A DNA stretch of 64,000 nt, from NCBI GenBank assembly GCA_019638615.1, contig JAHBTL010000029.1, forward strand, positions 1 through 64,000, read 5' to 3'. Below the pieces are notes generated by a model. The model saw nothing but the letters and a program-made list of their open reading frames with translations. It did not search any database and had not been told where the DNA came from. Position 1 is the stretch's first letter; each line of letters opens with the position of its first letter. Shown here one piece after another: positions 1 to 64,000 of this stretch. This DNA comes from Chitinophagaceae bacterium. Lineage in GTDB: Bacteria > Bacteroidota > Bacteroidia > Chitinophagales > Chitinophagaceae. A program made the position numbers and the translations under genes.

Positions 1-1
1 A

Positions 2-721
2 TATGTTGCGATGGGGAATAATCCGATCATAAAAGTAGATGCGACTGGAGGGTGTACAGAATGCCCAGATTCAAGAGGATGGGATAGGAGTAAGCCATGG
101 ATAGATTCAAATGGAAGCATATGGGAAGCAACAGATAATGGATGGGTTGGTTTATTAAACGAGATTAAAATTCAACCAGGCGAATTTAATAATTTAAACT
201 TTAGTCAAATAGGAGCTGAAATAGACGCATATAGAAATTATGGGTTATCAGATGATGAAATAATTAAGAGGTTAGATGGGTATGGCCTATATAACAGTAC
301 ATGGAGAAAAGTGTATAATGCTATGTCTCCAGATGCCACAAGAATACGATTGGCCAAGGCAGAGGCATGGGAAACAGAAGGTAAAATTGCAAAAGGAATT
401 GCCATAGGTATAGGTATAGTTTTTACAGGCGGTATTTTAGCTGAAGCAGGTGTATTTACTTCTGTAGCATCAATGGCTTCAAGGGCCGCTGCATCATATA
501 CTTCATTGTCCATTGACGTGTATACAATTACAAATATAGGATTGAACGAAGTTAGATCAAAAGCGATAATCGCTCTTTTTGCGGCTACTAATCGTTTTCT
601 ACCGTATTCGATAAAAAAGCAACTAATTCAGAGCTCTAAAGGATTTATTAACTTAGCTACTCCTGAAAATACAAAGAAAATAATCGAGCCGATTGTTCCG
701 GGAAAGACATTCCATTGGTAA
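2..721 (+). CDS. RHS-family polymorphic toxin, C-terminal end (5' partial)
   Basis: The reading frame is open from the first bases of the window (Y-V-A before the first ATG at 11), so this is the 3' end of a longer gene. The opening YVAMGNNP followed by D-A-T-G-G-C is the hinge that closes the RHS core in this family; the same hinge recurs in the RHS gene at 2057 (YVAMGNDP, TGGC). After the hinge comes a gene-specific tip of about 220 residues with a hydrophobic, Gly/Ala-rich stretch near residues 125-160 and a basic C-terminus ending KTFHW. The tip is expected to be the toxin, but I do not recognise its fold or catalytic residues. A small membrane protein follows 19 bp downstream, as immunity genes do. 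The RHS call is firm; the toxin activity is unknown. Confidence 0.75.
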   Translation, partial: YVAMGNNPIIKVDATGGCTECPDSRGWDRSKPWIDSNGSIWEATDNGWVGLLNEIKIQPGEFNNLNFSQIGAEIDAYRNYGLSDDEIIKRLDGYGLYNSTWRKVYNAMSPDATRIRLAKAEAWETEGKIAKGIAIGIGIVFTGGILAEAGVFTSVASMASRAAASYTSLSIDVYTITNIGLNEVRSKAIIALFAATNRFLPYSIKKQLIQSSKGFINLATPENTKKIIEPIVPGKTFHW

Positions 722-740
722 GTTGTTAAAATTTTAAATT

Positions 741-1220
741 ATGAGTGGAGAAGAATCTGATTTAGATAAAAATAAGCTACTAGAATTGCTTACTGAAATA
801 AAAAGCACAAATGCGGATAATAGATACTTTCACTTAAGGTCGGTTGAGAACTTTTTAATTCATCTGGATTCATTTAAAGACAGAACAAAAAAGAAAAGAA
901 TTATTAAATATCTTGGAGAATATCTAACAATTATAAAATCGATTGGAGAAAAAGAAGAAATAATTACAGCTGATTGTAGTAGAGACCTGTTTCATAAGTA
1001 CATTTATCCAGTTGCAAATCTCTACAGTATATATGCGCGGTTTGTGCACTACCCTAAGTTTTATGTAATTGTAATTTGGTTTGGCTTTTTTTCCTTGTTT
1101 ATTTACTTGCTGGGACTTTCAATAAGTTTTCAGGCAACTTTAGTAGGATTATTTATTATATATTATTTATTTATTCAACATAAGAAAATTAAAAAATGTG
1201 TTTATGGGCTATATTTTTGA
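741..1220 (+). CDS. Small two-helix membrane protein, possible immunity protein
   Basis: A 159-residue protein lying 19 bp behind the RHS tip on the same strand. The first ~105 residues are charged and helical (many K/E/D), followed by two adjacent predicted transmembrane helices (about residues 108-128 and 131-150) and a short basic tail. No family recognised. Position directly behind a polymorphic toxin tip and the membrane anchoring fit an immunity protein against a toxin acting at or crossing the inner membrane; that role is inference from position only. AT-rich codon use matches the RHS tip in front and differs from the GC-richer genes after 7.4 kb, suggesting they were acquired together. 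Confidence 0.5.
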   Translation: MSGEESDLDKNKLLELLTEIKSTNADNRYFHLRSVENFLIHLDSFKDRTKKKRIIKYLGEYLTIIKSIGEKEEIITADCSRDLFHKYIYPVANLYSIYARFVHYPKFYVIVIWFGFFSLFIYLLGLSISFQATLVGLFIIYYLFIQHKKIKKCVYGLYF

Positions 1221-1340
1221 TTGCGCAGTTTTTTTGTTGTAGAGTATCGGTCATGAATCAAATTTCAGAATAACCTCCATGGAATCAGGGCTTTTAAGAA
1301 AGCATACCCGATCAATGCCAATCCCGATTTATCAGAAATC

Positions 1341-1673
1341 GTGAGTGGAGAAGTTGAGTTTTACGCCCATTGCGTAACAAAGCTGGGCTTGAAAATGAAA
1401 TTTTGGGAAAAGGTAGGAGACACTAAAGAAGTAGGAGATACTAAACATATCCTATTTAAAAATACAGAAGATTATGGTTCAAAAGCAGGTGAAGAACCAA
1501 TCAAAATATCAAAAAAATGGTATGTATGGCGAATTAATGAAAAGTTCGTAGACGTTGGAAAATTGGAAGGAGAAAACCGAAAATCATATATGGGTTTAGT
1601 CGTAAACCCATTAGGGATTATAGAACTTTTGAAGGGAAATAAATACCCAATTAATTATCCCGATTATGAATAA
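1341..1673 (+). CDS. Hypothetical protein, likely orphan immunity-type ORF or 5'-truncated gene
   Basis: A GTG-started frame of 110 residues. The same frame remains open back to 1257 and reads like protein (AFKKAYPINANPDLSEI), but has no ATG there, so either the GTG at 1341 is the start or the 5' end was lost by recombination. It contains an internal tandem duplication, VGDTK-E-VGDTK, encoded by a near-perfect DNA repeat at about 1413-1446. It is soluble, rich in Lys, Trp and Tyr. It sits between RHS pieces, where spare immunity genes and tip fragments accumulate. No family recognised; the function is inference from context. Confidence 0.4.
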   Translation: MSGEVEFYAHCVTKLGLKMKFWEKVGDTKEVGDTKHILFKNTEDYGSKAGEEPIKISKKWYVWRINEKFVDVGKLEGENRKSYMGLVVNPLGIIELLKGNKYPINYPDYE

Positions 1674-1940
1674 GAGCAAAGATATCTAGCGCTGGTCTTG
1701 TAGCAAGGGTAAAGAGCTAAGCCAGACCAGTGCTTATGCGTTACTTTTTTTGTGACAGCAACAGGTGTAAGTTTAACGCTGTGTTGTTAATATATTAACC
1801 TGTTTAAGAAATCAGAATAAGTAAAGGCAAGGCAGCAGGTCTGGCATCGCACAAGGCCATGCTACCAAACCTGCGCCAGTGTGTGATCAAACCCTTCAGT
1901 GGCAGTACGCCCGGCTATGATGCCAATGGAAACATATTGT
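1674..1940 (+). pseudogene. RHS debris between genes
   Basis: No intact gene. From about 1840 a frame reads a short stretch ending G-Y-D-A-N-G-N-I, the typical RHS repeat signature, before running into the 112-bp repeat at 1941. The first part contains an inverted pair (CTGGTCT / AGACCAG, about 24 nt apart, near 1693-1732) that could be a terminator or recombination scar. It is best explained as a remnant of an RHS body cut by the repeat. Confidence 0.45.
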
Positions 1941-2053
1941 TTCTTCTCCGACGAGTCTCTACTCACAGCTTTGAGCAGGAGCAGGACTCGGCGGCAGGCG
2001 GAGAGCAAGGATTATGAATTCCTGCTGATGGGTATCTCCTACCCACTACCATT
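1941..2053 (+). repeat. RHS-associated ~112-bp repeat, copy 1
   Basis: Begins TTCTTCTCCGACGAGTCTCT and ends just before the conserved RHS bases ATTAAAGTGCAG. Nearly identical to the copy at 4110-4222; the identity continues through the RHS sequence to about 2217 / 4386. Two diverged copies lie at 3999-4109 and 5776-5887. In copies 1 and 4 the repeat ends in RHS coding sequence at the same point (ATT..GTGCAG), so it marks a recurrent junction inside RHS genes. Confidence 0.8.
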
Positions 2054-2056
2054 AAA

Positions 2057-3097
2057 GTGCAGGAATACGAGATAGACGGCAGTAACGGACGCATCGGCAT
2101 CTACCGCCCGTCAAATATTTATGCCTGCCAGTTAACAGACCACCTGGGCAATGTGAGAGCAGTGGTAGCCAGGAGCGGTACCAACCTGCAGATAAGGCTG
2201 TATAATGATTATTATCCTTATGGCATGATCATACCTCCCGTTACCACAGGTACGAACGATTACCGGTATGGTTACCAGGGAGCGTATGCAGAAAAAGACC
2301 CTGAAACAGACTGGAATGCATTTGAGCTTAGAATGTATGATGCTAAGATTGCCAGATGGCTGACGATAGATCCTAAAGGAGAATTTTGGAGCCCGTATGT
2401 TGCCATGGGGAATGATCCCGGGAATAATACAGATCCGACAGGTGGCTGCGATGATTGCCCTGAGGGATGGATGGCAAAACCTGTAACACTTTCGGAAGTC
2501 ATTGTAAGAAGTGAGGCTCCCCCAAAATTTAACTGGATGGGTTTGCCCAGGTGGACAAAAGCGGATTATAACAATTTAGTAAGCAATAACGCTTTATTCC
2601 GGGACAGAATGGCCACCGGTGCAGATCTTATGCAGGCAGGCGACCCGGATCATTATACAAACAATTTTGCTTTTTACAGCAGAGCCTACCGGGCTGAACA
2701 GGGGTGGAGGCAGATGAATTATTATTTAATAGATTTTGCTACATTATGGCTGCCTGTTCCTAAATTAGCTATGCTAAGATGGATGAGGTTTGGAGTAGCC
2801 GCTAAGGGGGGAACATCTTTAGTTCAGGCTAATAGAACAGCAGGTAATTTATTTAGAGATGAATTAGCAGCAGCATTGAGAGCAGAAGGGCGGACAGTAA
2901 ATACAGAAGTTTTCAAAAGGACACCATTTGGTAAGCGTTATATGGATTTAGACGTTTGGCATAACGGGGTTAATTTGGGTGGCATAGAAACTAAAGTAGG
3001 CGGTTCTCGTTACCTTCCTTTGCAAAGATTAAAAGATGCTTGGCTTGGGGCAAATGGCTATCCCGTGCAATTGGTTAGAAAACCCACAAATTGGTAA
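2057..3097 (+). CDS. RHS tip with PD-(D/E)XK-like nuclease toxin domain
   Basis: A GTG-started (V-Q-E-Y-E-I-D-G) RHS C-terminal piece of 346 residues. Residues 1-120 are the end of the RHS barrel: DHLGNVRAV, YNDYYPYGM, the DPETDWNAFELRMYD box and the YVAMGNDP hinge. After TGGC-DDCP the tip begins. The last ~90 residues resemble a restriction-endonuclease fold: E in DELAAAL, then YMDLDVW followed after a glycine turn by IETKVGGSRY, giving the D...ExK pattern of PD-(D/E)XK nucleases. The bulk of a normal RHS protein (signal, filamentous body) is missing; upstream sequence is the 112-bp repeat with a stop at 2015. It may be a silent tip cassette or a gene using the GTG. A DUF4304 immunity gene follows 6 bp downstream. 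Confidence 0.75.
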   Translation: MQEYEIDGSNGRIGIYRPSNIYACQLTDHLGNVRAVVARSGTNLQIRLYNDYYPYGMIIPPVTTGTNDYRYGYQGAYAEKDPETDWNAFELRMYDAKIARWLTIDPKGEFWSPYVAMGNDPGNNTDPTGGCDDCPEGWMAKPVTLSEVIVRSEAPPKFNWMGLPRWTKADYNNLVSNNALFRDRMATGADLMQAGDPDHYTNNFAFYSRAYRAEQGWRQMNYYLIDFATLWLPVPKLAMLRWMRFGVAAKGGTSLVQANRTAGNLFRDELAAALRAEGRTVNTEVFKRTPFGKRYMDLDVWHNGVNLGGIETKVGGSRYLPLQRLKDAWLGANGYPVQLVRKPTNW

Positions 3098-3103
3098 AAG
3101 AAA

Positions 3104-3709
3104 ATGGACATATTTAAAGAACTTATTAAAGCATTAACCCCCATATTGAAACCAATAGGGTTTAGTAAAAAAGGAAATAGCTTTTACTTAGAAGCGGGTA
3201 AGAATTATGGGATTGTAAACTTTCAAAAAAGTAGAGATAGTACAAAAGACGTAACCAAATTTACAATCAATTTTGGTATCTATTCCGATGCTTTAGGGCA
3301 ATTACAATATGGTTACAACAATTCAGTAAAACCGGAAGTTGAACAGTGCCATTGGGAAGCAAGAGTTGGGAGTTTTATGGCGGGTAGTCCTGATTATTGG
3401 TGGAATGTCAGTACATCAGACAATTTGAGCGGCATTACTTCTAATGTAATGGAAGCTGTTCAGAGTATTGTAGTGCCTGAAATAAATAAACGCCTATCTG
3501 ATGAAGGTTTAATAAACAGTTGGATGAATGATAGCTATGCCGGTACAACGGAAATAGGTAGGTTTAAATATCTAACGACCCTCTTAAAGGCAAAAGGGGA
3601 TTTTGATACTTTAAACCAAGTCGTTGAAACATTTATGCAACAATCAAAAGGAAAGCCAAATGCCATCAGGGCAATGGAGCATCTAAAGGAAATAGAATAT
3701 AGTAAGTAA
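3104..3709 (+). CDS. DUF4304 domain protein, probable immunity protein
   Basis: A 201-residue soluble protein beginning 6 bp after the RHS nuclease stop codon. The N-terminal half matches the DUF4304 pattern as I know it: a helix with LKPIGFSKKGNSFY, then NFQKSRDS and TKFTINFGIYSD, with aromatic WW around residue 105. DUF4304 proteins recur behind polymorphic toxins and are regarded as immunity proteins. Here the tight spacing and the nuclease tip upstream support protection of the producer against that nuclease, probably by direct binding. The last third is helical. A hairpin with a T-rich tail closes the pair at 3715. Confidence 0.7.
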   Translation: MDIFKELIKALTPILKPIGFSKKGNSFYLEAGKNYGIVNFQKSRDSTKDVTKFTINFGIYSDALGQLQYGYNNSVKPEVEQCHWEARVGSFMAGSPDYWWNVSTSDNLSGITSNVMEAVQSIVVPEINKRLSDEGLINSWMNDSYAGTTEIGRFKYLTTLLKAKGDFDTLNQVVETFMQQSKGKPNAIRAMEHLKEIEYSK

Positions 3710-3714
3710 AAATC

Positions 3715-3745
3715 AAGCCCCGGAAAGTCCGGGCTTTGTTTATTT
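3715..3745 (+). terminator. Intrinsic terminator after the RHS/DUF4304 pair
   Basis: AAGCCCCGGA-AAG-TCCGGGCTT forms a stem of nine pairs with one bulged C, followed by TTGTTTATTTATT. It also closes the convergent XRE remnant on the other strand, so it probably acts in both directions. Confidence 0.7.
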
Positions 3746-3998
3746 ATTAAAGGCTTTCTTAGTCTTGTAGTTTTGGATAACGTTATCAATGAGGAAAAAC
3801 AGGTGCTGCTTAGTGGCTTCGTCCAGTTTTTCAATGTCCTCAATGCGTTTTAGCAAATCCTTGTCCAGGGCAGCCAGTTCGCCCTCTCCGATAATGTAAT
3901 CTACGCTTACATTAAACACCTTAGCCAGTTTTATCAATACCTCAATGGAGGGTGTATTGGCGTTACGCTCGTAGTTCCCGATGATAGTCCGGGACACT
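3740..3998 (-). pseudogene. XRE-family HTH regulator, 5' end replaced by the repeat
   Basis: Minus strand. The surviving part encodes the second half of an XRE/Cro helix-turn-helix (TIIGNYERNANTPS, then IEVLIKLAKVFNVSVDYIIG) and a C-terminal helix rich in K/E/D, typical of small Bacteroidota repressors of about 110 residues. The first helices (the Q-x-x-L-A segment) are absent: upstream of S-R-T the frame runs into the 112-bp repeat (copy starting at 3999), which supplies an unrelated leader. The gene therefore looks broken by insertion or recombination at the repeat edge, and the resulting protein should not bind DNA normally. A fusion ORF remains open to 4075, but its N-terminus is repeat-derived. 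Confidence 0.7.
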
Positions 3999-4109
3999 TT
4001 CTTCTCCGACGAGTCTCTACTCATAGCTTTGAGCAGGAGCAGGACTTGTCGGCAGGCAGGAGATAATGTATGCATTCATACTGATGGGTATCTCCTACCC
4101 CACTGCCAT
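3999..4109 (+). repeat. RHS-associated ~112-bp repeat, copy 2 (tandem with copy 3)
   Basis: Begins TTCTTCTCCGACGAGTCTCT like the others, but its second half differs (GACTTGTCGGCAGGCAGG, then ATAATGTATGCATTC). This variant matches the copy at 5776-5887. It is followed directly by copy 3 at 4110, a tandem arrangement. Its left edge falls inside the XRE gene. Confidence 0.75.
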
Positions 4110-4222
4110 TTCTTCTCCGACGAGTCTCTACTCACAGCTTTGAGCAGGAGCAGGACTCGGCGGCAGGCGGAGAGCAAGGATTATGAATTCCTGCTGATGG
4201 GTATCTCCTACCCACTACCATT
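4110..4222 (+). repeat. RHS-associated ~112-bp repeat, copy 3
   Basis: Near-identical to copy 1 (1941-2053) including the variant ending (GAGAGCAAGGATTATGAATT) and the RHS sequence after it, about 277 bp in all. This shared block of RHS sequence plus repeat is long enough for homologous exchange between the two loci. Confidence 0.8.
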
Positions 4223-4225
4223 AAA

Positions 4226-4522
4226 GTGCAGGAATACGAGATAGACGGCAGTAACGGACGCATCGGCATCTACCGCCCGTCAAATATTTATGCCTGCCAG
4301 TTAACAGACCACCTGGGCAATGTGAGAGCAGTGGTAGCCAGGAGCGGCACCAACCTGCAGATCAGGTTGTATAATGATTATTACCCGTATGGCATGGTGA
4401 TAACACTCAGTTATTACAGGTAAATAATGGTATGGTTACCAGGGACAGTGGAGAAAGACCCGAGACAGACTGGAAGATGCTTAACTTAGAAATGTGTGCG
4501 CAAAAAATTGCGGTGGATATTT
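4226..4522 (+). pseudogene. Decayed RHS tip remnant
   Basis: Starts like the gene at 2057 (QEYEIDGSNGRIGIYRP, DHLGNVRAV) and is nearly identical to about 4386. It then degrades: after YYPYGM a stop occurs, and a shifted frame can still be followed as YQGQ..EKDPETDW and a worn version of the FELRMYDAKIARW box up to about 4520. It is a duplicate of the functional-looking tip at 2057 that has lost its toxin part. Confidence 0.75.
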
Positions 4523-5775
4523 TGAGTGTAAAACATCAAAGGCAATCCTGCTCCATAAAGGTGTGTGGCAGCAGTATAACTCAGGTTGCGAGTAGATCTG
4601 GACGGATAATGTGGTCGGCGAGTTGGAACTAATCTGTGTCCAATGCCCTGACAAAAAAGCATTCATAACTGTAAGATGACATTGCTGGGCGTGGATTTTT
4701 TGCCTCATATGGATCGTAAGATAATGCGTAACGAATGCTACATGAATGTTCACCACTGATAGGAAATAAATTTGGAATGTATTAGAAGATGGTGAGTTTT
4801 GGGAGAGGTGCCGAGATAGAAGAACACTGAATAGATCGACTGATAAAACATTTGAGTTTAAATGGAAAAAATCAGCCCAGACTATGCTTTTGCGTTAGTT
4901 GCACTCATCTTCGAGTTGGCAGATTCCTAAGTGTGCTCACCTGTTTATATAGGTGTGGCATGCAAAATGGCACAATGTGTGAGAGGTCGTGTGAATCAGG
5001 AATGATTTATAATCGACGTAATAGCCCAGTGATAATATAATGAGCAAGATGGTGAAAATTGCAGTAAGCTTCACAAGCTTGAGATAAAAACCTAGTTTTG
5101 GCTATAACGATCTCAAAAAAGTAAAAAATCACTCTTACCATCATTTTGCCAGGATAATTATCATCGAAATGAGTTATTTTATGATCCAATGTAGCAGTGA
5201 TGAGAGTTGGATAACAGGAAATCTAATACATATCAAAATTATCTTTTTTTGGCACAATAATTATAAATTTATATGAAACTGAGAACTTTAATATCATTCT
5301 TAATACACTTTTACGTTATATTTTTATAACAACTTTTTTTACTCAAAATGTTAAAAGGAATCTATATAAATAAAAAAATCCAGAAACTCAATTTTCGGAG
5401 GAAGGTGCTTTAGATACTTTAATTATATTTGGAAACAATCAATTTGATAGTAAATATTGGGAAGCGGTCGTTTCGATCTTTCGTATTCTTAAGTGAGGTA
5501 CCACTATTAATATGCATAGCAACAATAGTTTGGACAATCCATAGGTCATGGTTTTCTAATCCAAGAATAATGATTATGAAAGACTTAGATACATATTATG
5601 AAAGACAATAGTTAACACATGTTAGCAGTCAAAAGAGAAGTCGCACTTAATCTTGATAAGTGAATGGCTCGGTCTGGCGCAGGGTGTGCTGTAGAAGTTG
5701 TATAAAAGATTGGTAGTAGGTATACCATCCCAACAGCTATCGGGACTGTGCAAGCGGTGGCTGTAAACCACCACT
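4523..5775. other. 1.25 kb gene-free, AT-rich region
   Basis: No convincing gene on either strand. Only short ORFs of 60-90 residues with random-looking composition are present. The sequence is AT-rich, like the RHS tips, and probably consists of decayed tip or immunity genes that I cannot identify. No tRNA, array or strong hairpin noticed. Confidence 0.5.
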
Positions 5776-5887
5776 TTCTTCTCTGACGAGCCTCTATTCA
5801 TAGCTTTGAGCAGGAGCAGGACTTGTCGGCAGGCAGGAGATAATGTATGCATTCATACTGATGGGTATCTCCTACCCCACTGCCATT
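5776..5887 (+). repeat. RHS-associated ~112-bp repeat, copy 4
   Basis: Diverged at the start (TTCTTCTCTGACGAGCCTCT) but otherwise equal to copy 2, including the ATAATGTATGCATTC segment. It ends in CCATTACGGTGCAG, the RHS sequence that encodes I-T-V-Q in the intact RHS frame (compare about 6975-6988). Confidence 0.8.
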
Positions 5888-6120
5888 ACGGTGCAGCAAC
5901 CTGGTTTACTCCGATTACTATCCTTTTCACAGTTGTTGGAATAAGCAAGTGCCGTTTTTGGTATGCAGTGTAGCTAATGTGGGCGGAGTACTAACAACAG
6001 AAAGTTTGTGAGGTTTGCAGCACTAATATAAACTGTGCTGTGGAGATATGAAATAGATGGAGTAGGTAGGAGGATAGGAATATACTACCGCCCGTCAAAT
6101 ATTTTTTGAATGACTACTAA
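5888..6120 (+). pseudogene. Scrambled RHS remnants
   Basis: After the repeat, RHS-like words survive out of frame: about 6047-6108 encodes a worn YEIDGVG.RIGIYYRPSNIF, ending at the same CGCCCGTCAAATATTT block seen at about 2106 and 4275. The stretch near 5985-6040 resembles, on the nucleotide level, the block at about 13005-13060 on the far side of the XrtN cassette. No intact gene. Confidence 0.55.
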
Positions 6121-6360
6121 TTTTATAGTTATGAGATTCCGTTTATTATCATTCTTCTATTTGTTTGCCTCCTTTACGCTAATGCTCAATCTCAAAAAGA
6201 TGATCTACGAAAGATACAATTCGGCATTGCTGGAGGTGTTAATCTGAGCCGCACACCTGCGCTTTCTTACATTGAGATTACACCCGGTTTTAAGAACTAT
6301 CGTAAAAGCAGGTATGCTGTTGGTGCTGCGGCAAAATTTTTCCTGGAAGTCAAGGCTTAA
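6121..6360 (+). pseudogene. Outer-membrane beta-barrel protein fragment
   Basis: A frame ending at the TAA of 6358-6360 reads a hydrophobic leader (PFIIILLFVCLLYANAQSQ), which looks like a signal peptide with an A-N-A-Q cleavage region, then KIQFGIAGGVNLSRT and YRKSRYAVGAAAKFFLEV. This is the style of small Bacteroidota porin-type barrels: beta strand, glycine-rich turn, N-L-S. It has no ATG in frame and stops after about 80 residues, so it is a truncated remnant. It may have been carried in with the RHS rearrangement. Confidence 0.5.
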
Positions 6361-6633
6361 TTGATCCTGAGTTAAACAGCAAACCAGCAATAGCTATTTC
6401 TACATATGCTGTCACCATTTCCTCATCTTTCATACTGCTGAAATATTCAATCTCTTGGGTTCTCCGCAATGTCTGCCCGTGCTTAGCCTGTGCGTTGGCA
6501 GGCGACGTTGCGGTAGGGGGAGAATCAAAGGTTGTAATTAAAACTCTTGCTATACAAAGAAGATGTAGATTTGATGAAACAGGGACAATGATAATGCCTC
6601 GCAGCGTTCAGCTCATGCACAAAAGGTGCGGAG

Positions 6634-7107
6634 TTGCGACTCGGAGAACCCAAGAACCAGTTGCAGAGCATTACCAATATGCTTACCAGCACCGAGTATG
6701 CCGGTTACACCTATGATGAAATGGGGCGATTAACGTATGAAAATACGAGCAATGCCGCGCAAAAGAAATACATTAAATACGATGTTACAGGCAAGGTGGT
6801 ATTGATATCAAGAAATGCAGCTTTTACACAGCCTGTGGTGGAGTATGTATACAATGAGCTGGGGCAAAGAATAATAAAGAAGCTGTACAACAGCAGCTAC
6901 GTAGAAATAAACAGGACTTATTATGTGGGGGATGCTGTTTATACGCAACCTGTAACAGGGGGCGTTGGCGGCGCCATTACGGTGCAGGAATACGAGATAG
7001 ACGGTGGCGGCGGACGCATCGGCATTTATTACCGCCCGGGCGATATCCAGTCAGACCCTATCTCCAATAGTTCGTTCCTGTTTCTTTTGCTTACCATTAT
7101 AAGTTAG
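6634..7107 (+). pseudogene. RHS repeat-region fragment
   Basis: Contains real RHS body sequence: YTYDEMGRLTYE, then YIKYDVTGKVVLI, VEYVYNELGQRIIKK, the YYVGDAVYTQ segment and ITVQEYEIDGGGGRIGIYYRP. It starts without a proper start (TTG at 6634, garbled RHS-like sequence before it) and leaves RHS homology near 7046 at CCGCCCGGGCGATATC, ending after 20 unrelated residues. It supplies the part of the RHS chain that lies just before the tips at 2057 and 4226, so an ancestral gene seems to have been broken into pieces. Confidence 0.75.
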
Positions 7108-7117
7108 CAATTGGGGC

Positions 7118-7145
7118 CAATCATTGAGCCGTGACATGTTGTATT
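7118..7145 (+). repeat. 28-bp direct repeat, left boundary of the XrtN cassette
   Basis: Begins CAATCATTGAGCCGTGAC and ends GACATGTTGTATT. It is identical over 28 bp to 12567-12594. The two copies enclose the four-gene exosortase cassette. Flanking bases differ on both sides (GGGGC before the left copy, GGTCT before the right), so the identity stops sharply, as with attachment sites or recombination scars. Confidence 0.85.
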
Positions 7146-7299
7146 TGTTTGTCGCAGCGTTCTGATTTGTAAGTATCCTAATTAATAAACATCAAACTGA
7201 ATAACCAGTCATTGCCGTCCCGCAGGTATAAGGATTTGATATAGAGCAATAAAAATAAAAGACTCAAAAAAAGTTTGGAAAGATCAGTTTTCTGATTTT

Positions 7300-7322
7300 A
7301 CTTTGTAATTCAAAGTACTTTT
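7300..7322 (+). promoter_or_regulatory. Palindromic operator 1 (ACTTTG-N5-CAAAGT)
   Basis: ACTTTG TAATT CAAAGT, followed by ACTTTT. A second copy lies 58 bp downstream. Likely a regulator binding site for the XrtN cassette; the regulator is unknown. Confidence 0.55.
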
Positions 7323-7357
7323 TCAATTCCCTTCACGGGATAATTTTTTGAATAAAT

Positions 7358-7380
7358 ACTTTGTGATTCAAAGTACTTTT
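7358..7380 (+). promoter_or_regulatory. Palindromic operator 2 (ACTTTG-N5-CAAAGT)
   Basis: ACTTTG TGATT CAAAGT, again followed by ACTTTT, 18 bp upstream of the preferred ATG at 7393. The longer ORF from the ATG at 7348 would run through this palindrome, which is one reason for preferring 7393 as the start. Confidence 0.55.
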
Positions 7381-7392
7381 AAATATGTAATC

Positions 7393-7881
7393 ATGGAAAA
7401 AATCATCAGGCTCAAAAAAAGTATCAGGAAGTGGATGCTGTTTTTTATTGTATCGCTGCTATTGAGCGGTATTACAGCCTTTGCTGTTGAAACAGAATTA
7501 CACTGGGTATTAAGCTGGTGGCCGGAAACCCATTCATCGTTTTACAATTGGCTGGTTACATCGTGCGATGCCATCCGTGATACCAATGAAAAATACCCTT
7601 ATATCGCTTACGGGTACGACTGGCTGGCTTTTGCGCACATCGTTATTGCAGTAGCTTTTATTGGTCCCCTGGTAGATCCCGTCCGTAATATCTGGATCAT
7701 AGCGGTTGGATGCATAGCCTGTGTGCTCATCTTTCCTCTGGCATTTATTGCAGGCCACATCCGGCATATACCTGTTTACTGGCGCCTGATTGATTGCTCA
7801 TTCGGCATTTTCGGGTTGATCCCACTGCTGGTTTGCTATAAGAAAACAAGAATGCTCGAAAATATTGACTACGCACGATAA
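7393..7881 (+). CDS. Small polytopic membrane protein of the XrtN cassette
   Basis: 162 residues from the ATG at 7393; an ATG at 7348 is in frame but lies ahead of the second palindromic operator. A basic N-terminus (KIIRLKKSIRKW) precedes about four transmembrane helices: residues 15-35, a periplasmic-type loop with WSWWPETHSS, then helices near 80-100, 105-125 and 132-150. No family recognised. It is the first gene of the repeat-bounded exosortase block, 30 bp ahead of the VIT protein, so co-transcription is likely. A role in the exosortase system is inferred from position only. Confidence 0.6.
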   Translation: MEKIIRLKKSIRKWMLFFIVSLLLSGITAFAVETELHWVLSWWPETHSSFYNWLVTSCDAIRDTNEKYPYIAYGYDWLAFAHIVIAVAFIGPLVDPVRNIWIIAVGCIACVLIFPLAFIAGHIRHIPVYWRLIDCSFGIFGLIPLLVCYKKTRMLENIDYAR

Positions 7882-7911
7882 CCTTTCATCTTACATTATA
7901 CAAGCAACTGT

Positions 7912-10419
7912 ATGCATACTGAAGTAAAAAAACAAACCGATGGCATTTATATTGCAGGGCTGGTGCTGCTTGCCATTTCCTTTGTACTGTTTTGTGTTCC
8001 TCTTTTTTATCAGCCTGTGGGCAACGGCTTTTTTGTTGTTCATTTTTCAATAACAGGACTGTACTTTTTTATATTGTTGTTTTCGGGCAGATTACGGAAG
8101 GGAAGAGAAGGACTGCAACCTATGTTTGTATTCCTGCTGTTGTTTTTGGTCAGCGCTTACGCACTGAACCGGGAGATAGCCATTTTTGAGCCGTCAACAG
8201 ACTGGTTCACTGTATTGCTGCTGACGATTGGTGTTAATTACCTGCTGTTGTATTTTTTTGACAGGTTACCGGGATGGCTCCAATACCTCTGCTGTTTTAT
8301 CGGCGGGGTGGCATTGGTTACTTTCATTTACCTCTCACTGTATCTTTTTCCTACTTATCTGATAGGGATCATAGCAGCATTGTTTTTAGGTATCTCGCTG
8401 CATGTGTTTGTGCCGCTGCTGTTCTGTATTTATACACTTGTTTTTTTCAAAAGAATAAAGTCGTTATCACGGCAATACACTATCTGGTTTCGTACGGGCA
8501 TGGCGACAAGCTTGCTGGTTGTTATTGCATTTGTTACAGCCTGGAGCATTAAAGTACATCGTATCAATAAAGCGATGGTATCCGGTAATAAAGATTTCCC
8601 GGCATGGATCAGCGCTGCCCAAAAAATGTCGCCCGGTTTTATAGAGAACCGCATATGTAAAGCCGGCCTGGTATATGCTGTACCCGATGATGTATTTGAA
8701 AGCATTTTCTGGAGAATGCCCACGAGAGGATTTGACGAAGAAATGAAGCACGATCCCCTTGTTTTGATTGCATCACTCATTGCCGGCAAGGGTGAGCTAA
8801 CGAACGATGACAGGATCAATATGCTCAGGTCAATGTATGATTCTCGTCACCAGGCAGAGGAACGGTTATGGTCCGGGGAGGACCTGTGCACCAGCTTTGT
8901 TTCCAATAACGTTGAAGTATGGCCGCAGTTCAGGATAGCGTATTCGGAATTGAAAATCCGGGTGCAGAACAATTATACCGCCGGCACATGGAATAGCAGG
9001 CAGGAAGCCATTTATACGTTCCATTTGCCCGAGGGAAGCGTTGTTACCTCCCTGTCGTTATGGATCAATGGAATGGAAGAAAAAGGAATCCTCACTACCC
9101 GTTCAAAAGCCGATACTGCGTATAAAACCATTGTAGGGAGAGAAGCGCGTGATCCTTCGGTGGTGCATTGGCAGGAAGGGAACCGCGTTACAGTAAGGGT
9201 GTTCCCCGTTGAACGAGGACAATACAGGGATTTCAAAATAGGCGTTACAAGCCCGCTGCAAAGGAAGGATAACAGGTTGTTGTACCAGCCCGTATACTTT
9301 GACGGTCCTTTGGCTACCGGGGCTAAGGAAGAAACAGAGATCAGGTTTGCGGAGCAACCGAAAAATTTTCAAACATCGGCGGCATTTGATGAAAACAGTG
9401 AGCATGTTTATACCAGGAAAGGAAGGTACAACCCGGGCTGGTATATAGCTTTTGATAAAAGTCCGTTAAGCACCGGAGCATTTTCATTCAATGGCAGGCA
9501 TTATACCGCGTTTACGGCAGGAGATGAAAGAGAAACAATGGAAGTGACCAGTGTTTACCTGGATGTCAATGCGTCCTGGTCGGCAGGAGAGTGCAGAAAA
9601 ACATATGATATAGTGAAACAAAAAAAGGTATTTACGGCCGGGGCGGACGGAAAGATGCAGGAGCTCACGGAACAGAACGCGGATCGTATCTTCAGCGAGC
9701 TGCGGAACAATACATTCAGCCTTTTTCCTTTTTACAAAATCAGTGGCACGGCTTCCGCGCTGGTTGTTACCAAAAGCAATATTGCTTCTCCCTTGCTGGG
9801 CGATGTAAAGCATACGGAATTCGGATCCGGCATTCAAACATTTATTTCCGCACGGAATAAAATATATGTTTTTAATATAGGCGATTCGCTTTCGCCCTAC
9901 CTCCGGTCTTTAAAGGAGCTCCGTACTTTCAACTATGCGGCGGGCGATTTAATATTTCTCGAAGAACTGGTGCGATCGCGCCGCTTCCCGGCAAACCTGG
10001 AGAAAGACCAGGACGTGGTTCTCGATACGGCAGGCATGGTCATCAGGGAGGCAGAAGGGGAGAAGGAATCGCTTGCGCCGGATCATTTAATGCGGCTGTT
10101 TGCCTACAATAATATCCTGAAGCAATACGGGGCAGCCGTGGTGTCGGGCAATGATATAGTGCGGGAGGCGATAGCGCAGGCCGAGCAGGCATATGTGGTT
10201 TCTCCCGTATCAAGCATGGTGGTACTGGAAACGCAGCGCGATTATGAAAGGTTCGATATCAAAGCCAGCCAGGATAGTCTTAAGAATGCTTCGCTGGCTT
10301 CGAAAGGAGCCGTTCCTGAGCCGCATGAATGGGCCATGATGATAATCGCCGTATTGCTGTTGCTGTATGTACGTCGTCGTTCTTTCGATCCTTCAGTGAA
10401 TCATTCATCATGGGAATAG
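7912..10419 (+). CDS. XrtN-system VIT domain protein with PEP-CTERM-like tail
   Basis: 835 residues. N-terminal membrane part (about residues 12-215) with roughly six or seven helices, then a soluble part holding a VIT (vault/inter-alpha-trypsin) domain at about 340-450 (QEAIYTFHLPEGSVVTSLSLWINGMEE, KTIVGREARDPSVVHW, NRVTVRVFPV). The C-terminus is a tripartite sorting-type signal: PEP at about 812-814, a hydrophobic helix (WAMMIIAVLLLLYV) and a basic R-R-R end. This is the architecture of the VIT proteins that accompany exosortase N in Bacteroidota. The tail makes it a probable substrate of the exosortase encoded next, which overlaps it by 10 bp. Its end function (envelope or polysaccharide related) is not known. 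Confidence 0.8.
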   Translation: MHTEVKKQTDGIYIAGLVLLAISFVLFCVPLFYQPVGNGFFVVHFSITGLYFFILLFSGRLRKGREGLQPMFVFLLLFLVSAYALNREIAIFEPSTDWFTVLLLTIGVNYLLLYFFDRLPGWLQYLCCFIGGVALVTFIYLSLYLFPTYLIGIIAALFLGISLHVFVPLLFCIYTLVFFKRIKSLSRQYTIWFRTGMATSLLVVIAFVTAWSIKVHRINKAMVSGNKDFPAWISAAQKMSPGFIENRICKAGLVYAVPDDVFESIFWRMPTRGFDEEMKHDPLVLIASLIAGKGELTNDDRINMLRSMYDSRHQAEERLWSGEDLCTSFVSNNVEVWPQFRIAYSELKIRVQNNYTAGTWNSRQEAIYTFHLPEGSVVTSLSLWINGMEEKGILTTRSKADTAYKTIVGREARDPSVVHWQEGNRVTVRVFPVERGQYRDFKIGVTSPLQRKDNRLLYQPVYFDGPLATGAKEETEIRFAEQPKNFQTSAAFDENSEHVYTRKGRYNPGWYIAFDKSPLSTGAFSFNGRHYTAFTAGDERETMEVTSVYLDVNASWSAGECRKTYDIVKQKKVFTAGADGKMQELTEQNADRIFSELRNNTFSLFPFYKISGTASALVVTKSNIASPLLGDVKHTEFGSGIQTFISARNKIYVFNIGDSLSPYLRSLKELRTFNYAAGDLIFLEELVRSRRFPANLEKDQDVVLDTAGMVIREAEGEKESLAPDHLMRLFAYNNILKQYGAAVVSGNDIVREAIAQAEQAYVVSPVSSMVVLETQRDYERFDIKASQDSLKNASLASKGAVPEPHEWAMMIIAVLLLLYVRRRSFDPSVNHSSWE

Positions 10420-11759
10420 TTATCGGGTGGATAAAGGTTCAATGGCTGGCGCTGTGCCTTGTGTTAGGCTATGCCGCCATCTTCTGGTGGCAGCTTGCCG
10501 ATTATGTGAACGTTGGTTCGCTGGATTTTCAGTTGGGAATGCTGGCGCTGATGGTAGTTGTATCGTCAAACAGCAACAGGCAAAAAGGAGGATTACGGTT
10601 TGCTGTAGCCGCAGTGGTGGCGGCAATCATCACCATCTTCCTTCCTGTTAAAACCATGCTGTATGTTACAGTTTTGCTGGCGGTTTTTTTTGTAGTGGAA
10701 ACCTGTGTTGCGAAAATACCTGCGTTAAGCATACTGGCAATTGTGCTGGTATCGCCGATATGCAGGTACGTGATGAATGTTTTCAGCTTTCCTGTCAGGC
10801 TTTGTCTTACCCGTTGGGTGGGAGGAATGCTTTCTTTTACAGGTTGCGATTCGTCTGCCGAGGGAAATATCATCCTGTACAATGGCGATGAGTTTTCGGT
10901 TGATCCTGCCTGTATGGGAATGTATATGCTCATTACTTCATTGCTTTCGGGTATTATGGTGATCGCCCTGCAGCAAAAAAAATACGGGCGAACGCTCAAG
11001 CCAGTCGTGGTTATTTTGTTCCTGTTGTTTATTACCGGATGTAATGTGTTGTGTAACCTGTGCCGGATTTTTATATTGGTATATTATAAAATATTGCCCG
11101 ATACGATCATGCACGAGGTGACGGGGATTGTTTGTTTTGTAGTGTATGTAATAGTGCCTGTTGTACTATGCGCCCCATGGGTAATAAAGAAATATGGGAA
11201 ACCAGCATTAAAGCATGACGCACGGCAGGACATTACAACAGGTTGTATCAAGTGGGGCAGGCATGCCGTGGTAGCCATATGTTGTCTGTCGGCGGCTGTG
11301 GTAACAGCTCATCAGAAAAAGATGAATAGTACCGGCAAAGTTTTTGACAATAACGGGATGTATGCTGTTTCTGCTTTGCACAATGGTATTACAAAAATGG
11401 AGAACGACTCGGCGCTTATTTACCTGAAACCCATACGCGGCTTTTATTCCAGCGATCATCACCCGATGGTTTGCTGGACAGGAAGCGGGTATGAATTTAC
11501 GAAAGTACATGCCGGGAACATAGGTGGCAAAGAAGTATATGAAGGCATATTGAGTAAGGGAAAGGAAAAATTATATACCGCGTGGTGGTATGATAACGGT
11601 GATCATTTTACCATAGAACAATGGGCGTGGCGGTGGGATATGCTGAGGGGGAGCAAACCGTATTCATTGATAAATATAACTGCCGCTGACGGCTATGAGC
11701 TTAAAAGGCAGGTGGAATATTTTATTCATAACAGGCGACAGGTAAATACGTCGCACTAA
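10410..11759 (+). CDS. xrtN: Exosortase N fused to an EpsI-like domain
   Basis: The start is taken at the ATG at 10410, overlapping the upstream stop; this gives 449 residues. A multi-pass membrane protein with the exosortase triad visible: Cys168 in DPACMGMYML, Arg219 in NLCRIFILVYYKI, and His235 in MHEVTGIVCF. Exosortases are membrane transpeptidase-like enzymes that cleave PEP-CTERM type tails during export. From about residue 300 a soluble domain follows (KPIRGFYSSDHHPMVCW-TGSGYE and YTAWWYDNGDHFT) that resembles EpsI, a partner usually fused or adjacent to exosortases. The adjacent VIT protein carries a PEP-type tail and is the obvious substrate. The subtype N assignment rests on this VIT neighbour and Bacteroidota context. 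Confidence 0.8.
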   Translation: MGIVIGWIKVQWLALCLVLGYAAIFWWQLADYVNVGSLDFQLGMLALMVVVSSNSNRQKGGLRFAVAAVVAAIITIFLPVKTMLYVTVLLAVFFVVETCVAKIPALSILAIVLVSPICRYVMNVFSFPVRLCLTRWVGGMLSFTGCDSSAEGNIILYNGDEFSVDPACMGMYMLITSLLSGIMVIALQQKKYGRTLKPVVVILFLLFITGCNVLCNLCRIFILVYYKILPDTIMHEVTGIVCFVVYVIVPVVLCAPWVIKKYGKPALKHDARQDITTGCIKWGRHAVVAICCLSAAVVTAHQKKMNSTGKVFDNNGMYAVSALHNGITKMENDSALIYLKPIRGFYSSDHHPMVCWTGSGYEFTKVHAGNIGGKEVYEGILSKGKEKLYTAWWYDNGDHFTIEQWAWRWDMLRGSKPYSLINITAADGYELKRQVEYFIHNRRQVNTSH

Positions 11760-11769
11760 AGTTAAGCAT

Positions 11770-12525
11770 ATGGATTGCTTTGTAGCGAAAGATTCAATTG
11801 TCAGGACCATATGGGGAAAATCGGATACCGTACTCTTTATTTTTGCCGGCGCTGCCGCGGAGTTTGCGGTAAACAAGTCGGTAGACTGGTTGTATTTTAC
11901 GGGCAAGCTTCCCGCCGATCCCATTGGACGTTTATTCTCCACCGTGCGTTATGCCGGGCAGATCGTTTTTTCGGATACCCGTACGGCGCTTGGCGCGATT
12001 GATCATATTAATAAGGTACATGCAGCTGTTGAATCGGCGCGCGGGCAGGAAATACCCCAGGAGGCATACCGGGATGTGCTGTTTATGCTGATCCATTATA
12101 GCATATCGGCATTTGAATTGTTGGAAAGAAAGCTTACACAGGCGGAAAAGGAAGAAGTAGTACATGTGTTTATACGGGTAGGAAGAAGGATGGGCATCCG
12201 GTTGCTGCCATTAGGATACCAGGCCTGGACGCAGATGCACAGCGCCCAATTAGAGAATAATCTTGCTGCAGGCGCCTGTACGGCAGATCTGTATGATCAA
12301 TATCGAAAGCATCTTGGTTTTTTCCGCTATTATATCCTGGTACATGTGCAATACCTGATCACTCCGCCGCGCGTACGGCACCTGCTGAACCTGGAGCCCT
12401 CGCTGACCCTGAATATATTGCTTCTGTGCTACAAATGGAGCAGGAAAATAAAGATGGATCCTGTTATTAAATCCTGGCTGCTTCCTGCTAAATACAGAAA
12501 AGAGATAAGGGAGTTGGACAGGTAG
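11770..12525 (+). CDS. DUF2236 / MpaB-type oxygenase family protein
   Basis: 251 residues, starting 10 bp after xrtN. The N-terminal part shows the pattern of the DUF2236 (oxygenase MpaB, latex-clearing-protein-like) family: GAAAEFAVNKSVDWLYFTGKLPADPIGRLFSTVRYAGQIVFSD, then AIDHINKVH, with later all-helical segments containing YRDVLFMLIHYSISAFELL. Family members are haem- or metal-dependent oxygenases acting on lipids, isoprenoids or unknown substrates; I cannot identify the ligand residues with certainty. As last gene of the block bounded by the 28-bp repeats it probably works with the exosortase system, which would be an unusual pairing. Confidence 0.65.
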   Translation: MDCFVAKDSIVRTIWGKSDTVLFIFAGAAAEFAVNKSVDWLYFTGKLPADPIGRLFSTVRYAGQIVFSDTRTALGAIDHINKVHAAVESARGQEIPQEAYRDVLFMLIHYSISAFELLERKLTQAEKEEVVHVFIRVGRRMGIRLLPLGYQAWTQMHSAQLENNLAAGACTADLYDQYRKHLGFFRYYILVHVQYLITPPRVRHLLNLEPSLTLNILLLCYKWSRKIKMDPVIKSWLLPAKYRKEIRELDR

Positions 12526-12566
12526 CAGCCTCTTATAGGTCATAGCGAGTAAACCATTAGTGGTCT

Positions 12567-12594
12567 CAATCATTGAGCCGTGACATGTTGTATT
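12567..12594 (+). repeat. 28-bp direct repeat, right boundary of the XrtN cassette
   Basis: Perfect copy of 7118-7145, 41 bp after the DUF2236 stop codon, in the same orientation. Confidence 0.85.
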
Positions 12595-12629
12595 CGTATT
12601 TTTCAGTTATTATATGTATGCCCGGTTCG

Positions 12630-12950
12630 GAGAAAATGTATCAGGGGCCTGTAGCTGAGTTAACAGTAGTACCAAAGCTTAATCGATCCCGCTTTTTGCG
12701 GGACCCGAAATCGGCCGTAGTCCCAGCCTGCCGGCTGGCAGGGATTTCGGGCGCCCGCCCCTGCCTGCCGTTCGGCAGTTCAGGCAGGCGAACGACGTTC
12801 AAGTCGGGCGGGGCTTTTTGCCTGCCCGACTGAAGTCATTCAGGCGGGGGTTACTTTTTTTCGCAAAAAAGTAACAAAGAAACCAGCACCAGGCTTTGTG
12901 GTTGAAAAGAAAGTGAGTTTTATAAGTAACAAAAGTAACAGGTCTGTACC
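12630..12950 (+). repeat. Dispersed repeat with hairpin payload, copy 1
   Basis: First module around 12637-12682 (ATCAGGGGCCTGTAGCTGAG, then TTAACAGTAGTACCAAAG); middle payload of nested GC-rich hairpins (CCCGAAATC...GATTTCGGG, plus GCCTGCC palindromes); second module GGTTACTTTTTTTCGCAAAA-AAGTAACAAAGAAACCAGCA and GAGTTTTATAA. The same modules occur at 58140-58350 (+) and inverted at 46030-46240. Payloads differ between copies while the modules are conserved. Confidence 0.75.
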
Positions 12951-12959
12951 AGACATATC

Positions 12960-13202
12960 CTACCTTATTAGCTTCAATAGTAATGAGTGTAAGTTTATGA
13001 CCGGAGTACCAACAACAGGAGCTTGAGATGCTGCTATATTATTACAGCCTGTACCGTGGATTGTTGTTGGTGAAGCCGAAGCACAGTAAGCTATACACAA
13101 CACCAATAACGGCAGCAGGGTGAGGGCAATTAAATATGCAGCGACAATTATATACCCCCCCATATAGAAACTGCCGCAGACACACAGATTTAATCTGTGC
13201 AT
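12960..13202 (-). pseudogene. Secreted-protein N-terminal remnant
   Basis: An 80-residue minus-strand frame. From the internal Met-Gly-Gly it has a strong signal-peptide-like helix (YIIVAAYLIALTLLPLLVLC), then a short polar segment (SPTTIHGTGCNNIAASQAPV) and stops. This looks like the first 60-70 residues of a large exported protein, perhaps an RHS or gliding-type surface protein, with the body lost. Part of the same sequence is detectable, worn, near 5985-6040 inside the RHS debris. Confidence 0.35.
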
Positions 13203-13209
13203 CTGCGGC
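13173..13209. terminator. Long palindromic hairpin
   Basis: GCCGCAGA..CACAGATT / AATCTGTG..TCTGCGGC folds into a stem of about 16 pairs with small internal mismatches, followed by TAAAAAA on the plus strand. Could terminate transcription from the left. Confidence 0.5.
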
Positions 13210-13275
13210 TAAAAAATCCGGGGTATATCCTATGTTTTGCGGGCTTGCCCGCGGGACCAATTTGGAATGCCCCCG

Positions 13276-13309
13276 TTGTTTAAGATAGCCGCGTAATGCC
13301 CTATCTTTA
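13276..13309 (+). promoter_or_regulatory. Putative sigma-ABfr promoter of the CvfB-like gene
   Basis: TATCTTTA at 13302-13309 approximates the Bacteroidota -7 box TAnnTTTG; a TTG at 13276 is a weak -33 match at longer than ideal spacing. It overlaps the ATG at 13296, supporting the later start at 13317 and a very short leader. Confidence 0.4.
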
Positions 13310-13316
13310 CCCCTTT

Positions 13317-14153
13317 ATGATACAAGCCGGATTATATCATACATTAAAAGTGTTGCGCCTGGTAGAACCGGGCGCCTACCTTGACGACGGGGAGGATGGA
13401 ATTCTGTTGCCCAACAGGTTTGTGCCGAAAGGGTTGAAGAGGGGAGATGAAATACGCGTTTTTATACATCACGATTCAGAAGGACGAAAGATCGCTACCA
13501 CGCAACAACCCAAAGGAGTGCTGGGTGATTTAGTGTTGCTGGAAGCGGTGTCCGTTACTCCCCAGGGCGCTTTTCTGGATTGGGGATTAATGAAGGATAT
13601 TTTTGTTCCGAAGTCGAAGCAAAGGTCAAAGATGTATGCCGGGGAAAAATACCTGGTTAAAATATACCGCGACGAACAAACCGGGAGAATAGCGGCTACA
13701 GAAAAGATCGATGCTTTTTTAAGCAATGAGATACTGACTGTTAAGGAGATGGAGATGGTTGACCTGGTAATATACCGGCGCACCGATATTGGTTATGTGG
13801 TCATCATCAATAACAAACATACCGGTGTTATTCATTTTAATGAAGTATTTCGCAACCTGGAACCGGGAGACCGGTTGCAGGGTTTTATAAAAACCATTAC
13901 CGAAGATCATAAGATAGATATAGTTGCCGGTAAGCCCGGTTACGACAAGGTAAGTGACGAGACTGCAAAAGTGATGCAGTTGCTGGAAGAACACAATGGT
14001 TATCTTCCTTACAACGATAAATCGGCGCCCGAAGACATTTATGCTTTTTTCGGGATGAGCAAAAAAGTGTTTAAAATGACAACCGGCAGCTTGTACAGGC
14101 AGAAGAAAATTGTTTTCACCCAAGCCGGGATCCAGCTTGTAAAAGATCAATAG
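13317..14153 (+). CDS. CvfB/YitL-like S1 RNA-binding protein
   Basis: 278 residues from Met at 13317; an ATG at 13296 is in frame but falls within the promoter core. It has tandem OB/S1-type modules: GAYLDDGEDGILLPNRFVPKGLKRGDEIRVFIHHDSEGR, then GAFLDWGLMKDIFVPKSKQR with YLVKIYRDEQTGRIAAT, then a third module (GYVVIINNKHTGVIHFNEVFRNLEPGD), and a C-terminal winged-helix segment ending GMSKKVFKMTTGSLYRQKKI. This is the classic CvfB layout. Family members bind RNA and affect virulence factor expression in Firmicutes; the role here is unknown. Single gene, convergent with the next. Confidence 0.85.
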   Translation: MIQAGLYHTLKVLRLVEPGAYLDDGEDGILLPNRFVPKGLKRGDEIRVFIHHDSEGRKIATTQQPKGVLGDLVLLEAVSVTPQGAFLDWGLMKDIFVPKSKQRSKMYAGEKYLVKIYRDEQTGRIAATEKIDAFLSNEILTVKEMEMVDLVIYRRTDIGYVVIINNKHTGVIHFNEVFRNLEPGDRLQGFIKTITEDHKIDIVAGKPGYDKVSDETAKVMQLLEEHNGYLPYNDKSAPEDIYAFFGMSKKVFKMTTGSLYRQKKIVFTQAGIQLVKDQ

Positions 14154-14173
14154 TGTTGACCGGTTAATTTTCT

Positions 14174-14785
14174 TCAGGATTCAATATTAAACGCCCTGTT
14201 TAGCGACCATATTACATCTTCCGGTCTCCTGGATGATGGAATAAATTTTTTCAGTGGTTCAATTATTTGGGGGTATTCATCAATGAAAGCGAGCGCCGGT
14301 ATCTCATTCAACGCAAAATTTTTCATGATGTTTGAAAACAGGCTTTTATCATTGCCCGAAAAGCGAATGTATTTTGAAGAAGTAATAATGATCTCTGTTA
14401 AGCCCTGCGCGGTATGAGATGACAGGGAAAATGCGAGGGCGCAATCCCCGGTGAGCTCTGTTTCAAACCTGCTGAGGGTTTGCAGCGCTTCTGCTTTTGA
14501 AACCGGCTCTGTAAGATAAGTTGCCTCATCGTTGAAAGAATATTCGAGTACAATTTCCGGAGGCAGGAGGGTAGCCAGCTCCGTTATAAGATGCCACAGC
14601 TTTGAGTTGTTAATATTGATCTCCGCCTGGAAAGTATAGGGTACTTTAGCGTTGTTGCTTTCCGTTAGTTTGTAGCCTTCCATGATCAGCGCCTTTTGTC
14701 TTTTTAATAACAGCTCTTCTATATCCGGCCGGTGGGGCAGTTCCCATGCTTCAGGCACTCTTGCGGTAATGGGTATTTCAAGCAT
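14174..14785 (-). CDS. Conserved hypothetical protein
   Basis: 203 residues from the Met at 14785 (MLEIPITARVPEAWELPHRP). The longer frame to 14836 overlaps a TACCTTTA promoter-like box, so the shorter start is preferred. It is soluble with an alternating alpha/beta pattern (TFQAEININNSKLWHLITELATLLPPEIVLEYSF). No signal peptide, no motif I recognise. It lies convergent to the CvfB-like gene and divergent from the EamA transporter. Confidence 0.6.
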   Translation of the reverse strand: MLEIPITARVPEAWELPHRPDIEELLLKRQKALIMEGYKLTESNNAKVPYTFQAEININNSKLWHLITELATLLPPEIVLEYSFNDEATYLTEPVSKAEALQTLSRFETELTGDCALAFSLSSHTAQGLTEIIITSSKYIRFSGNDKSLFSNIMKNFALNEIPALAFIDEYPQIIEPLKKFIPSSRRPEDVIWSLNRAFNIES

Positions 14786-14868
14786 AGCATAAAGGTATAT
14801 AACCTGCATGGCAGAGAAAATGAAAAATATGTTCAATTTAATATAGGGTTGACAAAAGTCCGATAATA

Positions 14869-15789
14869 TTGCAGATCATAATTCTCTTTGCATTGAATAC
14901 AGTTACCTGGGGTTATTTGCTGGCAATTATTGCTGCTGTTTTTTGGGGTATATCAGGGAGCTTTTGCCAGTATCTTTTTCAGCAAAAGCAGTTTAATCCC
15001 GAGTGGCTGGTTACCATACGGCTGGTAGCGGCGGGCGGCGTATTGCTCCTTATCGCCGGCGCTCAAAAACAAAATATATGGCAGGTCTGGAAAACGAAAA
15101 CCGACGCGCTTCAATTGATCGTCTTTAGTACGGCGGGTATGGCTGCCGTTCAGTATACCTATTTCGCCGCCATTTATGCTTCTAATGCGGCTACTGCTAC
15201 TGTGCTGCAATACCTGGGACCGGCAATGATAGCGCTGTACCTGGCGCTTCGTTATAAAAAAATGCCCACCCTTTATGAAGGCTTGGTCATTGTGCTTGCC
15301 ATAGCCGGCACTTTTTTGCTCGTAACACATGGAAGCGTGCATGCGATAACCATTTCGGGAAAAGCTTTCTTTTTGGGTATGGCTTCTGCGGTTACTCTTG
15401 CATTTTATACTTTATATCCCCTGGGCTTGTTAAAGCGCTTTCCCTCAGCGGTAGTGGTGGGCTGGGGAATGTTCCTGGGAGGGATAACATTCTGCCTGGT
15501 AAAAGATCCTTTTCAGGTTCCGGGAATCTGGGATATTCACAGCATAAGCATGATCGCCTTTATCATTTTTCCGGCAACCCTGTTCGCTTTTTATGCTTAC
15601 CTGGTGAGTGTACAATATATAGGTGCTACCAAAGCCAGTTTACTGGCCTGTGTAGAGCCATTGTCGGCCGCTTTGCTGGCGGTGCTGTGGTTGAAGGTTC
15701 CCTTTGATGGCTATGACTGGGCAGGTACTTTTTTGATTGTAAGTACTGTCGTATTACTGGCTCTTGAAAAAAGGGTTTCGGAAAGTTGA
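14869..15789 (+). CDS. EamA-family (DMT) transporter
   Basis: About 306 residues with ten predicted transmembrane helices in two EamA repeats (first repeat LLAIIAAVFWGISGSFCQYLF; second starting KAFFLGMASAVTLAFYTLYP). EamA proteins export amino acids, nucleosides or other metabolites across the inner membrane; the substrate here is unknown. There is no ATG at the front: TTG codons at 14869 and 14893 are the candidate starts and 14893 gives a more typical N-terminus (LNTVTWGYLLAI). A TTGACA occurs at 14849. Confidence 0.8.
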   Translation: MQIIILFALNTVTWGYLLAIIAAVFWGISGSFCQYLFQQKQFNPEWLVTIRLVAAGGVLLLIAGAQKQNIWQVWKTKTDALQLIVFSTAGMAAVQYTYFAAIYASNAATATVLQYLGPAMIALYLALRYKKMPTLYEGLVIVLAIAGTFLLVTHGSVHAITISGKAFFLGMASAVTLAFYTLYPLGLLKRFPSAVVVGWGMFLGGITFCLVKDPFQVPGIWDIHSISMIAFIIFPATLFAFYAYLVSVQYIGATKASLLACVEPLSAALLAVLWLKVPFDGYDWAGTFLIVSTVVLLALEKRVSES

Positions 15790-16078
15790 TAAGTATCTCC
15801 TCTGCCTGGTTTTACCACAACAGGATGACAGGGGGAATAGGATCGCTTAGGAAGGCGAGCATAAAGAAACGTGAGTTTTGGATGCTAAAAAATGATAATC
15901 AGCAGGTTGTTGTACTTTTTTCTCCTATTTCATCAATACTTTCTCGCAGCGTTCACAGCGTAGCGGCGTAGCAGCGCATTTCTTAGCAGGAAACTATGCG
16001 CATCTATATTCCTATACAATCTATGTGGTAAAACATTTTACAGTCTTACTATTCTTACGGTCTTACAATTTTACAGTC
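15790..16078. other. Gene-free spacer
   Basis: About 290 bp with no convincing ORF. Towards the end (16030-16082) it contains two copies of TTTTACAGTCTTAC separated by a related TTACGGTCTTAC, a short degenerate tandem repeat next to the SDR stop codon. Confidence 0.5.
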
Positions 16079-16879
16079 TTACTTTTTCGTTGGTATGGTG
16101 CTGGTATCTTTCGGCGGGTTACGACCAATAAAAGGATATTGTTCAAGCGTCATGATCTGTCCGCTGATCGGCCCCGATTCATCAGATAGCCAATAGATAG
16201 CTGCCGCCGCTATTTCTGCCGGCCAAATGATCCTGCCCGCAGGTGCGTACACGTTGGGCAGATCCTTGTACCAATCGTCGGCAAGGCCATGCTGCCTTTT
16301 GCGAATGGCCTCGTTTTCCGTTAATACCCAGCCGGGATTGATCTGGTTGACTCTCACTCCTTCTTCACGGAAAAGCGTATCTCCTAGATTTTGTGTCATG
16401 GTCATTAAAGCCCCTTTCGATACACTGTATGCAAACAGGTTGGGTTCGCCGCTGAATGCATTCACCGAGCCAATATTCAATACTGATCCTTTTTGTTCGC
16501 GCAGGTGCGGAAGTGCGGCCTTGATCAATGCGAATGGGGCTACCGTATTTACCTCTATCACTTTCCGTAATAAAGCAGCATCTGTCGTATGTATGTTAGA
16601 TGAAATAACGATCGCTGCATTGTTCACTACTGCGTCCAGTTTCCCGAAACTGCCAATCGCAAGATCCACCAGCCGCTGCGCAGCTCCTTCATGGGTGATA
16701 TCTTCTATATGAAGCACTGCATTCTGTTGTCCGAGCGAAGCCACTACTTCTTCCCCCCATTCTTTTTCAAGTCCGTGTACCACTACTTTCGCTCCTTCAG
16801 CTACACAGCGCAAGGCAATGGCTTTTCCAATGCCCGTACAACTGCCGGTTATGATGATGACTTTGTTTGTTAAACGCAT
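16079..16879 (-). CDS. SDR family oxidoreductase
   Basis: 266 residues from the Met at 16879 (MRLTNKVIIITG); the frame continues upstream only through AT-rich repeat sequence. Classical short-chain dehydrogenase: TGSCTGIG cofactor loop at 11-18, N-N-A-A at 86-89, catalytic Ser138 and Tyr151-x3-Lys155 (YSVSK), and PGW after the active site. NAD(P)-dependent oxidation or reduction of a hydroxyl, probably on a sugar acid or polyol given its neighbours: a zinc dehydrogenase, a hexulose-phosphate-synthase-like enzyme and an MFS transporter on the same strand. The genes are separated by AT-rich palindromic repeats rather than tightly packed. Confidence 0.85.
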   Translation of the reverse strand: MRLTNKVIIITGSCTGIGKAIALRCVAEGAKVVVHGLEKEWGEEVVASLGQQNAVLHIEDITHEGAAQRLVDLAIGSFGKLDAVVNNAAIVISSNIHTTDAALLRKVIEVNTVAPFALIKAALPHLREQKGSVLNIGSVNAFSGEPNLFAYSVSKGALMTMTQNLGDTLFREEGVRVNQINPGWVLTENEAIRKRQHGLADDWYKDLPNVYAPAGRIIWPAEIAAAAIYWLSDESGPISGQIMTLEQYPFIGRNPPKDTSTIPTKK

Positions 16880-16880
16880 T

Positions 16881-16969
16881 GGGTTGATTTGAGATTTTTG
16901 ATTTGAAATTTGAGATGTATTCCTGATTTGATATTGATTGCAAAATATCAAATATCAAATTTCAAATAT
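16881..16969. repeat. AT-rich palindromic repeat (TTTGAAATTTGA family)
   Basis: Arms of the type GATTTGAAATTTGAGAT on the left and CAAATATCAAATTTCAAAT on the right form a long imperfect hairpin. Same family as the repeats at 17997, 28553, 31199 and 35478. Confidence 0.75.
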
Positions 16970-16970
16970 T

Positions 16971-17996
16971 TTACACCGGTTTCAACACGCTCTTCACTAC
17001 TTCTCCTTTGTGCATTTTTTCAAACGCTTCATGCCATTCTGTTACGGGCCATACACCGCCGATGATCGGCTTTACATTCAGTTGCCCGCTCGCGAGTAAG
17101 GCGATCACGCGTTCCCATATAGGCCAGTTATGACTGAAGCTTCCCTGCAGGGTTACGTTTTTCTGCACCAGCGGGTCGAGTGAAAAGTTCAGCGGCTGAG
17201 GTCCCCAGCCCACTTTGGATATGGTGCCCTTGGGACGAACCAGCTGCAAGGCCATTTTTAAAGTAATGCTCGCCCCGGCTGCATCAATCACGCTGTCGGC
17301 GCCCAGTCCATCGCGTTGTTTGGCCCAGGGCATTGCATCTCCAATGATCCCTTCGCAGCCGTATTGTTTGGCAATCTCAATGCGGTGACGGTCGGCTTCC
17401 AGTCCTACCACGGCTACCTCGGCGCCGCACAGTCTTGCCATTGCTGCGCAAAGTATGCCTATTGTTCCCGGGCCCAATACGATTACCCTGTCGCCGGGTT
17501 TCAGGCGGGTATTTTCGATCACGGCATTATAGGCTACACAACAGGGCTCGGTCAGGCAAGCCTGTTCAAAAGCAAGCTGGTCGGGTACCTTGTGCAGGCA
17601 TCGCGCAGGTACGCGCACATATTTTGTCATGGCGCCGTTCACACCATAGCCAAATCCTTTCCGGTTAGGATCCAGGTTGTACAGGCCGCTTTTTGTCATC
17701 GGGCTGTCAGGATCGATGACTGCTGCTGTTTCACTCACTACTCTGTCTCCTTCTTTCCAGCCGGTAACGCGACTCCCGAGCGCTGCAATATATCCTCCAA
17801 ATTCATGTCCAAGCACGACCGGATAATTTACCGGCCAACTGTGATCGGCAGTCCACTGGTGCAGATCGCTACCACATACGCCAACATTGGCAACCTCCAG
17901 CAATACATCCTCATCACCTATCTGGGGCTTTTCTATTTCTCTTATTTCTACCGATCCCTTTTCAGGAGCATAATTTACAACCGCTGCTGATTTCAT
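16971..17996 (-). CDS. Zinc-dependent medium-chain alcohol/polyol dehydrogenase
   Basis: 341 residues. Catalytic zinc ligands are visible: Cys41 (GVCGSDLHQW), His64-Glu65 (VLGHEFGG) and Glu in TEPCCVAYNAV. A Rossmann motif VIVLGPGTIGILCAAMA follows at about 170. The four-cysteine structural zinc lobe usual near residues 95-110 is replaced by a Cys-free insert (VIDPDSPMTKSGLYNLDPNRKG), as in some sorbitol/threonine dehydrogenase relatives. It likely oxidises a polyol or sugar acid with NAD. Clustered with an SDR and a 3-hexulose-6-phosphate-synthase-like gene, suggesting a small carbohydrate catabolic route. Substrate not determinable from sequence. Confidence 0.85.
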   Translation of the reverse strand: MKSAAVVNYAPEKGSVEIREIEKPQIGDEDVLLEVANVGVCGSDLHQWTADHSWPVNYPVVLGHEFGGYIAALGSRVTGWKEGDRVVSETAAVIDPDSPMTKSGLYNLDPNRKGFGYGVNGAMTKYVRVPARCLHKVPDQLAFEQACLTEPCCVAYNAVIENTRLKPGDRVIVLGPGTIGILCAAMARLCGAEVAVVGLEADRHRIEIAKQYGCEGIIGDAMPWAKQRDGLGADSVIDAAGASITLKMALQLVRPKGTISKVGWGPQPLNFSLDPLVQKNVTLQGSFSHNWPIWERVIALLASGQLNVKPIIGGVWPVTEWHEAFEKMHKGEVVKSVLKPV

Positions 17997-18113
17997 TTGA
18001 TTTGAAATTTGGTATTTGAAATGGTGTATTTGAAATTTGATATTTAAGATTTGATATGCTATAATTTGACCGCTTAATCAACCAAAGCATCTCAAATCTC
18101 AAATTTCAAATAA
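17997..18113. repeat. AT-rich palindromic repeat (TTTGAAATTTGA family)
   Basis: Begins TTTGATTTGAAATTTGGTAT and ends ATCTCAAATCTCAAATTTCA; imperfect inverted arms around an unrelated centre. It fills the whole gap between two genes of the sugar cluster. Confidence 0.75.
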
Positions 18114-18803
18114 TTAAATGTCGTACGCATGTACCTTCTCACAAATAAGCCTCAGGGAGCTTTCAAGATCGCCGTCGGCGGTTTTAAATGCGTCTGCGTC
18201 TATAGTAAGGGGAGCGCCTAAAACCACCAAAGGGGCTCCATACTCAGGGCAACGGATGGCTTGCTCCAGCGTTAATCCTCCTACTGCCTGCACGGGTATA
18301 CTAACGGCTTCCACTACCTGCTTTAACTGGTCGAGCGGACTGGGCATGCGCTTGCCCTGCGCTGCAATGCCCCGCCTTTCATCGTATCCTATATGATGGA
18401 TCACATAGTCGCACCCGAGGTCTTCCAGCCATTTGGCGGCTACTACCATATCCGGGCAGCCAAGATTATCACCCATTACCTTCGCGCCAAAATCGCGTCC
18501 CGCATTTACTACGCATTTGATGGTTTCTTCATGTGCCCGGGCCATCACCACCACATGGGTGGCGCCGGCTTTTGCCATCATTTCGGCTTCCAAATAACCG
18601 CCGTCCATGGTTTTAAGGTCGGCTACTATAGGAACGCCGGGAAATGCTTCCCGTAATTTTTTTACTCCGTGTAATCCTTCCGCGAGAATCAGCGGTGTGC
18701 CGGCTTCGAGCCAGTCTACACCCGCGCGCATGGCAAGAGCTGCGGTTTCGAGGGCTTCGTCAATATTGGTAAGATCGAGCGATATCTGGACGATGGGCTT
18801 CAT
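18114..18803 (-). CDS. 3-hexulose-6-phosphate synthase-like / keto-gulonate-phosphate decarboxylase family enzyme
   Basis: 229 residues, a single TIM barrel of the orotidine-phosphate-decarboxylase superfamily. The family signature D-x-K-x-x-D is seen at 62-67 (ADLKTMDGG), with AGADWLEAGTP-like and AVGGLTLEQA phosphate-binding segments. Relatives either condense formaldehyde with ribulose 5-phosphate (HPS) or decarboxylate 3-keto-L-gulonate 6-phosphate (UlaD type). No 6-phospho-3-hexuloisomerase is nearby, and the company of two dehydrogenases favours a sugar-acid pathway over formaldehyde fixation; this is inference. Confidence 0.75.
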   Translation of the reverse strand: MKPIVQISLDLTNIDEALETAALAMRAGVDWLEAGTPLILAEGLHGVKKLREAFPGVPIVADLKTMDGGYLEAEMMAKAGATHVVVMARAHEETIKCVVNAGRDFGAKVMGDNLGCPDMVVAAKWLEDLGCDYVIHHIGYDERRGIAAQGKRMPSPLDQLKQVVEAVSIPVQAVGGLTLEQAIRCPEYGAPLVVLGAPLTIDADAFKTADGDLESSLRLICEKVHAYDI

Positions 18804-18922
18804 ACTCAGTAAATTTATCTGTCGTTTTTAATTCCTTTTCATTGATAAAATGCTGTACTAAAGAGGTGTTCCAAAGGCTTGTATACTCACTGCCCGCCAG
18901 GGTTCCGGTTTTTCATCCTGCT

Positions 18923-20149
18923 TCAGGAATTGGCCATTGTTTTTTCTGTTTTAAACATCCTGTAGGCTAATATAGTGCTTACCAGCATCAGGAATGCGCC
19001 CAGCAAAAACGGAGCCCCGGGAAAATACACCGGGGCATTTTTCTTTGTAAAGTAAGCAAAAAGATTGGTCATTAACGGAGGTCCCACTATTGTAGTCGCG
19101 CTCATCATACTGGTTAAAGCTCCCTGTAGTTCGCCCTGTTCATTGGCGGGCACATGACTGGAAATGACGGCCTGTAACGAGGGACCGCAGATGCCGCCGA
19201 GGCAATAGGGTACCAGGAAGGCAAACATCATCCAGCTTTGCGACGCAAATGCGAACAAGATCATTCCCAGCGTATACAACCCCAATCCCACATAAATGCT
19301 TTTTTCATTGCCCAGTTTGGGGGTAACCACGCGTATCAATCCGCCCTGCACCAGGCCTACCAGCAGTCCAACCACTCCCAGTGAAATGCCTACCATTTTT
19401 TCATCCCACTTAAATTTTTCCATATTAAAAAAGGCCCAGGTGCTTTGTACAGAATGGCTGGCGATGTATATCAGCATTAATGAAACGATGAGCCCGCTGA
19501 GCGCCGGATATTTGGTAAGATGCAGGAGCGAACCCATAGGGTTGGCTCTCTTCCATTCAAACTTTCTCCTGTTTTCCCTGCTGAGCGATTCCGGCAACAC
19601 AAAATATCCGTACAGCCAGTTCAATAAAGTTAGTATGGCGGCGGCTATGAATGGCACACGCGATCCCAAACTGCCAAGCAGTCCGCCGATAACAGGGCCG
19701 ATAATAAAGCCCAGGCCGAATGCGGCCCCGATCAGACCAAAATTCTTTGCACGGTCTTCCGGTGCACTGATGTCGGCTATATATGCCGTGGCGGTTGTAA
19801 AGCTTGCTCCTGTTATGCCGGCAATGATCCTGCCTACGAATAACCAGCCTATATTGGGCGCAATAGCGAGAAGAATATAATCCATGCCAAAGCCAAACAG
19901 TGAAAATAAAAGTACGGGTCTTCTTCCATAGCGATCACTAAGGTTGCCTAATACAGGAGCAAACAAAAACTGCATAATGGCAAAAGCAAAAGTGAGCCAG
20001 CCGCCCCATTGGGAGGCAGCGCTTAGATCACCGTGTATCAGCTCTTCAATAAGTCGGGGCATCACGGGTATAATAATGCCGAACCCAATTACATCGATAA
20101 GTATAGTAATAAATATGAAGCCTAATGCGGCCTGTTTGGAAGATGCCAT
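18923..20149 (-). CDS. MFS transporter, TetA/TCR-like
   Basis: 408 residues with 12 predicted helices. The loop 2-3 motif is clear ([14 protein letters not shown]) and motif C-like sequence follows ([15 protein letters not shown]), as in the 12-helix drug efflux subfamily that includes TetA. N-terminus [20 protein letters not shown] is typical. Being next to the sugar-acid enzymes it could instead move their substrate or a toxic by-product. It need not confer tetracycline resistance: many Bacteroidota homologues are annotated so by similarity alone. A gap of 119 bp separates it from the HPS-like gene. Confidence 0.8.
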
Positions 20150-20159
20150 GTAAATAATT

Positions 20160-20294
20160 TTGCTATCAGCTATCAGCCACGAGCTATCAGCCGTGGCAAC
20201 CAGTTAAAATTTTTTAATTTTCTTTCTATTGTTATTAAAAGCGGACATTGACACCGAAAGCTGACTGCTGAAAGCCGGAAGTTGACAGCTCCCC
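20160..20294. repeat. GCTATCAGC-type repeat spacer
   Basis: Contains iterated GCTATCAGCTATCAGCC, GAGCTATCAGCC and later GCTGACTGCTGAAAGCC words. The same vocabulary recurs at 25005-25260, 31681-31767, 33095-33120 and 52400-52600, always between genes. Confidence 0.6.
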
Positions 20295-20822
20295 TCACCA
20301 TCCCCCCAGTGTTTGAACGCCGCTGCCGAATTTTGCTTCATGGTCGAGCAGCCATTTTTTGCGCCACAGGTCGCCGCCATACCCTACAAGACTTCCATTG
20401 GCGCCGATAACACGGTGACAGGGTACCACAATGCTGATCTGGTTTTTGCCATTGGTGGTTCCGACAGCCCTGATGGCTTTGGGGTCTCCGATGCGCTTTG
20501 ATAATTCCATATATGAAATTGTTTTGCCGTAAGGAATATCCAGCAATGCGGCCCACACTTTTTGCTGGAAAGCAGTTCCCTGCTGGCTGAAAGGAAAATC
20601 AAACGATTTTCGTACGCCTTCAAAATATTCTTTCAATTGCAATATGCATGTATTGATATGAACATTGCCGGAAGTGCTTTGTGAAAGCTGCTCTGTATCC
20701 AGCTTGGGCCCTTTCCAGGCATTCACAAAAAGAATGGCATGAATTCCCTCATCGTCCGCTTTTATTTCCAGCAATCCTACAGGCGAATCGTAGTAGGTGG
20801 TTTGCAATTCCGTTGCTATCAT
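20295..20822 (-). CDS. ogt: Methylated-DNA--[protein]-cysteine S-methyltransferase
   Basis: 175 residues. The active-site motif PCHRV is at 134-138 with Cys135 as methyl acceptor, preceded by the DNA-binding helix region ([21 protein letters not shown]) and followed by [18 protein letters not shown]. The N-terminal RNase-H-like domain is present, so it is full length. It removes methyl groups from O6-methylguanine in a suicide reaction. No Ada regulatory domain is attached. It stands alone, divergent from the YeeE genes. Confidence 0.9.
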
Positions 20823-20995
20823 AACAGGCTCTTTTTAAAGAGCCGGTAAATTTACTGTTATTATCAGCCTGTTTTGCTACCGTTGATAACTTTTTGCTGA
20901 GGTTGCAGTAACACCACTTCTTTGGTTGCCGTATACACGCCTGGTACCAGGTATTCGTTAAATTTTGATAAATTACATGCTTTAATTTTTGCAAC

Positions 20996-21559
20996 ATGTT
21001 AGATTGGTTAAAACAGCCCTGGCCCTGGTATGTAGCCGGGCCGCTGATAGGATTGACCGTACCGCTGCTCCTGTTACTGGGAAACAAATCTTTTGGAATA
21101 TCATCCTCACTGCGGCATATATGCGCGGCATGTATGCCTTCGAAGATTCCTTTTTTTCAGTACGACTGGAAAAAAGAAGTATGGAACCTGTTTTTTGTAG
21201 GAGGTGTATTGCTGGGCGGTATCATAGCGGGCCAGTTATTGGCAGATCCGCAGCCTGTGAAAGTGAGCGCTGAGCTTTCAACTGGGCTGGCCGGTTATGG
21301 CATTACCGATTACAGCAGCATGGTTCCCAAAGATATTTTTTCGTGGGAAACTCTTTTTACTGCAAGAGGATTTATCATGATGGTTGTTGGTGGTTTTCTG
21401 GTTGGATTCGGTACACGGTATGCCGGCGGCTGTACCAGCGGACATGCGATCATGGGGCTCAGTGATCTGCAATTGCCCTCGTTGATAGCAACCTGTTGTT
21501 TTATGGCGGGCGGTTTTATCACCACCTGGCTTATTCTTCCCTGGATATTAAAACTATAA
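20996..21559 (+). CDS. YeeE/YedE family protein, N-terminal half-transporter
   Basis: 187 residues, five or so helices, ending in the conserved half-site [18 protein letters not shown] with a Cys that in YeeE-type thiosulfate transporters lines the substrate path. In Escherichia coli YeeE is one polypeptide with two such halves; here the second half is encoded by the next gene, 3 bp away. Predicted to take up thiosulfate or a related sulfur species. Starts at the ATG at 20996 ([15 protein letters not shown]). No rhodanese or sulfite genes are adjacent. Confidence 0.8.
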
Positions 21560-21562
21560 ATT

Positions 21563-22093
21563 ATGCCATCTTCCATCAATACCGGTAATACTTCGTTTGT
21601 TAAACAGATACCCGATACAGATTCAGAGATCCGGTCTGTGAACACGGTCATTACGTCAAGCAGCAGTCTGGATAAGCCGCTGGCGTCTAATATAAAATAC
21701 CTGCTGGCAGGAATATTCTTTGGTATCCTGCTGGTAAAAGCCGAGGTCATTTCCTGGTTCAGGATACAGGAAATGTTCAGGCTGGAGAACTTTCATATGT
21801 ATGGAGTGATAGGCTCGGCAGTGGCCGTAGGTATGCTAAGCGTATGGCTGATCAAAAAATTCAGGGCCCGGTCTGTGGAAGGAGAGGCCATTCAGCCTGA
21901 GCCCAGGCGGATGAACAAAGGTGTTGTATATGGCGGGCTGATTTTTGGTGTCGGCTGGGCGATAACCGGCGCCTGTCCTGGTCCGTTGTTTGCGCAAATA
22001 GGTACGGGGGCAACGGTTACCATCGTAACGCTTTTAAGCGCTGTTGCGGGTACTTGGGTGTACGGGTTGATAAGGAACAGACTACCGCATTAG
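21563..22093 (+). CDS. YeeE/YedE family protein (DUF6691-type), C-terminal half-transporter
   Basis: 176 residues. After a soluble ~35-residue N-terminus come about four helices and the second half-site GVGWAITGACPGPLFAQIG, again with a conserved Cys. It pairs with the gene 3 bp upstream to form a complete sulfur-compound channel in the inner membrane. A GC-rich hairpin follows at 22186. The long polar N-terminus (TDSEIRSVNTVI) is not usual for the family and may be a late start; a Met later in the frame is not obvious. Confidence 0.8.
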   Translation: MPSSINTGNTSFVKQIPDTDSEIRSVNTVITSSSSLDKPLASNIKYLLAGIFFGILLVKAEVISWFRIQEMFRLENFHMYGVIGSAVAVGMLSVWLIKKFRARSVEGEAIQPEPRRMNKGVVYGGLIFGVGWAITGACPGPLFAQIGTGATVTIVTLLSAVAGTWVYGLIRNRLPH

Positions 22094-22185
22094 AGCCCGG
22101 GTATATATTATATTATGCAGCAGGAAATAATATTTTTCCAGCACCGTCTTTGCTACTTTTATTTTTTCCTGTGTGTTAAAATATA

Positions 22186-22213
22186 TCCCTGGCCGGCAAA
22201 TCCCGGCCAGGGA
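22186..22213. terminator. Hairpin between convergent genes
   Basis: CCCTGGCCGG-CAAATC-CCGGCCAGGG forms a perfect 10-bp GC-rich stem. It lies between the YeeE pair and the minus-strand lipoprotein and may serve both. Confidence 0.7.
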
Positions 22214-22236
22214 CCATCAATTTGCAGTTGTATTAA

Positions 22237-22716
22237 TTATACTTTTTCTGCATTTACAACCGTAACGCCAAATACTGTTGTACTTTGATGGTTGCCGGCA
22301 AAAAAGGATTGGATTGATTGAAATGCATGTACACTTTCATAATCATTGTTTATTAAAAAAAACACCTTTTTACTATCTGTGTCTTTAAGAATGACGCCAT
22401 ATTCGAATGTAATTATTTCCGCGGAGTGTATCCCGCTCATGTCAATAGACTTGGCCCCCTGAATTTTTTCAACGAGGATCAGTTTACTCCCCTTGTTATA
22501 ATTCAGGACAATTCCATTGTCATCGTTTGCAATAGTAACATCTCCCGAGAGAACCATGCTGCCTGCCTTTTTTGCAGCTTCGATTATGTCATTCTTTATT
22601 ACTGAATTTTCAGCAGGGTCTTTTTTACATGAAGAAACAAGTATAATAGTAATAAATGCTGTTATTATACTCAGGGGTAGAATACTTCCCGGTGGTTTTA
22701 AATTTTTCATTTTCAT
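22237..22716 (-). CDS. Putative lipoprotein
   Basis: 159 residues. A hydrophobic leader (SILPLSIITAFITIILVSSC) ends in a lipobox-like L-V-S-S-C followed by K-K-D, which fits lipoprotein processing. The mature part is a beta-rich domain (GDVTIANDDNGIVLNYNKGSKLILVEKI). No family recognised. Its neighbours are an XRE regulator and a membrane protein on the same strand, 92 bp upstream, but there is no evidence of co-regulation. Confidence 0.55.
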   Translation of the reverse strand: MKMKNLKPPGSILPLSIITAFITIILVSSCKKDPAENSVIKNDIIEAAKKAGSMVLSGDVTIANDDNGIVLNYNKGSKLILVEKIQGAKSIDMSGIHSAEIITFEYGVILKDTDSKKVFFLINNDYESVHAFQSIQSFFAGNHQSTTVFGVTVVNAEKV

Positions 22717-22808
22717 TTTTCTACATTTGTTTTGTTAATAGATAGAATGTCTGTATGTCTGCAAATTGATGTATGGATTTCGGGCCTTTCGATTTTTCGG
22801 AAGGCTTT

Positions 22809-23009
22809 TTAATCTGTATCTTCAAGTATGAATATTTCATCTACCCTTTTTTGAAAAACCTTTGCAATCTTTAGCGCCAGAACAGTAGAAGGGACATACT
22901 TATTACTTTCGATTGCATTAATTGTTTGTCTTGACACTTTTACTCTTTCGGCTAAATCTGCCTGCGTTATATTGAGAATTGCCCGTTCAACGCGTATTGT
23001 ATTTTTCAT
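22809..23009 (-). CDS. XRE-family helix-turn-helix regulator
   Basis: 66 residues, essentially one HTH domain: IRVERAILNITQADLAERVKVSRQTINAIESNKYVPSTVLALKIAKVF. This is the small stand-alone class (YozG/HipB-like) that is usually encoded beside a membrane protein. Here its ATG overlaps the stop of the upstream membrane protein gene (ATGA), so the two are translationally coupled and form one operon. It is likely to repress its own operon. Confidence 0.85.
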   Translation of the reverse strand: MKNTIRVERAILNITQADLAERVKVSRQTINAIESNKYVPSTVLALKIAKVFQKRVDEIFILEDTD

Positions 23010-23482
23010 ATATTACTCTTGTTAATGCTTTTTCTATCATAATATATTGTAAGATTAAATCTTATAATAAAGAGGATAAGCGTTGTGCAAATATTGTAAG
23101 CCATTATACTTAAAAAGAGTGTGTTGTAAATGAGGATGATAGATAAAATAATGAGCAGGGTATTTACAAGCACCGCCCACAGCAGTGATTCTAAGCGCAG
23201 CCTGGAAATCCTTTCATCTTCATCTTTTTCTTTTGAAAAGGCAATCAACAATAAGCCTACGAGCAGCAAAACGCTTCCAATTTCATCAGTAAAATTGTTG
23301 TATTGGATATTGAACAGAAACCCGTTATCGAAAGCGATATTTTCTGTTCCTTTTACTGCATAGTCAAGAAAATGAAAGGCGAAACCGAAATGTATATTCA
23401 ATATCATTAGTACCAAAGCCGGCAAGGCAATAATCCATCCTGCATGCTTGAACCTGTTTGGTAAAAGGAATTTTGTTTGCAT
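23006..23482 (-). CDS. Four-helix membrane protein partnered with an XRE regulator
   Basis: 158 residues from the Met at 23482 (MQTKFLLPNRFKHAGWI); a longer frame to 23527 exists but adds an odd N-terminus. Four predicted helices with a charged loop KEKDEDERISRLRLES between helices two and three. Small XRE plus membrane protein pairs of this type are common in Bacteroidota and Firmicutes; the membrane partner may sense a signal and control the regulator, but this has not been established from sequence. Confidence 0.65.
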   Translation of the reverse strand: MQTKFLLPNRFKHAGWIIALPALVLMILNIHFGFAFHFLDYAVKGTENIAFDNGFLFNIQYNNFTDEIGSVLLLVGLLLIAFSKEKDEDERISRLRLESLLWAVLVNTLLIILSIILIYNTLFLSIMAYNICTTLILFIIRFNLTIYYDRKSINKSNI

Positions 23483-23529
23483 AAATATTGATTTGAATAG
23501 TAATGCAAAGTAAAAAATAGTTTTCATAA

Positions 23530-23944
23530 AGTAAAGTAAATTTTACAAAAAGTATTATATATTTTACTTAATAAGGAATGTAAAGAGAAGTTAGGGAGAT
23601 CGGGATCCTTAAAAGGCTGGCAGGCTTGATTAAGTGACGTTAATTAAAAACAGAGACTGGATATCCTGCACCTTTCCGGTTTTGAGGTGCCAATTTGGAA
23701 CCTCAAACTGAAATGCTATTTTGTTTAAACGCAAAGCGTTATCAATTGGTAATTTCCGGCGCATATCGGCGAAAATGATAGTGAGCTCCCTTCTTTATTC
23801 ACAGGAACTTTCTATTTTTATCCTCTCCAATCTGAATATTCTTCTGAGTGCCCGAAACCCATTACCTACAAAAAACCATTGGAACTAAATAATTACTTAA
23901 CTACCGGAAAAAGGTATTGAGAGCCGGTAAAAATTGCATTCCAA
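23530..23944. other. Gene-free spacer with possible ORF6N scrap
   Basis: 415 bp with no intact gene. Around 23680-23730 the minus strand reads LRFQIGTS, which matches the ORF6N core (compare LRSQFVTSS at about 24715 on the minus strand) and may be a fragment of an ORF6N gene. The segment near 23530-23575 is very AT-rich and holds GTAAA-TTTAC words upstream of the membrane/XRE operon. Confidence 0.4.
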
Positions 23945-24535
23945 ATGTTATCTAAAAAAATTTCGCAAGCAATAAATATAGTTTCCATGGACACAAATAA
24001 AGCCACCCAATCTTTCGAGTCGGAGATTGGAAAAGAATTAAAAAAACGAGTAAAGGCTATCGGCCGGGATTCCAGCTTAGCTCATATCATATTGTGGGTA
24101 TCTATCATAGCAAGTTTTGCTTCCGCTATTATGGTAGCCTCGGGACAGAAAATTTTTGAAAACAATATCTGGCTGGCGATCATAGCCGGTATTCCCGGTT
24201 TGGTGGTGCTGGTAGACAAAACTTTTGACTTTGCCAGGAGGTCATCGTCGGGTATTATGTACAAAATAGAATTGCAGGAATTGAAAAACGACTACGAGTT
24301 TGGAAAAATAAATGCATACAGGGCCGCCCAAAGGCTTCAGGAAATAACCCGGAGGCACGAATCTTCATTTTTAAGAATAGGGTTTTTAACAGGTGAAAGG
24401 AATATTGCAGCGCCGGAACCTCACTATGCTGATAGTCCTGTATACAAAGAGAACAAAAACGATCCGGCCGAAACAAACCTCCTGGCGCCCAAAAGCCACA
24501 CCGGTAACGGAGTATCCAGCAACGGTGTAAAATAA
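23945..24535 (+). CDS. Two-helix membrane protein, SLATT-like layout
   Basis: 196 residues. An amphipathic N-terminal segment precedes two adjacent transmembrane helices (LAHIILWVSIIASFASAIMVA and IWLAIIAGIPGLVVLV), followed by a long charged helix (KIELQELKNDYEFGKINAYRAAQRLQEITRRHESS) and a disordered tail. This resembles 2TM SLATT/DUF4231 proteins, which occur near nucleotide-signalling or defence genes, but none are seen here, and the match is by layout only. A tail rich in N/P/S is unusual. Start could also be the Met at codon 15 (MDTNKATQS). Confidence 0.5.
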   Translation: MLSKKISQAINIVSMDTNKATQSFESEIGKELKKRVKAIGRDSSLAHIILWVSIIASFASAIMVASGQKIFENNIWLAIIAGIPGLVVLVDKTFDFARRSSSGIMYKIELQELKNDYEFGKINAYRAAQRLQEITRRHESSFLRIGFLTGERNIAAPEPHYADSPVYKENKNDPAETNLLAPKSHTGNGVSSNGVK

Positions 24536-24616
24536 TGCTGTAATAATAATCCACTAACATATTTATCAGCCTGGCACAGGTTCTCAACCCGTACCAGGCT
24601 GTATTATTTAATGCTG

Positions 24617-24919
24617 CTACCGGCGTTTGATTTTACTTTTTAAAACACTTGCCAGCATGGTAACGCCGTGTTCGGTAAAGGCATAGGGGAGGTATCTTCT
24701 GCCACCCCAACTTGAGGTAACAAATTGTGACCTCAAGTTTTCCCACTCAACTTCAGTGAGTTGAAACATAAAATCTTCCGGAAAACGGCTAAGGTTCCTT
24801 TTAACGGCCTGGTTCAATACCTTTGTATCCACCTGGTATAGCTCAGAGATATCAAAATCAAGTATTACCGGTTCGCCTCTCAGGGCATGTATTTTTTGCT
24901 GGATAATAGTGAGTTGCAT
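24617..24919 (-). CDS. ORF6N domain protein, C-terminally truncated
   Basis: 100 residues. Clear ORF6N (KilA-N-associated) domain: [51 protein letters not shown], then [25 protein letters not shown]. Chromosomal ORF6N proteins of Bacteroidota are normally about 170-190 residues, with a coiled coil after this point; here the frame ends abruptly in KIKRR, so the gene is shortened. The domain is of phage origin and thought to bind DNA. Confidence 0.75.
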
Positions 24920-24949
24920 GGTTGGGTGTTTAAATATTGGTTAACAAAA

Positions 24950-25290
24950 GTTAAACATATTTCAATTTAGTGAAATGTCAAAATCGTTGAAACAGCATCC
25001 CCTGCTCAAAGCCCAAAGCCGGCCGCCGACCGCCCTCAGCTCACAGCCAAGAGAAACAGTTGACAATGGATGGTTGGCGATTTTTTCATGGCTGGTTTGT
25101 GCTCCAAGCATTCGGAGTCTGATTTGAGATGATCAGAAACTACAAACCACAAACCATAAACGCTGACAACTGTCCATTGTCAATTCTCCATTCTCCACCG
25201 TCCACTATCCATTGCCTACGGCTGAAAGCTGATGGCTGACCGCTGACCGCTCAAAGCCCCAGCCATATATTTTTTAAATTTTTCTTCTCA
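24950..25290. other. Upstream spacer of the S10 operon, repeat-rich
   Basis: No gene. It is filled with intergenic repeat words of the GCTGAAAGCTGATGGCTGAC and ACAAACCACAAACCATAAAC kinds and CCATTGTCAATTCTCCATTC iterations. The operon promoter follows at 25295. Confidence 0.6.
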
Positions 25291-25294
25291 ACTA

Positions 25295-25326
25295 TTTGGC
25301 AATAAATAATCATACACCTACCTTTG
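25295..25326 (+). promoter_or_regulatory. Promoter of the S10-spc operon
   Basis: TTTG at 25295-25298 and TACCTTTG at 25319-25326 separated by 20 bp: a textbook Bacteroidota sigma-ABfr promoter (TTTG / TAnnTTTG). The start would lie near 25333, about 25 nt ahead of the rpsJ ATG at 25358. No str operon genes precede it. Confidence 0.75.
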
Positions 25327-25357
25327 CACTCCCAAAATCAAATGGGTACTTTACGGT

Positions 25358-25663
25358 ATGTCTCAAAGAATCAGAATTAAATTACAGAGCTACGATCATA
25401 ACCTGGTAGATAAATCTGCTGAAAAGATCGTAAAAACTGTACGCAGTACCGGCGCTGTGGTAACAGGACCAATTCCTTTACCTACACAAAAGAAGATATT
25501 TACGGTGTTGCGTTCACCCCACGTTAACAAGAAGAGTCGTGAGCAGTTCCAGTTGTCTACGCACAAGCGTTTACTGGATATCTATACCTCCTCTTCACGC
25601 ACTGTTGACGCGCTGAGCAAGTTAGACCTGCCCAGCGGTGTGGATGTAGAGATCAAGGCGTAA
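25358..25663 (+). CDS. rpsJ: 30S ribosomal protein S10
   Basis: 101 residues, normal length. S10 signatures: [25 protein letters not shown] and [28 protein letters not shown]. It is part of the 30S head, and elsewhere also a transcription antitermination partner (NusE). First gene of the operon, directly behind the promoter at 25295. Confidence 0.97.
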
Positions 25664-25969
25664 GGTAATTTCCCGGTAGCGGGAAAACAGCATAAAAACT
25701 TAGTTCTTACATATATTCCATCTGCCAACCCCCTTCAAACAGGGATAAAGCAGCGCTGAATAAGCGGATTTCGGGTACAGCCTGTAGCTGAATAATCCGT
25801 GTTTTGAGAATTAAATATGAACTAGCCCTTCGAGGTTAGTTTACCACTGGTACTTCCTCTTTCGCAGTGAGAAACAAAGGAAAAGGTCGGTGGCAAACGG
25901 GGATTGAAGAATTGGACAAAAAATTGTCCGCTCTGTCTCTTTAACCAAAATGGGTATAAATACATAACA
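25664..25969 (+). promoter_or_regulatory. 306-nt rpsJ-rplC spacer with hairpins, candidate leader
   Basis: Unusually long for a gap inside the S10 operon, and without a gene. A perfect hairpin TTCCCG-GTAG-CGGGAA (25670-25685) sits right after rpsJ and another, GGACAA-AAAA-TTGTCC (25914-25929), sits about 40 nt before the rplC ATG. It could be an attenuator or autoregulatory leader, or hold a second promoter. I know of no described element of this kind here. Confidence 0.4.
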
Positions 25970-26590
25970 ATGAAAGGTATTATTGGTAAAAAAATCGGGA
26001 TGACCAGCGTCTTCAATCCTGCCGACGGCAAACAAACTGCCGTTACTATTATTGAAGCTGGTCCTTGTGTTGTAACACAGGTAAAAACAAAAGAAACAGA
26101 CGGATACAACGCTATTCAACTGGGCTTCGGTGATAAAAAAGAAAAGCATACCACAAAAGCTGAAGCAGGTCACTACGCAAAAGCAACTACTCCCGCCAAG
26201 AAATTTGTAAAAGAATTCCGCGATTTTTCCCTCGAAAAAAATATTGGTGAAACTATTACGCTCGACATTTTCGCTGAAGGCGACAAAGTTGAAGTAGTGG
26301 GCACTACAAAAGGTAAGGGTTTCCAGGGCGTGGTAAAACGTCACGGTTTTAGCGGTGTGGGCGAACAAACACATGGTCAGCACGACCGCCAGAGAGCCCC
26401 GGGTTCCATTGGTAACTCATCCGATGCTTCACGCGTATTTAAAGGTATGCGTATGGCGGGCCGTATGGGTGCAGACCGCGTAAAGGTGAAAGGATTGAAG
26501 GTGGTAAAGCTTTTCCCCGAAAAGAATTACATCCTGGTGAGCGGAGCGGTTCCCGGCTATAATGGTTCGATTGTATTAATTCAAAAATAA
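25970..26590 (+). CDS. rplC: 50S ribosomal protein L3
   Basis: 206 residues from the ATG at 25970 ([15 protein letters not shown]); the frame extends upstream into the spacer without meaning. L3 core seen in [35 protein letters not shown], the loop reaching the peptidyl transferase centre, and [16 protein letters not shown]. It nucleates 50S assembly. Confidence 0.97.
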
Positions 26591-26639
26591 AGTCACTGCC
26601 GGTACATGGTCAACTGTGTACCGGCAAAATTTTTATACA

Positions 26640-27278
26640 ATGCAAGTAGATATTTTAAATAAGGAAGGAAAAAAAACAGGTCGTACTGCTGAGTTGCCTG
26701 ATGAGATTTTCGGAAAAGAGCCGAATGAACATGTCATCTATCTTTCCGTTAAACAATTTTTAGCGGCACAGCGCCACGGAACGCATAAAGTGAAGACTCG
26801 TGCTGAAGTACATGGTGCAAGCCGCAAATTGCATCGTCAAAAAGGAACCGGTGGCGCCCGTAAAGGTAATATACGTAACCCGTTGTATAAAGGTGGTGGT
26901 ACAGTATTCGGCCCTAAGCCCCACAGTTACGATATCAAGCTGAACCAAAAGGTAAAAACTTTGGCAAAGCTGACCGCGCTTTCCTATAAAGCGAAAGAGA
27001 ATGCCATTGTGGTAGTGGAAGATTTTGAACTGGACGCTCCTAAAACAAAAGAAGCCGCAAATATCATTAAGAATCTGAATGTCGCAGATAAAAGGACTTT
27101 GTTCTTATTGCCTGAAAGCAATGAGAATGTTCAACTGAGTTTGAGGAATATCCCTACCGTGCTGGGCGTTTTGTTGAGAGATGTTAATACTTACGACATT
27201 GTTAACAGCGATGTGCTGGTATTTACTGAAAATGCAGTTAAGATTTTTTCAGAAGAAGAAGCAACGGCTGAAGCATAA
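26640..27278 (+). CDS. rplD: 50S ribosomal protein L4
   Basis: 212 residues from the ATG at 26640 (MQVDILNKEGKKTGR). The exit-tunnel loop is recognisable (RAEVHGASRKLHRQKGTGGARKGNIRNPLYKGGGTVFGP). In Escherichia coli L4 represses the S10 operon; whether it does so here is not known, although the long rpsJ-rplC gap is a candidate site. Short acidic tail EEEATAEA. Confidence 0.96.
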   Translation: MQVDILNKEGKKTGRTAELPDEIFGKEPNEHVIYLSVKQFLAAQRHGTHKVKTRAEVHGASRKLHRQKGTGGARKGNIRNPLYKGGGTVFGPKPHSYDIKLNQKVKTLAKLTALSYKAKENAIVVVEDFELDAPKTKEAANIIKNLNVADKRTLFLLPESNENVQLSLRNIPTVLGVLLRDVNTYDIVNSDVLVFTENAVKIFSEEEATAEA

Positions 27279-27356
27279 TTAAATAAACAGAAGCTTGAAT
27301 TTTCCCTGCCGACAGGCAGGAAACTTTCAAATTCCAAAATTTTCAAATTAGTACAG

Positions 27357-27656
27357 ATGAAATCTGCAGAAATACTTGTAAAACCGATCATAAGCGAAAA
27401 AAGCAACAGGCTTTCTGAAAAAAGACGCACATATGCTTTCCGCGTTGGTCGTAAAGCCAACAAGCTTGAGATAAAGAAAGCCGTGGAAGACTTTTATGGT
27501 GTGAGCGTAATAGACGTAAATACCGTAGTGGTTCCCAGCAAAAGCAAATCGCGTTTTACAAAAGCCGGTGTTATTTCCGGCCGCAAACCAGCCTATAAAA
27601 AGGCATATGTAACAGTTGCTGAAGGAGAAAATATTGACCTGTACGGCGCGCTGTAG
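27357..27656 (+). CDS. rplW: 50S ribosomal protein L23
   Basis: 99 residues. Typical start IL-VKPIISEKSNRLSEKRRTYAFRVGRKANKLEIKKAVEDFYGVSVIDVNT. It sits at the exit of the peptide tunnel and docks trigger factor and SRP. Gap of 78 bp to rplD carries a small CCTGCCGACAGGCAGG palindrome (about 27305-27320). Confidence 0.96.
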   Translation: MKSAEILVKPIISEKSNRLSEKRRTYAFRVGRKANKLEIKKAVEDFYGVSVIDVNTVVVPSKSKSRFTKAGVISGRKPAYKKAYVTVAEGENIDLYGAL

Positions 27657-27715
27657 TAATTAAAAAAAATCATTAAAGCCAGCGAAGCTGAAAAGTTCGC
27701 ACAAATAACAAAACA

Positions 27716-28552
27716 ATGGCAGTAAAAAAATTCAAACCGGTAACAGCAGGAACGCGTTGGAAAATTGGAAATGCGTATGCTGAAATTACTACCAACGAAC
27801 CCGAGAAAAGCTTACTTGAAAAGAAATCAGGTACCGGGGGACGGAATGCGCAGGGCCGCAGGGCGATGCGCTATATTGGCGGAGGTCACAAGAAGAAGTA
27901 TCGTGTAATTGATTTCAAAAGAAATAAAAAAGACATCAGCGCCAAAGTTGTATCTATTGAATACGATCCTAACCGCTCTGCTTTTATAGCCTTGTTGAAT
28001 TATGCAGACGGAGAAAAAAGATACATCATTGCACCGCAGGGATTGCAGGTAGGTGCTGTAGTAGTGAGTGGCGACAGCGTGGCTCCTGAAGTAGGAAACG
28101 CATTGCAGTTAAAGAATATGCCTTTGGGTACCAACGTGCACAATGTGGAACTGCAGCCTGGTCAGGGTGGTAAGCTGGTACGCAGCGCAGGCACTTCTGC
28201 CCAGTTGAGCAACAAGGAAGAAAAATACGGGGTACTGAAGATGCCCAGCGGTGAGTTGAGAAAGATATTGATCAATTGTTATGCTACCGTTGGTGTGGTA
28301 AGCAACAGCGATCACAGCCTGGAAAGGGCCGGTAAAGCCGGTGTAAATCGTTGGAAAGGCGTTCGCCCCCGTACTCGTGGTGTGGCTATGAACCCTGTAG
28401 ATCACCCGATGGGTGGTGGTGAAGGAAGGGCTTCAGGTGGCCATCCAAGGTCAAGAACCGGTAAATACGCCAAAGGTTTAAAAACCCGTAAGCACAAAGG
28501 TTCCGACAAGCTGATCATCCAGCGCAGCAACGGAAAGAAGCTAACTAAATAA
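27716..28552 (+). CDS. rplB: 50S ribosomal protein L2
   Basis: 278 residues, usual length. Signatures: [27 protein letters not shown] and, near the C-terminus, [25 protein letters not shown] with the conserved His of the peptidyl transferase-associated loop. It is a primary 23S rRNA binder needed for subunit joining. A palindromic AT repeat follows. Confidence 0.97.
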
Positions 28553-28648
28553 ATTTGAAGATGTGGCAATTTGAAAATTTGAAAATGTTTTTCAGATTGT
28601 CCACTAAAAAAATCAGAACATTTTCAAATTATCAAATTTTCAAATTAA
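28553..28648. repeat. AT-rich palindromic repeat inside the ribosomal operon
   Basis: CAATTTGAAAATTTGAAAAT on the left and ATTTTCAAATTATCAAATTT on the right make an imperfect hairpin with arms of about 30 nt. Same family as 16881 and 17997. It lies between rplB and rpsS. Confidence 0.75.
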
Positions 28649-28657
28649 CTCATCAAT

Positions 28658-28930
28658 ATGGGTCGTTCAATTAAAAAAGGTCCTTACGTAGCAGACCATC
28701 TGGAAAAGAAAGTGTTGGCTATGAACGAAGGCAAGGCCAAAAAAGGTGTGATCAAAACATGGAGCCGCCGCTCTACCATTACACCCGATTTTGTAGGCAA
28801 TACATTCGCTGTACACAATGGTAACAAGTTCATACCTGTGTATGTTACAGAATTTATGGTAGGACATAAATTAGGTGAATTTGCTCCTACCAGAAACTTT
28901 AAAGGACACTCAAGTAAGAAAATTGCGTAA
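28658..28930 (+). CDS. rpsS: 30S ribosomal protein S19
   Basis: 90 residues. [19 protein letters not shown], then [22 protein letters not shown] and [20 protein letters not shown] are diagnostic. It binds 16S rRNA in the 30S head with S13. Slightly separated from rplB by the AT-rich repeat. Confidence 0.97.
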
Positions 28931-28991
28931 CTAAATAGTACACTTTCCATGTAACCTGTTACCTGGAACCTGTAACAAGAAACTATAAACA

Positions 28992-29333
28992 ATGGAAGCA
29001 GTAGCTAAACTCAGAAACTATCCTACATCGCCCCGCAAAATGCGTTTGCTGGCAGACGTTATCCGCGGTATGGATGTGGAGAAAGCTTTGGCAATATTGG
29101 AGCATCACCCACAGCATTCTTCTACACCTCTTTATAAATTATTGAGAAGTGCAGTAAGCAACTGGGAACAAAAGAACGAAGGTCAAAGCGCTGCCGATAG
29201 CGGTCTTTTGGTAAAGACAGTATTTGTAGATGGTGGCAGGGTGTTAAAAAGAATGTTGCCTGCCCCGCAGGGAAGGGCATACAGGGTGCGCAAACGCAGC
29301 AATCATGTAACCCTCATCGTAGACCAAAAATAA
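28992..29333 (+). CDS. rplV: 50S ribosomal protein L22
   Basis: 113 residues. [27 protein letters not shown] and the tunnel hairpin region [32 protein letters not shown]. Forms part of the peptide exit tunnel, the macrolide-sensitive constriction with L4. Gap to rpsS is 61 bp with a CCTGTTACCTGGAACCTGTAAC repeat-like spacer. Confidence 0.96.
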
Positions 29334-29358
29334 AAATGAAAATTTTCAAATAATAAAC

Positions 29359-30180
29359 ATGGGTCAGAAAGCAAATCCAATTGGTAACAGGTTAGGGATC
29401 ATCCGCGGTTGGGAAAGCAACTGGTACGGCGGAAAAAGGGATTTTTCCAGCAAATTGATCGAAGACAATAAGATCAGGACTTACCTGAATGCCCGTATCA
29501 ACAAAGGCGGTATATCCAAAATTGTGATTGAACGCACGTTGAATAAACTCATTGTTACCATACATACCTCCAAGCCTGGTATCATCATTGGTAAAGGTGG
29601 CGGCGAGGTTGACCATATTAAGGAAGAATTGAAAAAGCTTACCGGTAAGGAAGACGTGCAGATCAATATCCTGCAGGTTCGTCGCCCTGAGCTGGATGCG
29701 AATATTGTGGGGGATACCATTGCCCGCCAGATAGAAAACCGTATCAATTACAAACGTGCCATTAAACAGTCCATTGCTTCTGCCTTGCGTATGGGGGCCG
29801 AAGGAATAAAAGTGAAGGTTAGCGGGCGTTTAGGCGGTGCTGAAATTGCACGTACAGAAGAGATTAAGCAAGGGCGTGTTCCTTTACATACTTTCCGTAT
29901 GGAAATAGACTACGCCAATGTATTTGCGTTGACCGTTTATGGAAAGATTGGTATAAAGGTATGGATATGTAAAGGTGAGGTATTGAGCAAGAGAGATCTG
30001 AACCCTAACATTATAGATGGTAAGCTGGAAGGCGGACCAGCCGGTGGCGGCGACCGCAGAGACGACAGGAGAGATGATCGCAGAGGTGGAGACAGAAGGG
30101 ATGACAGGAGAGGCGGCGGACGCGGCGGAGAAAGAAGAGATGATCGCAGAGGCGGTGGACGTGGCGGAGACAGGAGATAA
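29359..30180 (+). CDS. rpsC: 30S ribosomal protein S3 with long RD/RGG tail
   Basis: 273 residues. Residues 1-224 are a normal S3: [22 protein letters not shown], the KH-domain loop [19 protein letters not shown], and the C-domain [25 protein letters not shown]. From about residue 225 comes a 49-residue low-complexity extension of G-D-R-R-D-D-R-R and R-G-G-G-R-G-G blocks with no other amino acids except a Glu. S3 lies at the mRNA entry channel and has helicase activity with S4 and S5, so a basic/acidic disordered tail here could contact mRNA. The tail is encoded by repetitive DNA (about 30045-30177), which could vary in length. Confidence 0.95.
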
Positions 30181-30262
30181 GATAGAAGGTGTAAGGTAAA
30201 AGGTATGGTGGTGTTGTAGGTATAAGGGTTAATAATATTTAAAATTTTCAAATTGTAATATA

Positions 30263-30685
30263 ATGTTACAGCCGAAGAGAACAAAACACAGAAAAGCACA
30301 GAAAGGACGCATCAGGGAAGTGGCCAAGCGTGGGGCATCCATATCTTTTGGTTCATTTGCATTGAAAGCGTTAGAACCTATCTGGTTAACCAACCGCCAG
30401 ATCGAATCTGCCCGTCAGGCAATGACGCGTGCCATGAAACGTGAAGGGAATGTGTGGATCCGGGTATTCCCCGACAAGCCTGTTACCCGCAAACCGGCTG
30501 AAGTGAGGATGGGTAAAGGTAAAGGTAACCCTGAATTTTGGGCAGCGGTGGTAGAGCCAGGGCGTATTCTGTTTGAGGCAGATGGTGTGCCGGTGCAGGT
30601 TGCGAAAGAAGCAATGGAGCTTGCAGCAGCAAAACTGCCTGTTAAAACAAAGTTTATTGTTCGTCGCGATTATGCCGGGGCATAA
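30263..30685 (+). CDS. rplP: 50S ribosomal protein L16
   Basis: 140 residues. [16 protein letters not shown], then [33 protein letters not shown] and [22 protein letters not shown] are diagnostic. Binds at the A-site side of the 50S. An 82-bp spacer precedes it. Confidence 0.97.
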
Positions 30686-30724
30686 GCAGAACGGTAAAAG
30701 TCATTCATTTTCAAACTGAATATA

Positions 30725-30931
30725 ATGTCAAAGAAAGTTGAATTTTTAAATAGCCTTACCGGTTTGAACGAAGCGGACCTGCAGGCGCGCATCAAAGAAG
30801 ATGAAGTGCGTTTGAAGAAGCTGAAGTTCGCCCATGCTACTTCTCCGCTGGAGAACCCCATGAGCATTCAAACGCTTCGCAGGGACATTGCAAGGTTAAA
30901 AACAGAATTAAAGAAAAAAGCTAAAAGCTAA
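30725..30931 (+). CDS. rpmC: 50S ribosomal protein L29
   Basis: 68 residues, all-helical: [56 protein letters not shown], the L29 two-helix hairpin with the conserved ...P..I..LRR.IAR.KT motif. Near the tunnel exit with L23. Five bases before rpsQ. Confidence 0.95.
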
Positions 30932-30936
30932 ATACA

Positions 30937-31194
30937 ATGGCTGAAAGAAATTTGCGCAAAACAAAGATAGGCGTGGTTACCAGCAACAGAATGGATAAAA
31001 CCGCTACTGTTGCGATAGAAATTAAAGTGAAACACCCTATCTATGGTAAGTTCGTAAAAAAGACTACAAAGTTCCATGCTCATGACGAAAAGAACGAGTG
31101 TGGGATAGGGGATGTTGTGAAAATCATGGAATCACGCCCGTTGAGCAAAACCAAACGCTGGCGCCTGGTTGAGGTTGTGGAAAAAGCGAAATAA
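30937..31194 (+). CDS. rpsQ: 30S ribosomal protein S17
   Basis: 85 residues. [79 protein letters not shown] shows the OB-fold S17 pattern. Primary binder of 16S rRNA helices 7 and 11. Closely spaced after rpmC. Confidence 0.96.
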
Positions 31195-31198
31195 ATTA

Positions 31199-31305
31199 TT
31201 TCTGATTTGAGATTTAAGATTTGAGATTTGATATGTTCTCCGGTTCGTGAACAGTTTATATCGATCCAAATTTCAAATTTCAAATATCAAATTTCAAATA
31301 ACAAA
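31199..31305. repeat. AT-rich palindromic repeat between rpsQ and rplN
   Basis: TGATTTGAGATTTAAGATTT on the left and CAAATTTCAAATATCAAATT on the right flank a unique centre (TCTCCGGTTCGTGAACAG). Another member of the TTTGAAATTTGA family in an intercistronic gap. Confidence 0.75.
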
Positions 31306-31309
31306 AAAG

Positions 31310-31678
31310 ATGATTCAGCAAGAAAGCAGGTTAAATGTAGCAGACAACAGCGGCGCAAAAGAGGTGCTTTGTATTCGCGTACTGGGCAACAGCGGCCAGG
31401 ATTATGCGAAGATCGGGGATAAGATTGTTGTAACAGTGAAAGACGCCATTCCTGCAGGCGGTATCAAAAAAGGAACAGTAACAAAAGCCGTGATCGTTCG
31501 TACCAAAAATAAATTACGTCGTAAAGATGGTTCTTATATCCGCTTCGACGATAATGCTGTGGTTTTATTGAACCAGGCAGATGAGCCGCGCGGCACGCGT
31601 ATTTTTGGACCAGTAGCAAGGGAATTGCGTGATAAAGGATATATGAAGATTATTTCCCTGGCACCGGAAGTGTTATAA
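31310..31678 (+). CDS. rplN: 50S ribosomal protein L14
   Basis: 122 residues from the ATG at 31310 ([18 protein letters not shown]); the longer frame begins inside the repeat. Typical [25 protein letters not shown] and [28 protein letters not shown] end. Forms an inter-subunit bridge and the RsfS binding face. Confidence 0.97.
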
Positions 31679-31680
31679 CA

Positions 31681-31767
31681 GCATTCAGCTATTAGCTATC
31701 AGCTATTAGCAGATATAGAACATAAACTTAAACGGCTGATAGCTGAAAGCTGACAGCCAAAAGCCAA
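31681..31767. repeat. GCTATCAGC-type repeat between rplN and rplX
   Basis: CAGCTATTAGCTATCAGCTA on the left, CGGCTGATAGCTGAAAGCTG on the right: inverted arms that can pair. Same vocabulary as 20160-20294 and 52557-52600. Confidence 0.7.
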
Positions 31768-31773
31768 ATAAAA

Positions 31774-32109
31774 ATGAGCAACAGATTTAAACCCAAGTTT
31801 AACATTAAAAAAGGCGATTCGGTTGTGATTATTGCCGGCGATGACAAAGACGTAAAGAAGCCGCGTAAGGTGCTGGAAGTATTTCCGGAAGACAGCCGCG
31901 TGGTGGTAGAAGGTGCCAATATCGTTACCAGGCATACCAAACCTTCGGCGCAAAATACCAAAGGCGGTATTGTAAAAAGAGAAGCGCCTATTCATATCAG
32001 TAATGTTAAGCTGTGGGACGCTAAAAAAGGAGAAGCTGCTAAAGTAAAGCGTTCAAGAGAGAATGGCAAACTGGTACGCGTATCCAAAAAATCGGGTTCG
32101 ACTATTTAA
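31774..32109 (+). CDS. rplX: 50S ribosomal protein L24
   Basis: 111 residues. KOW motif region KKGDSVVIIAGDDKDVKKPRKVLEVFPEDSRVVVEGANIVTRHTKP and NVKLWDAKKGEA are typical. One of the two assembly-initiator proteins of the 50S. The gap before it is filled by a repeat. Confidence 0.96.
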   Translation: MSNRFKPKFNIKKGDSVVIIAGDDKDVKKPRKVLEVFPEDSRVVVEGANIVTRHTKPSAQNTKGGIVKREAPIHISNVKLWDAKKGEAAKVKRSRENGKLVRVSKKSGSTI

Positions 32110-32165
32110 AATAAATATAACTGCTGATCCGCCTGCGGCGGATAAACAGTAATAAAATTAATGCG

Positions 32166-32735
32166 ATGAGCACAACAAAATACAGTCCGAGATTAGCCGA
32201 GAAATACAAAAAAGATGTTGTACCGGCTTTGATGAAACGTTTCGCTTATAAGAGCGTAATGCAGGTTCCGCAACTCAAAAAAATATGCGTGAACCGCGGG
32301 GTGAACGGGGCGGTAAACGATAAAAAGCTGGTGGATATAGCCGTTGAAGAGCTGGGTACTATCACTGGTCAGAAGGCGGTGCCTACTACTTCTAAAAAAG
32401 ACATCTCTAATTTTAAGCTGCGTAAAGGAGTGCCGATCGGGGCAAGAGTAACATTGCGTGGTGTAAATATGTACGAGTTCCTCGACCGCCTGATCGCCGC
32501 TGCTTTACCGCGTGTGCGCGATTTCAGAGGCATTAATGAAAAAGCTTTCGACGGACGTGGAAACTATACCCTGGGCGTTACCGAGCAAATCATTTTCCCT
32601 GAAATAGATATTGACAAGGTAAACAAAATTACAGGGCTGGATATCACTTTCGTAACTTCTGCCAATACCAACGAAGAAGCGTACGAGCTGTTGAAAGAGC
32701 TGGGAATGCCTTTCAGGAATGTTAAAAAAGACTAG
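32166..32735 (+). CDS. rplE: 50S ribosomal protein L5
   Basis: 189 residues. [39 protein letters not shown] and [30 protein letters not shown] are diagnostic. Binds 5S rRNA in the central protuberance and contacts P-site tRNA. The gap before it contains CTGATCCGCC-TGC-GGCGGATAAACAG, a small palindrome. Confidence 0.96.
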
Positions 32736-32802
32736 TAAGCAAGAATGAGAAGCGGTAATATAAGTGCCGCCTTACCATATACAAAAAACAGAAAGTAACA
32801 AC

Positions 32803-33072
32803 ATGGCAAAAGAATCAGTAAAAGCCAGACAAAGAAAAAGAGAACACCTGGTAGAGCAATACGCTGAAAAACGCGCTGCTTTAAAAGCTGCCGGTGATTG
32901 GAAAGCGCTGGATGCGTTGCCTAAAAACTCATCTAAAGTGCGTTTGAAAAATCGTTGCCAGGTTTCGGGCCGCCCGCGTGGATACATCCGTTATTTCGGG
33001 TTATCAAGGGTAGCTTTCCGCGACATGGCTTTAAATGGTATAATACCAGGGGTAAAAAAAGCAAGCTGGTAA
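32803..33072 (+). CDS. rpsN: 30S ribosomal protein S14 (zinc-free type)
   Basis: 89 residues from the ATG at 32803 ([17 protein letters not shown]). The end [39 protein letters not shown] is S14. It has the long form without the CxxC zinc pairs of the short form. Sits in the 30S head. Confidence 0.96.
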
Positions 33073-33189
33073 GTTGTGGAATATCCGGAGTAAGCAGTCA
33101 GCTATCAGCGATCAGCTTTGAGTGGCTTCCAGGTTTGAGTAATATATCCGGCAGAACAAAATAAATTTTCAACTGATTAATTCATAAAA

Positions 33190-33588
33190 ATGGTAACAGA
33201 TCCTATTGCAGATTTCCTTACAAGAGTGCGTAATGCCCAGATGGCGGGACACCGTATTGTGGAAATCCCGGCTTCTAACCTTAAAAAACGTATTACCGAG
33301 ATTTTGTACGATCAGGGGTATATTTTAAAATATAAGTTTGAAGACGATAACAAACAGGGCGTGATCAAGATTGCGTTGAAGTACGATGCCCAAACCAAGC
33401 AGCCTGCTATCAGGTCGCTTGAAAGGATCAGCCGTCCGGGTTTGCGTCAGTATTCCAAACCAGCCGATTTTAAAAGAGTAATGAGCGGACTGGGAATTGC
33501 CATTGTTAGTACTTCAAAGGGAGTAATGACCGATAAGCAGGCTAAAGCTCAGAACGTGGGTGGTGAGGTATTGTGCTATGTTTCTTAA
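33190..33588 (+). CDS. rpsH: 30S ribosomal protein S8
   Basis: 132 residues. DPIADFLTRVRNAQMAGHRIVEIPASNLKKRITEILYDQGYI and the C-terminal GIAIVSTSKGVMTDKQAKAQNVGGEVLCYVS are typical. In Escherichia coli S8 represses the spc operon; no evidence here. GCTATCAGC repeat words occur just before it (33095-33120). Confidence 0.97.
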   Translation: MVTDPIADFLTRVRNAQMAGHRIVEIPASNLKKRITEILYDQGYILKYKFEDDNKQGVIKIALKYDAQTKQPAIRSLERISRPGLRQYSKPADFKRVMSGLGIAIVSTSKGVMTDKQAKAQNVGGEVLCYVS

Positions 33589-33707
33589 AGCATCGCTGCA
33601 GCAATGCAGTTGTGAATAAAGGATTGAATGATAATTTAAGCTCTCTATACGGGGCTGAACACTTTCAATCAGGAATTTCAAATATCAAATTATAAATCTG
33701 AATTATT

Positions 33708-34262
33708 ATGTCTCGTATAGGTAAACAACCGGTTACAATTCCTTCAGGTGTTACAGTTTCTGTAGGCAACGACAACGTACTTACTGTAAAAGGTCCTAAA
33801 GGTGAACTGAAGCAGCAGGTAGACCGCGATATCACAGTAGAAGTAAAAGACGGCGCTGTTAATTTCACCCGTCCTACCGACCAGATCCGTCATCGCGCTT
33901 TACATGGTTTGTATCGTGCGCTGGCTGCCAACCTGGTAAAGGGGGTAACAGAAGGATACAAGAAAAATCTTGAACTGGTGGGTGTAGGTTTTAAAGCTTC
34001 CAACCAGGGTAACCTGCTCGATCTTTCGCTGGGTTATTCGCACAATATCGTTTTCGAAGTTCCTAAAGAACTGAAAGTAAGCACTGCCCAGGAAAAAGGT
34101 CAGAACCCTACTATTACGCTGGAAGGAAGCGACAAACAATTGCTTGGCCAGGTAGCAGCCAAATTACGCAGTCTTCGCAAACCTGAACCTTACAAAGGGA
34201 AAGGTGTTAAATATGCCGGGGAGGTATTACGTCGTAAAGCTGGCAAAGCTGCTGGTAAATAA
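33708..34262 (+). CDS. rplF: 50S ribosomal protein L6
   Basis: 184 residues. SRIGKQPVTIPSGVTVSVGNDNVLTVKGPKGEL and the end LRSLRKPEPYKGKGVKYAGEVLRRKAGKAAGK are diagnostic. Located near the GTPase centre. A short AT-repeat arm (33668-33695, GGAATTTCAAATATCAAATT) precedes it. Confidence 0.97.
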   Translation: MSRIGKQPVTIPSGVTVSVGNDNVLTVKGPKGELKQQVDRDITVEVKDGAVNFTRPTDQIRHRALHGLYRALAANLVKGVTEGYKKNLELVGVGFKASNQGNLLDLSLGYSHNIVFEVPKELKVSTAQEKGQNPTITLEGSDKQLLGQVAAKLRSLRKPEPYKGKGVKYAGEVLRRKAGKAAGK

Positions 34263-34307
34263 TTATAAAATTTAGCCCGGCAGTATCGGGCTTAAAAAAT
34301 AAATAAA

Positions 34308-34661
34308 ATGGACGCAAAAGTTATCAGGAGACAAAAGATCAGGTACAACATCCGTAAAACCGTATCTGGTACTGCACAAAAGCCCAGGCTGGCTGTCTTC
34401 AGGAGCAATACGGAAACATATGCTCAACTGATTGATGACGTTACAGGCACTACCCTGGCATCGGCTTCAACGAAAGACAAAGACATTAAAGCGCAGAAAG
34501 CTCCAAAAGCGGAACTAAGTGCGCTGGTGGGTAAGGCTATAGCTGCCAAAGCCGCGGCGGTAGGCATCACTACAGCTATATTTGATCGCGGCGGTTATCT
34601 CTACCACGGACGAGTGAAAGCTGTTGCTGAAGGAGCGCGTGAGGGAGGATTGAAGTTTTAA
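34308..34661 (+). CDS. rplR: 50S ribosomal protein L18
   Basis: 117 residues. [43 protein letters not shown] and [26 protein letters not shown]. Binds 5S rRNA together with L5. A possible small hairpin (TTTAGCCCGGCAGTATCGGGCTTAAA) lies in the gap before it. Confidence 0.96.
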
Positions 34662-34705
34662 TTTTTGCGATAAACGAATCATATACCAATAACAAGTTCT
34701 GAATA

Positions 34706-35224
34706 ATGTCAAAAGTTAATTTAAACAAGGTAAAAGCAGGTGACCTGGAATTGAAAGAAAAAGTTGTTGCCATCAATCGTGTGGTTAAAACAACCAAAGG
34801 CGGTCGTGCATTCAGTTTCTCTGCACTGGTAGTTGTAGGAAATGAAAACGGCGTGGTGGGACATGGTTTAGGTAAAGCCAAAGAGGTGCAGGAAGCCATT
34901 ACCAAAGGCATTGAAGATGCAAAGAAGAACCTCATAAAAGTTCCTGTCATGAAAGGTACGATTCCTCACGATCAATGGTCGAAGGAAGGTGCTGCTAAAG
35001 TGTTGATTAAACCTGCCGCTCATGGTACTGGTGTAATCGCCGGAGGCAGTATGCGCGCTGTGCTGGAAAGCGCCGGCATAACCGACGTATTGGCAAAGTC
35101 TTTGGGATCTGCCAATCCGCACAACGTGGTAAAAGCTACTTTTAAAGCGTTGGCCGAATTGCGCGAACCGGTGAGCGTTGCAAAAGACAGGAGGATCACC
35201 TTGAAAAAAGTTTTTAACGGATAA
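34706..35224 (+). CDS. rpsE: 30S ribosomal protein S5
   Basis: 172 residues. [47 protein letters not shown] and [41 protein letters not shown] are diagnostic. Part of the decoding-site and mRNA-entry region with S3 and S4. Confidence 0.97.
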
Positions 35225-35295
35225 ATTTATTGCTTTTGTCTTTCCGGGTATTATACCAGGGAATGGATGGAGCCGGTAAATAAAAAGCAGCTATC

Positions 35296-35478
35296 ATGGC
35301 AAAGATTAAAATTACACAGGTTAAAAGCATCATTGACAGACCTGAGCGTCAGAAAAAAACCATTGCAGCACTAGGGTTAAAAAAGCTGAATGCAACAGTG
35401 GAGGTGGAAGCAACTCCGCAAATACTGGGCATGGTAAACAAAGTAAATCACCTGGTGAAGGTGGAGGAAGTGAAGTAA
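35296..35478 (+). CDS. rpmD: 50S ribosomal protein L30
   Basis: 60 residues. [58 protein letters not shown]; the family pattern of S-I-x3-x-Q-x-x-T-x-x-x-L-G-L-x-K is complete. Small two-domain 50S protein, between rpsE and rplO. Confidence 0.95.
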
Positions 35479-35560
35479 TTTGAAAATGTATTGAATTTGA
35501 AAATTTGAAAATGTGGGATGATCGTCAATCGCCTGATTTCAAATCTCAAATCTCAAATTT
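35479..35560. repeat. AT-rich palindromic repeat between rpmD and rplO
   Basis: AATTTGAAAATTTGAAAATG on the left and TTTCAAATCTCAAATCTCAA on the right, with a short unique middle. TTTGAAATTTGA family. Confidence 0.7.
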
Positions 35561-35614
35561 GTAATTAATATGCGAGCCCGAAGTTTTCCGGGCGTTGAGT
35601 AAAAAAAGATAAAC

Positions 35615-36064
35615 ATGAAACTGAATCAGTTACGTCCTGCAAAAGGAGCAACACACAAAGAAAAAAGATTAGGACGCGGAGAAGCTTCCGGTCATGGTGG
35701 AACATCTACAAAAGGTAACAAAGGGCAGCAGAGCAGAACAGGGTATAAAAGAAAAATTTCTCATGAAGGAGGACAGATGCCTATTCAGCGCCGTCTACCC
35801 AAACGTGGCTTCAAAAATCCCCATCGCGTAGAATATACGGTATTCAACCTGGGGCAAATTGAGCAACTAGTAGAAAAATATGGCATTAAAGAAGTTTCTG
35901 CCAATGAGTTGTATGAAAATGGTCTTATTAAAAAGACAGATCTTGTTAAAATACTGGGTAATGGCGAACTGAGTACCGGGCTCAGCTTCAAAGTAAACGC
36001 TGCAAGCGAAAAGGCAAAAGCTGCCATTGAAGCTGCCGGCGGAACACTGGAGATTGTAAAGTAA
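35615..36064 (+). CDS. rplO: 50S ribosomal protein L15
   Basis: 149 residues. LRPAKGATHKEKRLGRGEASGHGGTSTKGNKGQQSRTGYKRKISHEGGQMPIQRRLPKRGF is the typical glycine- and basic-rich start; GLSFKVNAASEKAKAAIEAAGGTLEIV the end. Late assembly 50S protein; usually directly before secY as here. Confidence 0.97.
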   Translation: MKLNQLRPAKGATHKEKRLGRGEASGHGGTSTKGNKGQQSRTGYKRKISHEGGQMPIQRRLPKRGFKNPHRVEYTVFNLGQIEQLVEKYGIKEVSANELYENGLIKKTDLVKILGNGELSTGLSFKVNAASEKAKAAIEAAGGTLEIVK

Positions 36065-36139
36065 TTTTCCTTACCTTGCACAGCGCATGTAACCGATGCG
36101 TTGTTTTCTTTTAGCGCTCAACATTAAACGTAACTATTC

Positions 36140-37480
36140 GTGAAGAAATTCATTCAGACACTGAAGAATATCTGGACAATTGAGGAACTCAGGGGTAAAA
36201 TACTTGTTACACTATTGCTTGTATTTATATACCGCCTGGGCGCACATATTGTATTGCCCGGCATAGATCCTAATAAGCTCACCGACTTTTCGCACAAGGC
36301 CCAAAGCGGTCTGCTGGGGCTTTTCGATACTTTCGCCGGTGGGGCATTCTCCAACGCATCCATCCTTGCGTTGGGTATCATGCCCTATATCTCCGCTTCT
36401 ATATTCATGCAGTTGATGACCATCCTGGTTCCGCAAATGCAGAAAATTCAGAAAGAGGGCGACAGCGGCAGAAAAAAGATCAACCAATGGACCCGTTATC
36501 TCACCGCTGCAGTAACCCTGCTGCAGGCAGGTACTTATGTGGCCTATTTAACCAACCAGAACAGGGAGGCTTTAATTCCGGCGTATCAGCCTTACTTCTG
36601 GATTTCAACAGTAATGCTTCTTACTTCGGGTACTTTGTTTGTAATGTGGCTGGGCGAAAAAATTCAGGATAAAGGATTAGGAAATGGTACTTCTATTATT
36701 ATTATGATAGGCATTCTTGCCCGGCTGCCGGAATCATTTATGCAGGAGTTTGCAGCCAAGCAGGTAAAAGGGGGCGGTGGTTTGATATTCTTCCTGTTGG
36801 AAATAGCTATATTGATTGCTATTATTCTTGGATTGATAGTATTAGTGCAGGGAGTCAGGAAAATTCCGATCAACTATGCAAAGCAAATAGTTGGAAACCG
36901 CCAGTTTACAGGCGCAAGGCAGTTTTTGCCTTTAAAAGTAAATGCTGCGGGTGTAATGCCCATCATCTTTGCCCAGGCAATTATGTTCTTGCCAACACTG
37001 TTCTCTTTCACATCCTTTGAATCCGGGCAGGGTATCGCCAGGATATTTTCCGATCATAGCAATTTCTGGTACATGGTGATATATGGGGTAATGGTAATAG
37101 CATTTACCTTTTTATACACCGCGCTTATATTTAATCCAAAACAGGTTTCTGACAACTTAAAACAGAGCAACGGGTTTATTCCCGGTGTAAAACCCGGCCA
37201 GCCTACTACTGATTATATTGGCCAGATCATGGATAGAATTACTTTGCCCGGCGCTATTTTCCTGGCAATAGTAGGGATATTACCGGGTCTTGCTCAAAGA
37301 GCAGGTGTTACGCCGCAGTTCTCAACTTTCTTTGGTGGAACTTCTCTTTTGATTATGGTGGGGGTTATACTGGATACCCTGCAGCAGATTGAAACACATT
37401 TGCTCATGCGCCAGTACGACGGATTAATGAAAAGCGGAAGAATACAGGGACGTCAGACTTCTTCACCTGTTTCTATATAA
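36140..37480 (+). CDS. secY: Preprotein translocase subunit SecY
   Basis: 446 residues, GTG start at 36140 (KKFIQTLKNIWTIEELRGKILVTLLLVFIYRLGAHIVLPGID). Ten transmembrane helices; plug-domain and pore features such as NASILALGIMPYISASIFMQL and the C-terminal loop ETHLLMRQYDGLMKSGRIQGR. It forms the protein-conducting channel with SecE and SecG. Part of the spc operon, 75 bp after rplO, 5 bp before map. Confidence 0.96.
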   Translation: MKKFIQTLKNIWTIEELRGKILVTLLLVFIYRLGAHIVLPGIDPNKLTDFSHKAQSGLLGLFDTFAGGAFSNASILALGIMPYISASIFMQLMTILVPQMQKIQKEGDSGRKKINQWTRYLTAAVTLLQAGTYVAYLTNQNREALIPAYQPYFWISTVMLLTSGTLFVMWLGEKIQDKGLGNGTSIIIMIGILARLPESFMQEFAAKQVKGGGGLIFFLLEIAILIAIILGLIVLVQGVRKIPINYAKQIVGNRQFTGARQFLPLKVNAAGVMPIIFAQAIMFLPTLFSFTSFESGQGIARIFSDHSNFWYMVIYGVMVIAFTFLYTALIFNPKQVSDNLKQSNGFIPGVKPGQPTTDYIGQIMDRITLPGAIFLAIVGILPGLAQRAGVTPQFSTFFGGTSLLIMVGVILDTLQQIETHLLMRQYDGLMKSGRIQGRQTSSPVSI

Positions 37481-37485
37481 TTTCA

Positions 37486-38298
37486 ATGGTTTATTATAAA
37501 ACTACAGCCGAGATTGAACTGATCCGGAAAAGTTGTTTATTGGTAAGTGCCACCTTAGCAGAGGTGGCAAACTTCTTAAAGCCTGGTGTTACTACCCTGC
37601 AGGTAGATATACTGGCTGAAAAATTCATCCGGGATCATCGTGGTGTCCCTTCTTTTAAAAATTACAAAGGCTTCCCTTTCACCTGCTGTATTTCAGTAAA
37701 TGATGCCGTTGTTCATGGTTTTCCCAATAACAATGCATTGAAAGAAGGAGATATCGTTTCGGTGGATGCAGGTGTTTTTATGAATGGCTTCCATGGCGAC
37801 AGCGCTTATACATTTGCAATAGGCGAATTGAAACCGGATGTAAAGCAGTTGCTGAGAGTAACAAAAGAATCGTTGTACAAAGGGGTGGAAAAAGCCGTTG
37901 TAAACAACAGGGTAGGAGATATTGCGTATGCCGTACAGGAACATACAGAACGTAAGTACGGCTATGGAGTAGTGAGAGAACTGGTAGGGCATGGTTTAGG
38001 CAGGCAACTGCATGAAGATCCACAGGTGCCTAATTTTGGAAAGAGAGGTACGGGCTTAAAAATGAAGGAGGGGCTGGTGATAGCGATTGAGCCGATGATC
38101 AATATGGGAAGAAAAGATGTGTATTATGATGATGACGGCTGGACGGTAAGAACCAAAGACGGGAAACCGGCGGCTCATTACGAGCATACAGTATGCATTC
38201 AAAAAGACAGACCACTTATTCTTTCTTCTTTTACGGATATAGAAGCCAACGAAAAAGCGAACTCCAACCTGGATGCCTCTTATTCAAGCATGTCTTAA
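37486..38298 (+). CDS. map: Type I methionine aminopeptidase
   Basis: 270 residues. Metal ligands and catalytic residues are all in place: His77 (NDAVVHGFP), Asp94 (VSVDAG), Asp105 (FHGDSAYTF), His169 (VGHGLGRQLHEDP), Glu202 (IEPMIN) and Glu233 (YEHTVCI). Removes the initiator Met from nascent proteins. The 22-residue C-terminal tail (TDIEANEKANSNLDASYSSMS) is extra. In Bacteroidota the operon usually continues with infA and rpmJ; here map is the last gene, and its stop codon overlaps the stop of the convergent ClC gene. Confidence 0.95.
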   Translation: MVYYKTTAEIELIRKSCLLVSATLAEVANFLKPGVTTLQVDILAEKFIRDHRGVPSFKNYKGFPFTCCISVNDAVVHGFPNNNALKEGDIVSVDAGVFMNGFHGDSAYTFAIGELKPDVKQLLRVTKESLYKGVEKAVVNNRVGDIAYAVQEHTERKYGYGVVRELVGHGLGRQLHEDPQVPNFGKRGTGLKMKEGLVIAIEPMINMGRKDVYYDDDGWTVRTKDGKPAAHYEHTVCIQKDRPLILSSFTDIEANEKANSNLDASYSSMS

Positions 38299-40181
38299 TC
38301 TTTTTGTCTTTTGCTCATAGTGATCAGCCGTTGGCCTTTTACGAGTATCTTTAATACTCTCCGCTTTACAGATATAACCGGCTTCCGTTGCTGCGATTGA
38401 GCTACATCCATTTTATAAGCATCCACAATATGCTGATGGGATAATATACCCGCAATATCACCATCGTTTGAAATCACCGGAAGCACATCTACATTTTCTT
38501 TTATCATCAGCTCAAGCGCTGTTCTTAAAGTGCTTGATGTATTTACGGCAACAGGCGTTCTGCGGATAAGGTTGCCGATACGCATTTCCGCATCGTGCTG
38601 CATTCCAAAAAGATTTGAAGCGCTGATAATACCAACAAAAGCATTGTCGCTGTTAGCAATGATAAAATGATTGCTTTTGTCTTCAGGATGCTGCTTTACC
38701 CACTCCCTTGCTTCTGCTACTGAAACATCCTGGCTGATCACAAAACCCTGCTCTCCTGTCACTTCATTCACTGTAAGTTCCCCGAGCAGGTCGGGTTCAA
38801 ATGAATCAGGCGTTTTAATGCCGCGGCGCGCTATTTTTTCCGTCATGATGGTATTTTCCATCAGGAAAAAAGAAACCATATAGGCAGCGGTACAGGCTGC
38901 CAGCAGGGCTGGTAATGCGGAAGAGGTTCCCGTTGTTTCAAGGGCGAAGATGATTGAAGTGAGGAGCGCCCTTGACGCGCCGGCAAACATGGCAGACATG
39001 CCTACCAAAGCAGCGAGCGGTGCAGATATTCCGGCGTAAGGAAAAACAGATGCTGCCCAGTTGCCTAACAGGAATCCTGCTGCGCCTCCAATGGTAAGCA
39101 ACGGTGCTAAAGTGCCGCCGGATGTGCCGCTGCCCAGTGCTATTGACCAGGAAACAAATTTGAAGATGAACAATAAAACCGCTGCCTTTATTGTAAGCGC
39201 ACTGTTCAGTACATTGGTGATGTTATCATATCCTACGCCAAGCGTTGCCGGGAAGAAGTAACCTGTAATGCCGACTGCCAGGCCGCCAATGGCAGGCCAC
39301 CACATCCAGTGTACAGGCAGCTTGCTGAATGCATCTTCAATATAATACACGGCTTTGGTAACTCCGGCAGAGAGTGTGCCGATAGCAAGCCCGAATAAGC
39401 TGTAGCATAGCAAAGCTGTATTGCCGGGAGCGCCTACAGCAACATGTATTGCAAAAACCGGCGAAGACCCGAAAAACAAATGATGCCCGGCTGCACCGGT
39501 AATGCAGGCCAGAGCAACCGGTATAATGGAACGTGGAGAAAATTCAAACAGCAATAATTCAATGGCAAGAAAAATAGCAGCTACAGGGCTGCCAAAGATG
39601 GCCGACATGCCTGCTGTTGCACCACAGCTCAGCAGTATCTTACGCTCATTGTGAGTGATATGCAGGATTTGTCCTAAAGTAGAGCCTAACGCACCCCCTG
39701 TGGCTATAATAGGGCCTTCGGCGCCAAACGGACCACCTGTACCTATAGTAATAGCTGATGATAACGGCTTTAAGTAAGTGATTGCCGGCTTTATTTTACT
39801 TTGATTGGTTAGTATTTGTTCCATTGCTTCGGGAATGCCATGCCCGCGTATGGCCCCGGAACCGTAATAAGCCATTAGCCCTACCAGTATGCCGCCGATA
39901 GCCGGTATAAATATTACCCATAGCCCAAGCATATTATCTGATGGACTTACAACGGCTGTAGAAAACCTCCCGAAAAAGGAAACCTGTGTAACAAAGTCAA
40001 TGAGTATGATCAGAAATTTTGCAATAGCGCTTATGCACGCCGCTATCACAACCGCATAACATGATATCCGGAAAACTCTTTTTTTGCCGGCCGGAATTAC
40101 CGTTCCGATCGCTTCTGATCGTAGATTTTCGGTTAGCGAAACAGATACAGGAATACCGCCTTTTAAGCCGGATTTCAGCAT
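38295..40181 (-). CDS. ClC-family chloride channel/antiporter with CBS domains
   Basis: 628 residues from the Met at 40181 (MLKSGLKGGIPVSVSL); the frame continues to 40409 but that part overlaps the divergent regulator and its promoter. ClC signatures: GHGIPEAM (113-117), GPFGAEGPIIATGG with the gating Glu155, and GTSGGTLAPLLTIGG. Two C-terminal CBS domains at about 490-620 (VNEVTGEQGFVISQDVSVAEAREW; RTPVAVNTSSTLRTALELMIKENVDVLPV), which usually bind adenine nucleotides. The gating glutamate suggests a Cl-/H+ exchanger, though channels keep it too. It is convergent with map and shares an FNR-type palindrome upstream with the Crp/Fnr gene. Confidence 0.9.
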   Translation of the reverse strand: MLKSGLKGGIPVSVSLTENLRSEAIGTVIPAGKKRVFRISCYAVVIAACISAIAKFLIILIDFVTQVSFFGRFSTAVVSPSDNMLGLWVIFIPAIGGILVGLMAYYGSGAIRGHGIPEAMEQILTNQSKIKPAITYLKPLSSAITIGTGGPFGAEGPIIATGGALGSTLGQILHITHNERKILLSCGATAGMSAIFGSPVAAIFLAIELLLFEFSPRSIIPVALACITGAAGHHLFFGSSPVFAIHVAVGAPGNTALLCYSLFGLAIGTLSAGVTKAVYYIEDAFSKLPVHWMWWPAIGGLAVGITGYFFPATLGVGYDNITNVLNSALTIKAAVLLFIFKFVSWSIALGSGTSGGTLAPLLTIGGAAGFLLGNWAASVFPYAGISAPLAALVGMSAMFAGASRALLTSIIFALETTGTSSALPALLAACTAAYMVSFFLMENTIMTEKIARRGIKTPDSFEPDLLGELTVNEVTGEQGFVISQDVSVAEAREWVKQHPEDKSNHFIIANSDNAFVGIISASNLFGMQHDAEMRIGNLIRRTPVAVNTSSTLRTALELMIKENVDVLPVISNDGDIAGILSHQHIVDAYKMDVAQSQQRKPVISVKRRVLKILVKGQRLITMSKRQKD

Positions 40182-40220
40182 AGATAAATAAATTGTTCTC
40201 ACATTAAAGTGTTCAAAAAT

Positions 40221-40234
40221 ATGATTTATATCAT
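40221..40234. promoter_or_regulatory. FNR/Crp-type palindrome in a divergent promoter region
   Basis: ATGAT-TTAT-ATCAT is a perfect inverted repeat with the TGAT-N4-ATCA core of FNR-type boxes. It lies 40 bp from the ClC start and 87 bp from the regulator start, so the regulator may control both genes. Confidence 0.6.
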
Positions 40235-40320
40235 GTTTTTTGATAAATGGTTTAATATAATTTGATAATTTCGTTGCATAAACAATAAAATAAACCAAAC
40301 CCGGTAAATCATTTGTACCT

Positions 40321-41004
40321 GTGGCAAAAAATACTTGCGATCTCAGCCGTTGCTTCCTTTGCAGACATAGCCCACCGGCCTGGCATGCGCTCATAGGCGC
40401 TAATCGCAAAAACCTCCTTTTTAAAAAAGGCGCAGCTATTTTTCATGAAGGAGAGGTGGCGAACGGAATGTATTTCGTGTACAGCGGAACAGTAAAAGTG
40501 CACAGGAAATGGGGAAGTCAGAAGGAGCTGATACTTCGTTTTGGAAAGTCTGGAGATATGCTTGGTTACAGGGGGTTAGGCGATGAAAGAAAATATACGG
40601 TGAGCGCTACGGTTATTGAACCTGCTGTTATATGTTATGTTGACCTTGTTTTTTTTGAATCCCTGCTGCAAACCAATCATCAGTTAACCTATCAGCTCAT
40701 GCAATGCTATGCCAACGAGTTGCAGAACGCGGAAAAGAAAATGAGCAAGCTTGCTCATATGAATGTTAAAGCAAGAATAGCAGATACCCTGCTTACCCTG
40801 CAGAACCAGTTTGGAAAAACAAAAGAAGGATATATTAATATACAACTGAGCCGACTGGATATGGCTGCTTTTACAGGAACAACCTACGAAACGCTTTTCA
40901 GGACCATGCAGGAATTTATACAGGAGAAGCTTATAAAGGTTTCAGGAAAGAAAATAGTTGTATTGAAAGAGAAAAAGCTGGCAGCGCTCACATGGATGCA
41001 ATAG
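40321..41004 (+). CDS. Crp/Fnr-family transcription regulator
   Basis: 227 residues, GTG start at 40321. The N-terminus holds a cysteine group (Cys6, Cys11, Cys14 in CDLSRCFLCRH) reminiscent of the metal-cluster ligands of FNR-like regulators. A cyclic-nucleotide-binding-like beta roll follows (KKGAAIFHEGEVANGMYFVYSGTVKVH), then a dimer helix and a HTH with recognition region LSRLDMAAFTGTTYETLFRTMQEF. Probably senses redox state or oxygen and binds FNR-like boxes; the palindrome at 40221 in its own upstream region suggests self-control and control of the ClC gene. Exact ligand unknown. Confidence 0.85.
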   Translation: MAKNTCDLSRCFLCRHSPPAWHALIGANRKNLLFKKGAAIFHEGEVANGMYFVYSGTVKVHRKWGSQKELILRFGKSGDMLGYRGLGDERKYTVSATVIEPAVICYVDLVFFESLLQTNHQLTYQLMQCYANELQNAEKKMSKLAHMNVKARIADTLLTLQNQFGKTKEGYINIQLSRLDMAAFTGTTYETLFRTMQEFIQEKLIKVSGKKIVVLKEKKLAALTWMQ

Positions 41005-41058
41005 GTCAATATACCAAAAGCTGCTTCAGATTGATTTTTAATTTAAAATATCATAATC

Positions 41059-41493
41059 ATGGAAGACGAAAACATGCAAACGCCGTTTACAAAGGCTTTT
41101 ATGACAGCCTTATTTGTTGGTATTATTATTTCTGTAGTATGCCTTATTTACAATAGTATTTACCGTGATGAAACCGGGTTGGAGCCAACGGATATTATAA
41201 ATGTGGGGTCTATAATTTTTGGCGTTCATATAATTTTTCTTATGCTGGGCATACTTTTCTACCTTATGCGTTTATTAAAAGGCACGGGAGAGATCATTTA
41301 TATTGCCGGGATTGCATTGCTTACTGCATTCCTTGCCTGGAAAGCAGAAGGAGTGGTGCGCAGCTCCAATCCGGAAATAACTGCAGCATTTCGCGGACTG
41401 TTGCTTGGTATTGTATTGATCATTGGTGCAGGGGCGTCTTTAGTAGTGCCGTTTTTGTTTCACAACAAAAAATTTGAACAAAATGTATTGTGA
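41059..41493 (+). CDS. Small four-helix membrane protein
   Basis: 144 residues with four predicted helices (about 13-32, 50-72, 78-96, 110-132), a charged start (MEDENMQTPFTK) and a basic C-terminus. No family recognised. It follows the Crp/Fnr gene by 54 bp on the same strand and could be its target. A 180-bp gap with no gene or obvious signal follows. Confidence 0.6.
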   Translation: MEDENMQTPFTKAFMTALFVGIIISVVCLIYNSIYRDETGLEPTDIINVGSIIFGVHIIFLMLGILFYLMRLLKGTGEIIYIAGIALLTAFLAWKAEGVVRSSNPEITAAFRGLLLGIVLIIGAGASLVVPFLFHNKKFEQNVL

Positions 41494-41674
41494 GCATGCT
41501 GCACGTAAATATAGAAGCAGTGACTGGCGCGAAGATAGATGCTTCTCCTTACGGGCTCAGCATGACAAGCAGCGGTACAGCGCTCATCACTTATACCGTT
41601 GTTCAGCATAGTTGCCATAATCTGTCATTGGCAGTTCGCCCGGGTAAGCGTTTGATTACTTGAAAGACCGCACA

Positions 41675-42817
41675 TTATGAACCCGCTCGCGTGTTGGACT
41701 GGTTTTTCATTTCACGAAGAAGGGTATACGCGTACATGGCACACCAGCCTGACAAAGGCAATACAGGTACCCATAGTAAAAAATGAAGCCAACCGGCTGC
41801 ATGAAGTATAGCAGCAGCCAATAGCATGTATAGCGGGTAAGTAACGGTTATTAACCCGCATAACAGTGCATCATAAAAAATTGAATTTCTTGTTTTATAA
41901 AAAGCCCACCTGCTGATGGGAAAATAATACAGCCCGTTTAAAATGATGCCTGCTATACCTGGTACAATAAGCAACAGGAAATATATAAGTGTTTTATAAA
42001 AACCCTTCCTGCCCTTACGGCTGTATTGCCTGGTTATGCTCATCAGGTCTGCAGAACCTGAACCTTCAATTAAATTGCCGATTTGATGCAATGCATACAG
42101 GTTGTTGCAGGTATAAGGCTGATTAAAAGAGCTGATCACTGTTTGCCAGGCACGGATATTTTCCTTTTTTTGAGATCGCATGCACGGTATAAGCGGCTCC
42201 ATTTTTTGAAATAATATTGAATTAAAAGCCTGTTTCCACATACCATCACTCAATTGTGCATTGATTAAGCCCGGGTAAATGTTTTCACCCGGTTGTATAA
42301 TGATTGTTTTGCCGGGATGTTCAAAGTCGCTATAAGTTAATCCTACAGGCAAAACAACAAGCCTGTCTTTTAAAGAGGCATCTGAAATGGCGTGACGCAC
42401 AATTTTAGAAACCCCGCTTTTTATGGGTTTTAAATTCCAGTCGTGTAGGGTTTGCCCTTCGGCAAATACGATAATGATACCATTGTTTTGTAATATTTTT
42501 TTACAATGCTCAATTGTGCCGAAATTTTCCCGGAGCTTTTCTTTCTCCTCCGAAGAGCGGTATACAGGAATGCCATTCAGCCTGTTCAGTAAAAACCTGA
42601 ACAGCCTGTTGTTGAACATATCGCTTCTTATTGTAAAATGCACCTGTTGCGTGCAGGTACAGCCTATTACGACCGCATCCATTAAAGAATCAGGGTGATT
42701 GGCAGCGATAATTGCCGGGCCTTTTAATTGCTGCAACACCCTGCCGCATACTATTTTTCTCCTGAAAAAAAACAAAAGGCTGAGCCGCGCAAGGATTTTT
42801 ATAAGCCTGTAAAGCAA
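41675..42817 (-). CDS. Lysophospholipid / 1-acyl-glycerol-3-phosphate acyltransferase family protein
   Basis: 380 residues. The PlsC domain is at 30-210: the acyltransferase motif NHPDSLMD (NHx4D variant) with His and Asp, then FTIRSDMFNNRLFRFLLNRLNGIPVYR and FAEGQTLHDWNLKPIKSG. The C-terminal third carries two or three transmembrane helices (LIYFLLLIVPGIAGIILNGLYYF), longer than a minimal PlsC. Likely transfers an acyl chain to a lysolipid or ornithine-type lipid in the inner membrane. Divergent from the flavoprotein gene, sharing a 50-bp promoter gap. Confidence 0.85.
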   Translation of the reverse strand: MLYRLIKILARLSLLFFFRRKIVCGRVLQQLKGPAIIAANHPDSLMDAVVIGCTCTQQVHFTIRSDMFNNRLFRFLLNRLNGIPVYRSSEEKEKLRENFGTIEHCKKILQNNGIIIVFAEGQTLHDWNLKPIKSGVSKIVRHAISDASLKDRLVVLPVGLTYSDFEHPGKTIIIQPGENIYPGLINAQLSDGMWKQAFNSILFQKMEPLIPCMRSQKKENIRAWQTVISSFNQPYTCNNLYALHQIGNLIEGSGSADLMSITRQYSRKGRKGFYKTLIYFLLLIVPGIAGIILNGLYYFPISRWAFYKTRNSIFYDALLCGLITVTYPLYMLLAAAILHAAGWLHFLLWVPVLPLSGWCAMYAYTLLREMKNQSNTRAGS

Positions 42818-42867
42818 AAAAGATATTTTTATTGTTCAAATTTAACAGGCTTAAATTACGCAAATTA

Positions 42868-44121
42868 ATGAAGCAAAAACATCTTGTAATAGTTGGCGGA
42901 GGTGCCGCCGGTTTTTTCACCGCTGTAAATGCGGCGGCAATGAGTCCCGGAATTAAAGTAACGCTCCTTGAAAAAACCGGCAAACTGCTTTCTAAAGTGC
43001 GTGTAAGCGGTGGCGGAAGATGCAATGTAACCCACGCCTGCTTTGATATAGCGGAAATGAGCAAGCGGTATCCCCGTGGCGGTAATTTTCTTAAAAAAGC
43101 ATTTCATCATTTTTTTACACGTGATACGATTGACTGGTTTGAACAGAGAGGAGTTAAACTGAAAACAGAGCAGGATGGAAGGATGTTCCCTCAAAGCAAC
43201 AGTTCCGAAACCATCGTGGAATGTCTTATCCGGGAAGCCAACCGCTTCGGTGTTGAGATAAAAATGAATACTGAGGTAAAAGACATTCTGAAAAATAATG
43301 AAAACGGCAGGTTTAATATATCTTCTGCAGATGGCGCACAACTGATTGCCGATTGGGTTTGCATTGCCTGTGGCGGTTTTCCTAAACTATCCCGGTTTTT
43401 ATGGCTGCGGCAACTGGGGCATACCATAGTGGAGCCGGTACCGTCGCTTTTCACTTTCAATATGCCGGGTAATGCCATTACCCATTTAATGGGCATTAGT
43501 GTGGAGGAAGCGCAGGTGAAGGTGGCCGGCACCCGGCTGGAGGAAAAAGGCCCCCTGCTGATCACTCACTGGGGGTTAAGCGGGCCTGTCATCCTTCGGT
43601 TAAGCGCCTGGGGTGCAAGGATTTTAGCAGAAAAAAATTATGCATTTGATATACATGTTAACTGGTTGCCAGCTTATACAGAACACAGTCTCAGAGAAGC
43701 CTGGAATGCTATCAGATTGCGGCATGCGGGAGGCAGCCTGGGCGGGCGCAATACATTTGGTTTGCCGGCCCGCTTGTGGGAGTATCTGTTACAGCAGAGC
43801 GGGATACCGGCATCTCAAAGATGGGATGAGCTGCAGGCGAAGCAACAAAACAGTTTGATACTGCATTTAACCGCTCAGAAATTTTCTGTAAAAGGCAAAA
43901 CAACTTTTAAAGAGGAATTTGTAACTGCCGGGGGAATATATTTACCGGAAATAGACGTAAACACAATGCAGAGCAGGAAGCATACGGGATTATTTTTTGC
44001 AGGTGAAATACTGGACGTAGACGGCATTACGGGAGGCTTTAATTTCCAGCATGCATGGACCAGCGGCTGGATAGCTGCTTCGGGCATTGGTAAGCTCGCA
44101 CAATCCGCCTGCGGATCATGA
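42868..44121 (+). CDS. BaiN/HI0933-family FAD-dependent oxidoreductase
   Basis: 417 residues from the ATG at 42868 (MKQKHLVIVGGGAAGFFTAVNAA). GxGxxG FAD motif at the start, then LLEKTGKLLSKVRVSGGGRCNVTHAC, GVKLKTEQDGRMFPQSNSSETIVECL and the C-terminal GEILDVDGITGGFNFQHAWTSGWIA, all marks of the HI0933/YhiN (BaiN-like) family. Members are flavoproteins of mostly unknown substrate; BaiN reduces bile-acid intermediates, which need not apply here. Divergent from the acyltransferase. The earlier frame start at 42832 lies in the promoter gap. Confidence 0.85.
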   Translation: MKQKHLVIVGGGAAGFFTAVNAAAMSPGIKVTLLEKTGKLLSKVRVSGGGRCNVTHACFDIAEMSKRYPRGGNFLKKAFHHFFTRDTIDWFEQRGVKLKTEQDGRMFPQSNSSETIVECLIREANRFGVEIKMNTEVKDILKNNENGRFNISSADGAQLIADWVCIACGGFPKLSRFLWLRQLGHTIVEPVPSLFTFNMPGNAITHLMGISVEEAQVKVAGTRLEEKGPLLITHWGLSGPVILRLSAWGARILAEKNYAFDIHVNWLPAYTEHSLREAWNAIRLRHAGGSLGGRNTFGLPARLWEYLLQQSGIPASQRWDELQAKQQNSLILHLTAQKFSVKGKTTFKEEFVTAGGIYLPEIDVNTMQSRKHTGLFFAGEILDVDGITGGFNFQHAWTSGWIAASGIGKLAQSACGS

Positions 44122-44129
44122 CTTTTGGT

Positions 44130-44253
44130 ACTCCCATATCAATGTCGTTTCCTTAAGATGTTGGTGAAAACACCAACATTGGCAGTCGCCGTTGCGGGTG
44201 AAAACACCCGCAACTACACAGAAACGTTAAGGAAACGCCATGGACTCCCATAT
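44130..44253. mobile_element. MITE-like palindromic element with flanking 10-bp direct repeats
   Basis: Element 44140-44243 (104 bp) with terminal inverted repeats, CAATGTCGTTTCCTTAA on the left and its near-complement TTAAGGAAACGCCATGG on the right (15 of 17 match; the inner 11 bp are perfect). Inside lie two hairpins with a shared GGTG-AAAA-CACC core: 44158-44179 and 44191-44214 (10-bp stem). The element is flanked by ACTCCCATAT at 44130-44139 and 44244-44253, consistent with a target-site duplication. No coding capacity; mobilisation would depend on an enzyme elsewhere. Confidence 0.7.
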
Positions 44254-44347
44254 GCGCACTGCAAAATTTAGTATTCTTGCATGCAGTATGATTTTCCCTG
44301 TAAAGTATCTATTCCTGGTATAAGCGGAACGAATAAAATAAAATGAT

Positions 44348-45592
44348 ATGAATCAAAGAAACTACGCAGCGGTTTTGTTGGTGCTCCTTACATTTTTTGT
44401 TATTTCCTTTATGAGCAATATTATCGGGCCGCTTACACCCGATATTATCAGGGGGTTTAACCTGAACCTGGTTTTGGTTGCTTTGCTGCCTTTCGCTTTT
44501 TTTATAGCATATGGACTGGTGTCGTTGCCAACCGGTATTCTTATTGAAAAGTACAGCACCAAGCTGATCATGACCCTTGCTTTCGTATTGGCATTGTGCG
44601 GATCCCTGCTGCTGGCGTTGTTTCCCAATTACCTGTCTGCCATTGTATCGTTGTTTATTATTGGGGCGGGCATGGCTATGCTCCAGGTAATCATCAACCC
44701 GCTGCTGCGTATAGCCGGTGGCGAGGAAAACTATGCTTTTACTTCTGTTCTTGGGCAGTTGGTATTCGGATTGGCTTCTTTTGTAAGCCCGTTGGTATAT
44801 TCCTACCTGGTACTCAATGTTGGCAACAGCGATTCAATTGCTTCGAAAATATTTTCCATGACGCCCGAAGCATTCCCGTGGATATCGATCTATTTTCTTT
44901 TTGCGATCATTTGTGTGCTGATGATCATTGTAACGCTTAGTTTCAGGTTCCCGAAAATGGAGCTGAAAAGCGATGAGAAAGCGGGCAACCTGAAAGCTTA
45001 CCTGCAGCTCATAAAGCGCCCGATGGTGCTCGCCTTTTTCTTTGGTATATTTTGTTATGTGGGAACGGAACAGGTTATTGCCAACTGGATGTCGCAATAC
45101 CTCAGCGTGTATTTTGGGTACGATCCCCAAACCACAGGCGCGCGGGCTGTTGCATATTTCTGGGGATTGATGACGGCCGGGGGAGTATTAGGGTTGCTGA
45201 TGGTAAAAATAATGGACAGCCGCAAAGTATTGATCCTGTTCACATTCCTGGCAATATTGTCGCTTACGGCAGCACTGTTGTTTTCCGGTGAAGTAGCCCT
45301 TATAGCGCTGCCTCTTACCGGTTTTTTTGCTTCTGTTATGTATCCTGTAATTTTTTCACTGGCTTTGAATTCCGTTACACAAAATTATGGCGTATTTGCA
45401 GGGATACTGTTAACGGGCATTACCGGTGGAGCAGTAGTTCCGTTAATTACAGGGTGGATAGGCGATACATGGGGACTGAAAGCAGCATATTGTTTCCTTT
45501 ATTTAACCATGGGTTATATACTCAGTGTGGGAGTATGGGCAAAACCTGTTATTACCAATAAAACTGTTCAGTTGTTTAAAAAGAAATCCTAG
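44348..45592 (+). CDS. MFS transporter, FucP-like sugar permease
   Basis: 414 residues with 12 predicted helices. The N-terminal pattern FFVISFMSNIIGPLTPDII and YGLVSLPTGILIEKYSTKLIM, plus GAGMAMLQVIINPLLRIAGGEENYAFT, are characteristic of the fucose/glucose/galactose permease branch of the MFS (FucP/GluP). Probably imports a sugar with protons. No sugar kinase or isomerase is beside it; the nearest downstream gene is a kilobase away. Substrate not assigned. Confidence 0.8.
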   Translation: MNQRNYAAVLLVLLTFFVISFMSNIIGPLTPDIIRGFNLNLVLVALLPFAFFIAYGLVSLPTGILIEKYSTKLIMTLAFVLALCGSLLLALFPNYLSAIVSLFIIGAGMAMLQVIINPLLRIAGGEENYAFTSVLGQLVFGLASFVSPLVYSYLVLNVGNSDSIASKIFSMTPEAFPWISIYFLFAIICVLMIIVTLSFRFPKMELKSDEKAGNLKAYLQLIKRPMVLAFFFGIFCYVGTEQVIANWMSQYLSVYFGYDPQTTGARAVAYFWGLMTAGGVLGLLMVKIMDSRKVLILFTFLAILSLTAALLFSGEVALIALPLTGFFASVMYPVIFSLALNSVTQNYGVFAGILLTGITGGAVVPLITGWIGDTWGLKAAYCFLYLTMGYILSVGVWAKPVITNKTVQLFKKKS

Positions 45593-46636
45593 CTGCGCTG
45601 TCTCTTATAATTGATCGTGTTCCGTGCGCATTTTATTTGCATCGGCATTGAAGATCTTCCATAAAAAATTTGTTCAACGATGCAGCACTTTCTCATCATT
45701 GAAGGTAATAGGGTAGGATATGTCTGGTACGGGCGTGTTACTAAGGTCTAATAAGGTGAAGACCATTAAAACTAAACCTTCTTGCCTTATACAAGCAAAA
45801 CATGGGATATACTTTCGGAGATCGGTGAGGAAATAGGTTGTTTGTAAACCTGAATTATCGCGAAGGTTACAAAATCATCAACCACTTGCGCAGTCATGGC
45901 GAGCCCGCTTAAACAAATCCTGGAATATCAGTTTGCTTTGCGGGAGAAGCCATCCTCGCAGAAAAAGAGGCAATTGTCTAACTGTGGACTGCCTCACCCA
46001 ACCTTCGGTCGGGTTGCCAATGTTATGTTATTCTGTTCACTGTTTATCAATGAAGTATGAACTGCGGGTTTGTTGTTTATAAAACTCGCTTTCTTTTAAA
46101 CCAGAATGCCTGGTGCTGGTTTCTTTGTTACTTTTTTGCGGAAAAAAGTAACCAAAAAGCCGCCGGAAACATATTACTCCCATGTTTCCGGGAGGAGCTT
46201 CGATTTAGCTTTAGTGCTGCTGTGAACTCAGCAACAGAACCCTGATGTGTTTGTTGATAACTTAGCCGACTTACATTATTTGCATCGGACACAGAGGCAA
46301 TAAGGGGAAGATCATTAAAACTAAACCTTCTTACCTTAGTAACCGGTAATCAATCATGATCACACCTTCTTACCTTATACAAGCTAACCATGAAAAACAG
46401 GACAAAGCAAGCAATATTTGTATTCCTGCTTTGAAGCGAAAATTTAAACTTTATTGCGGTATGTTTTTATTTCTGATTTTGCAATGAAAACAGTTCTCAC
46501 CGAAAGCAACTTTTTCTCACCTCAGGCAAATGCGCCATAGTGTTCCGCGCTTGCAATAATTACCAATAAAAAGGTTTAACTTACAAAAGCTACAGTTACC
46601 ACAACGTGATTAAGTTATAAATCTATTTTAGTATTT
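45593..46636. other. 1.04 kb gene-free region with duplicated segments
   Basis: No intact gene. Two related segments: 45749-45792 and 46301-46345 share CATTAAAACTAAACCTTCTT, and CCTTATACAAGC recurs at 46371. TTTGCATCGG occurs at 45637 and 46278. A worn frame near 45845-46000 reads NYREGYKIINHLRSHGEPA, then continues in another frame as KQILEYQFALREK, so a decayed gene may be present. The dispersed repeat copy 2 lies inside. Confidence 0.5.
46025..46250 (-). repeat. Dispersed repeat with hairpin payload, copy 2 (inverted)
   Basis: On the minus strand it reads the module ATCAGGGTTCTGTTGCTGAG and TTCACAGCAGCACTAAAG, then a payload hairpin CCGGAAACAT..ATGTTTCCGG, then CGGCTTTTTGGTTACTTTTT and CCGCAAAAAAGTAACAAAG, then GCGAGTTTTATAAACAACAA. 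Payload differs from copies 1 and 3 although both flanks match. Confidence 0.75.
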
Positions 46637-47521
46637 ATGCCGGCAAAAAACACAAGGTTCCTGCTACCATCTACTGTTCAATTGCTTCGTTTTCATTTCT
46701 CATTTTTTTTAATGCCGGTATTTTGGTTTGCAGTAAGCCAACTGGTATACCTGAATGTGAGTGATGCCCTATGGGTGTTTTTTATTTTGCACCTGCTGGT
46801 ATATCCCGCAAGCAACGGCTATAACAGTTTCATGGACAGGGATACAGGTAGCATAGGCGGCGTTAAAAAACCGATGGAGCCTACCCGGCAATTGCTATAT
46901 GTTACTGTGGCGCTGGATGTTGTTGCCGTAATAGCAGGATTGTGGATCAGCTATTATTTTGCTGCCGGCATCCTGGCGTATATTTTAGTATCTAAAGCCT
47001 ATAGCTACCGGGGGATCCGGTTAAAGAAATACCCTGTTTGGGGATATCTTTCCGTCATTATTTTCCAGGGAGCAGTAACTTTTTGGCTGGTATATCATGG
47101 CTGCAGCGCCAATAAAACACTGGATGTTCCATACATTCCCATGATTGTTGCCAGCCTGCTGATAGGAGGATTTTACCCGTTAACCCAAATATATCAATAC
47201 GATGACGACAGGAAGGACGGGGTAACCACAATGAGTTACCTGTTAGGATATAAGGGCACTTTTTTATATTGTGGACTCGTATACGGTATTGCTTTTGTGT
47301 TGCTTTCGTACTACTTTTTTTATACGTTGCAACAAACGGCGTTTTATATTTTTTCTGCGGGCATGCTGCCTGTTTTAATATATTTCTTTGTGTGGGCAAA
47401 AAAAGTATGGCGTAATTCTTTGAATGCAGATTACACGCATACCATGCGCATGAATTCAATAGCTTCCATATGCATCAACACCACGTTTATTGTCATTTTT
47501 TTAATCAATCATTTTGAGTAA
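46637..47521 (+). CDS. UbiA-family prenyltransferase
   Basis: 294 residues, about eight helices. The two aspartate-rich motifs expected for UbiA enzymes are recognisable: N63-x3-Asp67-x-Asp69 (YNSFMDRDTG) and Asp189-Asp191/Asp194 (YQYDDDRKDG), between YPASNGYN and SYLLGYKG. Such enzymes attach a polyprenyl chain to an aromatic acceptor in the membrane, with Mg2+. Here the stop overlaps the start of a type III PKS gene by 8 bp, so it is predicted to prenylate the PKS product. It opens the four-gene cluster. Confidence 0.85.
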   Translation: MPAKNTRFLLPSTVQLLRFHFSFFLMPVFWFAVSQLVYLNVSDALWVFFILHLLVYPASNGYNSFMDRDTGSIGGVKKPMEPTRQLLYVTVALDVVAVIAGLWISYYFAAGILAYILVSKAYSYRGIRLKKYPVWGYLSVIIFQGAVTFWLVYHGCSANKTLDVPYIPMIVASLLIGGFYPLTQIYQYDDDRKDGVTTMSYLLGYKGTFLYCGLVYGIAFVLLSYYFFYTLQQTAFYIFSAGMLPVLIYFFVWAKKVWRNSLNADYTHTMRMNSIASICINTTFIVIFLINHFE

Positions 47522-48602
47522 AATTATTTCCATAGATACAGCAGTACCTGCTTATAAACACTGGCAGGACGACATACTTGGCTTTATGCAGAAGGTATAT
47601 GCTGCCGATACAACGGACATGCGCAAGATGAAATACCTGTATCATCAGAGCGGCATCAAAAGCCGTTATTCTGTTATACCCGACTACAGTCGCCCGGTGC
47701 AGGAATGGAAATTTTATCCGAAGAGTGAAAACCTGGAGCCTTTTCCATCGCTTGAGCAACGCATGTATTTGTATCATAAATACGCAGCGCCCCTGTCTGT
47801 AGATGCTATCAGGAATTGCATAGACGGGATGATACCTGCTTCAGACATTACGCACCTGATAACAGTGAGTTGCACCGGGATGAGCGCGCCCGGGCTTGAT
47901 CTGCAGATTGTAGACATGATGGATTTGCCCTCTACCCTTTACAGGACTTCCGTAAATTTTATGGGATGTTATGCAGCTATTCATGCTTTAAAAATGGCAG
48001 ATGCCATTTGTAAAACAGATGAAAATGCGCGGGTGATGATTGTGTGTACGGAATTATGTACTCTGCATTTTCAGCGGGAAGCAACAATGGACAATATAGC
48101 TTCCAGTATGTTATTTGCCGATGGTGCCGCTGCCGCATTGGTTACCCATAGCCATTTTGCGCGCCCGGGGCTGGAACTGAAAAATTTTTACGCGGAAATC
48201 ATACCCAAAGGCAGGAAGGATATGGCATGGGAATTATCTTCTTCCGGTTTTTTGATGACATTGAGCGGTTACATACCGGAGCTGATAGAACAGGATTTTG
48301 ATCAGTTGATTGCCCGGGCCATTGCCGCCGCGGGATTAAAAAAAGAAGATATGGATAGCTGGTGCATACATCCGGGGGGTAAACGCATACTGGAGGCGGT
48401 GCAAAGAAGTCTTCATCTCCATGATCATGCACTTGATCCTTCTTTTAATATATTGGAACGGTATGGAAATATGTCGTCGCCAACAGTATTATTTGTTTTA
48501 AAAGAAATTTTTCAAAAGGCTCAACGTTCGCAAAAAATAATGGGTGCCGCTTTTGGGCCGGGATTAACAATGGAAACTTTTATTGCGGAAATGAATGCCT
48601 GA
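47514..48602 (+). CDS. Type III polyketide synthase
   Basis: 362 residues, TTG start at 47514 inside the UbiA gene. Thiolase-fold PKS with a complete Cys-His-Asn triad: Cys152 (VNFMGCYAAIHA), His286 (WCIHPGGKRIL) and Asn319 (YGNMSSPTVLFVL). Also GMSAPGLDLQIVDMM and the late GAAFGPGLTMETF loop typical of chalcone-synthase-like enzymes. Condenses acyl-CoA starters with malonyl-CoA to a pyrone, resorcinol or phloroglucinol. The UbiA, methyltransferase and flavin enzyme around it point to a tailored aromatic lipid. A strong hairpin follows, so the later two genes may have their own promoter. Confidence 0.9.
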   Translation: MSKIISIDTAVPAYKHWQDDILGFMQKVYAADTTDMRKMKYLYHQSGIKSRYSVIPDYSRPVQEWKFYPKSENLEPFPSLEQRMYLYHKYAAPLSVDAIRNCIDGMIPASDITHLITVSCTGMSAPGLDLQIVDMMDLPSTLYRTSVNFMGCYAAIHALKMADAICKTDENARVMIVCTELCTLHFQREATMDNIASSMLFADGAAAALVTHSHFARPGLELKNFYAEIIPKGRKDMAWELSSSGFLMTLSGYIPELIEQDFDQLIARAIAAAGLKKEDMDSWCIHPGGKRILEAVQRSLHLHDHALDPSFNILERYGNMSSPTVLFVLKEIFQKAQRSQKIMGAAFGPGLTMETFIAEMNA

Positions 48603-48660
48603 CTGAACAAAATAAAGCAGGCCTGCAAAACACGGGATATACCCTCGCTTTTCAGCCACA

Positions 48661-48707
48661 GGGTTTCCAACTTTCTTCCGAACATTCGGAAGATTGGAAA
48701 CCCTTTT
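48661..48707 (+). terminator. Strong hairpin after the type III PKS gene
   Basis: GGGTTTCCAA...TTCCGAA-CA-TTCGGAA...TTGGAAACCC, a stem of about 19 pairs with a small internal loop, followed by TTTTCC. It resembles an intrinsic terminator that would separate the PKS from the methyltransferase gene. Confidence 0.7.
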
Positions 48708-48740
48708 CCGATGGGGTATATATAATTTTAGCAGGCGGGT

Positions 48741-48905
48741 GGTGTCTCTCCATAGCCGTCAAATTAAGAAACCTACTCCGAATGGGGTTCAACAAAAAAT
48801 TCGGCATTTTTGTCCCCCAACTTTGTTGGGGGCTATTCAAATTCAAGTCCGCCCGTGCCGGTACGGACGGGCCCTCCGGGCTTAAGACGGCTATGGTGAG
48901 ACACC
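48741..48905. repeat. 165-bp element with 20-bp terminal inverted repeats
   Basis: GGTGTCTCTCCATAGCCGTC at 48741-48760 and its complement GACGGCTATGGTGAGACACC at 48886-48905 match at 19 of 20 positions, and weaker pairing continues outward. The interior holds a CCCCCAAC-TTT-GTTGGGGG hairpin (about 48816-48834) and GC-rich CCCGTGCCGGTACGGACGGG sequence. No ORF. It looks like a non-autonomous inverted-repeat element sitting in the middle of the biosynthetic cluster. Confidence 0.65.
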
Positions 48906-48978
48906 GACCGGAAAATTTGCATAGCGCGAAAATTTAAAATGCGCCCCGAAGTTTTTAACAAGTTCCGTAAATTGTTGC

Positions 48979-49677
48979 ATGTTTCTTTCCAGCCGCTCAT
49001 ACCAGGAAGAGTTACTAGATAACGAGGATATTCCTTTTGAAGATATCAGGCAGAACATGAAGGAACTTAACTTTATCAATACCTGGTTGGGCGGACACCG
49101 CATCAGCATTGCAGGCTTGAAGAAAATATGGCTGAATGCCGGGCAGCCCCGGAGCCTGCACATTTGCGAAATCGGGTGTGGCGGCGGCGATAATTTACGG
49201 GCGATTGAAAAATGGTGCAGCCGCAACAAGCTGAAAGTAATATTAACGGGCATTGACAAAAAAAAAGAATGCATTGATTTTGCCGGGCGGCAGTTCCGGG
49301 ATCCTTTATACCGGTGGGTGGTGGCGGATTATAAATCCGTTCATTTTGAACACCCTGTACCCGATGTGATATTTTCTTCCCTTTTCTGTCATCATTTTTC
49401 CGAAAAAGATCTTGAATATATGATGACATGGATGCAGAGGAACAGCCGTTTGGGGTTTTTTATCAATGATCTTCACCGGCATCCGCTGGCTTACTATTCC
49501 ATTAAATGGTTAACTTTTTTGTTCTCAAAAAGCTATCTCGTTAAAAACGATGCGCCCCTTTCGGTTTCACGCGGATTTAAAAAAGAAGATTGGGAAATGA
49601 TCATGCAACGTGCCGGCATACAACAATACTCAATCCGGTGGAAGTGGGCCTTCCGGTGGCTTATAACAGCAGCATGA
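48979..49677 (+). CDS. Class I SAM-dependent methyltransferase of the PKS cluster
   Basis: 232 residues. SAM-binding motif I ICEIGCGGGDNL at 62-73, motif II region LTGIDKKKECIDFA, and DVIFSSLFCHHFSE as a motif IV-like segment. The C-terminus is basic and partly hydrophobic (WLTFLFSKSYLV), so it may work at the membrane. Its stop overlaps the ATG of the next gene (ATGA), a tight translational pair. Likely methylates the aromatic product of the type III PKS/UbiA pair; substrate inferred from context. Confidence 0.8.
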   Translation: MFLSSRSYQEELLDNEDIPFEDIRQNMKELNFINTWLGGHRISIAGLKKIWLNAGQPRSLHICEIGCGGGDNLRAIEKWCSRNKLKVILTGIDKKKECIDFAGRQFRDPLYRWVVADYKSVHFEHPVPDVIFSSLFCHHFSEKDLEYMMTWMQRNSRLGFFINDLHRHPLAYYSIKWLTFLFSKSYLVKNDAPLSVSRGFKKEDWEMIMQRAGIQQYSIRWKWAFRWLITAA

Positions 49678-50816
49678 CTACACTGGAACAAACATATGAT
49701 GCAGCTATTATAGGTGGAGGACTGGCAGGCTTATGTCTTTCCGTTCAATTGTCGCGCGCCGGGTTTAACGTGATTTTGTTTGAAAAGGAAAAATATCCTT
49801 TTCATAAGGTATGCGGCGAATATATAAGTTTTGAGTGCTGGAATTTTTTGGAAGAGCTGGGTGTGCCGCTGAGCGATTGGGATCTTCCGCAAATCAGGCA
49901 ATTGATTGTGTCGGCTCCGTCGGGGAAGACCATCCGGCATAAATTAGACCTGGGCGGTTTTGGCCTCAGCCGTTACAAGCTGGATGCTTTCCTCGCCAGC
50001 CTTAGCCGCAGCGCAGGCGCAACCATACTGGAGGAAACACGTGTAGACCATGTTTGGTACAGCAACGGGCATTTTCATATACAGTACGGAACAAAAATGT
50101 GTAAAGCGAAGCTGGCCGTCGGTACATATGGTAAACGCAGTAATCTTGATATTAAGCTGAAGAGAGGCTTTATCCGGAAAAAGCAAAACAAGCTGAACAA
50201 TTATATCGGGGTAAAGTATCACATTCAAACAGATTTCCCGCCTGATCAAATAGCCCTGCATAATTTTGATAACGGTTATTGCGGTATATCGCAGGTAGAA
50301 GAAGGAAAATATTGTCTCTGTTATCTTACCACTGCGTTTAACCTTCAGCGTTCGGGTAATTCCATCAGAGAGATGGAGGAAAAAATATTAAGCAGGAACC
50401 CCCACTTAAATGCAATCTTTGATAAAGCTGAATTTATAAGCCGGGATCCTGTAACCATCGCCCAAATCAGCTTCGATAAAAAGACACAACTGGAACATCA
50501 TTTGATGATGGTGGGTGATGCCGCCGGGATGATAGCTCCTTTGTGCGGGAATGGGATGAGCATGGCCATGCATGGCAGTAAGCTGGCTTTTGAACAAATC
50601 AACGCCTTTCTCCGGGACAGGATAAGCCGTTATGAAATGGAATACAATTACCAGCAGCAATGGGATGCCACTTTTAGCCGCCGCCTTAAAGCCGGGCGTT
50701 TTATCCAGGGACTGTTTGGTAAAGATTGGGTAACCAATTACTTTATTAGTGTTTTGTCGCCTTTTCCGTCTCTTATAGATAAATTAATACGTCAAACCCA
50801 CGGAGAGCCGTTTTAA
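49674..50816 (+). CDS. FAD-dependent oxidoreductase, geranylgeranyl-reductase-like
   Basis: 380 residues from the ATG at 49674 (MTTLEQTYDAAIIGGGLAGLCLSVQ). FAD motif GGGLAG at 14-19, EKEKYPFHKVCGEYIS with the CGE typical of the geranylgeranyl reductase/UbiH-like group, and VGDAAGMIAPLCGNGMSMAM as the second flavin motif. Enzymes of this type hydroxylate aromatics or reduce prenyl double bonds, either of which would suit the cluster product. Translationally coupled to the methyltransferase. Confidence 0.8.
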   Translation: MTTLEQTYDAAIIGGGLAGLCLSVQLSRAGFNVILFEKEKYPFHKVCGEYISFECWNFLEELGVPLSDWDLPQIRQLIVSAPSGKTIRHKLDLGGFGLSRYKLDAFLASLSRSAGATILEETRVDHVWYSNGHFHIQYGTKMCKAKLAVGTYGKRSNLDIKLKRGFIRKKQNKLNNYIGVKYHIQTDFPPDQIALHNFDNGYCGISQVEEGKYCLCYLTTAFNLQRSGNSIREMEEKILSRNPHLNAIFDKAEFISRDPVTIAQISFDKKTQLEHHLMMVGDAAGMIAPLCGNGMSMAMHGSKLAFEQINAFLRDRISRYEMEYNYQQQWDATFSRRLKAGRFIQGLFGKDWVTNYFISVLSPFPSLIDKLIRQTHGEPF

Positions 50817-50889
50817 AAAAGCTTTTAAAAAACTCCAAAGTTCAATTGCCGATTTTGGCTTATCTTCCCCCAACTTCTCTTTTAAACTG

Positions 50890-52257
50890 ATGATTGCCAT
50901 GAATGAAAAAAGATCTATCTCCCGGAGGGAATTTGTATCGACAGCTGCCGCCCTGTCATTGCCACTGTTAATGAGCCATACTGCCGGTATTGATTTGTCC
51001 AACGCCCAGCTCAGGCATGCCTGCATTGGGGTAGGGGGCATGGGCGGGTACGACCTGCAAAACTTTAAGCAGCATCCTGATGTAAAAATTGTTGCATTGT
51101 GCGATACAGATGCCGGCGTACTGAAAAAAGCTGCGGAATTGTTTCCCGAAGCGCGTACGTACAGCGACTGGAGAGAACTGCTTGCAAAAGAAAAGAACAA
51201 TATTGATTCGGTAAATGTAACCGTACCTGATCATAATCATTTTATCATCGCCGTCAATGCCATCAGGTTGGGCAAACATGTATATTGCCAGAAGCCGATG
51301 TGCCATGATGTAGCTGAAGTACGCGCACTTACAAACGCCGCCATTACAAAAGGAGTAGTAACACAATTGGGTACGCAGCATGCTTCGGGCAAAGGCGACC
51401 GTACGGCTGTGCAATGGATCAGGGAAGGTGTGATTGGTAAGATAAAAAATGTTTATCTCTGTTCCAACAGGAGCGGCATAGCAGGTTACCGGTTAGAAGG
51501 GCCGAGACCTTCCGGAGCAATTCCTGTGCCTGACGGGCTTAACTGGGACGTTTGGATAGGAACTGCGCCTGTTCGTTCTTATGCTCCGGAAATATATCAT
51601 CCTGCCAAATGGCGTACCTGGCAGGATTTTGGAACGGGCTGGTCAGGTGACATCGGCTGTCATATCTTCGATGCAGTGTGGAAAGGAATGAATTTAAAAG
51701 CTCCTTTATCAGTAACTGCTGAAGTACAATCTTCCTGGCAAAACAGCCCGGCCCGGCGGGCAGATACCTGGCCACAGGGAGATCATATTACATGGATATT
51801 CCCTGGTAACGAGTTCACGGCAGGAAATACATTACAAATAGAATGGTTCGACGGGGAATATTATCCTCCTGCAGAAGTGCAGGCATTGTATAAAGAAAAA
51901 TACCCGGAGGAATGTGCGATGCTGGTGGGTACCGAAGGCGCATTGCTGATTCCTCATACCGTTATGCCGGTATTATTGCCGCAGGAAAAGTTTGCCAGTC
52001 ACCCGCTTCCGCAACTGGAAGAGCGGAACCACTATCATCATTTTGTAGATGCCTGTTTAAAACGGGTACAGAATGAATCGCATTTTGCGCAAACGGGCCC
52101 TATGACGGAAGCGATCCTTTTGGGTACCGTAGCCATCAGGGAGCCGGGTATTGTGCTGGAATGGGATGCGAAAAATATGAAGTTTCCCAATCATCCTGCC
52201 GCTGACCGGTACATTAAAAGAAAATACCGGAAGGGTTGGGAGGTGAGGGGTTTTTAG
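50890..52257 (+). CDS. Gfo/Idh/MocA-family oxidoreductase with Tat-like signal
   Basis: 455 residues. The N-terminus RSISRREFVSTAAALSLPLLM is a twin-arginine signal (R-R-E-F), placing the enzyme in the periplasm, as with many Bacteroidota family members. A Rossmann domain follows (HACIGVGGMGGYDLQNF) with the family motif in the CQKPMC form (usual EKP), then a large beta domain with aromatic loops. Such proteins act on sugars and glycosides with NAD(P). The ATG at 50899 (MNEKRS) is an alternative start. It is separate from the PKS cluster, 73 bp away, same strand, and probably a distinct unit. Confidence 0.85.
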   Translation: MIAMNEKRSISRREFVSTAAALSLPLLMSHTAGIDLSNAQLRHACIGVGGMGGYDLQNFKQHPDVKIVALCDTDAGVLKKAAELFPEARTYSDWRELLAKEKNNIDSVNVTVPDHNHFIIAVNAIRLGKHVYCQKPMCHDVAEVRALTNAAITKGVVTQLGTQHASGKGDRTAVQWIREGVIGKIKNVYLCSNRSGIAGYRLEGPRPSGAIPVPDGLNWDVWIGTAPVRSYAPEIYHPAKWRTWQDFGTGWSGDIGCHIFDAVWKGMNLKAPLSVTAEVQSSWQNSPARRADTWPQGDHITWIFPGNEFTAGNTLQIEWFDGEYYPPAEVQALYKEKYPEECAMLVGTEGALLIPHTVMPVLLPQEKFASHPLPQLEERNHYHHFVDACLKRVQNESHFAQTGPMTEAILLGTVAIREPGIVLEWDAKNMKFPNHPAADRYIKRKYRKGWEVRGF

Positions 52258-52593
52258 TTTATTGTTTATTGTTTGAAGTGGTGAATCATAAACTATAAAC
52301 CTCAAACTGTCAACTATTTTGTTTCTTGTCATTCAGAGTGAACAAATAACTGTTGGGTAATAATAAATAATTTTCGTGAGCGAAGAATCTGTGTGGATGG
52401 CTGTTGGCTATCAGTTATGGGCTTTCAGCTTTTTTGAACCCTGCCTATGCCGGCAGGCAGGCACGAAGTCACAAGGACACGAAGTTACACAAAGGGTTTG
52501 AGGTGTTTAGTTGTGATATTTGCATATTGCGGGTTAACAGTTTCAGGTTGAACTAATTGCTGATAGCTGATAGCATAAACTACAAACCTCAAA
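52258..52593. other. Repeat-rich gene-free spacer
   Basis: About 335 bp without a gene. Holds ACAAACCTCAAAC- and GCTGATAGC-type intergenic repeat words, and the small palindrome CCTGCC-TATG-CCGGCAGG-like near 52441-52460. Separates two convergent units. Confidence 0.5.
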
Positions 52594-53454
52594 CTACAAA
52601 CTTACTTTTAACATCCTGTCTTTCCCCTGCATGTCTTTCCTGAGGGTGGTATGAGAAAATCCTGAGGATACGAAAAGACCGGCCACAGGTTGCGCCATCT
52701 GTTCGTGCAGCTCAAGATAGATCGATCCGTTCTTAGCGAGCGAATGCCTGGCAAAATTTGAAATGGCCCGGTAAAACAGCAGCGGATCGTTGTCGTTTAC
52801 AAACAATGCAAGATGAGGCTCATGATCCAGCACATTCTTCTGCATTCCCGCTTTTTCCTTGACAGGTATATACGGCGGATTACTTATTATAATGTCGAAC
52901 AATGGCAGCGAAGATTCCTGCTGCAGTTGCAGGATATCCGCTGTATGAAAATGGATGGATGTATTTTGCTGATCAGCATTTTTGCGGGCAACTTCCAGTG
53001 CGTTGGCACTGATATCCAATGCATGTATTTCAGATGAGGGCAGATTTTTCTTTAGCGTGACCGGTATGCAGCCGCTACCGGTACCGATATCGAGTATGCG
53101 GACAGGCCGGGCTTCCGTTTTGTTTTTTTCATCCTGTATGATCCAGCTTACCAGTTCCTCGGTTTCCGGCCGGGGAATCAGCACATGCTCGTTTACATAA
53201 AATGGAATATTATAGAACCATGCTTCCTGCAATACGTACTGCACAGGAACATTTTTGCCAAGACGGGAAATATAATTTTCCAGTTGCTGCTGCTGCAAGG
53301 GGGTAAGCGTTGTTTGCCTGTGAACCAGCCTCTCCATCCTGCTGTGCCCTGTAATATTTTCCATTACCAGGTTGGCTATGTTTGCCGATTCCCGGTCATC
53401 ATACAGCGTGATTAAAGTAGTACGTATAAAATGGTATGCCTCCTGCAAAGTCAT
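52594..53454 (-). CDS. prmC: Release factor glutamine methyltransferase
   Basis: 286 residues from the Met at 53454 (MTLQEAYHFIRTTL); the longer frame to 53553 adds only upstream sequence and a TATCTTTG box just before this ATG supports the short form. N-terminal helical domain, then SAM motif ILDIGTGSGCIPVTLK (G124-G128) and the NPPY motif (192-195, SNPPYIPV) that binds the glutamine side chain. Methylates the GGQ glutamine of RF1 and RF2. 65 bp downstream of the MutS-like gene on the same strand. Confidence 0.92.
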   Translation of the reverse strand: MTLQEAYHFIRTTLITLYDDRESANIANLVMENITGHSRMERLVHRQTTLTPLQQQQLENYISRLGKNVPVQYVLQEAWFYNIPFYVNEHVLIPRPETEELVSWIIQDEKNKTEARPVRILDIGTGSGCIPVTLKKNLPSSEIHALDISANALEVARKNADQQNTSIHFHTADILQLQQESSLPLFDIIISNPPYIPVKEKAGMQKNVLDHEPHLALFVNDNDPLLFYRAISNFARHSLAKNGSIYLELHEQMAQPVAGLFVSSGFSHTTLRKDMQGKDRMLKVSL

Positions 53455-53457
53455 AGG

Positions 53458-53465
53458 CAAAGATA
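53458..53465 (-). promoter_or_regulatory. TATCTTTG -7 box ahead of prmC
   Basis: Read on the minus strand, TATCTTTG ends four bases before the ATG at 53454. A good -33 TTTG is not evident. If used, the transcript would be nearly leaderless. Confidence 0.35.
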
Positions 53466-53518
53466 GGAAGCAGATGGAGCGTATCTGCATCGTGCCCATC
53501 CTTATACAAAAATTAATA

Positions 53519-54787
53519 TCAGTCCAGCAGCTTATCCAGCCCTTCCTGCTCAAAAATAATTTTACCCAGCTTAAGATCGCACCAGCCCTGCTTTAATTGA
53601 TAGGTATAGCCCGGTTTCCCCTCGTCCAGCCTGTAGTCTATATATAAGGCATGAATATCCCCGTCGATACCCGGGGCAATATCCCGGAGCTGGTGCAGGT
53701 GTGTGGATACGATGAAATATGATTTTTTAAACCGGGTCATTCCTTTTAAAGTCCGGTGAGACAGGTCTATGGCATCTTCGATATTGGTTCCGGAGAACAA
53801 TTCATCAAAAACGGCAAAGCAGCTTTTCCCTTCAACGGCGTCCGTCAATACCTGTTTTAAGGTTTTTATTTCAGTCATAAAATGGCTGTATCCATTCCCG
53901 ATATCATCTGTATGATGAATGGCGACCGAAATGGTATGGAACCAGGGGATTTTACAATAGTCTGCCGGCACTCCTAATCCAAGATGAGCCATATACACAC
54001 AAAGTCCCACAGCTTTGAGAAGCGTAGACTTGCCCGACATATTGGGGCCTGTGAGAAGCGATATATTCTTGTTCAGAGGAAGGTCATTTTTTACCGGATC
54101 TTTCAGCAGCGGATGATAAAGTCCCTGTATCTCAAATTCGTTGTCTGAAAATTCAGGGAACTGAAATCCTTTTTTCTGTATGCCTGTCGCGACAGACATA
54201 TATGCTTCCAGCAGAAATAAATCATTCCAGAAGTTCTCCCAATTGCCATTGCCGGCATTGCTATGGATAACCGTTGTAAGGTGCAGGATATCTTTTATCG
54301 ACAATCCTTTTTCTCTCGACAGGTGCTCATAGGTTTCCAGTTGCAGGCCTGAAAGAAAAGAAGACAGGCTCCTGATCTTTTGCCCGAAGCCCACTGGAAA
54401 AGACGATGGGTTGAGTAAACCAAAATAACTTTTTCGAATTTTATTCAGCAAGAGCACTGCTTGTGTTAACCTGCCCGCTTCGGCGTATCGCTTTTTTTTA
54501 TTCAGAAGAAAACCAAACCAGGTATGCCCGGTGGAGGAAAGGTTGTTGAAGTGGTTGATATAGCTGTACACTTCATTGAATTCGGCTCTTCCATAAGCGG
54601 GTAAAACAGGCATTTTAGCTTGCGCGATCAATCCTTTTAAAATACCCTGTCTTTCCTTTATTTCCTCCAGGGTAGAGGGGATCGTGGTAAAAACAGATAT
54701 CATTACGTCCAGCGAGTGGTCATTGTTCAGAAAATCCAGCAAGGGAAGTATATCTTCCTTAAAATGCAAGTCTTTAATATTGATCAT
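53519..54787 (-). CDS. MutS-family ATPase (short form)
   Basis: 422 residues. It has the MutS lever/core-like helical part (STLEEIKERQGILKGLIAQAKMP) and the ABC-type ATPase: Walker A GPNMSGKST (247-255), ABC-like Q-loop and Walker B VFDELFSGTN (about 327), H-loop STHLHQL. It lacks the N-terminal mismatch-binding domain and connector, so it is not a standard MutS. Short MutS-like proteins in Bacteroidota are of unknown role (membrane-anchored and soluble versions exist). No Smr nuclease domain is attached. Confidence 0.85.
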   Translation of the reverse strand: MINIKDLHFKEDILPLLDFLNNDHSLDVMISVFTTIPSTLEEIKERQGILKGLIAQAKMPVLPAYGRAEFNEVYSYINHFNNLSSTGHTWFGFLLNKKKRYAEAGRLTQAVLLLNKIRKSYFGLLNPSSFPVGFGQKIRSLSSFLSGLQLETYEHLSREKGLSIKDILHLTTVIHSNAGNGNWENFWNDLFLLEAYMSVATGIQKKGFQFPEFSDNEFEIQGLYHPLLKDPVKNDLPLNKNISLLTGPNMSGKSTLLKAVGLCVYMAHLGLGVPADYCKIPWFHTISVAIHHTDDIGNGYSHFMTEIKTLKQVLTDAVEGKSCFAVFDELFSGTNIEDAIDLSHRTLKGMTRFKKSYFIVSTHLHQLRDIAPGIDGDIHALYIDYRLDEGKPGYTYQLKQGWCDLKLGKIIFEQEGLDKLLD

Positions 54788-54924
54788 ACAGTGAACGGGG
54801 CTGCAACAAATCTAAAATATCAAATCTTAAAAACAGTCAGTTCCCGTTTTGTTTTTGTGAAATAATTACTAAATTGGTTCTGCTTCAAAAATTAAGATAG
54901 GATGTACCCTAAAAGCGCATACTG

Positions 54925-55752
54925 ATGGAAATTGTAACCTGGATGCTCATTGCTGCTAATATCATCGTATCCTACACGGGCTTTAAAGATCCCGCTTTTT
55001 TTGCCCGGTATTCCTTTGAGGTCGATAAAATACTGATCTATAAAGATTATAAACGCATCATTACGTCCGGGTTTTTGCATGTAAGCTGGATGCATCTCAT
55101 TTTCAATATGCTTTCGCTTTATTTTTTCAGCGGGGGACTCGAATCCTACCTCGGCGTTTTTAAATTCCTGGTCATCTATTTCGGAAGCCTGGTGTGCGGC
55201 AATCTTTTTTCATTATTCGTTCACAAAAAGCACGACAGCTATAGTTCTGTAGGAGCATCGGGAGCCGTATGCGGCATTATATTCGCTGCCATAGCCTTGT
55301 TTCCCGGGCTTAATATAGGACTGTTCTTTATTCCGATACCTGCATGGATCTATGGGATTGTGTTTGTGCTCTATTCCATATATGCCATTCGTTCGCGCAA
55401 AGAAAATATCGGGCACGAGGCGCACCTCGGCGGGGCTTTGGCAGGTCTGATCATCGCCATACTCATGGAGCCTTCTGCATTACTTACCAATTACATTACC
55501 ATCCTGCTCATTTTTGTACCTTCTGCCGCATTCATATACATCATTCTTACAAAGCCGCAAATGTTATATATCGATAATTACTTTCATCGTACCAACCGCA
55601 ACTTTTATTCAATAGATCACTCATACAATGCTCAAAAAATGGATGTGCAGAAACGCGTTGATAAAATATTAGAGAAGATACACCAAAAGGGAATGAAGAG
55701 CCTTACCCAGCGCGAGCGCGAAATACTGGATGAATACTCAAAAAAGCAATGA
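54925..55752 (+). CDS. Rhomboid-family intramembrane serine protease
   Basis: 275 residues, six or seven helices. Catalytic Ser112 lies in GASGAVCG and the partner His in AHLGGALAG (His167). Also the conserved loop HVSWMHLIFNMLSLYFF. It cleaves transmembrane proteins within the bilayer. The C-terminal cytosolic tail (KMDVQKRVDKILEKIHQKGMKSLTQREREILDEY) is a common Bacteroidota extension. First of a plus-strand series leading to RDD and MBL genes. Confidence 0.9.
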   Translation: MEIVTWMLIAANIIVSYTGFKDPAFFARYSFEVDKILIYKDYKRIITSGFLHVSWMHLIFNMLSLYFFSGGLESYLGVFKFLVIYFGSLVCGNLFSLFVHKKHDSYSSVGASGAVCGIIFAAIALFPGLNIGLFFIPIPAWIYGIVFVLYSIYAIRSRKENIGHEAHLGGALAGLIIAILMEPSALLTNYITILLIFVPSAAFIYIILTKPQMLYIDNYFHRTNRNFYSIDHSYNAQKMDVQKRVDKILEKIHQKGMKSLTQREREILDEYSKKQ

Positions 55753-55799
55753 TACACTTCCACTACAAATCATGATCCCTGCACTCAAAACTTAAAATT

Positions 55800-56270
55800 A
55801 TGAATGAAACCAATGAGGACTTACTCACAGGCATAGAAATGCACCTTGTAAAAGCATCTACCGGTAAAAGATTTGCCAATTTTCTGATAGACACCATTGT
55901 GTTGTACTTTATAATGGGGCTTATTTATACGGCAATTGCATTGGTCGATCCCGATATGTGGACATGGATGGAGGCTGACCAGGTGTTAGCCCGGGTGATC
56001 AACTGGCTTATAGACGCTGTGCTTTTCGGAAGTCTTATGGGATTAATTGAAACGATCACCAAAGGCAGGTCGCCGGGGAAATTAATCACGGGTACAAAGG
56101 CTATACAACAGGACGGGAATCCGATTACTGCGTCAGAAGCATTTGCGCGTGGGTTTATCAGAATGGTACCATTCGAGGCATTTAGCGCCCTGGGCTCTCC
56201 CTGTTATCCCTGGCACGACAAGTGGACAAAAACATATGTCATAGATATAAAAGAGTCTGCATTGATGTAG
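55800..56270 (+). CDS. RDD-family membrane protein
   Basis: 156 residues. The pattern of this family is visible: KRFANFLIDTIVLYF in the first helix (R, D in R-x3-x3-D form), then KGRSPGKLITGTKAIQQDGNPITASEAFARGFIRMVPFE, ending HDKWTKTYVID. About three helices. RDD proteins are of uncertain role, some are linked to ion transport or osmotic response. 47 bp behind the rhomboid gene. Confidence 0.85.
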   Translation: MNETNEDLLTGIEMHLVKASTGKRFANFLIDTIVLYFIMGLIYTAIALVDPDMWTWMEADQVLARVINWLIDAVLFGSLMGLIETITKGRSPGKLITGTKAIQQDGNPITASEAFARGFIRMVPFEAFSALGSPCYPWHDKWTKTYVIDIKESALM

Positions 56271-56295
56271 GATGATTCCTTATTTTTGAGATGTT

Positions 56296-57117
56296 ATGCC
56301 GCTTTACATCGCATCTTTAAATTCGGGTAGTAATGGTAACTGTTATTATGTTGGCAACAGCAATGAGGCCATACTCATTGATGCCGGCATTTCGTGCAGG
56401 GAAACTGAAAAACGCATGAACCGGCTTGGGCTTTCCATGAACAAGGTGAAAGCTATTTTTGTAAGTCATGAGCATGGCGACCACATAACAGGTGTGCCCG
56501 GATTGTCAAAGAAATACAGGCTGCCCGTTTACATTACGCATTCCACCCTGCAGGCAGCGGGGATACCCGTTGAAAAAGAGCTGGTGCGGGAATTTATACC
56601 GGATGTGCCGGTTACCGTGGGAGCGCTTGATGTCATTCCTTTTGTTAAGCTGCACGATGCACAGGACCCTCATAGCTTTATGATAACGGCAGGTGATACA
56701 CGGGTTGGTGTATTTACCGATATCGGCAACATTTGCAAAAAAGTAGTTCACTATTTCTCACAGTGTAATTGTGTTTTTCTGGAGAGTAATTATTGCGAGG
56801 ATATGCTGATGCAAGGTTCTTACCCCTGGCATCTGAAAAAAAGGATCAGCGGTGGTAATGGTCATCTGTCCAATAAGCAGGCGCTTGAGCTATTCATCCG
56901 GCACAGAAGCGCGGGGCTTTCCCATCTTATTCTTTCCCACCTGTCTAAGAATAATAACCGGCCCGAGCTGGTGGAAACAATGTTTAAAGAAGCCGCCGGG
57001 GAAACGGAAGTGGTGGTAGCGTCGCGGTACAGGGAAACCGCGGTTTATTGTATTGATGGCAAGCCGCAGCGTCCTGCACCTGCTGCCCTGCGCAGCTTCC
57101 CCATTGCTGTACAATAG
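56296..57117 (+). CDS. MBL-fold metallo-hydrolase, YycJ-like
   Basis: 273 residues. Zn motif HEHGDH at 58-63, preceded by a canonical beta-lactamase-fold start (SLNSGSNGNCYYVGNSNEAILIDAGISCRETEKRM). Further ligands in FTDIGN and HLILSHLSKNNNRPELV. This is the YycJ/WalJ type, an exonuclease-like or RNA-processing family member in Firmicutes; the activity here is unknown. The proline-rich tail (QRPAPAALRSF) is extra. Confidence 0.88.
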   Translation: MPLYIASLNSGSNGNCYYVGNSNEAILIDAGISCRETEKRMNRLGLSMNKVKAIFVSHEHGDHITGVPGLSKKYRLPVYITHSTLQAAGIPVEKELVREFIPDVPVTVGALDVIPFVKLHDAQDPHSFMITAGDTRVGVFTDIGNICKKVVHYFSQCNCVFLESNYCEDMLMQGSYPWHLKKRISGGNGHLSNKQALELFIRHRSAGLSHLILSHLSKNNNRPELVETMFKEAAGETEVVVASRYRETAVYCIDGKPQRPAPAALRSFPIAVQ

Positions 57118-57133
57118 CTTACCTTGTTTTGAT

Positions 57134-57562
57134 TTACCCTCTCCTATTTTCTATGCGTATATTTTCGCGGATCGTATCCCAGTATTCTTTTCCATATTCC
57201 ACCAGTATTTCTTCACCCGGCCGGATGTTTTTTACGGCATGAATAAAAACTTTTTTCCCCTTTACTTTATACACACAATTGTTTTTTAAATGTTTTACTT
57301 TTTCCAGCCCGGCGGCGTCGTTGGCATATCTTGCAAGCGCATGTAAATGCGGCTGGGCATTGATCACCCTGTTCCGTGATACATAATAAATATAACCGTT
57401 GTTCCAGTCATTTTTGGCTTCATTCCAGGTAGTGATCACTCCGGTATATTCTACTATATCTGTTCCTGCGGGAATAAATACACGCGTAAACAATCCTTTC
57501 CCAGCATTGGGAAGCCCCGATACTTTTACTTCAAGGGCGTCTTCACTAACGTTGTGTTTCAT
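57134..57562 (-). CDS. SET domain-containing protein
   Basis: 142 residues from the Met at 57562 (MKHNVSEDALEVKVSGLP); the frame from 57580 adds six residues. SET pattern: KGLFTRVFIPAGTDIVEYTGVI, then an N-H-like segment seen as LARYANDAAG, then IRPGEEILVEYGKEYW with the catalytic Tyr. SET proteins are protein lysine methyltransferases, mainly eukaryotic, with some in Bacteroidota and chlamydiae. No accessory domains. Substrate unknown. Convergent with the MBL gene. Confidence 0.8.
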   Translation of the reverse strand: MKHNVSEDALEVKVSGLPNAGKGLFTRVFIPAGTDIVEYTGVITTWNEAKNDWNNGYIYYVSRNRVINAQPHLHALARYANDAAGLEKVKHLKNNCVYKVKGKKVFIHAVKNIRPGEEILVEYGKEYWDTIRENIRIENRRG

Positions 57563-57838
57563 AAAACCTGAAATATACAATGGAAAACAACAAAAACTGC
57601 TATACCTGTGTAAAATTTACCAGCCATGCGCCGGTTTATAAAAGTCGCTTTTAGGAATGTGAGGCCGTAGAGTTATTTCTACGGTTAACAGGTAAAGCAG
57701 GTTGATATGATTGCTTTTTCCCGTTTGAATATTACGGCAGGGTTTATGCAGTTGTAAACAGAGATCAATAGTTTGAATGCGTAATGGCTCACGGCGCCTG
57801 TTACATCCTTATGGCATAACATAAAACCAGTTTCTTGC
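57563..57838. other. Gene-free spacer
   Basis: About 275 bp with no ORF of interest and no strong palindrome. It separates the SET gene and the small plus-strand gene. Confidence 0.45.
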
Positions 57839-58114
57839 ATGGAATACTTTGGTATAACATTCAAAATCGATGAGGAAGATATAGTTGCTTTGGTGATAAA
57901 GCGGCAATCGCCGGAGGAAATTGTTTATTACGCTCATATTAACAGGGACATAGCTCCTTTGAAAAATCCCCAGCAGTTTAGTTTTGTGGACGGAGCGTTT
58001 AATGAAGCATTACCCGATAAGCTGGAAGGAACGCCCGGATTGCGGAAGGCTATCTGGACGGAAATATATAAAAAAGAGCAGCCGGTTTTAACAGAGCGGG
58101 CAAACCATAAGTAA
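57839..58114 (+). CDS. Small conserved-looking hypothetical protein
   Basis: 91 residues (MEYFGITFKIDEEDIVALVIKR). Alternating beta strands and a helix, ending with basic residues; no motif or signal peptide. Frame has codon use like the neighbouring genes and a plausible ATG, so it is probably real. No function suggested. The dispersed repeat copy 3 begins about 20 bp downstream. Confidence 0.5.
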   Translation: MEYFGITFKIDEEDIVALVIKRQSPEEIVYYAHINRDIAPLKNPQQFSFVDGAFNEALPDKLEGTPGLRKAIWTEIYKKEQPVLTERANHK

Positions 58115-58129
58115 GGATGCAAGTTTTTC

Positions 58130-58350
58130 CGGAGAAAAATATATCAGGGTTCTGTTGCTGAGTTCACAGTAGTACTAAAGTTTGATCAGGGCGCTCCCGA
58201 AATCGGCCGTAGTCGATTTCGGGCGGCTTTTTGGTTACTTTTTTCCGCAAAAAAGTAACAAAGAAACTAGCACCCAGCATTGCTTAAAAAGAAAACGAGT
58301 TTTATAAGCAACAAACCTGTAGTTCATACTTCAGTGGTAAACATATAACT
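58130..58350 (+). repeat. Dispersed repeat with hairpin payload, copy 3
   Basis: ATCAGGGTTCTGTTGCTGAG, TTCACAGTAGTACTAAAG, then payload hairpin CCCGAAATCG-GCCGTAGT-CGATTTCGGG, then CGGCTTTTTGGTTACTTTTT and CCGCAAAAAAGTAACAAAG, then AACGAGTTTTATAAGCAACA. The shortest and cleanest of the three copies. Confidence 0.8.
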
Positions 58351-58445
58351 GAATAATATGTCATTGACAACATTCATTCCTCTTCCGGCATATTTTTCCT
58401 GGCATGAAATTTTAAATGAATATCATACGAAAATTTAACTGAGCC

Positions 58446-59015
58446 ATGAAAAAAACAGCTTCGGTCATAGCAGTCTTAATGATTCTTTCGGCATGCAATC
58501 ATTCCGGGAAAGACCCGGTTGAAAAGGCGGATTCAGCAAATGCAGCCTTCCGCAATGCTATGCCCCGGGAACTTTTGCAGGCGGATAAAGAAACAGCAAA
58601 CTTTCTGGTAGAAGCTGCCGAATCATCTGTTCTGCAATCGCAGATGAGTGAGCTGGCTTTTCAAAAAGGATTGAACCAGCAACTGAAAAGTTTTGCAGGC
58701 AAAATGATGCACGATCATAGCCTCATGAATGAATCAATTAAAAAACTTGCAGAGAGGCTGCAGGTGACCGTGCCCCATGAACCAGGTGATAATAATCAAA
58801 AGAGAATACAGGAATTAAAAGCAAAGGATACCAGGGATTTTGACAGGGAGTTGACAGACGCGATGGTACACATACATGAAGATGAGCTGGGTTTATTCAA
58901 CAGCGCTTCCAAAAAAGTAAACAATGCCGATGTAAAATCTTTTATAGATAACGGATTGCCGCAACTGAAGCTTCACCTCGACTCCTTAAAGCTGCTTCAG
59001 AAAATATTGAGATAA
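58446..59015 (+). CDS. DUF4142 domain lipoprotein
   Basis: 189 residues. Lipoprotein signal MKKTASVIAVLMILSAC with N-H-S-G after the Cys. DUF4142 helical bundle follows: NFLVEAAESSVLQSQMSELAFQKGLNQQLKSFAGKMMHDHSLMNESIKKL, with conserved M-x-x-D-H. Family is a ferritin-like four-helix bundle, mostly periplasmic and of unknown activity; here the HDH motif may bind metal. Followed 18 bp later by an iron-permease-like gene, which fits a link to iron but does not prove it. Confidence 0.8.
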   Translation: MKKTASVIAVLMILSACNHSGKDPVEKADSANAAFRNAMPRELLQADKETANFLVEAAESSVLQSQMSELAFQKGLNQQLKSFAGKMMHDHSLMNESIKKLAERLQVTVPHEPGDNNQKRIQELKAKDTRDFDRELTDAMVHIHEDELGLFNSASKKVNNADVKSFIDNGLPQLKLHLDSLKLLQKILR

Positions 59016-59033
59016 AAAACAGGCATTTATTAT

Positions 59034-59474
59034 ATGAACAATAAAAAATTACCCGCTGAAAAGAATCGTATACAGGTGGTGTTTAACCGTATTGCAATAT
59101 GGGTTACTCAAAAAACCGGTACTCCTGCCGCATTTATCATTGCATTGTCACTTATATTCCTGTGGCTGATTTCGGGTCCTCTCTTTGGCTTTTCAGATAC
59201 ATGGCAGCTTATTATTAATACCGGTACCACCATCATCACTTTTTTAATGGTGTTTATTATACAGCAGTCTCAAAACAAGGATACAGCCGCTATTCAGCTT
59301 AAATTAAATGAGTTAATTGCATGTAATGAAAATGCCAGCAACAGGCTGGTTGATATTGAAGATCTCACAGAGGATGAGCTTAAAGTATTAAAGAAGTTTT
59401 ATGTAAAACTCTCGCAAAAGGCCAAAAAGGAAAGTGATTTGCATAGTTCTCACTCATTGGATGAGGCTGAATGA
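59034..59474 (+). CDS. Low-affinity iron permease-like protein
   Basis: 146 residues. Two helices with the family pattern FNRIAIWVTQKTGTPAAFIIALSLIFLWLISGPLFGFSDTWQLIINTGTTIITFLMVFIIQQSQNKD, then a cytosolic coiled-coil-like tail (LKLNELIACNENASNRLVDIEDL). Bacterial members are short relatives of yeast FET4 and whether they move iron is not established. 18 bp behind the DUF4142 lipoprotein. Confidence 0.8.
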   Translation: MNNKKLPAEKNRIQVVFNRIAIWVTQKTGTPAAFIIALSLIFLWLISGPLFGFSDTWQLIINTGTTIITFLMVFIIQQSQNKDTAAIQLKLNELIACNENASNRLVDIEDLTEDELKVLKKFYVKLSQKAKKESDLHSSHSLDEAE

Positions 59475-59650
59475 GGTCACCGTATAAAGCCGGTAATGCG
59501 GAGAATTTTCCACACCCCGGATAATAAAAGTTTTTCTTACGGAATATTTTTCCTGATTCGTTCGGGTATGCCTGCCTGTATTTGCAAGGCATGATTATTG
59601 GCGCTGAATCAGGAGTAAAGCCAAAAACATGGAAATGAAGCAGTAATAAG
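59475..59650. other. Spacer before the glucan synthase
   Basis: About 175 bp with no ORF. Contains TGCCTGCCTGTATTTGCAAGGCATG (imperfect palindrome near 59569-59593). It probably carries the promoter of the next gene; no clear TAnnTTTG core noticed. Confidence 0.4.
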
Positions 59651-62600
59651 ATGAAGTTATATAATAAAAAAGCGCGTAAGGAAAGATTATCAGAATCATT
59701 ACCACAGGCCATATCTTCTTTTACAAGGAACCTGCTTACACCTTTGTTTTCTCATAATGTTTTCGACAGGTATTCGGATGAAAAGGCACCCCTGCGTTCG
59801 GAACTTTTTACCCAGCAGCAAATGGAACAGCTTGCCCGTTCCATGGCCAGGCAGCATATCCTTATAAAAGGACAACCTTCCGAACGAATGCTGAAAAGAT
59901 TAAATGAAAATGAGGCCGTGCTGGTAGAAGTGCACCAGTTACTTACAGAAACGGTAAAAATAAACAGACGAATTGTCCCTGCGGGTGAGTGGCTGCTCGA
60001 TAATTTTTATCTTATAGAAGAGCAGATTTATACAGGAAAAAAACATCTCCCCAAAAAATACAGCAAAGGGTTGCCCCAGCTCGCAAATGGTTCATCAGCC
60101 GGACTGCCCCGCGTTTATGATATGATCGTTGAGCTCATATCGCACAGTGATGGGAGGGTGGATATGGAAAGCCTGAGTGAATTTATTCGTGCATACCAGT
60201 CTGTAATATCGCTTCAACTGGGCGAGCTGTGGGCTATTCCCATTATGCTCAGGCTTGCATTGATTGAAAACCTTCGTCGCCTTTCTACACAAATAGCAAT
60301 CGATATCCTGCATAAGAACCAGGCGGATTACTGGGCAGACCGGATGATAGAAACGGCTGAGAAAAAACCAAGAGACCTGGTAGTAATCATTGCGGATATG
60401 GCAAAGTCGAATCCCCCTGTTGAGGGCTCGTTTGTAGCAGAGCTGATCCGAAGATTGCAGGGCAGGGGTGCATCGTTGGCATTGCCCCTGAGTTGGATTG
60501 AGCAGCAATTGCAGGACACGGGCATTACAAGCAATGAAATCGTAAACATAGAAAACCAAAAACAGGCAGTACAGCAGGTATCGGTAAGCAACAGCATTGG
60601 CAGCATGCGCTTCCTTAATAATACCGACTGGAGAGGATTTGTAGAACGGGAAAGCATCGTTGAAAAAATCCTTTCGGAAGATCCTTCCCATGTATATGCG
60701 GAAATGGATTTTTACACAAAGGATCGTTACCGTCATGTTGTTGAGCAGGTATCTAAATACAGCACATTAACGGAAGAACAGGTGGCGCGCCTGGCGATTG
60801 AATTTTCCCGGGGCGACGGCCGGCTTGGACATGTAGGGTATTATCTTATTGATAAAGGGATAGAAAAAGTGGAGACGGCTGCAGATGTACGTTTACCTTT
60901 TACAAAGCGTTTGCGAAAAAAAGCTTCCGGTACCGCATTGCTGAATTACATCCTGGCAATTGCTGCGGGAACATCTTTGCTCGTATGGCCTTTAATAAGC
61001 TTTGCAAATTACGCGTATACATGGCAGTTAGTGTTGTTTGTAATAGTGTGTATCCTGGCTGTAAGCCAGTCCGTAACCGTAATGGTAAACTGGGTATGTA
61101 CTTTGTTCATACGCCCCAATCCTTTGCCAAGGATGAACTTTGCAGCAGGAATTCCTGAAAGCTGCAGGACGCTGGTAGTTGTACCGGCAATGCTTTCGGG
61201 CATTAAGGAGATTGACGAATTAACCGAAGCGCTGGAAGTTCGCTTCGTAGCCAACCGGGGTAAAAATATTCACTTTGCGTTATTGAGTGATTTTACTGAT
61301 GCCGGTACGCAAAACACGCCGGCAGATGAGGTGTTGCTGGAACACGCCATAAAAAGGATAGAGGAGTTATGTAATAAATACGCTGAAGCGGCGCCTGGGG
61401 CTTTTATGTTTTTCCATCGCCCGCGTGTATGGAATGCCCGTGAAAAAAAATGGATGGGATATGAAAGAAAGCGTGGCAAGCTTGAACAGTTAAATGCCTT
61501 GCTGAGAGGAGATGCTTCCCACTTTATGACAGTGATAGGCGATCAGGCAATCTTTTCCCTTATTAAATATATCATTACTCTAGATTCGGATACCAGGCTT
61601 CCCAGGGAAGCTGCCTGGAAGATGGCTGCAACGCTTGCCCATCCGCTGAATAAAGCAGTATACAATGATAACAAGAAAAGAGTCACGGAAGGTTATACGA
61701 TCCTTCAGCCCCGGGTGTCAAACAGCCTGCCTGGCGCTACTGCATCTTTTTATGCGCGTATCCATGGCAATGAGCCCGGCATTGATCCATATACCCGGAT
61801 CACATCAGATGTATACCAGGATCTTTTTGCCGAAGGGTCATTTATTGGCAAAGGCATTTACGAGATAGACATGTTCAGTAAGGCGCTGGAAAAAAGATTT
61901 CCTGAGAACAGGATTTTAAGCCATGACCTTATTGAAGGGGCTTATGCGCGTGCCGGCTTTTTAAGCGATGTACAATTGTATGAAGAATACCCCGGGTCTT
62001 ATTTTACTGATATGAAACGCCGCCACAGGTGGATAAGGGGTGATTGGCAGATTGCAGCATGGCTATTTCCCCAAGTGCCGGCGCCAGAAAAACAATTCAG
62101 GAAAAATCCATTGTCCGCCCTGTCAAAGTGGAAAATCTTCGATAATCTCAGGCGCAGCCTGGCACCCATAGCATTGTTGTTATTATTGATCAATGGCTGG
62201 GTTACCGGTAGGGGTTTGTGGTGGACATGTATTACTGTATTCCTTTTGATGCTACCGGTTTTGGTAAGGCTGCTGTATGAATTATGCAACAAGCCGGCTG
62301 ATATCGATTTTTACCGGCATATCCTCTATACACTGCAAAATACACGCGATACCTTTTACCGGTCATTACTGGACTTTGTGTTTATACCTTATGAAGCATA
62401 TCTGAACGCGCATGCTATCCTGCTTACTGTATGGCGTATGTTTATTTCGAAGAAAAGATTACTGGAATGGAATCCGTACCGGTCATCCTCTTCCCGTTAT
62501 AACACATCTTCTCTTGCTTCCTCGTACGCAACTATGTGGATAGCCCCTTTTTTTTCTATGGCATTGGGCGCATACCTGTGGTATATTCCATCGTCCGAAA

Positions 62601-64000
62601 AGATAGCGGCGCTGCTGTTGGCGGTTACATGGTTAATGTCCCCTGCCATTGCCTGGATTGTTGGAAGACCCGGCAGGCGTATAAAAAAAATGCTGAGCAG
62701 CTCGCAACATGTTTTTTTGCAGAAACTGGCAAGAAGAACCTGGAGCTTTTTTGAAAAATTTGTGACTGCCGAAGACAACTGGCTTCCGCCGGATAATTAC
62801 CAGGAGAAGCCGGGACCTAAAATCGCGCATCGTACATCTCCCACCAATATCGGCTTGTCATTGCTTGCCAACTTAACGGCCTTTGATTTTGGTTATATTT
62901 CAGCCGGCAGGCTGCTTGACAGAACTTCAAGAACGCTGAATACAATACAGGCGCTTGAAAAATACAGGGGACACCTGTATAACTGGTATGATACAACCAC
63001 GCTGGCCTGCCTGTACCCGAGATATATCTCAACCGTTGACAGCGGAAATTTTGTGGGGCATATCCTTACTTTCCGGCAGGGATTGCTTCATCTGAAGTCG
63101 GCAAAAATTATTAATACCAATGCTTTCCGCGGGCTGCTTGACACGATGGATATATTGCTTGAAAAAGAAAGTGATCATGCCGGGTTCATTGCGTTGCGGA
63201 AAGAAATTGATATCATACACCAGGATCCGCCTCAATTGTTGCAGGAAGCCATGGATGGGATGGAGCGGATAAAAGCAGCGATTGCATCGCTTGCGGCAGG
63301 TCGCAGCAAAAACGAGCAGCGTGACCCTGGAAATACAAATGAATGGTTCAACCTGCTGGCCGTACAGGCAGAAGATATATATTCCGACCTGGCTACAATG
63401 GCGCCCTGGCTGCTGTTTCGTGCGCCTTCTGCCAGGTTGAAGCATGTATACGATGAAGTAGATAATATACCTGATTTGCACGGGTTAAGTGCTATACAGG
63501 GCGAAGCGATGCACAAAATAAGAGCCTATTACAGGCACGATAATACACCGGTTGAAAATGAATGGCTGGATGTGTTCGTATCATCTGTTATTAATGCTTC
63601 AGCAAGGGCAAAAGAAAGGGTGGTATTAATAGACGAACTGGCTGAGCTGTGTGCTGCGAACGCAATGGTTGAATACGATTTCCTGTATAGTAAAAGCCGT
63701 CACCTGCTTTCCATCGGGTACAATGCAGAGGAACATCGCCGGGATAACAGCTATTATGATTTGCTGGCTTCGGAAGCAAGGCTGGCCGATTTTGTGGCAA
63801 TTGCCCAGGATAAGCTGCCCCAGGAAAGCTGGTTCGCTTTGGGCCGGCAGCTTACCAATGTGGGCGGTACGCCTGTGCTTTTATCGTGGAGCGGGTCGAT
63901 GTTTGAATACCTGATGCCATTACTGGTGATGCCTTCGTATGAAAATACCTTGCTTGATCAAACACACAAGTCTGTTGTTCAGAAACAAATAGAATATGGC
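59651..64000 (+). CDS. NdvB-like cyclic beta-1,2-glucan synthase (3' partial)
   Basis: Open from the ATG at 59651 to the end of the window, exactly 1450 codons. Layout: an N-terminal cytosolic helical domain (about 1-430), two helices near 430-475, a GT84 glycosyltransferase domain (LVVVPAMLSGIKEIDELTEALEVR; DxD-type LDSDTRLPREA; HDLIEGAYARAGF; RRHRWIRGDWQ), several more helices, then the start of a second half that begins LPPDNYQEKPGPKIAHRTSPTNIGLSLLANLTAFDFGYI, as the carbohydrate-binding and GH94 phosphorylase part does. NdvB in Rhizobiales makes and cyclises beta-1,2-glucans from UDP-glucose in the inner membrane. The GH94 end is beyond the window. Osmoregulation or envelope role is inferred. 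Confidence 0.85.
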   Translation, partial: MKLYNKKARKERLSESLPQAISSFTRNLLTPLFSHNVFDRYSDEKAPLRSELFTQQQMEQLARSMARQHILIKGQPSERMLKRLNENEAVLVEVHQLLTETVKINRRIVPAGEWLLDNFYLIEEQIYTGKKHLPKKYSKGLPQLANGSSAGLPRVYDMIVELISHSDGRVDMESLSEFIRAYQSVISLQLGELWAIPIMLRLALIENLRRLSTQIAIDILHKNQADYWADRMIETAEKKPRDLVVIIADMAKSNPPVEGSFVAELIRRLQGRGASLALPLSWIEQQLQDTGITSNEIVNIENQKQAVQQVSVSNSIGSMRFLNNTDWRGFVERESIVEKILSEDPSHVYAEMDFYTKDRYRHVVEQVSKYSTLTEEQVARLAIEFSRGDGRLGHVGYYLIDKGIEKVETAADVRLPFTKRLRKKASGTALLNYILAIAAGTSLLVWPLISFANYAYTWQLVLFVIVCILAVSQSVTVMVNWVCTLFIRPNPLPRMNFAAGIPESCRTLVVVPAMLSGIKEIDELTEALEVRFVANRGKNIHFALLSDFTDAGTQNTPADEVLLEHAIKRIEELCNKYAEAAPGAFMFFHRPRVWNAREKKWMGYERKRGKLEQLNALLRGDASHFMTVIGDQAIFSLIKYIITLDSDTRLPREAAWKMAATLAHPLNKAVYNDNKKRVTEGYTILQPRVSNSLPGATASFYARIHGNEPGIDPYTRITSDVYQDLFAEGSFIGKGIYEIDMFSKALEKRFPENRILSHDLIEGAYARAGFLSDVQLYEEYPGSYFTDMKRRHRWIRGDWQIAAWLFPQVPAPEKQFRKNPLSALSKWKIFDNLRRSLAPIALLLLLINGWVTGRGLWWTCITVFLLMLPVLVRLLYELCNKPADIDFYRHILYTLQNTRDTFYRSLLDFVFIPYEAYLNAHAILLTVWRMFISKKRLLEWNPYRSSSSRYNTSSLASSYATMWIAPFFSMALGAYLWYIPSSEKIAALLLAVTWLMSPAIAWIVGRPGRRIKKMLSSSQHVFLQKLARRTWSFFEKFVTAEDNWLPPDNYQEKPGPKIAHRTSPTNIGLSLLANLTAFDFGYISAGRLLDRTSRTLNTIQALEKYRGHLYNWYDTTTLACLYPRYISTVDSGNFVGHILTFRQGLLHLKSAKIINTNAFRGLLDTMDILLEKESDHAGFIALRKEIDIIHQDPPQLLQEAMDGMERIKAAIASLAAGRSKNEQRDPGNTNEWFNLLAVQAEDIYSDLATMAPWLLFRAPSARLKHVYDEVDNIPDLHGLSAIQGEAMHKIRAYYRHDNTPVENEWLDVFVSSVINASARAKERVVLIDELAELCAANAMVEYDFLYSKSRHLLSIGYNAEEHRRDNSYYDLLASEARLADFVAIAQDKLPQESWFALGRQLTNVGGTPVLLSWSGSMFEYLMPLLVMPSYENTLLDQTHKSVVQKQIEYG

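Follow-up and report, generated by a model that had tools for sequence, protein, structure and literature searches.

Four genes on the forward strand of a Chitinophagaceae genome lie between two identical copies of a 28-nt sequence, and the obvious question is what brought them together, a joint insertion into the chromosome or a common regulation. The window, i.e. the whole stretch of DNA analysed here, comprises 64,000 nt (positions 1 to 64,000 of contig JAHBTL010000029.1). An initial annotation had described the genes as a cassette bounded by the repeat, and the four genes as well as the exact repeat pair are indeed present as described. Our answer, to which we assign as a whole a probability of about 0.75, is that the operon would represent one target of an envelope regulon of Bacteroidota that is linked to HTH_34 and CreD. 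The features of the locus are as follows.

7118..7181, + strand: left repeat copy, shortened to about 62 nt, contains the 28-mer at 7118-7145
7300..7316, no strand assigned: operator-like palindromic site 1, ACTTTGTAATTCAAAGT
7358..7374, no strand assigned: operator-like palindromic site 2, ACTTTGTGATTCAAAGT, 58 bp after site 1
7393..7881, + strand: SMP, helical membrane-type protein of 162 aa (membrane nature judged by eye), no named family
7912..10419, + strand: XrtN-system VIT-domain protein with PEP-CTERM-like tail (TIGR04477, PF08487)
10410..11759, + strand: exosortase N, XrtN (TIGR04476)
11770..12525, + strand: MPAB/Lcp-type (DUF2236) oxygenase-like protein, MPAB (PF09995)
12539..12912, + strand: right repeat copy, longer and with hairpins, contains the 28-mer at 12567-12594, between MPAB and CvfB
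13317..14153, + strand: CvfB-like S1/winged-helix protein, conserved right neighbour (PF13509, PF17783)

Gene families and partners of the operon

Two of the four genes encode a protease-substrate pair that is already known from NCBIfam. The VIT protein reached 925.1 bits against TIGR04477 (cut-off 250) and the exosortase 366.6 bits against TIGR04476 (cut-off 200), which places both far above the cut-offs of the exosortase N system, and the two genes also occur together in the sampled loci. The VIT protein ends with GAVPEPHEWAMMIIAVLLLLYVRRR and 15 further residues; its VPEP motif, the hydrophobic stretch and the closing RRR make up a PEP-CTERM-like tail, and XrtN may cut or transfer the protein at this C-terminal PEP signal. 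The annotated residues C168, R219 and H235 of XrtN, which we take to be the catalytic Cys, Arg and His of an exosortase, are present and invariant in an alignment of 107 XrtN rows, a set that partly holds several rows from the same genome and overlaps the other locus sets. The proposed fusion to an EpsI-like domain is weakly supported, the C-terminal part matching TIGR02914 at E 0.0073 (15.8 bits compared to a cut-off of 42.8). In the same 107-row alignment, the residues K340, H350, C355 and W356 of this part are invariant.

The protein of the fourth gene, MPAB, matched PF09995 with 58.9 bits (cut-off 23), the same family was hit at E 0.001 in all nine aligned members, and H84 and H181 are invariant in the nine rows. 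Its predicted model resembles the t-anethole oxygenase 8s1j (TM 0.66, probability 1.00, E 0.021) and the Lcp structure 5o1l (TM 0.60, probability 1.00, E 0.035); at E 0.001, none of the solved folds was matched. MPAB has the Pfam family in common with these oxygenases and a predicted fold that resembles theirs, at 12-16% sequence identity. PDB sequence searches with MPAB and XrtN retrieved no relative up to E 1. SMP could be assigned to no NCBIfam or Pfam family at E 0.01. Its alignment contains 28 invariant columns in 20 rows, and its predicted model (pLDDT 92.6) is an all-helical bundle with no match among the solved PDB folds at E 0.001.

The occurrence of these partners was followed in two sets of loci, which share some genomes. 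When contigs were searched with the VIT alignment, 214 relatives were obtained, the best 80 of which were kept as named VIT loci, including those from Niastella, Chitinophaga, Mucilaginibacter, Pedobacter, Pontibacter, Chryseolinea and others; the XrtN protein as query found no match in the contig collection. Among these best 80 of 214, XrtN was found in 78 loci, SMP in 19 (close to VIT-XrtN in 18 cases, far away in L221) and MPAB in eight, i.e. two congeners, two Pedobacter and four Mucilaginibacter loci, the latter with the order VIT-XrtN-SMP-X-MPAB. The Pedobacter and Mucilaginibacter loci thus differ from the window in their gene order. The second set is based on matches to TIGR04476, which were obtained in 34 genomes (the source genome counted once). 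Four of them (G144, G240, G154 and G287) scored below the cut-off and were excluded, also from the trees, while the genomes above the cut-off and G486 together make up 31 XrtN loci.

According to the initial annotation, a substrate, its protease and an oxygenase that travel together would be a new functional module, and it suggested as a check whether DUF2236 and SMP co-occur with xrtN elsewhere. Such company is indeed kept in some lineages, but most XrtN loci possess neither SMP nor MPAB. Given their presence in 19 and eight of the best 80 of 214 loci, respectively, SMP and MPAB are therefore better described as recurrent optional partners than as parts of an obligate new module. Both would probably act on the same envelope process as the VIT-XrtN pair.

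Within the genus, MPAB is present in eight of 12 genomes. The window shows the order SMP-VIT-XrtN-MPAB-[repeat]-CvfB. G486, the closest relative according to MPAB (79%), has VIT-XrtN-MPAB-CvfB with an apparent remnant of the SMP start, and G412 has SMP-VIT-XrtN-MPAB with a different right neighbour. SMP-MPAB-CvfB is found in G320 and G484, SMP-MPAB at a contig end in G487, and MPAB-CvfB in G483 and G491; CvfB directly follows MPAB in five of the seven other MPAB-bearing congeners. The variable unit at the locus is VIT-XrtN, as five congeners keep SMP-MPAB or MPAB without it at this place. In G320, the sole one of these that was searched genome-wide, no XrtN was found at all. In the source species and in G412, VIT-XrtN sits between SMP and MPAB, two genes that are direct neighbours in other congeners.

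How the pair came to this place allows two readings. VIT-XrtN could be ancestral at the locus and have been lost in the congeners, rather than having been gained between SMP and MPAB. This is consistent with the trees of XrtN and VIT, in which the sequences of the three bearers form one group inside the family (support 99/92 for XrtN and 93/87 for VIT, the latter in a tree limited to 29 rows, from which G200 and G263 are absent since their VIT ORFs failed to cluster). However, the MPAB tree of eight rows, which is unrooted, has the three bearers on one side of a branch (85/90) and fits a single gain as well, and in the five-row SMP tree the bearers are not grouped. We regard the ancestral state with subsequent losses as a real possibility, although with a chance somewhat short of even.

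The palindrome and the HTH_34 regulator

Sites 1 and 2 in front of the operon represent the palindrome ACTTTG-N5-CAAAGT. They are its only exact copies in the 7.18-Mb assembly and the only sites with at least 11/12 matches in the 64-kb window. The reversed control pattern was also found twice in the source genome; hence, the weight lies on the position of the sites and not on their count. Paired palindromes are likewise found in G412 (58 bp apart) and in G486 (57 bp apart), and in all eight MPAB-bearing genomes of the genus at least one exact palindrome stands at the head of the block. In the window and in G320, the longest SMP ORF includes the palindrome in its 5' end; the likely start lies downstream of it.

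The palindrome is found in front of XrtN systems of other genera as well. Among the 31 XrtN loci, 21 contain a site with at least 11/12 matches within -300..+80 of the VIT start, in five others an exact site lies at a greater distance, up to 6 kb upstream (in total 26/31), and the remaining five show no palindrome within 6 kb upstream. In the best 80 of 214 VIT loci, a near-VIT palindrome was detected in 56, and a further 16 carry one where the apparent operon begins, a total of 72 as read by eye from the table; eight are without the palindrome, several of them because the contig ends close to the VIT start. When other ORF starts of the same loci served as comparison (three of the 80 loci dropped out for having less than 350 nt upstream), near sites were present at 56 of 77 VIT starts versus 29 of 886 other starts.

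The candidate protein for binding this site is a winged-helix protein of 99 aa, which is encoded in the source genome at G000:C45:188023-188313. It matches PF13601 (HTH_34) with 106.5 bits (cut-off 27) and the structure 1ub9 at 3e-11, and is in this respect like the known regulators of this type such as PH1061 (1ub9); different from these is the frequent neighbourhood with c0 and the palindrome. The protein c0, encoded together with HTH_34, is membrane-type by eye and matches no family of Pfam or NCBIfam. In some loci the c0-HTH_34 pair adjoins VIT-XrtN, in others it stands elsewhere. Palindromes flank the pair on both sides in many loci, and genes for CreD, DgkA and DUF1361 often follow. At 188 kb on C45 of the source genome, sites with 11/12 matches are located before c0 and between HTH_34 and CreD, the latter recognized with 511.1 bits.

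The link between regulator gene and palindrome was also evident across the family sample of 195 genomes, in which the regulator was called at E 1e-20 or better with a query from one of them. The regulator gene was found in 130 of the 195 genomes, and an exact palindrome occurred in 125 of these 130 genomes but in only 15 of the 65 without the regulator (Fisher p 4e-27), so that five genomes with regulator but no exact site and 15 with a site but no regulator stand as counter-cases. On average, genomes with the regulator contain 2.05 exact palindromes, compared to 0.26 in those without it. The reversed pattern is also more frequent in the regulator-positive genomes (1.13 versus 0.62 per genome); therefore, the difference is in part due to genome size and composition. 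Moreover, the regulator is present in every one of the 17 XrtN genomes in the family sample, compared to 113 of the other 178 (p 9e-4).

An alternative reading would see in the palindrome a promoter element or generic hairpin instead of an HTH_34 operator. TTTG motifs resemble promoter elements of Bacteroidota, and the site is close to gene starts. However, only 0-5 exact copies were found per genome in the 195 family genomes, and such an element would have to account for the strong association with one regulator gene, the sites that flank the c0-HTH_34 pair, and the excess at VIT starts over other starts in the best 80 of 214 loci. Hence, we consider a promoter element or hairpin unlikely. 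Slightly less probable still is that the palindrome serves as operator of another factor, which merely co-occurs with the HTH_34 gene. All support for HTH_34 is association, which such a factor would share, but the HTH_34 gene adjoins the sites, a situation that suits autoregulation. Furthermore, the HTH_34 cluster is present in 32 loci and the regulator-like clusters c19, c28 and c32 (judged by eye) in 3-4, a comparison that is biased because some loci were chosen for holding the HTH_34 gene. We infer from these associations that HTH_34 is the probable binding protein.

The flanking repeat

The 28-mer CAATCATTGAGCCGTGACATGTTGTATT occurs in exact copies at 7118-7145 and 12567-12594, and the similarity of the two flanking copies extends to 40 nt at 88%. 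A search of the source genome, which the initial annotation had suggested as a check, revealed six exact copies, four of them outside this locus, and 62 matches to the 23-nt core with up to three mismatches versus none for the reversed control. The match is not a matter of chance, yet it is not specific to the ends of the cassette. The 28-mer is a piece of a dispersed repeat of about 350 nt, for which the alignment of copies gave a nearly identical set of about 346 nt. The left flank holds a shortened copy, and its part 7120-7181 has 92% matches at many places of the genome; the longer right copy was queried with 12539-12700 and showed matches of up to 92% at many places, with 12700 being the end of the query. 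A search of the remaining 194 family-sample genomes gave no match to the core; within the genus, G486 contains ten, G490 one and the remaining nine relatives none.

The comparison with G486 also helps to order the events. Its left repeat copy, which carries a single change in the core, occupies the orthologous position, equally far 5' of the corresponding promoter region, and the two species also share about 140 nt of the RHS tail that precedes it. The left copy is therefore older than the split of the two species. The right copy was not found in G486, where the gap between the MPAB and CvfB ORFs amounts to 36 nt; it was either gained in the window species or cleanly lost from G486. Since G486 has the left copy without the right one, the two 28-bp sequences are best explained as pieces of two dispersed-repeat copies that arrived at different times. 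The RHS remains to the left (TIGR03696 at 2057-3097 and an RHS repeat below threshold at 6634-7107) and the hairpin-rich repeat on the right, both mentioned in the initial annotation, are real. An Rfam search of positions 4000-14500 of the window gave nothing at gathering score. The repeat part of the locus is ordinary. A compositional test of the cassette was uninformative (G+C of 0.44-0.48 in the four genes and 0.43-0.47 in four neighbouring genes).

The view that all four genes entered together as a unit delimited by the repeat, or that a site-specific event left the repeat behind as a scar, can draw on the exact pair on either side and on the repeat core being without match in the 194 other family-sample genomes, but it is highly improbable considering that the repeat is dispersed in the genome, that the two flanking copies are unequal in extent, that the filled site of G486 (VIT-XrtN-MPAB) shares the left but not the right copy, that SMP-MPAB and MPAB-CvfB neighbourhoods exist without VIT-XrtN in congeners, and that searches of NCBIfam and Pfam matched none of the four to an integrase or transposase.

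A candidate envelope regulon

Our preferred explanation is the HTH_34/CreD-linked regulon. The HTH_34 protein, encoded together with c0, is predicted to bind the palindrome and would control three kinds of targets: its own promoter, operons that encode envelope proteins such as CreD, DgkA, DUF1361 and DUF4153, and the VIT-XrtN operon, the last in the source genome via the two sites 58 bp apart. In a wider version, the regulator, its membrane partner and the operator would define a regulon widespread in Bacteroidota. It would turn on the exosortase, the one VIT protein that is its substrate, and CreD-type envelope proteins, joined in some lineages by MPAB as a heme oxygenase and by SMP as a new family of small membrane proteins; to this version we would give even odds.

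Similar elements have been reported from other systems. LexA-like operators of Bacteroidetes (GGA-N5-TCC and CTAA-N5-TTAG; PMC8565304) are likewise short inverted repeats with a spacer of 5 nt, but differ in half-sites, regulators and targets. In Flavobacterium johnsoniae, XrtF with its associated protein also represents a Bacteroidota exosortase family but is a different exosortase; an xrtF deletion mutant is reported to have colonised less and formed much less biofilm (PMC10936215). The NCBIfam entries for XrtN and VIT, in the parts used here, name no regulator, operator, SMP or MPAB. A literature search on exosortase N gave no paper, and the matches for 'XrtN' were by title not about exosortases; XrtN did not appear in the titles among the listed matches on Bacteroidetes exosortases, PEP-CTERM and VIT proteins, and no publication was found that joins CreD, HTH_34 and exosortase or DUF2236 and exosortase. 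New are the operator, the link to the regulator and the recurrent partners SMP and MPAB, none of which was found in print among the matches listed.

The conserved operator and the candidate regulator provide a biological context for the XrtN system and make its signal testable, while CreD, DgkA, SMP and MPAB offer a handle on what the processed VIT protein does. If the proposed regulon is true, XrtN would form an exosortase system under the control of a signal, with one surface protein being processed in response to an envelope cue.

Sequences flanking the operon

The stretches on either side of the four-gene operon contain the following (window coordinates):

1-7107, left flank: pieces of RHS-core genes and fragments containing internal repeats
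7118-7181, left copy of the dispersed repeat
12539-12912, right copy of the dispersed repeat

The dispersed repeat, which holds the 28-mer found on either side of the operon, is approximately 346 nt long and forms strong hairpins, and further copies are present in the loci L032-L044. Many of the copies in the window species are nearly identical to each other. Among the congeners, matches to the repeat core were found in G486 (10), the closest relative by MPAB, and in G490 (1), while the other 9 had none.

Operon variants in related genomes

The SMP gene, coding for the small membrane protein, is missing in G486. Apparent first SMP codons are still located upstream of the VIT gene (L180:6030-6134), which argues that SMP was probably lost through deletion. 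The same G486 stretch carries a third exact copy of the palindrome, the candidate operator, at L180:18588, beyond the shared right flank; the gene it would control lies past the end of that stretch.

Four Mucilaginibacter XrtN operons (L212, L218, L235 and L244) encode a further small protein of approximately 133-136 aa between SMP and MPAB, which was judged by eye to be of membrane type; an NCBIfam search with one copy, from L212, gave no match.

C-terminal part of XrtN

11427-11489, forward strand: XrtN residues 340-360

Here, K340, H350, P352, C355 and W356 are invariant in the 107 aligned XrtN proteins, some of which come from one genome. Judging from the alignment, these residues may represent a second functional site of XrtN.
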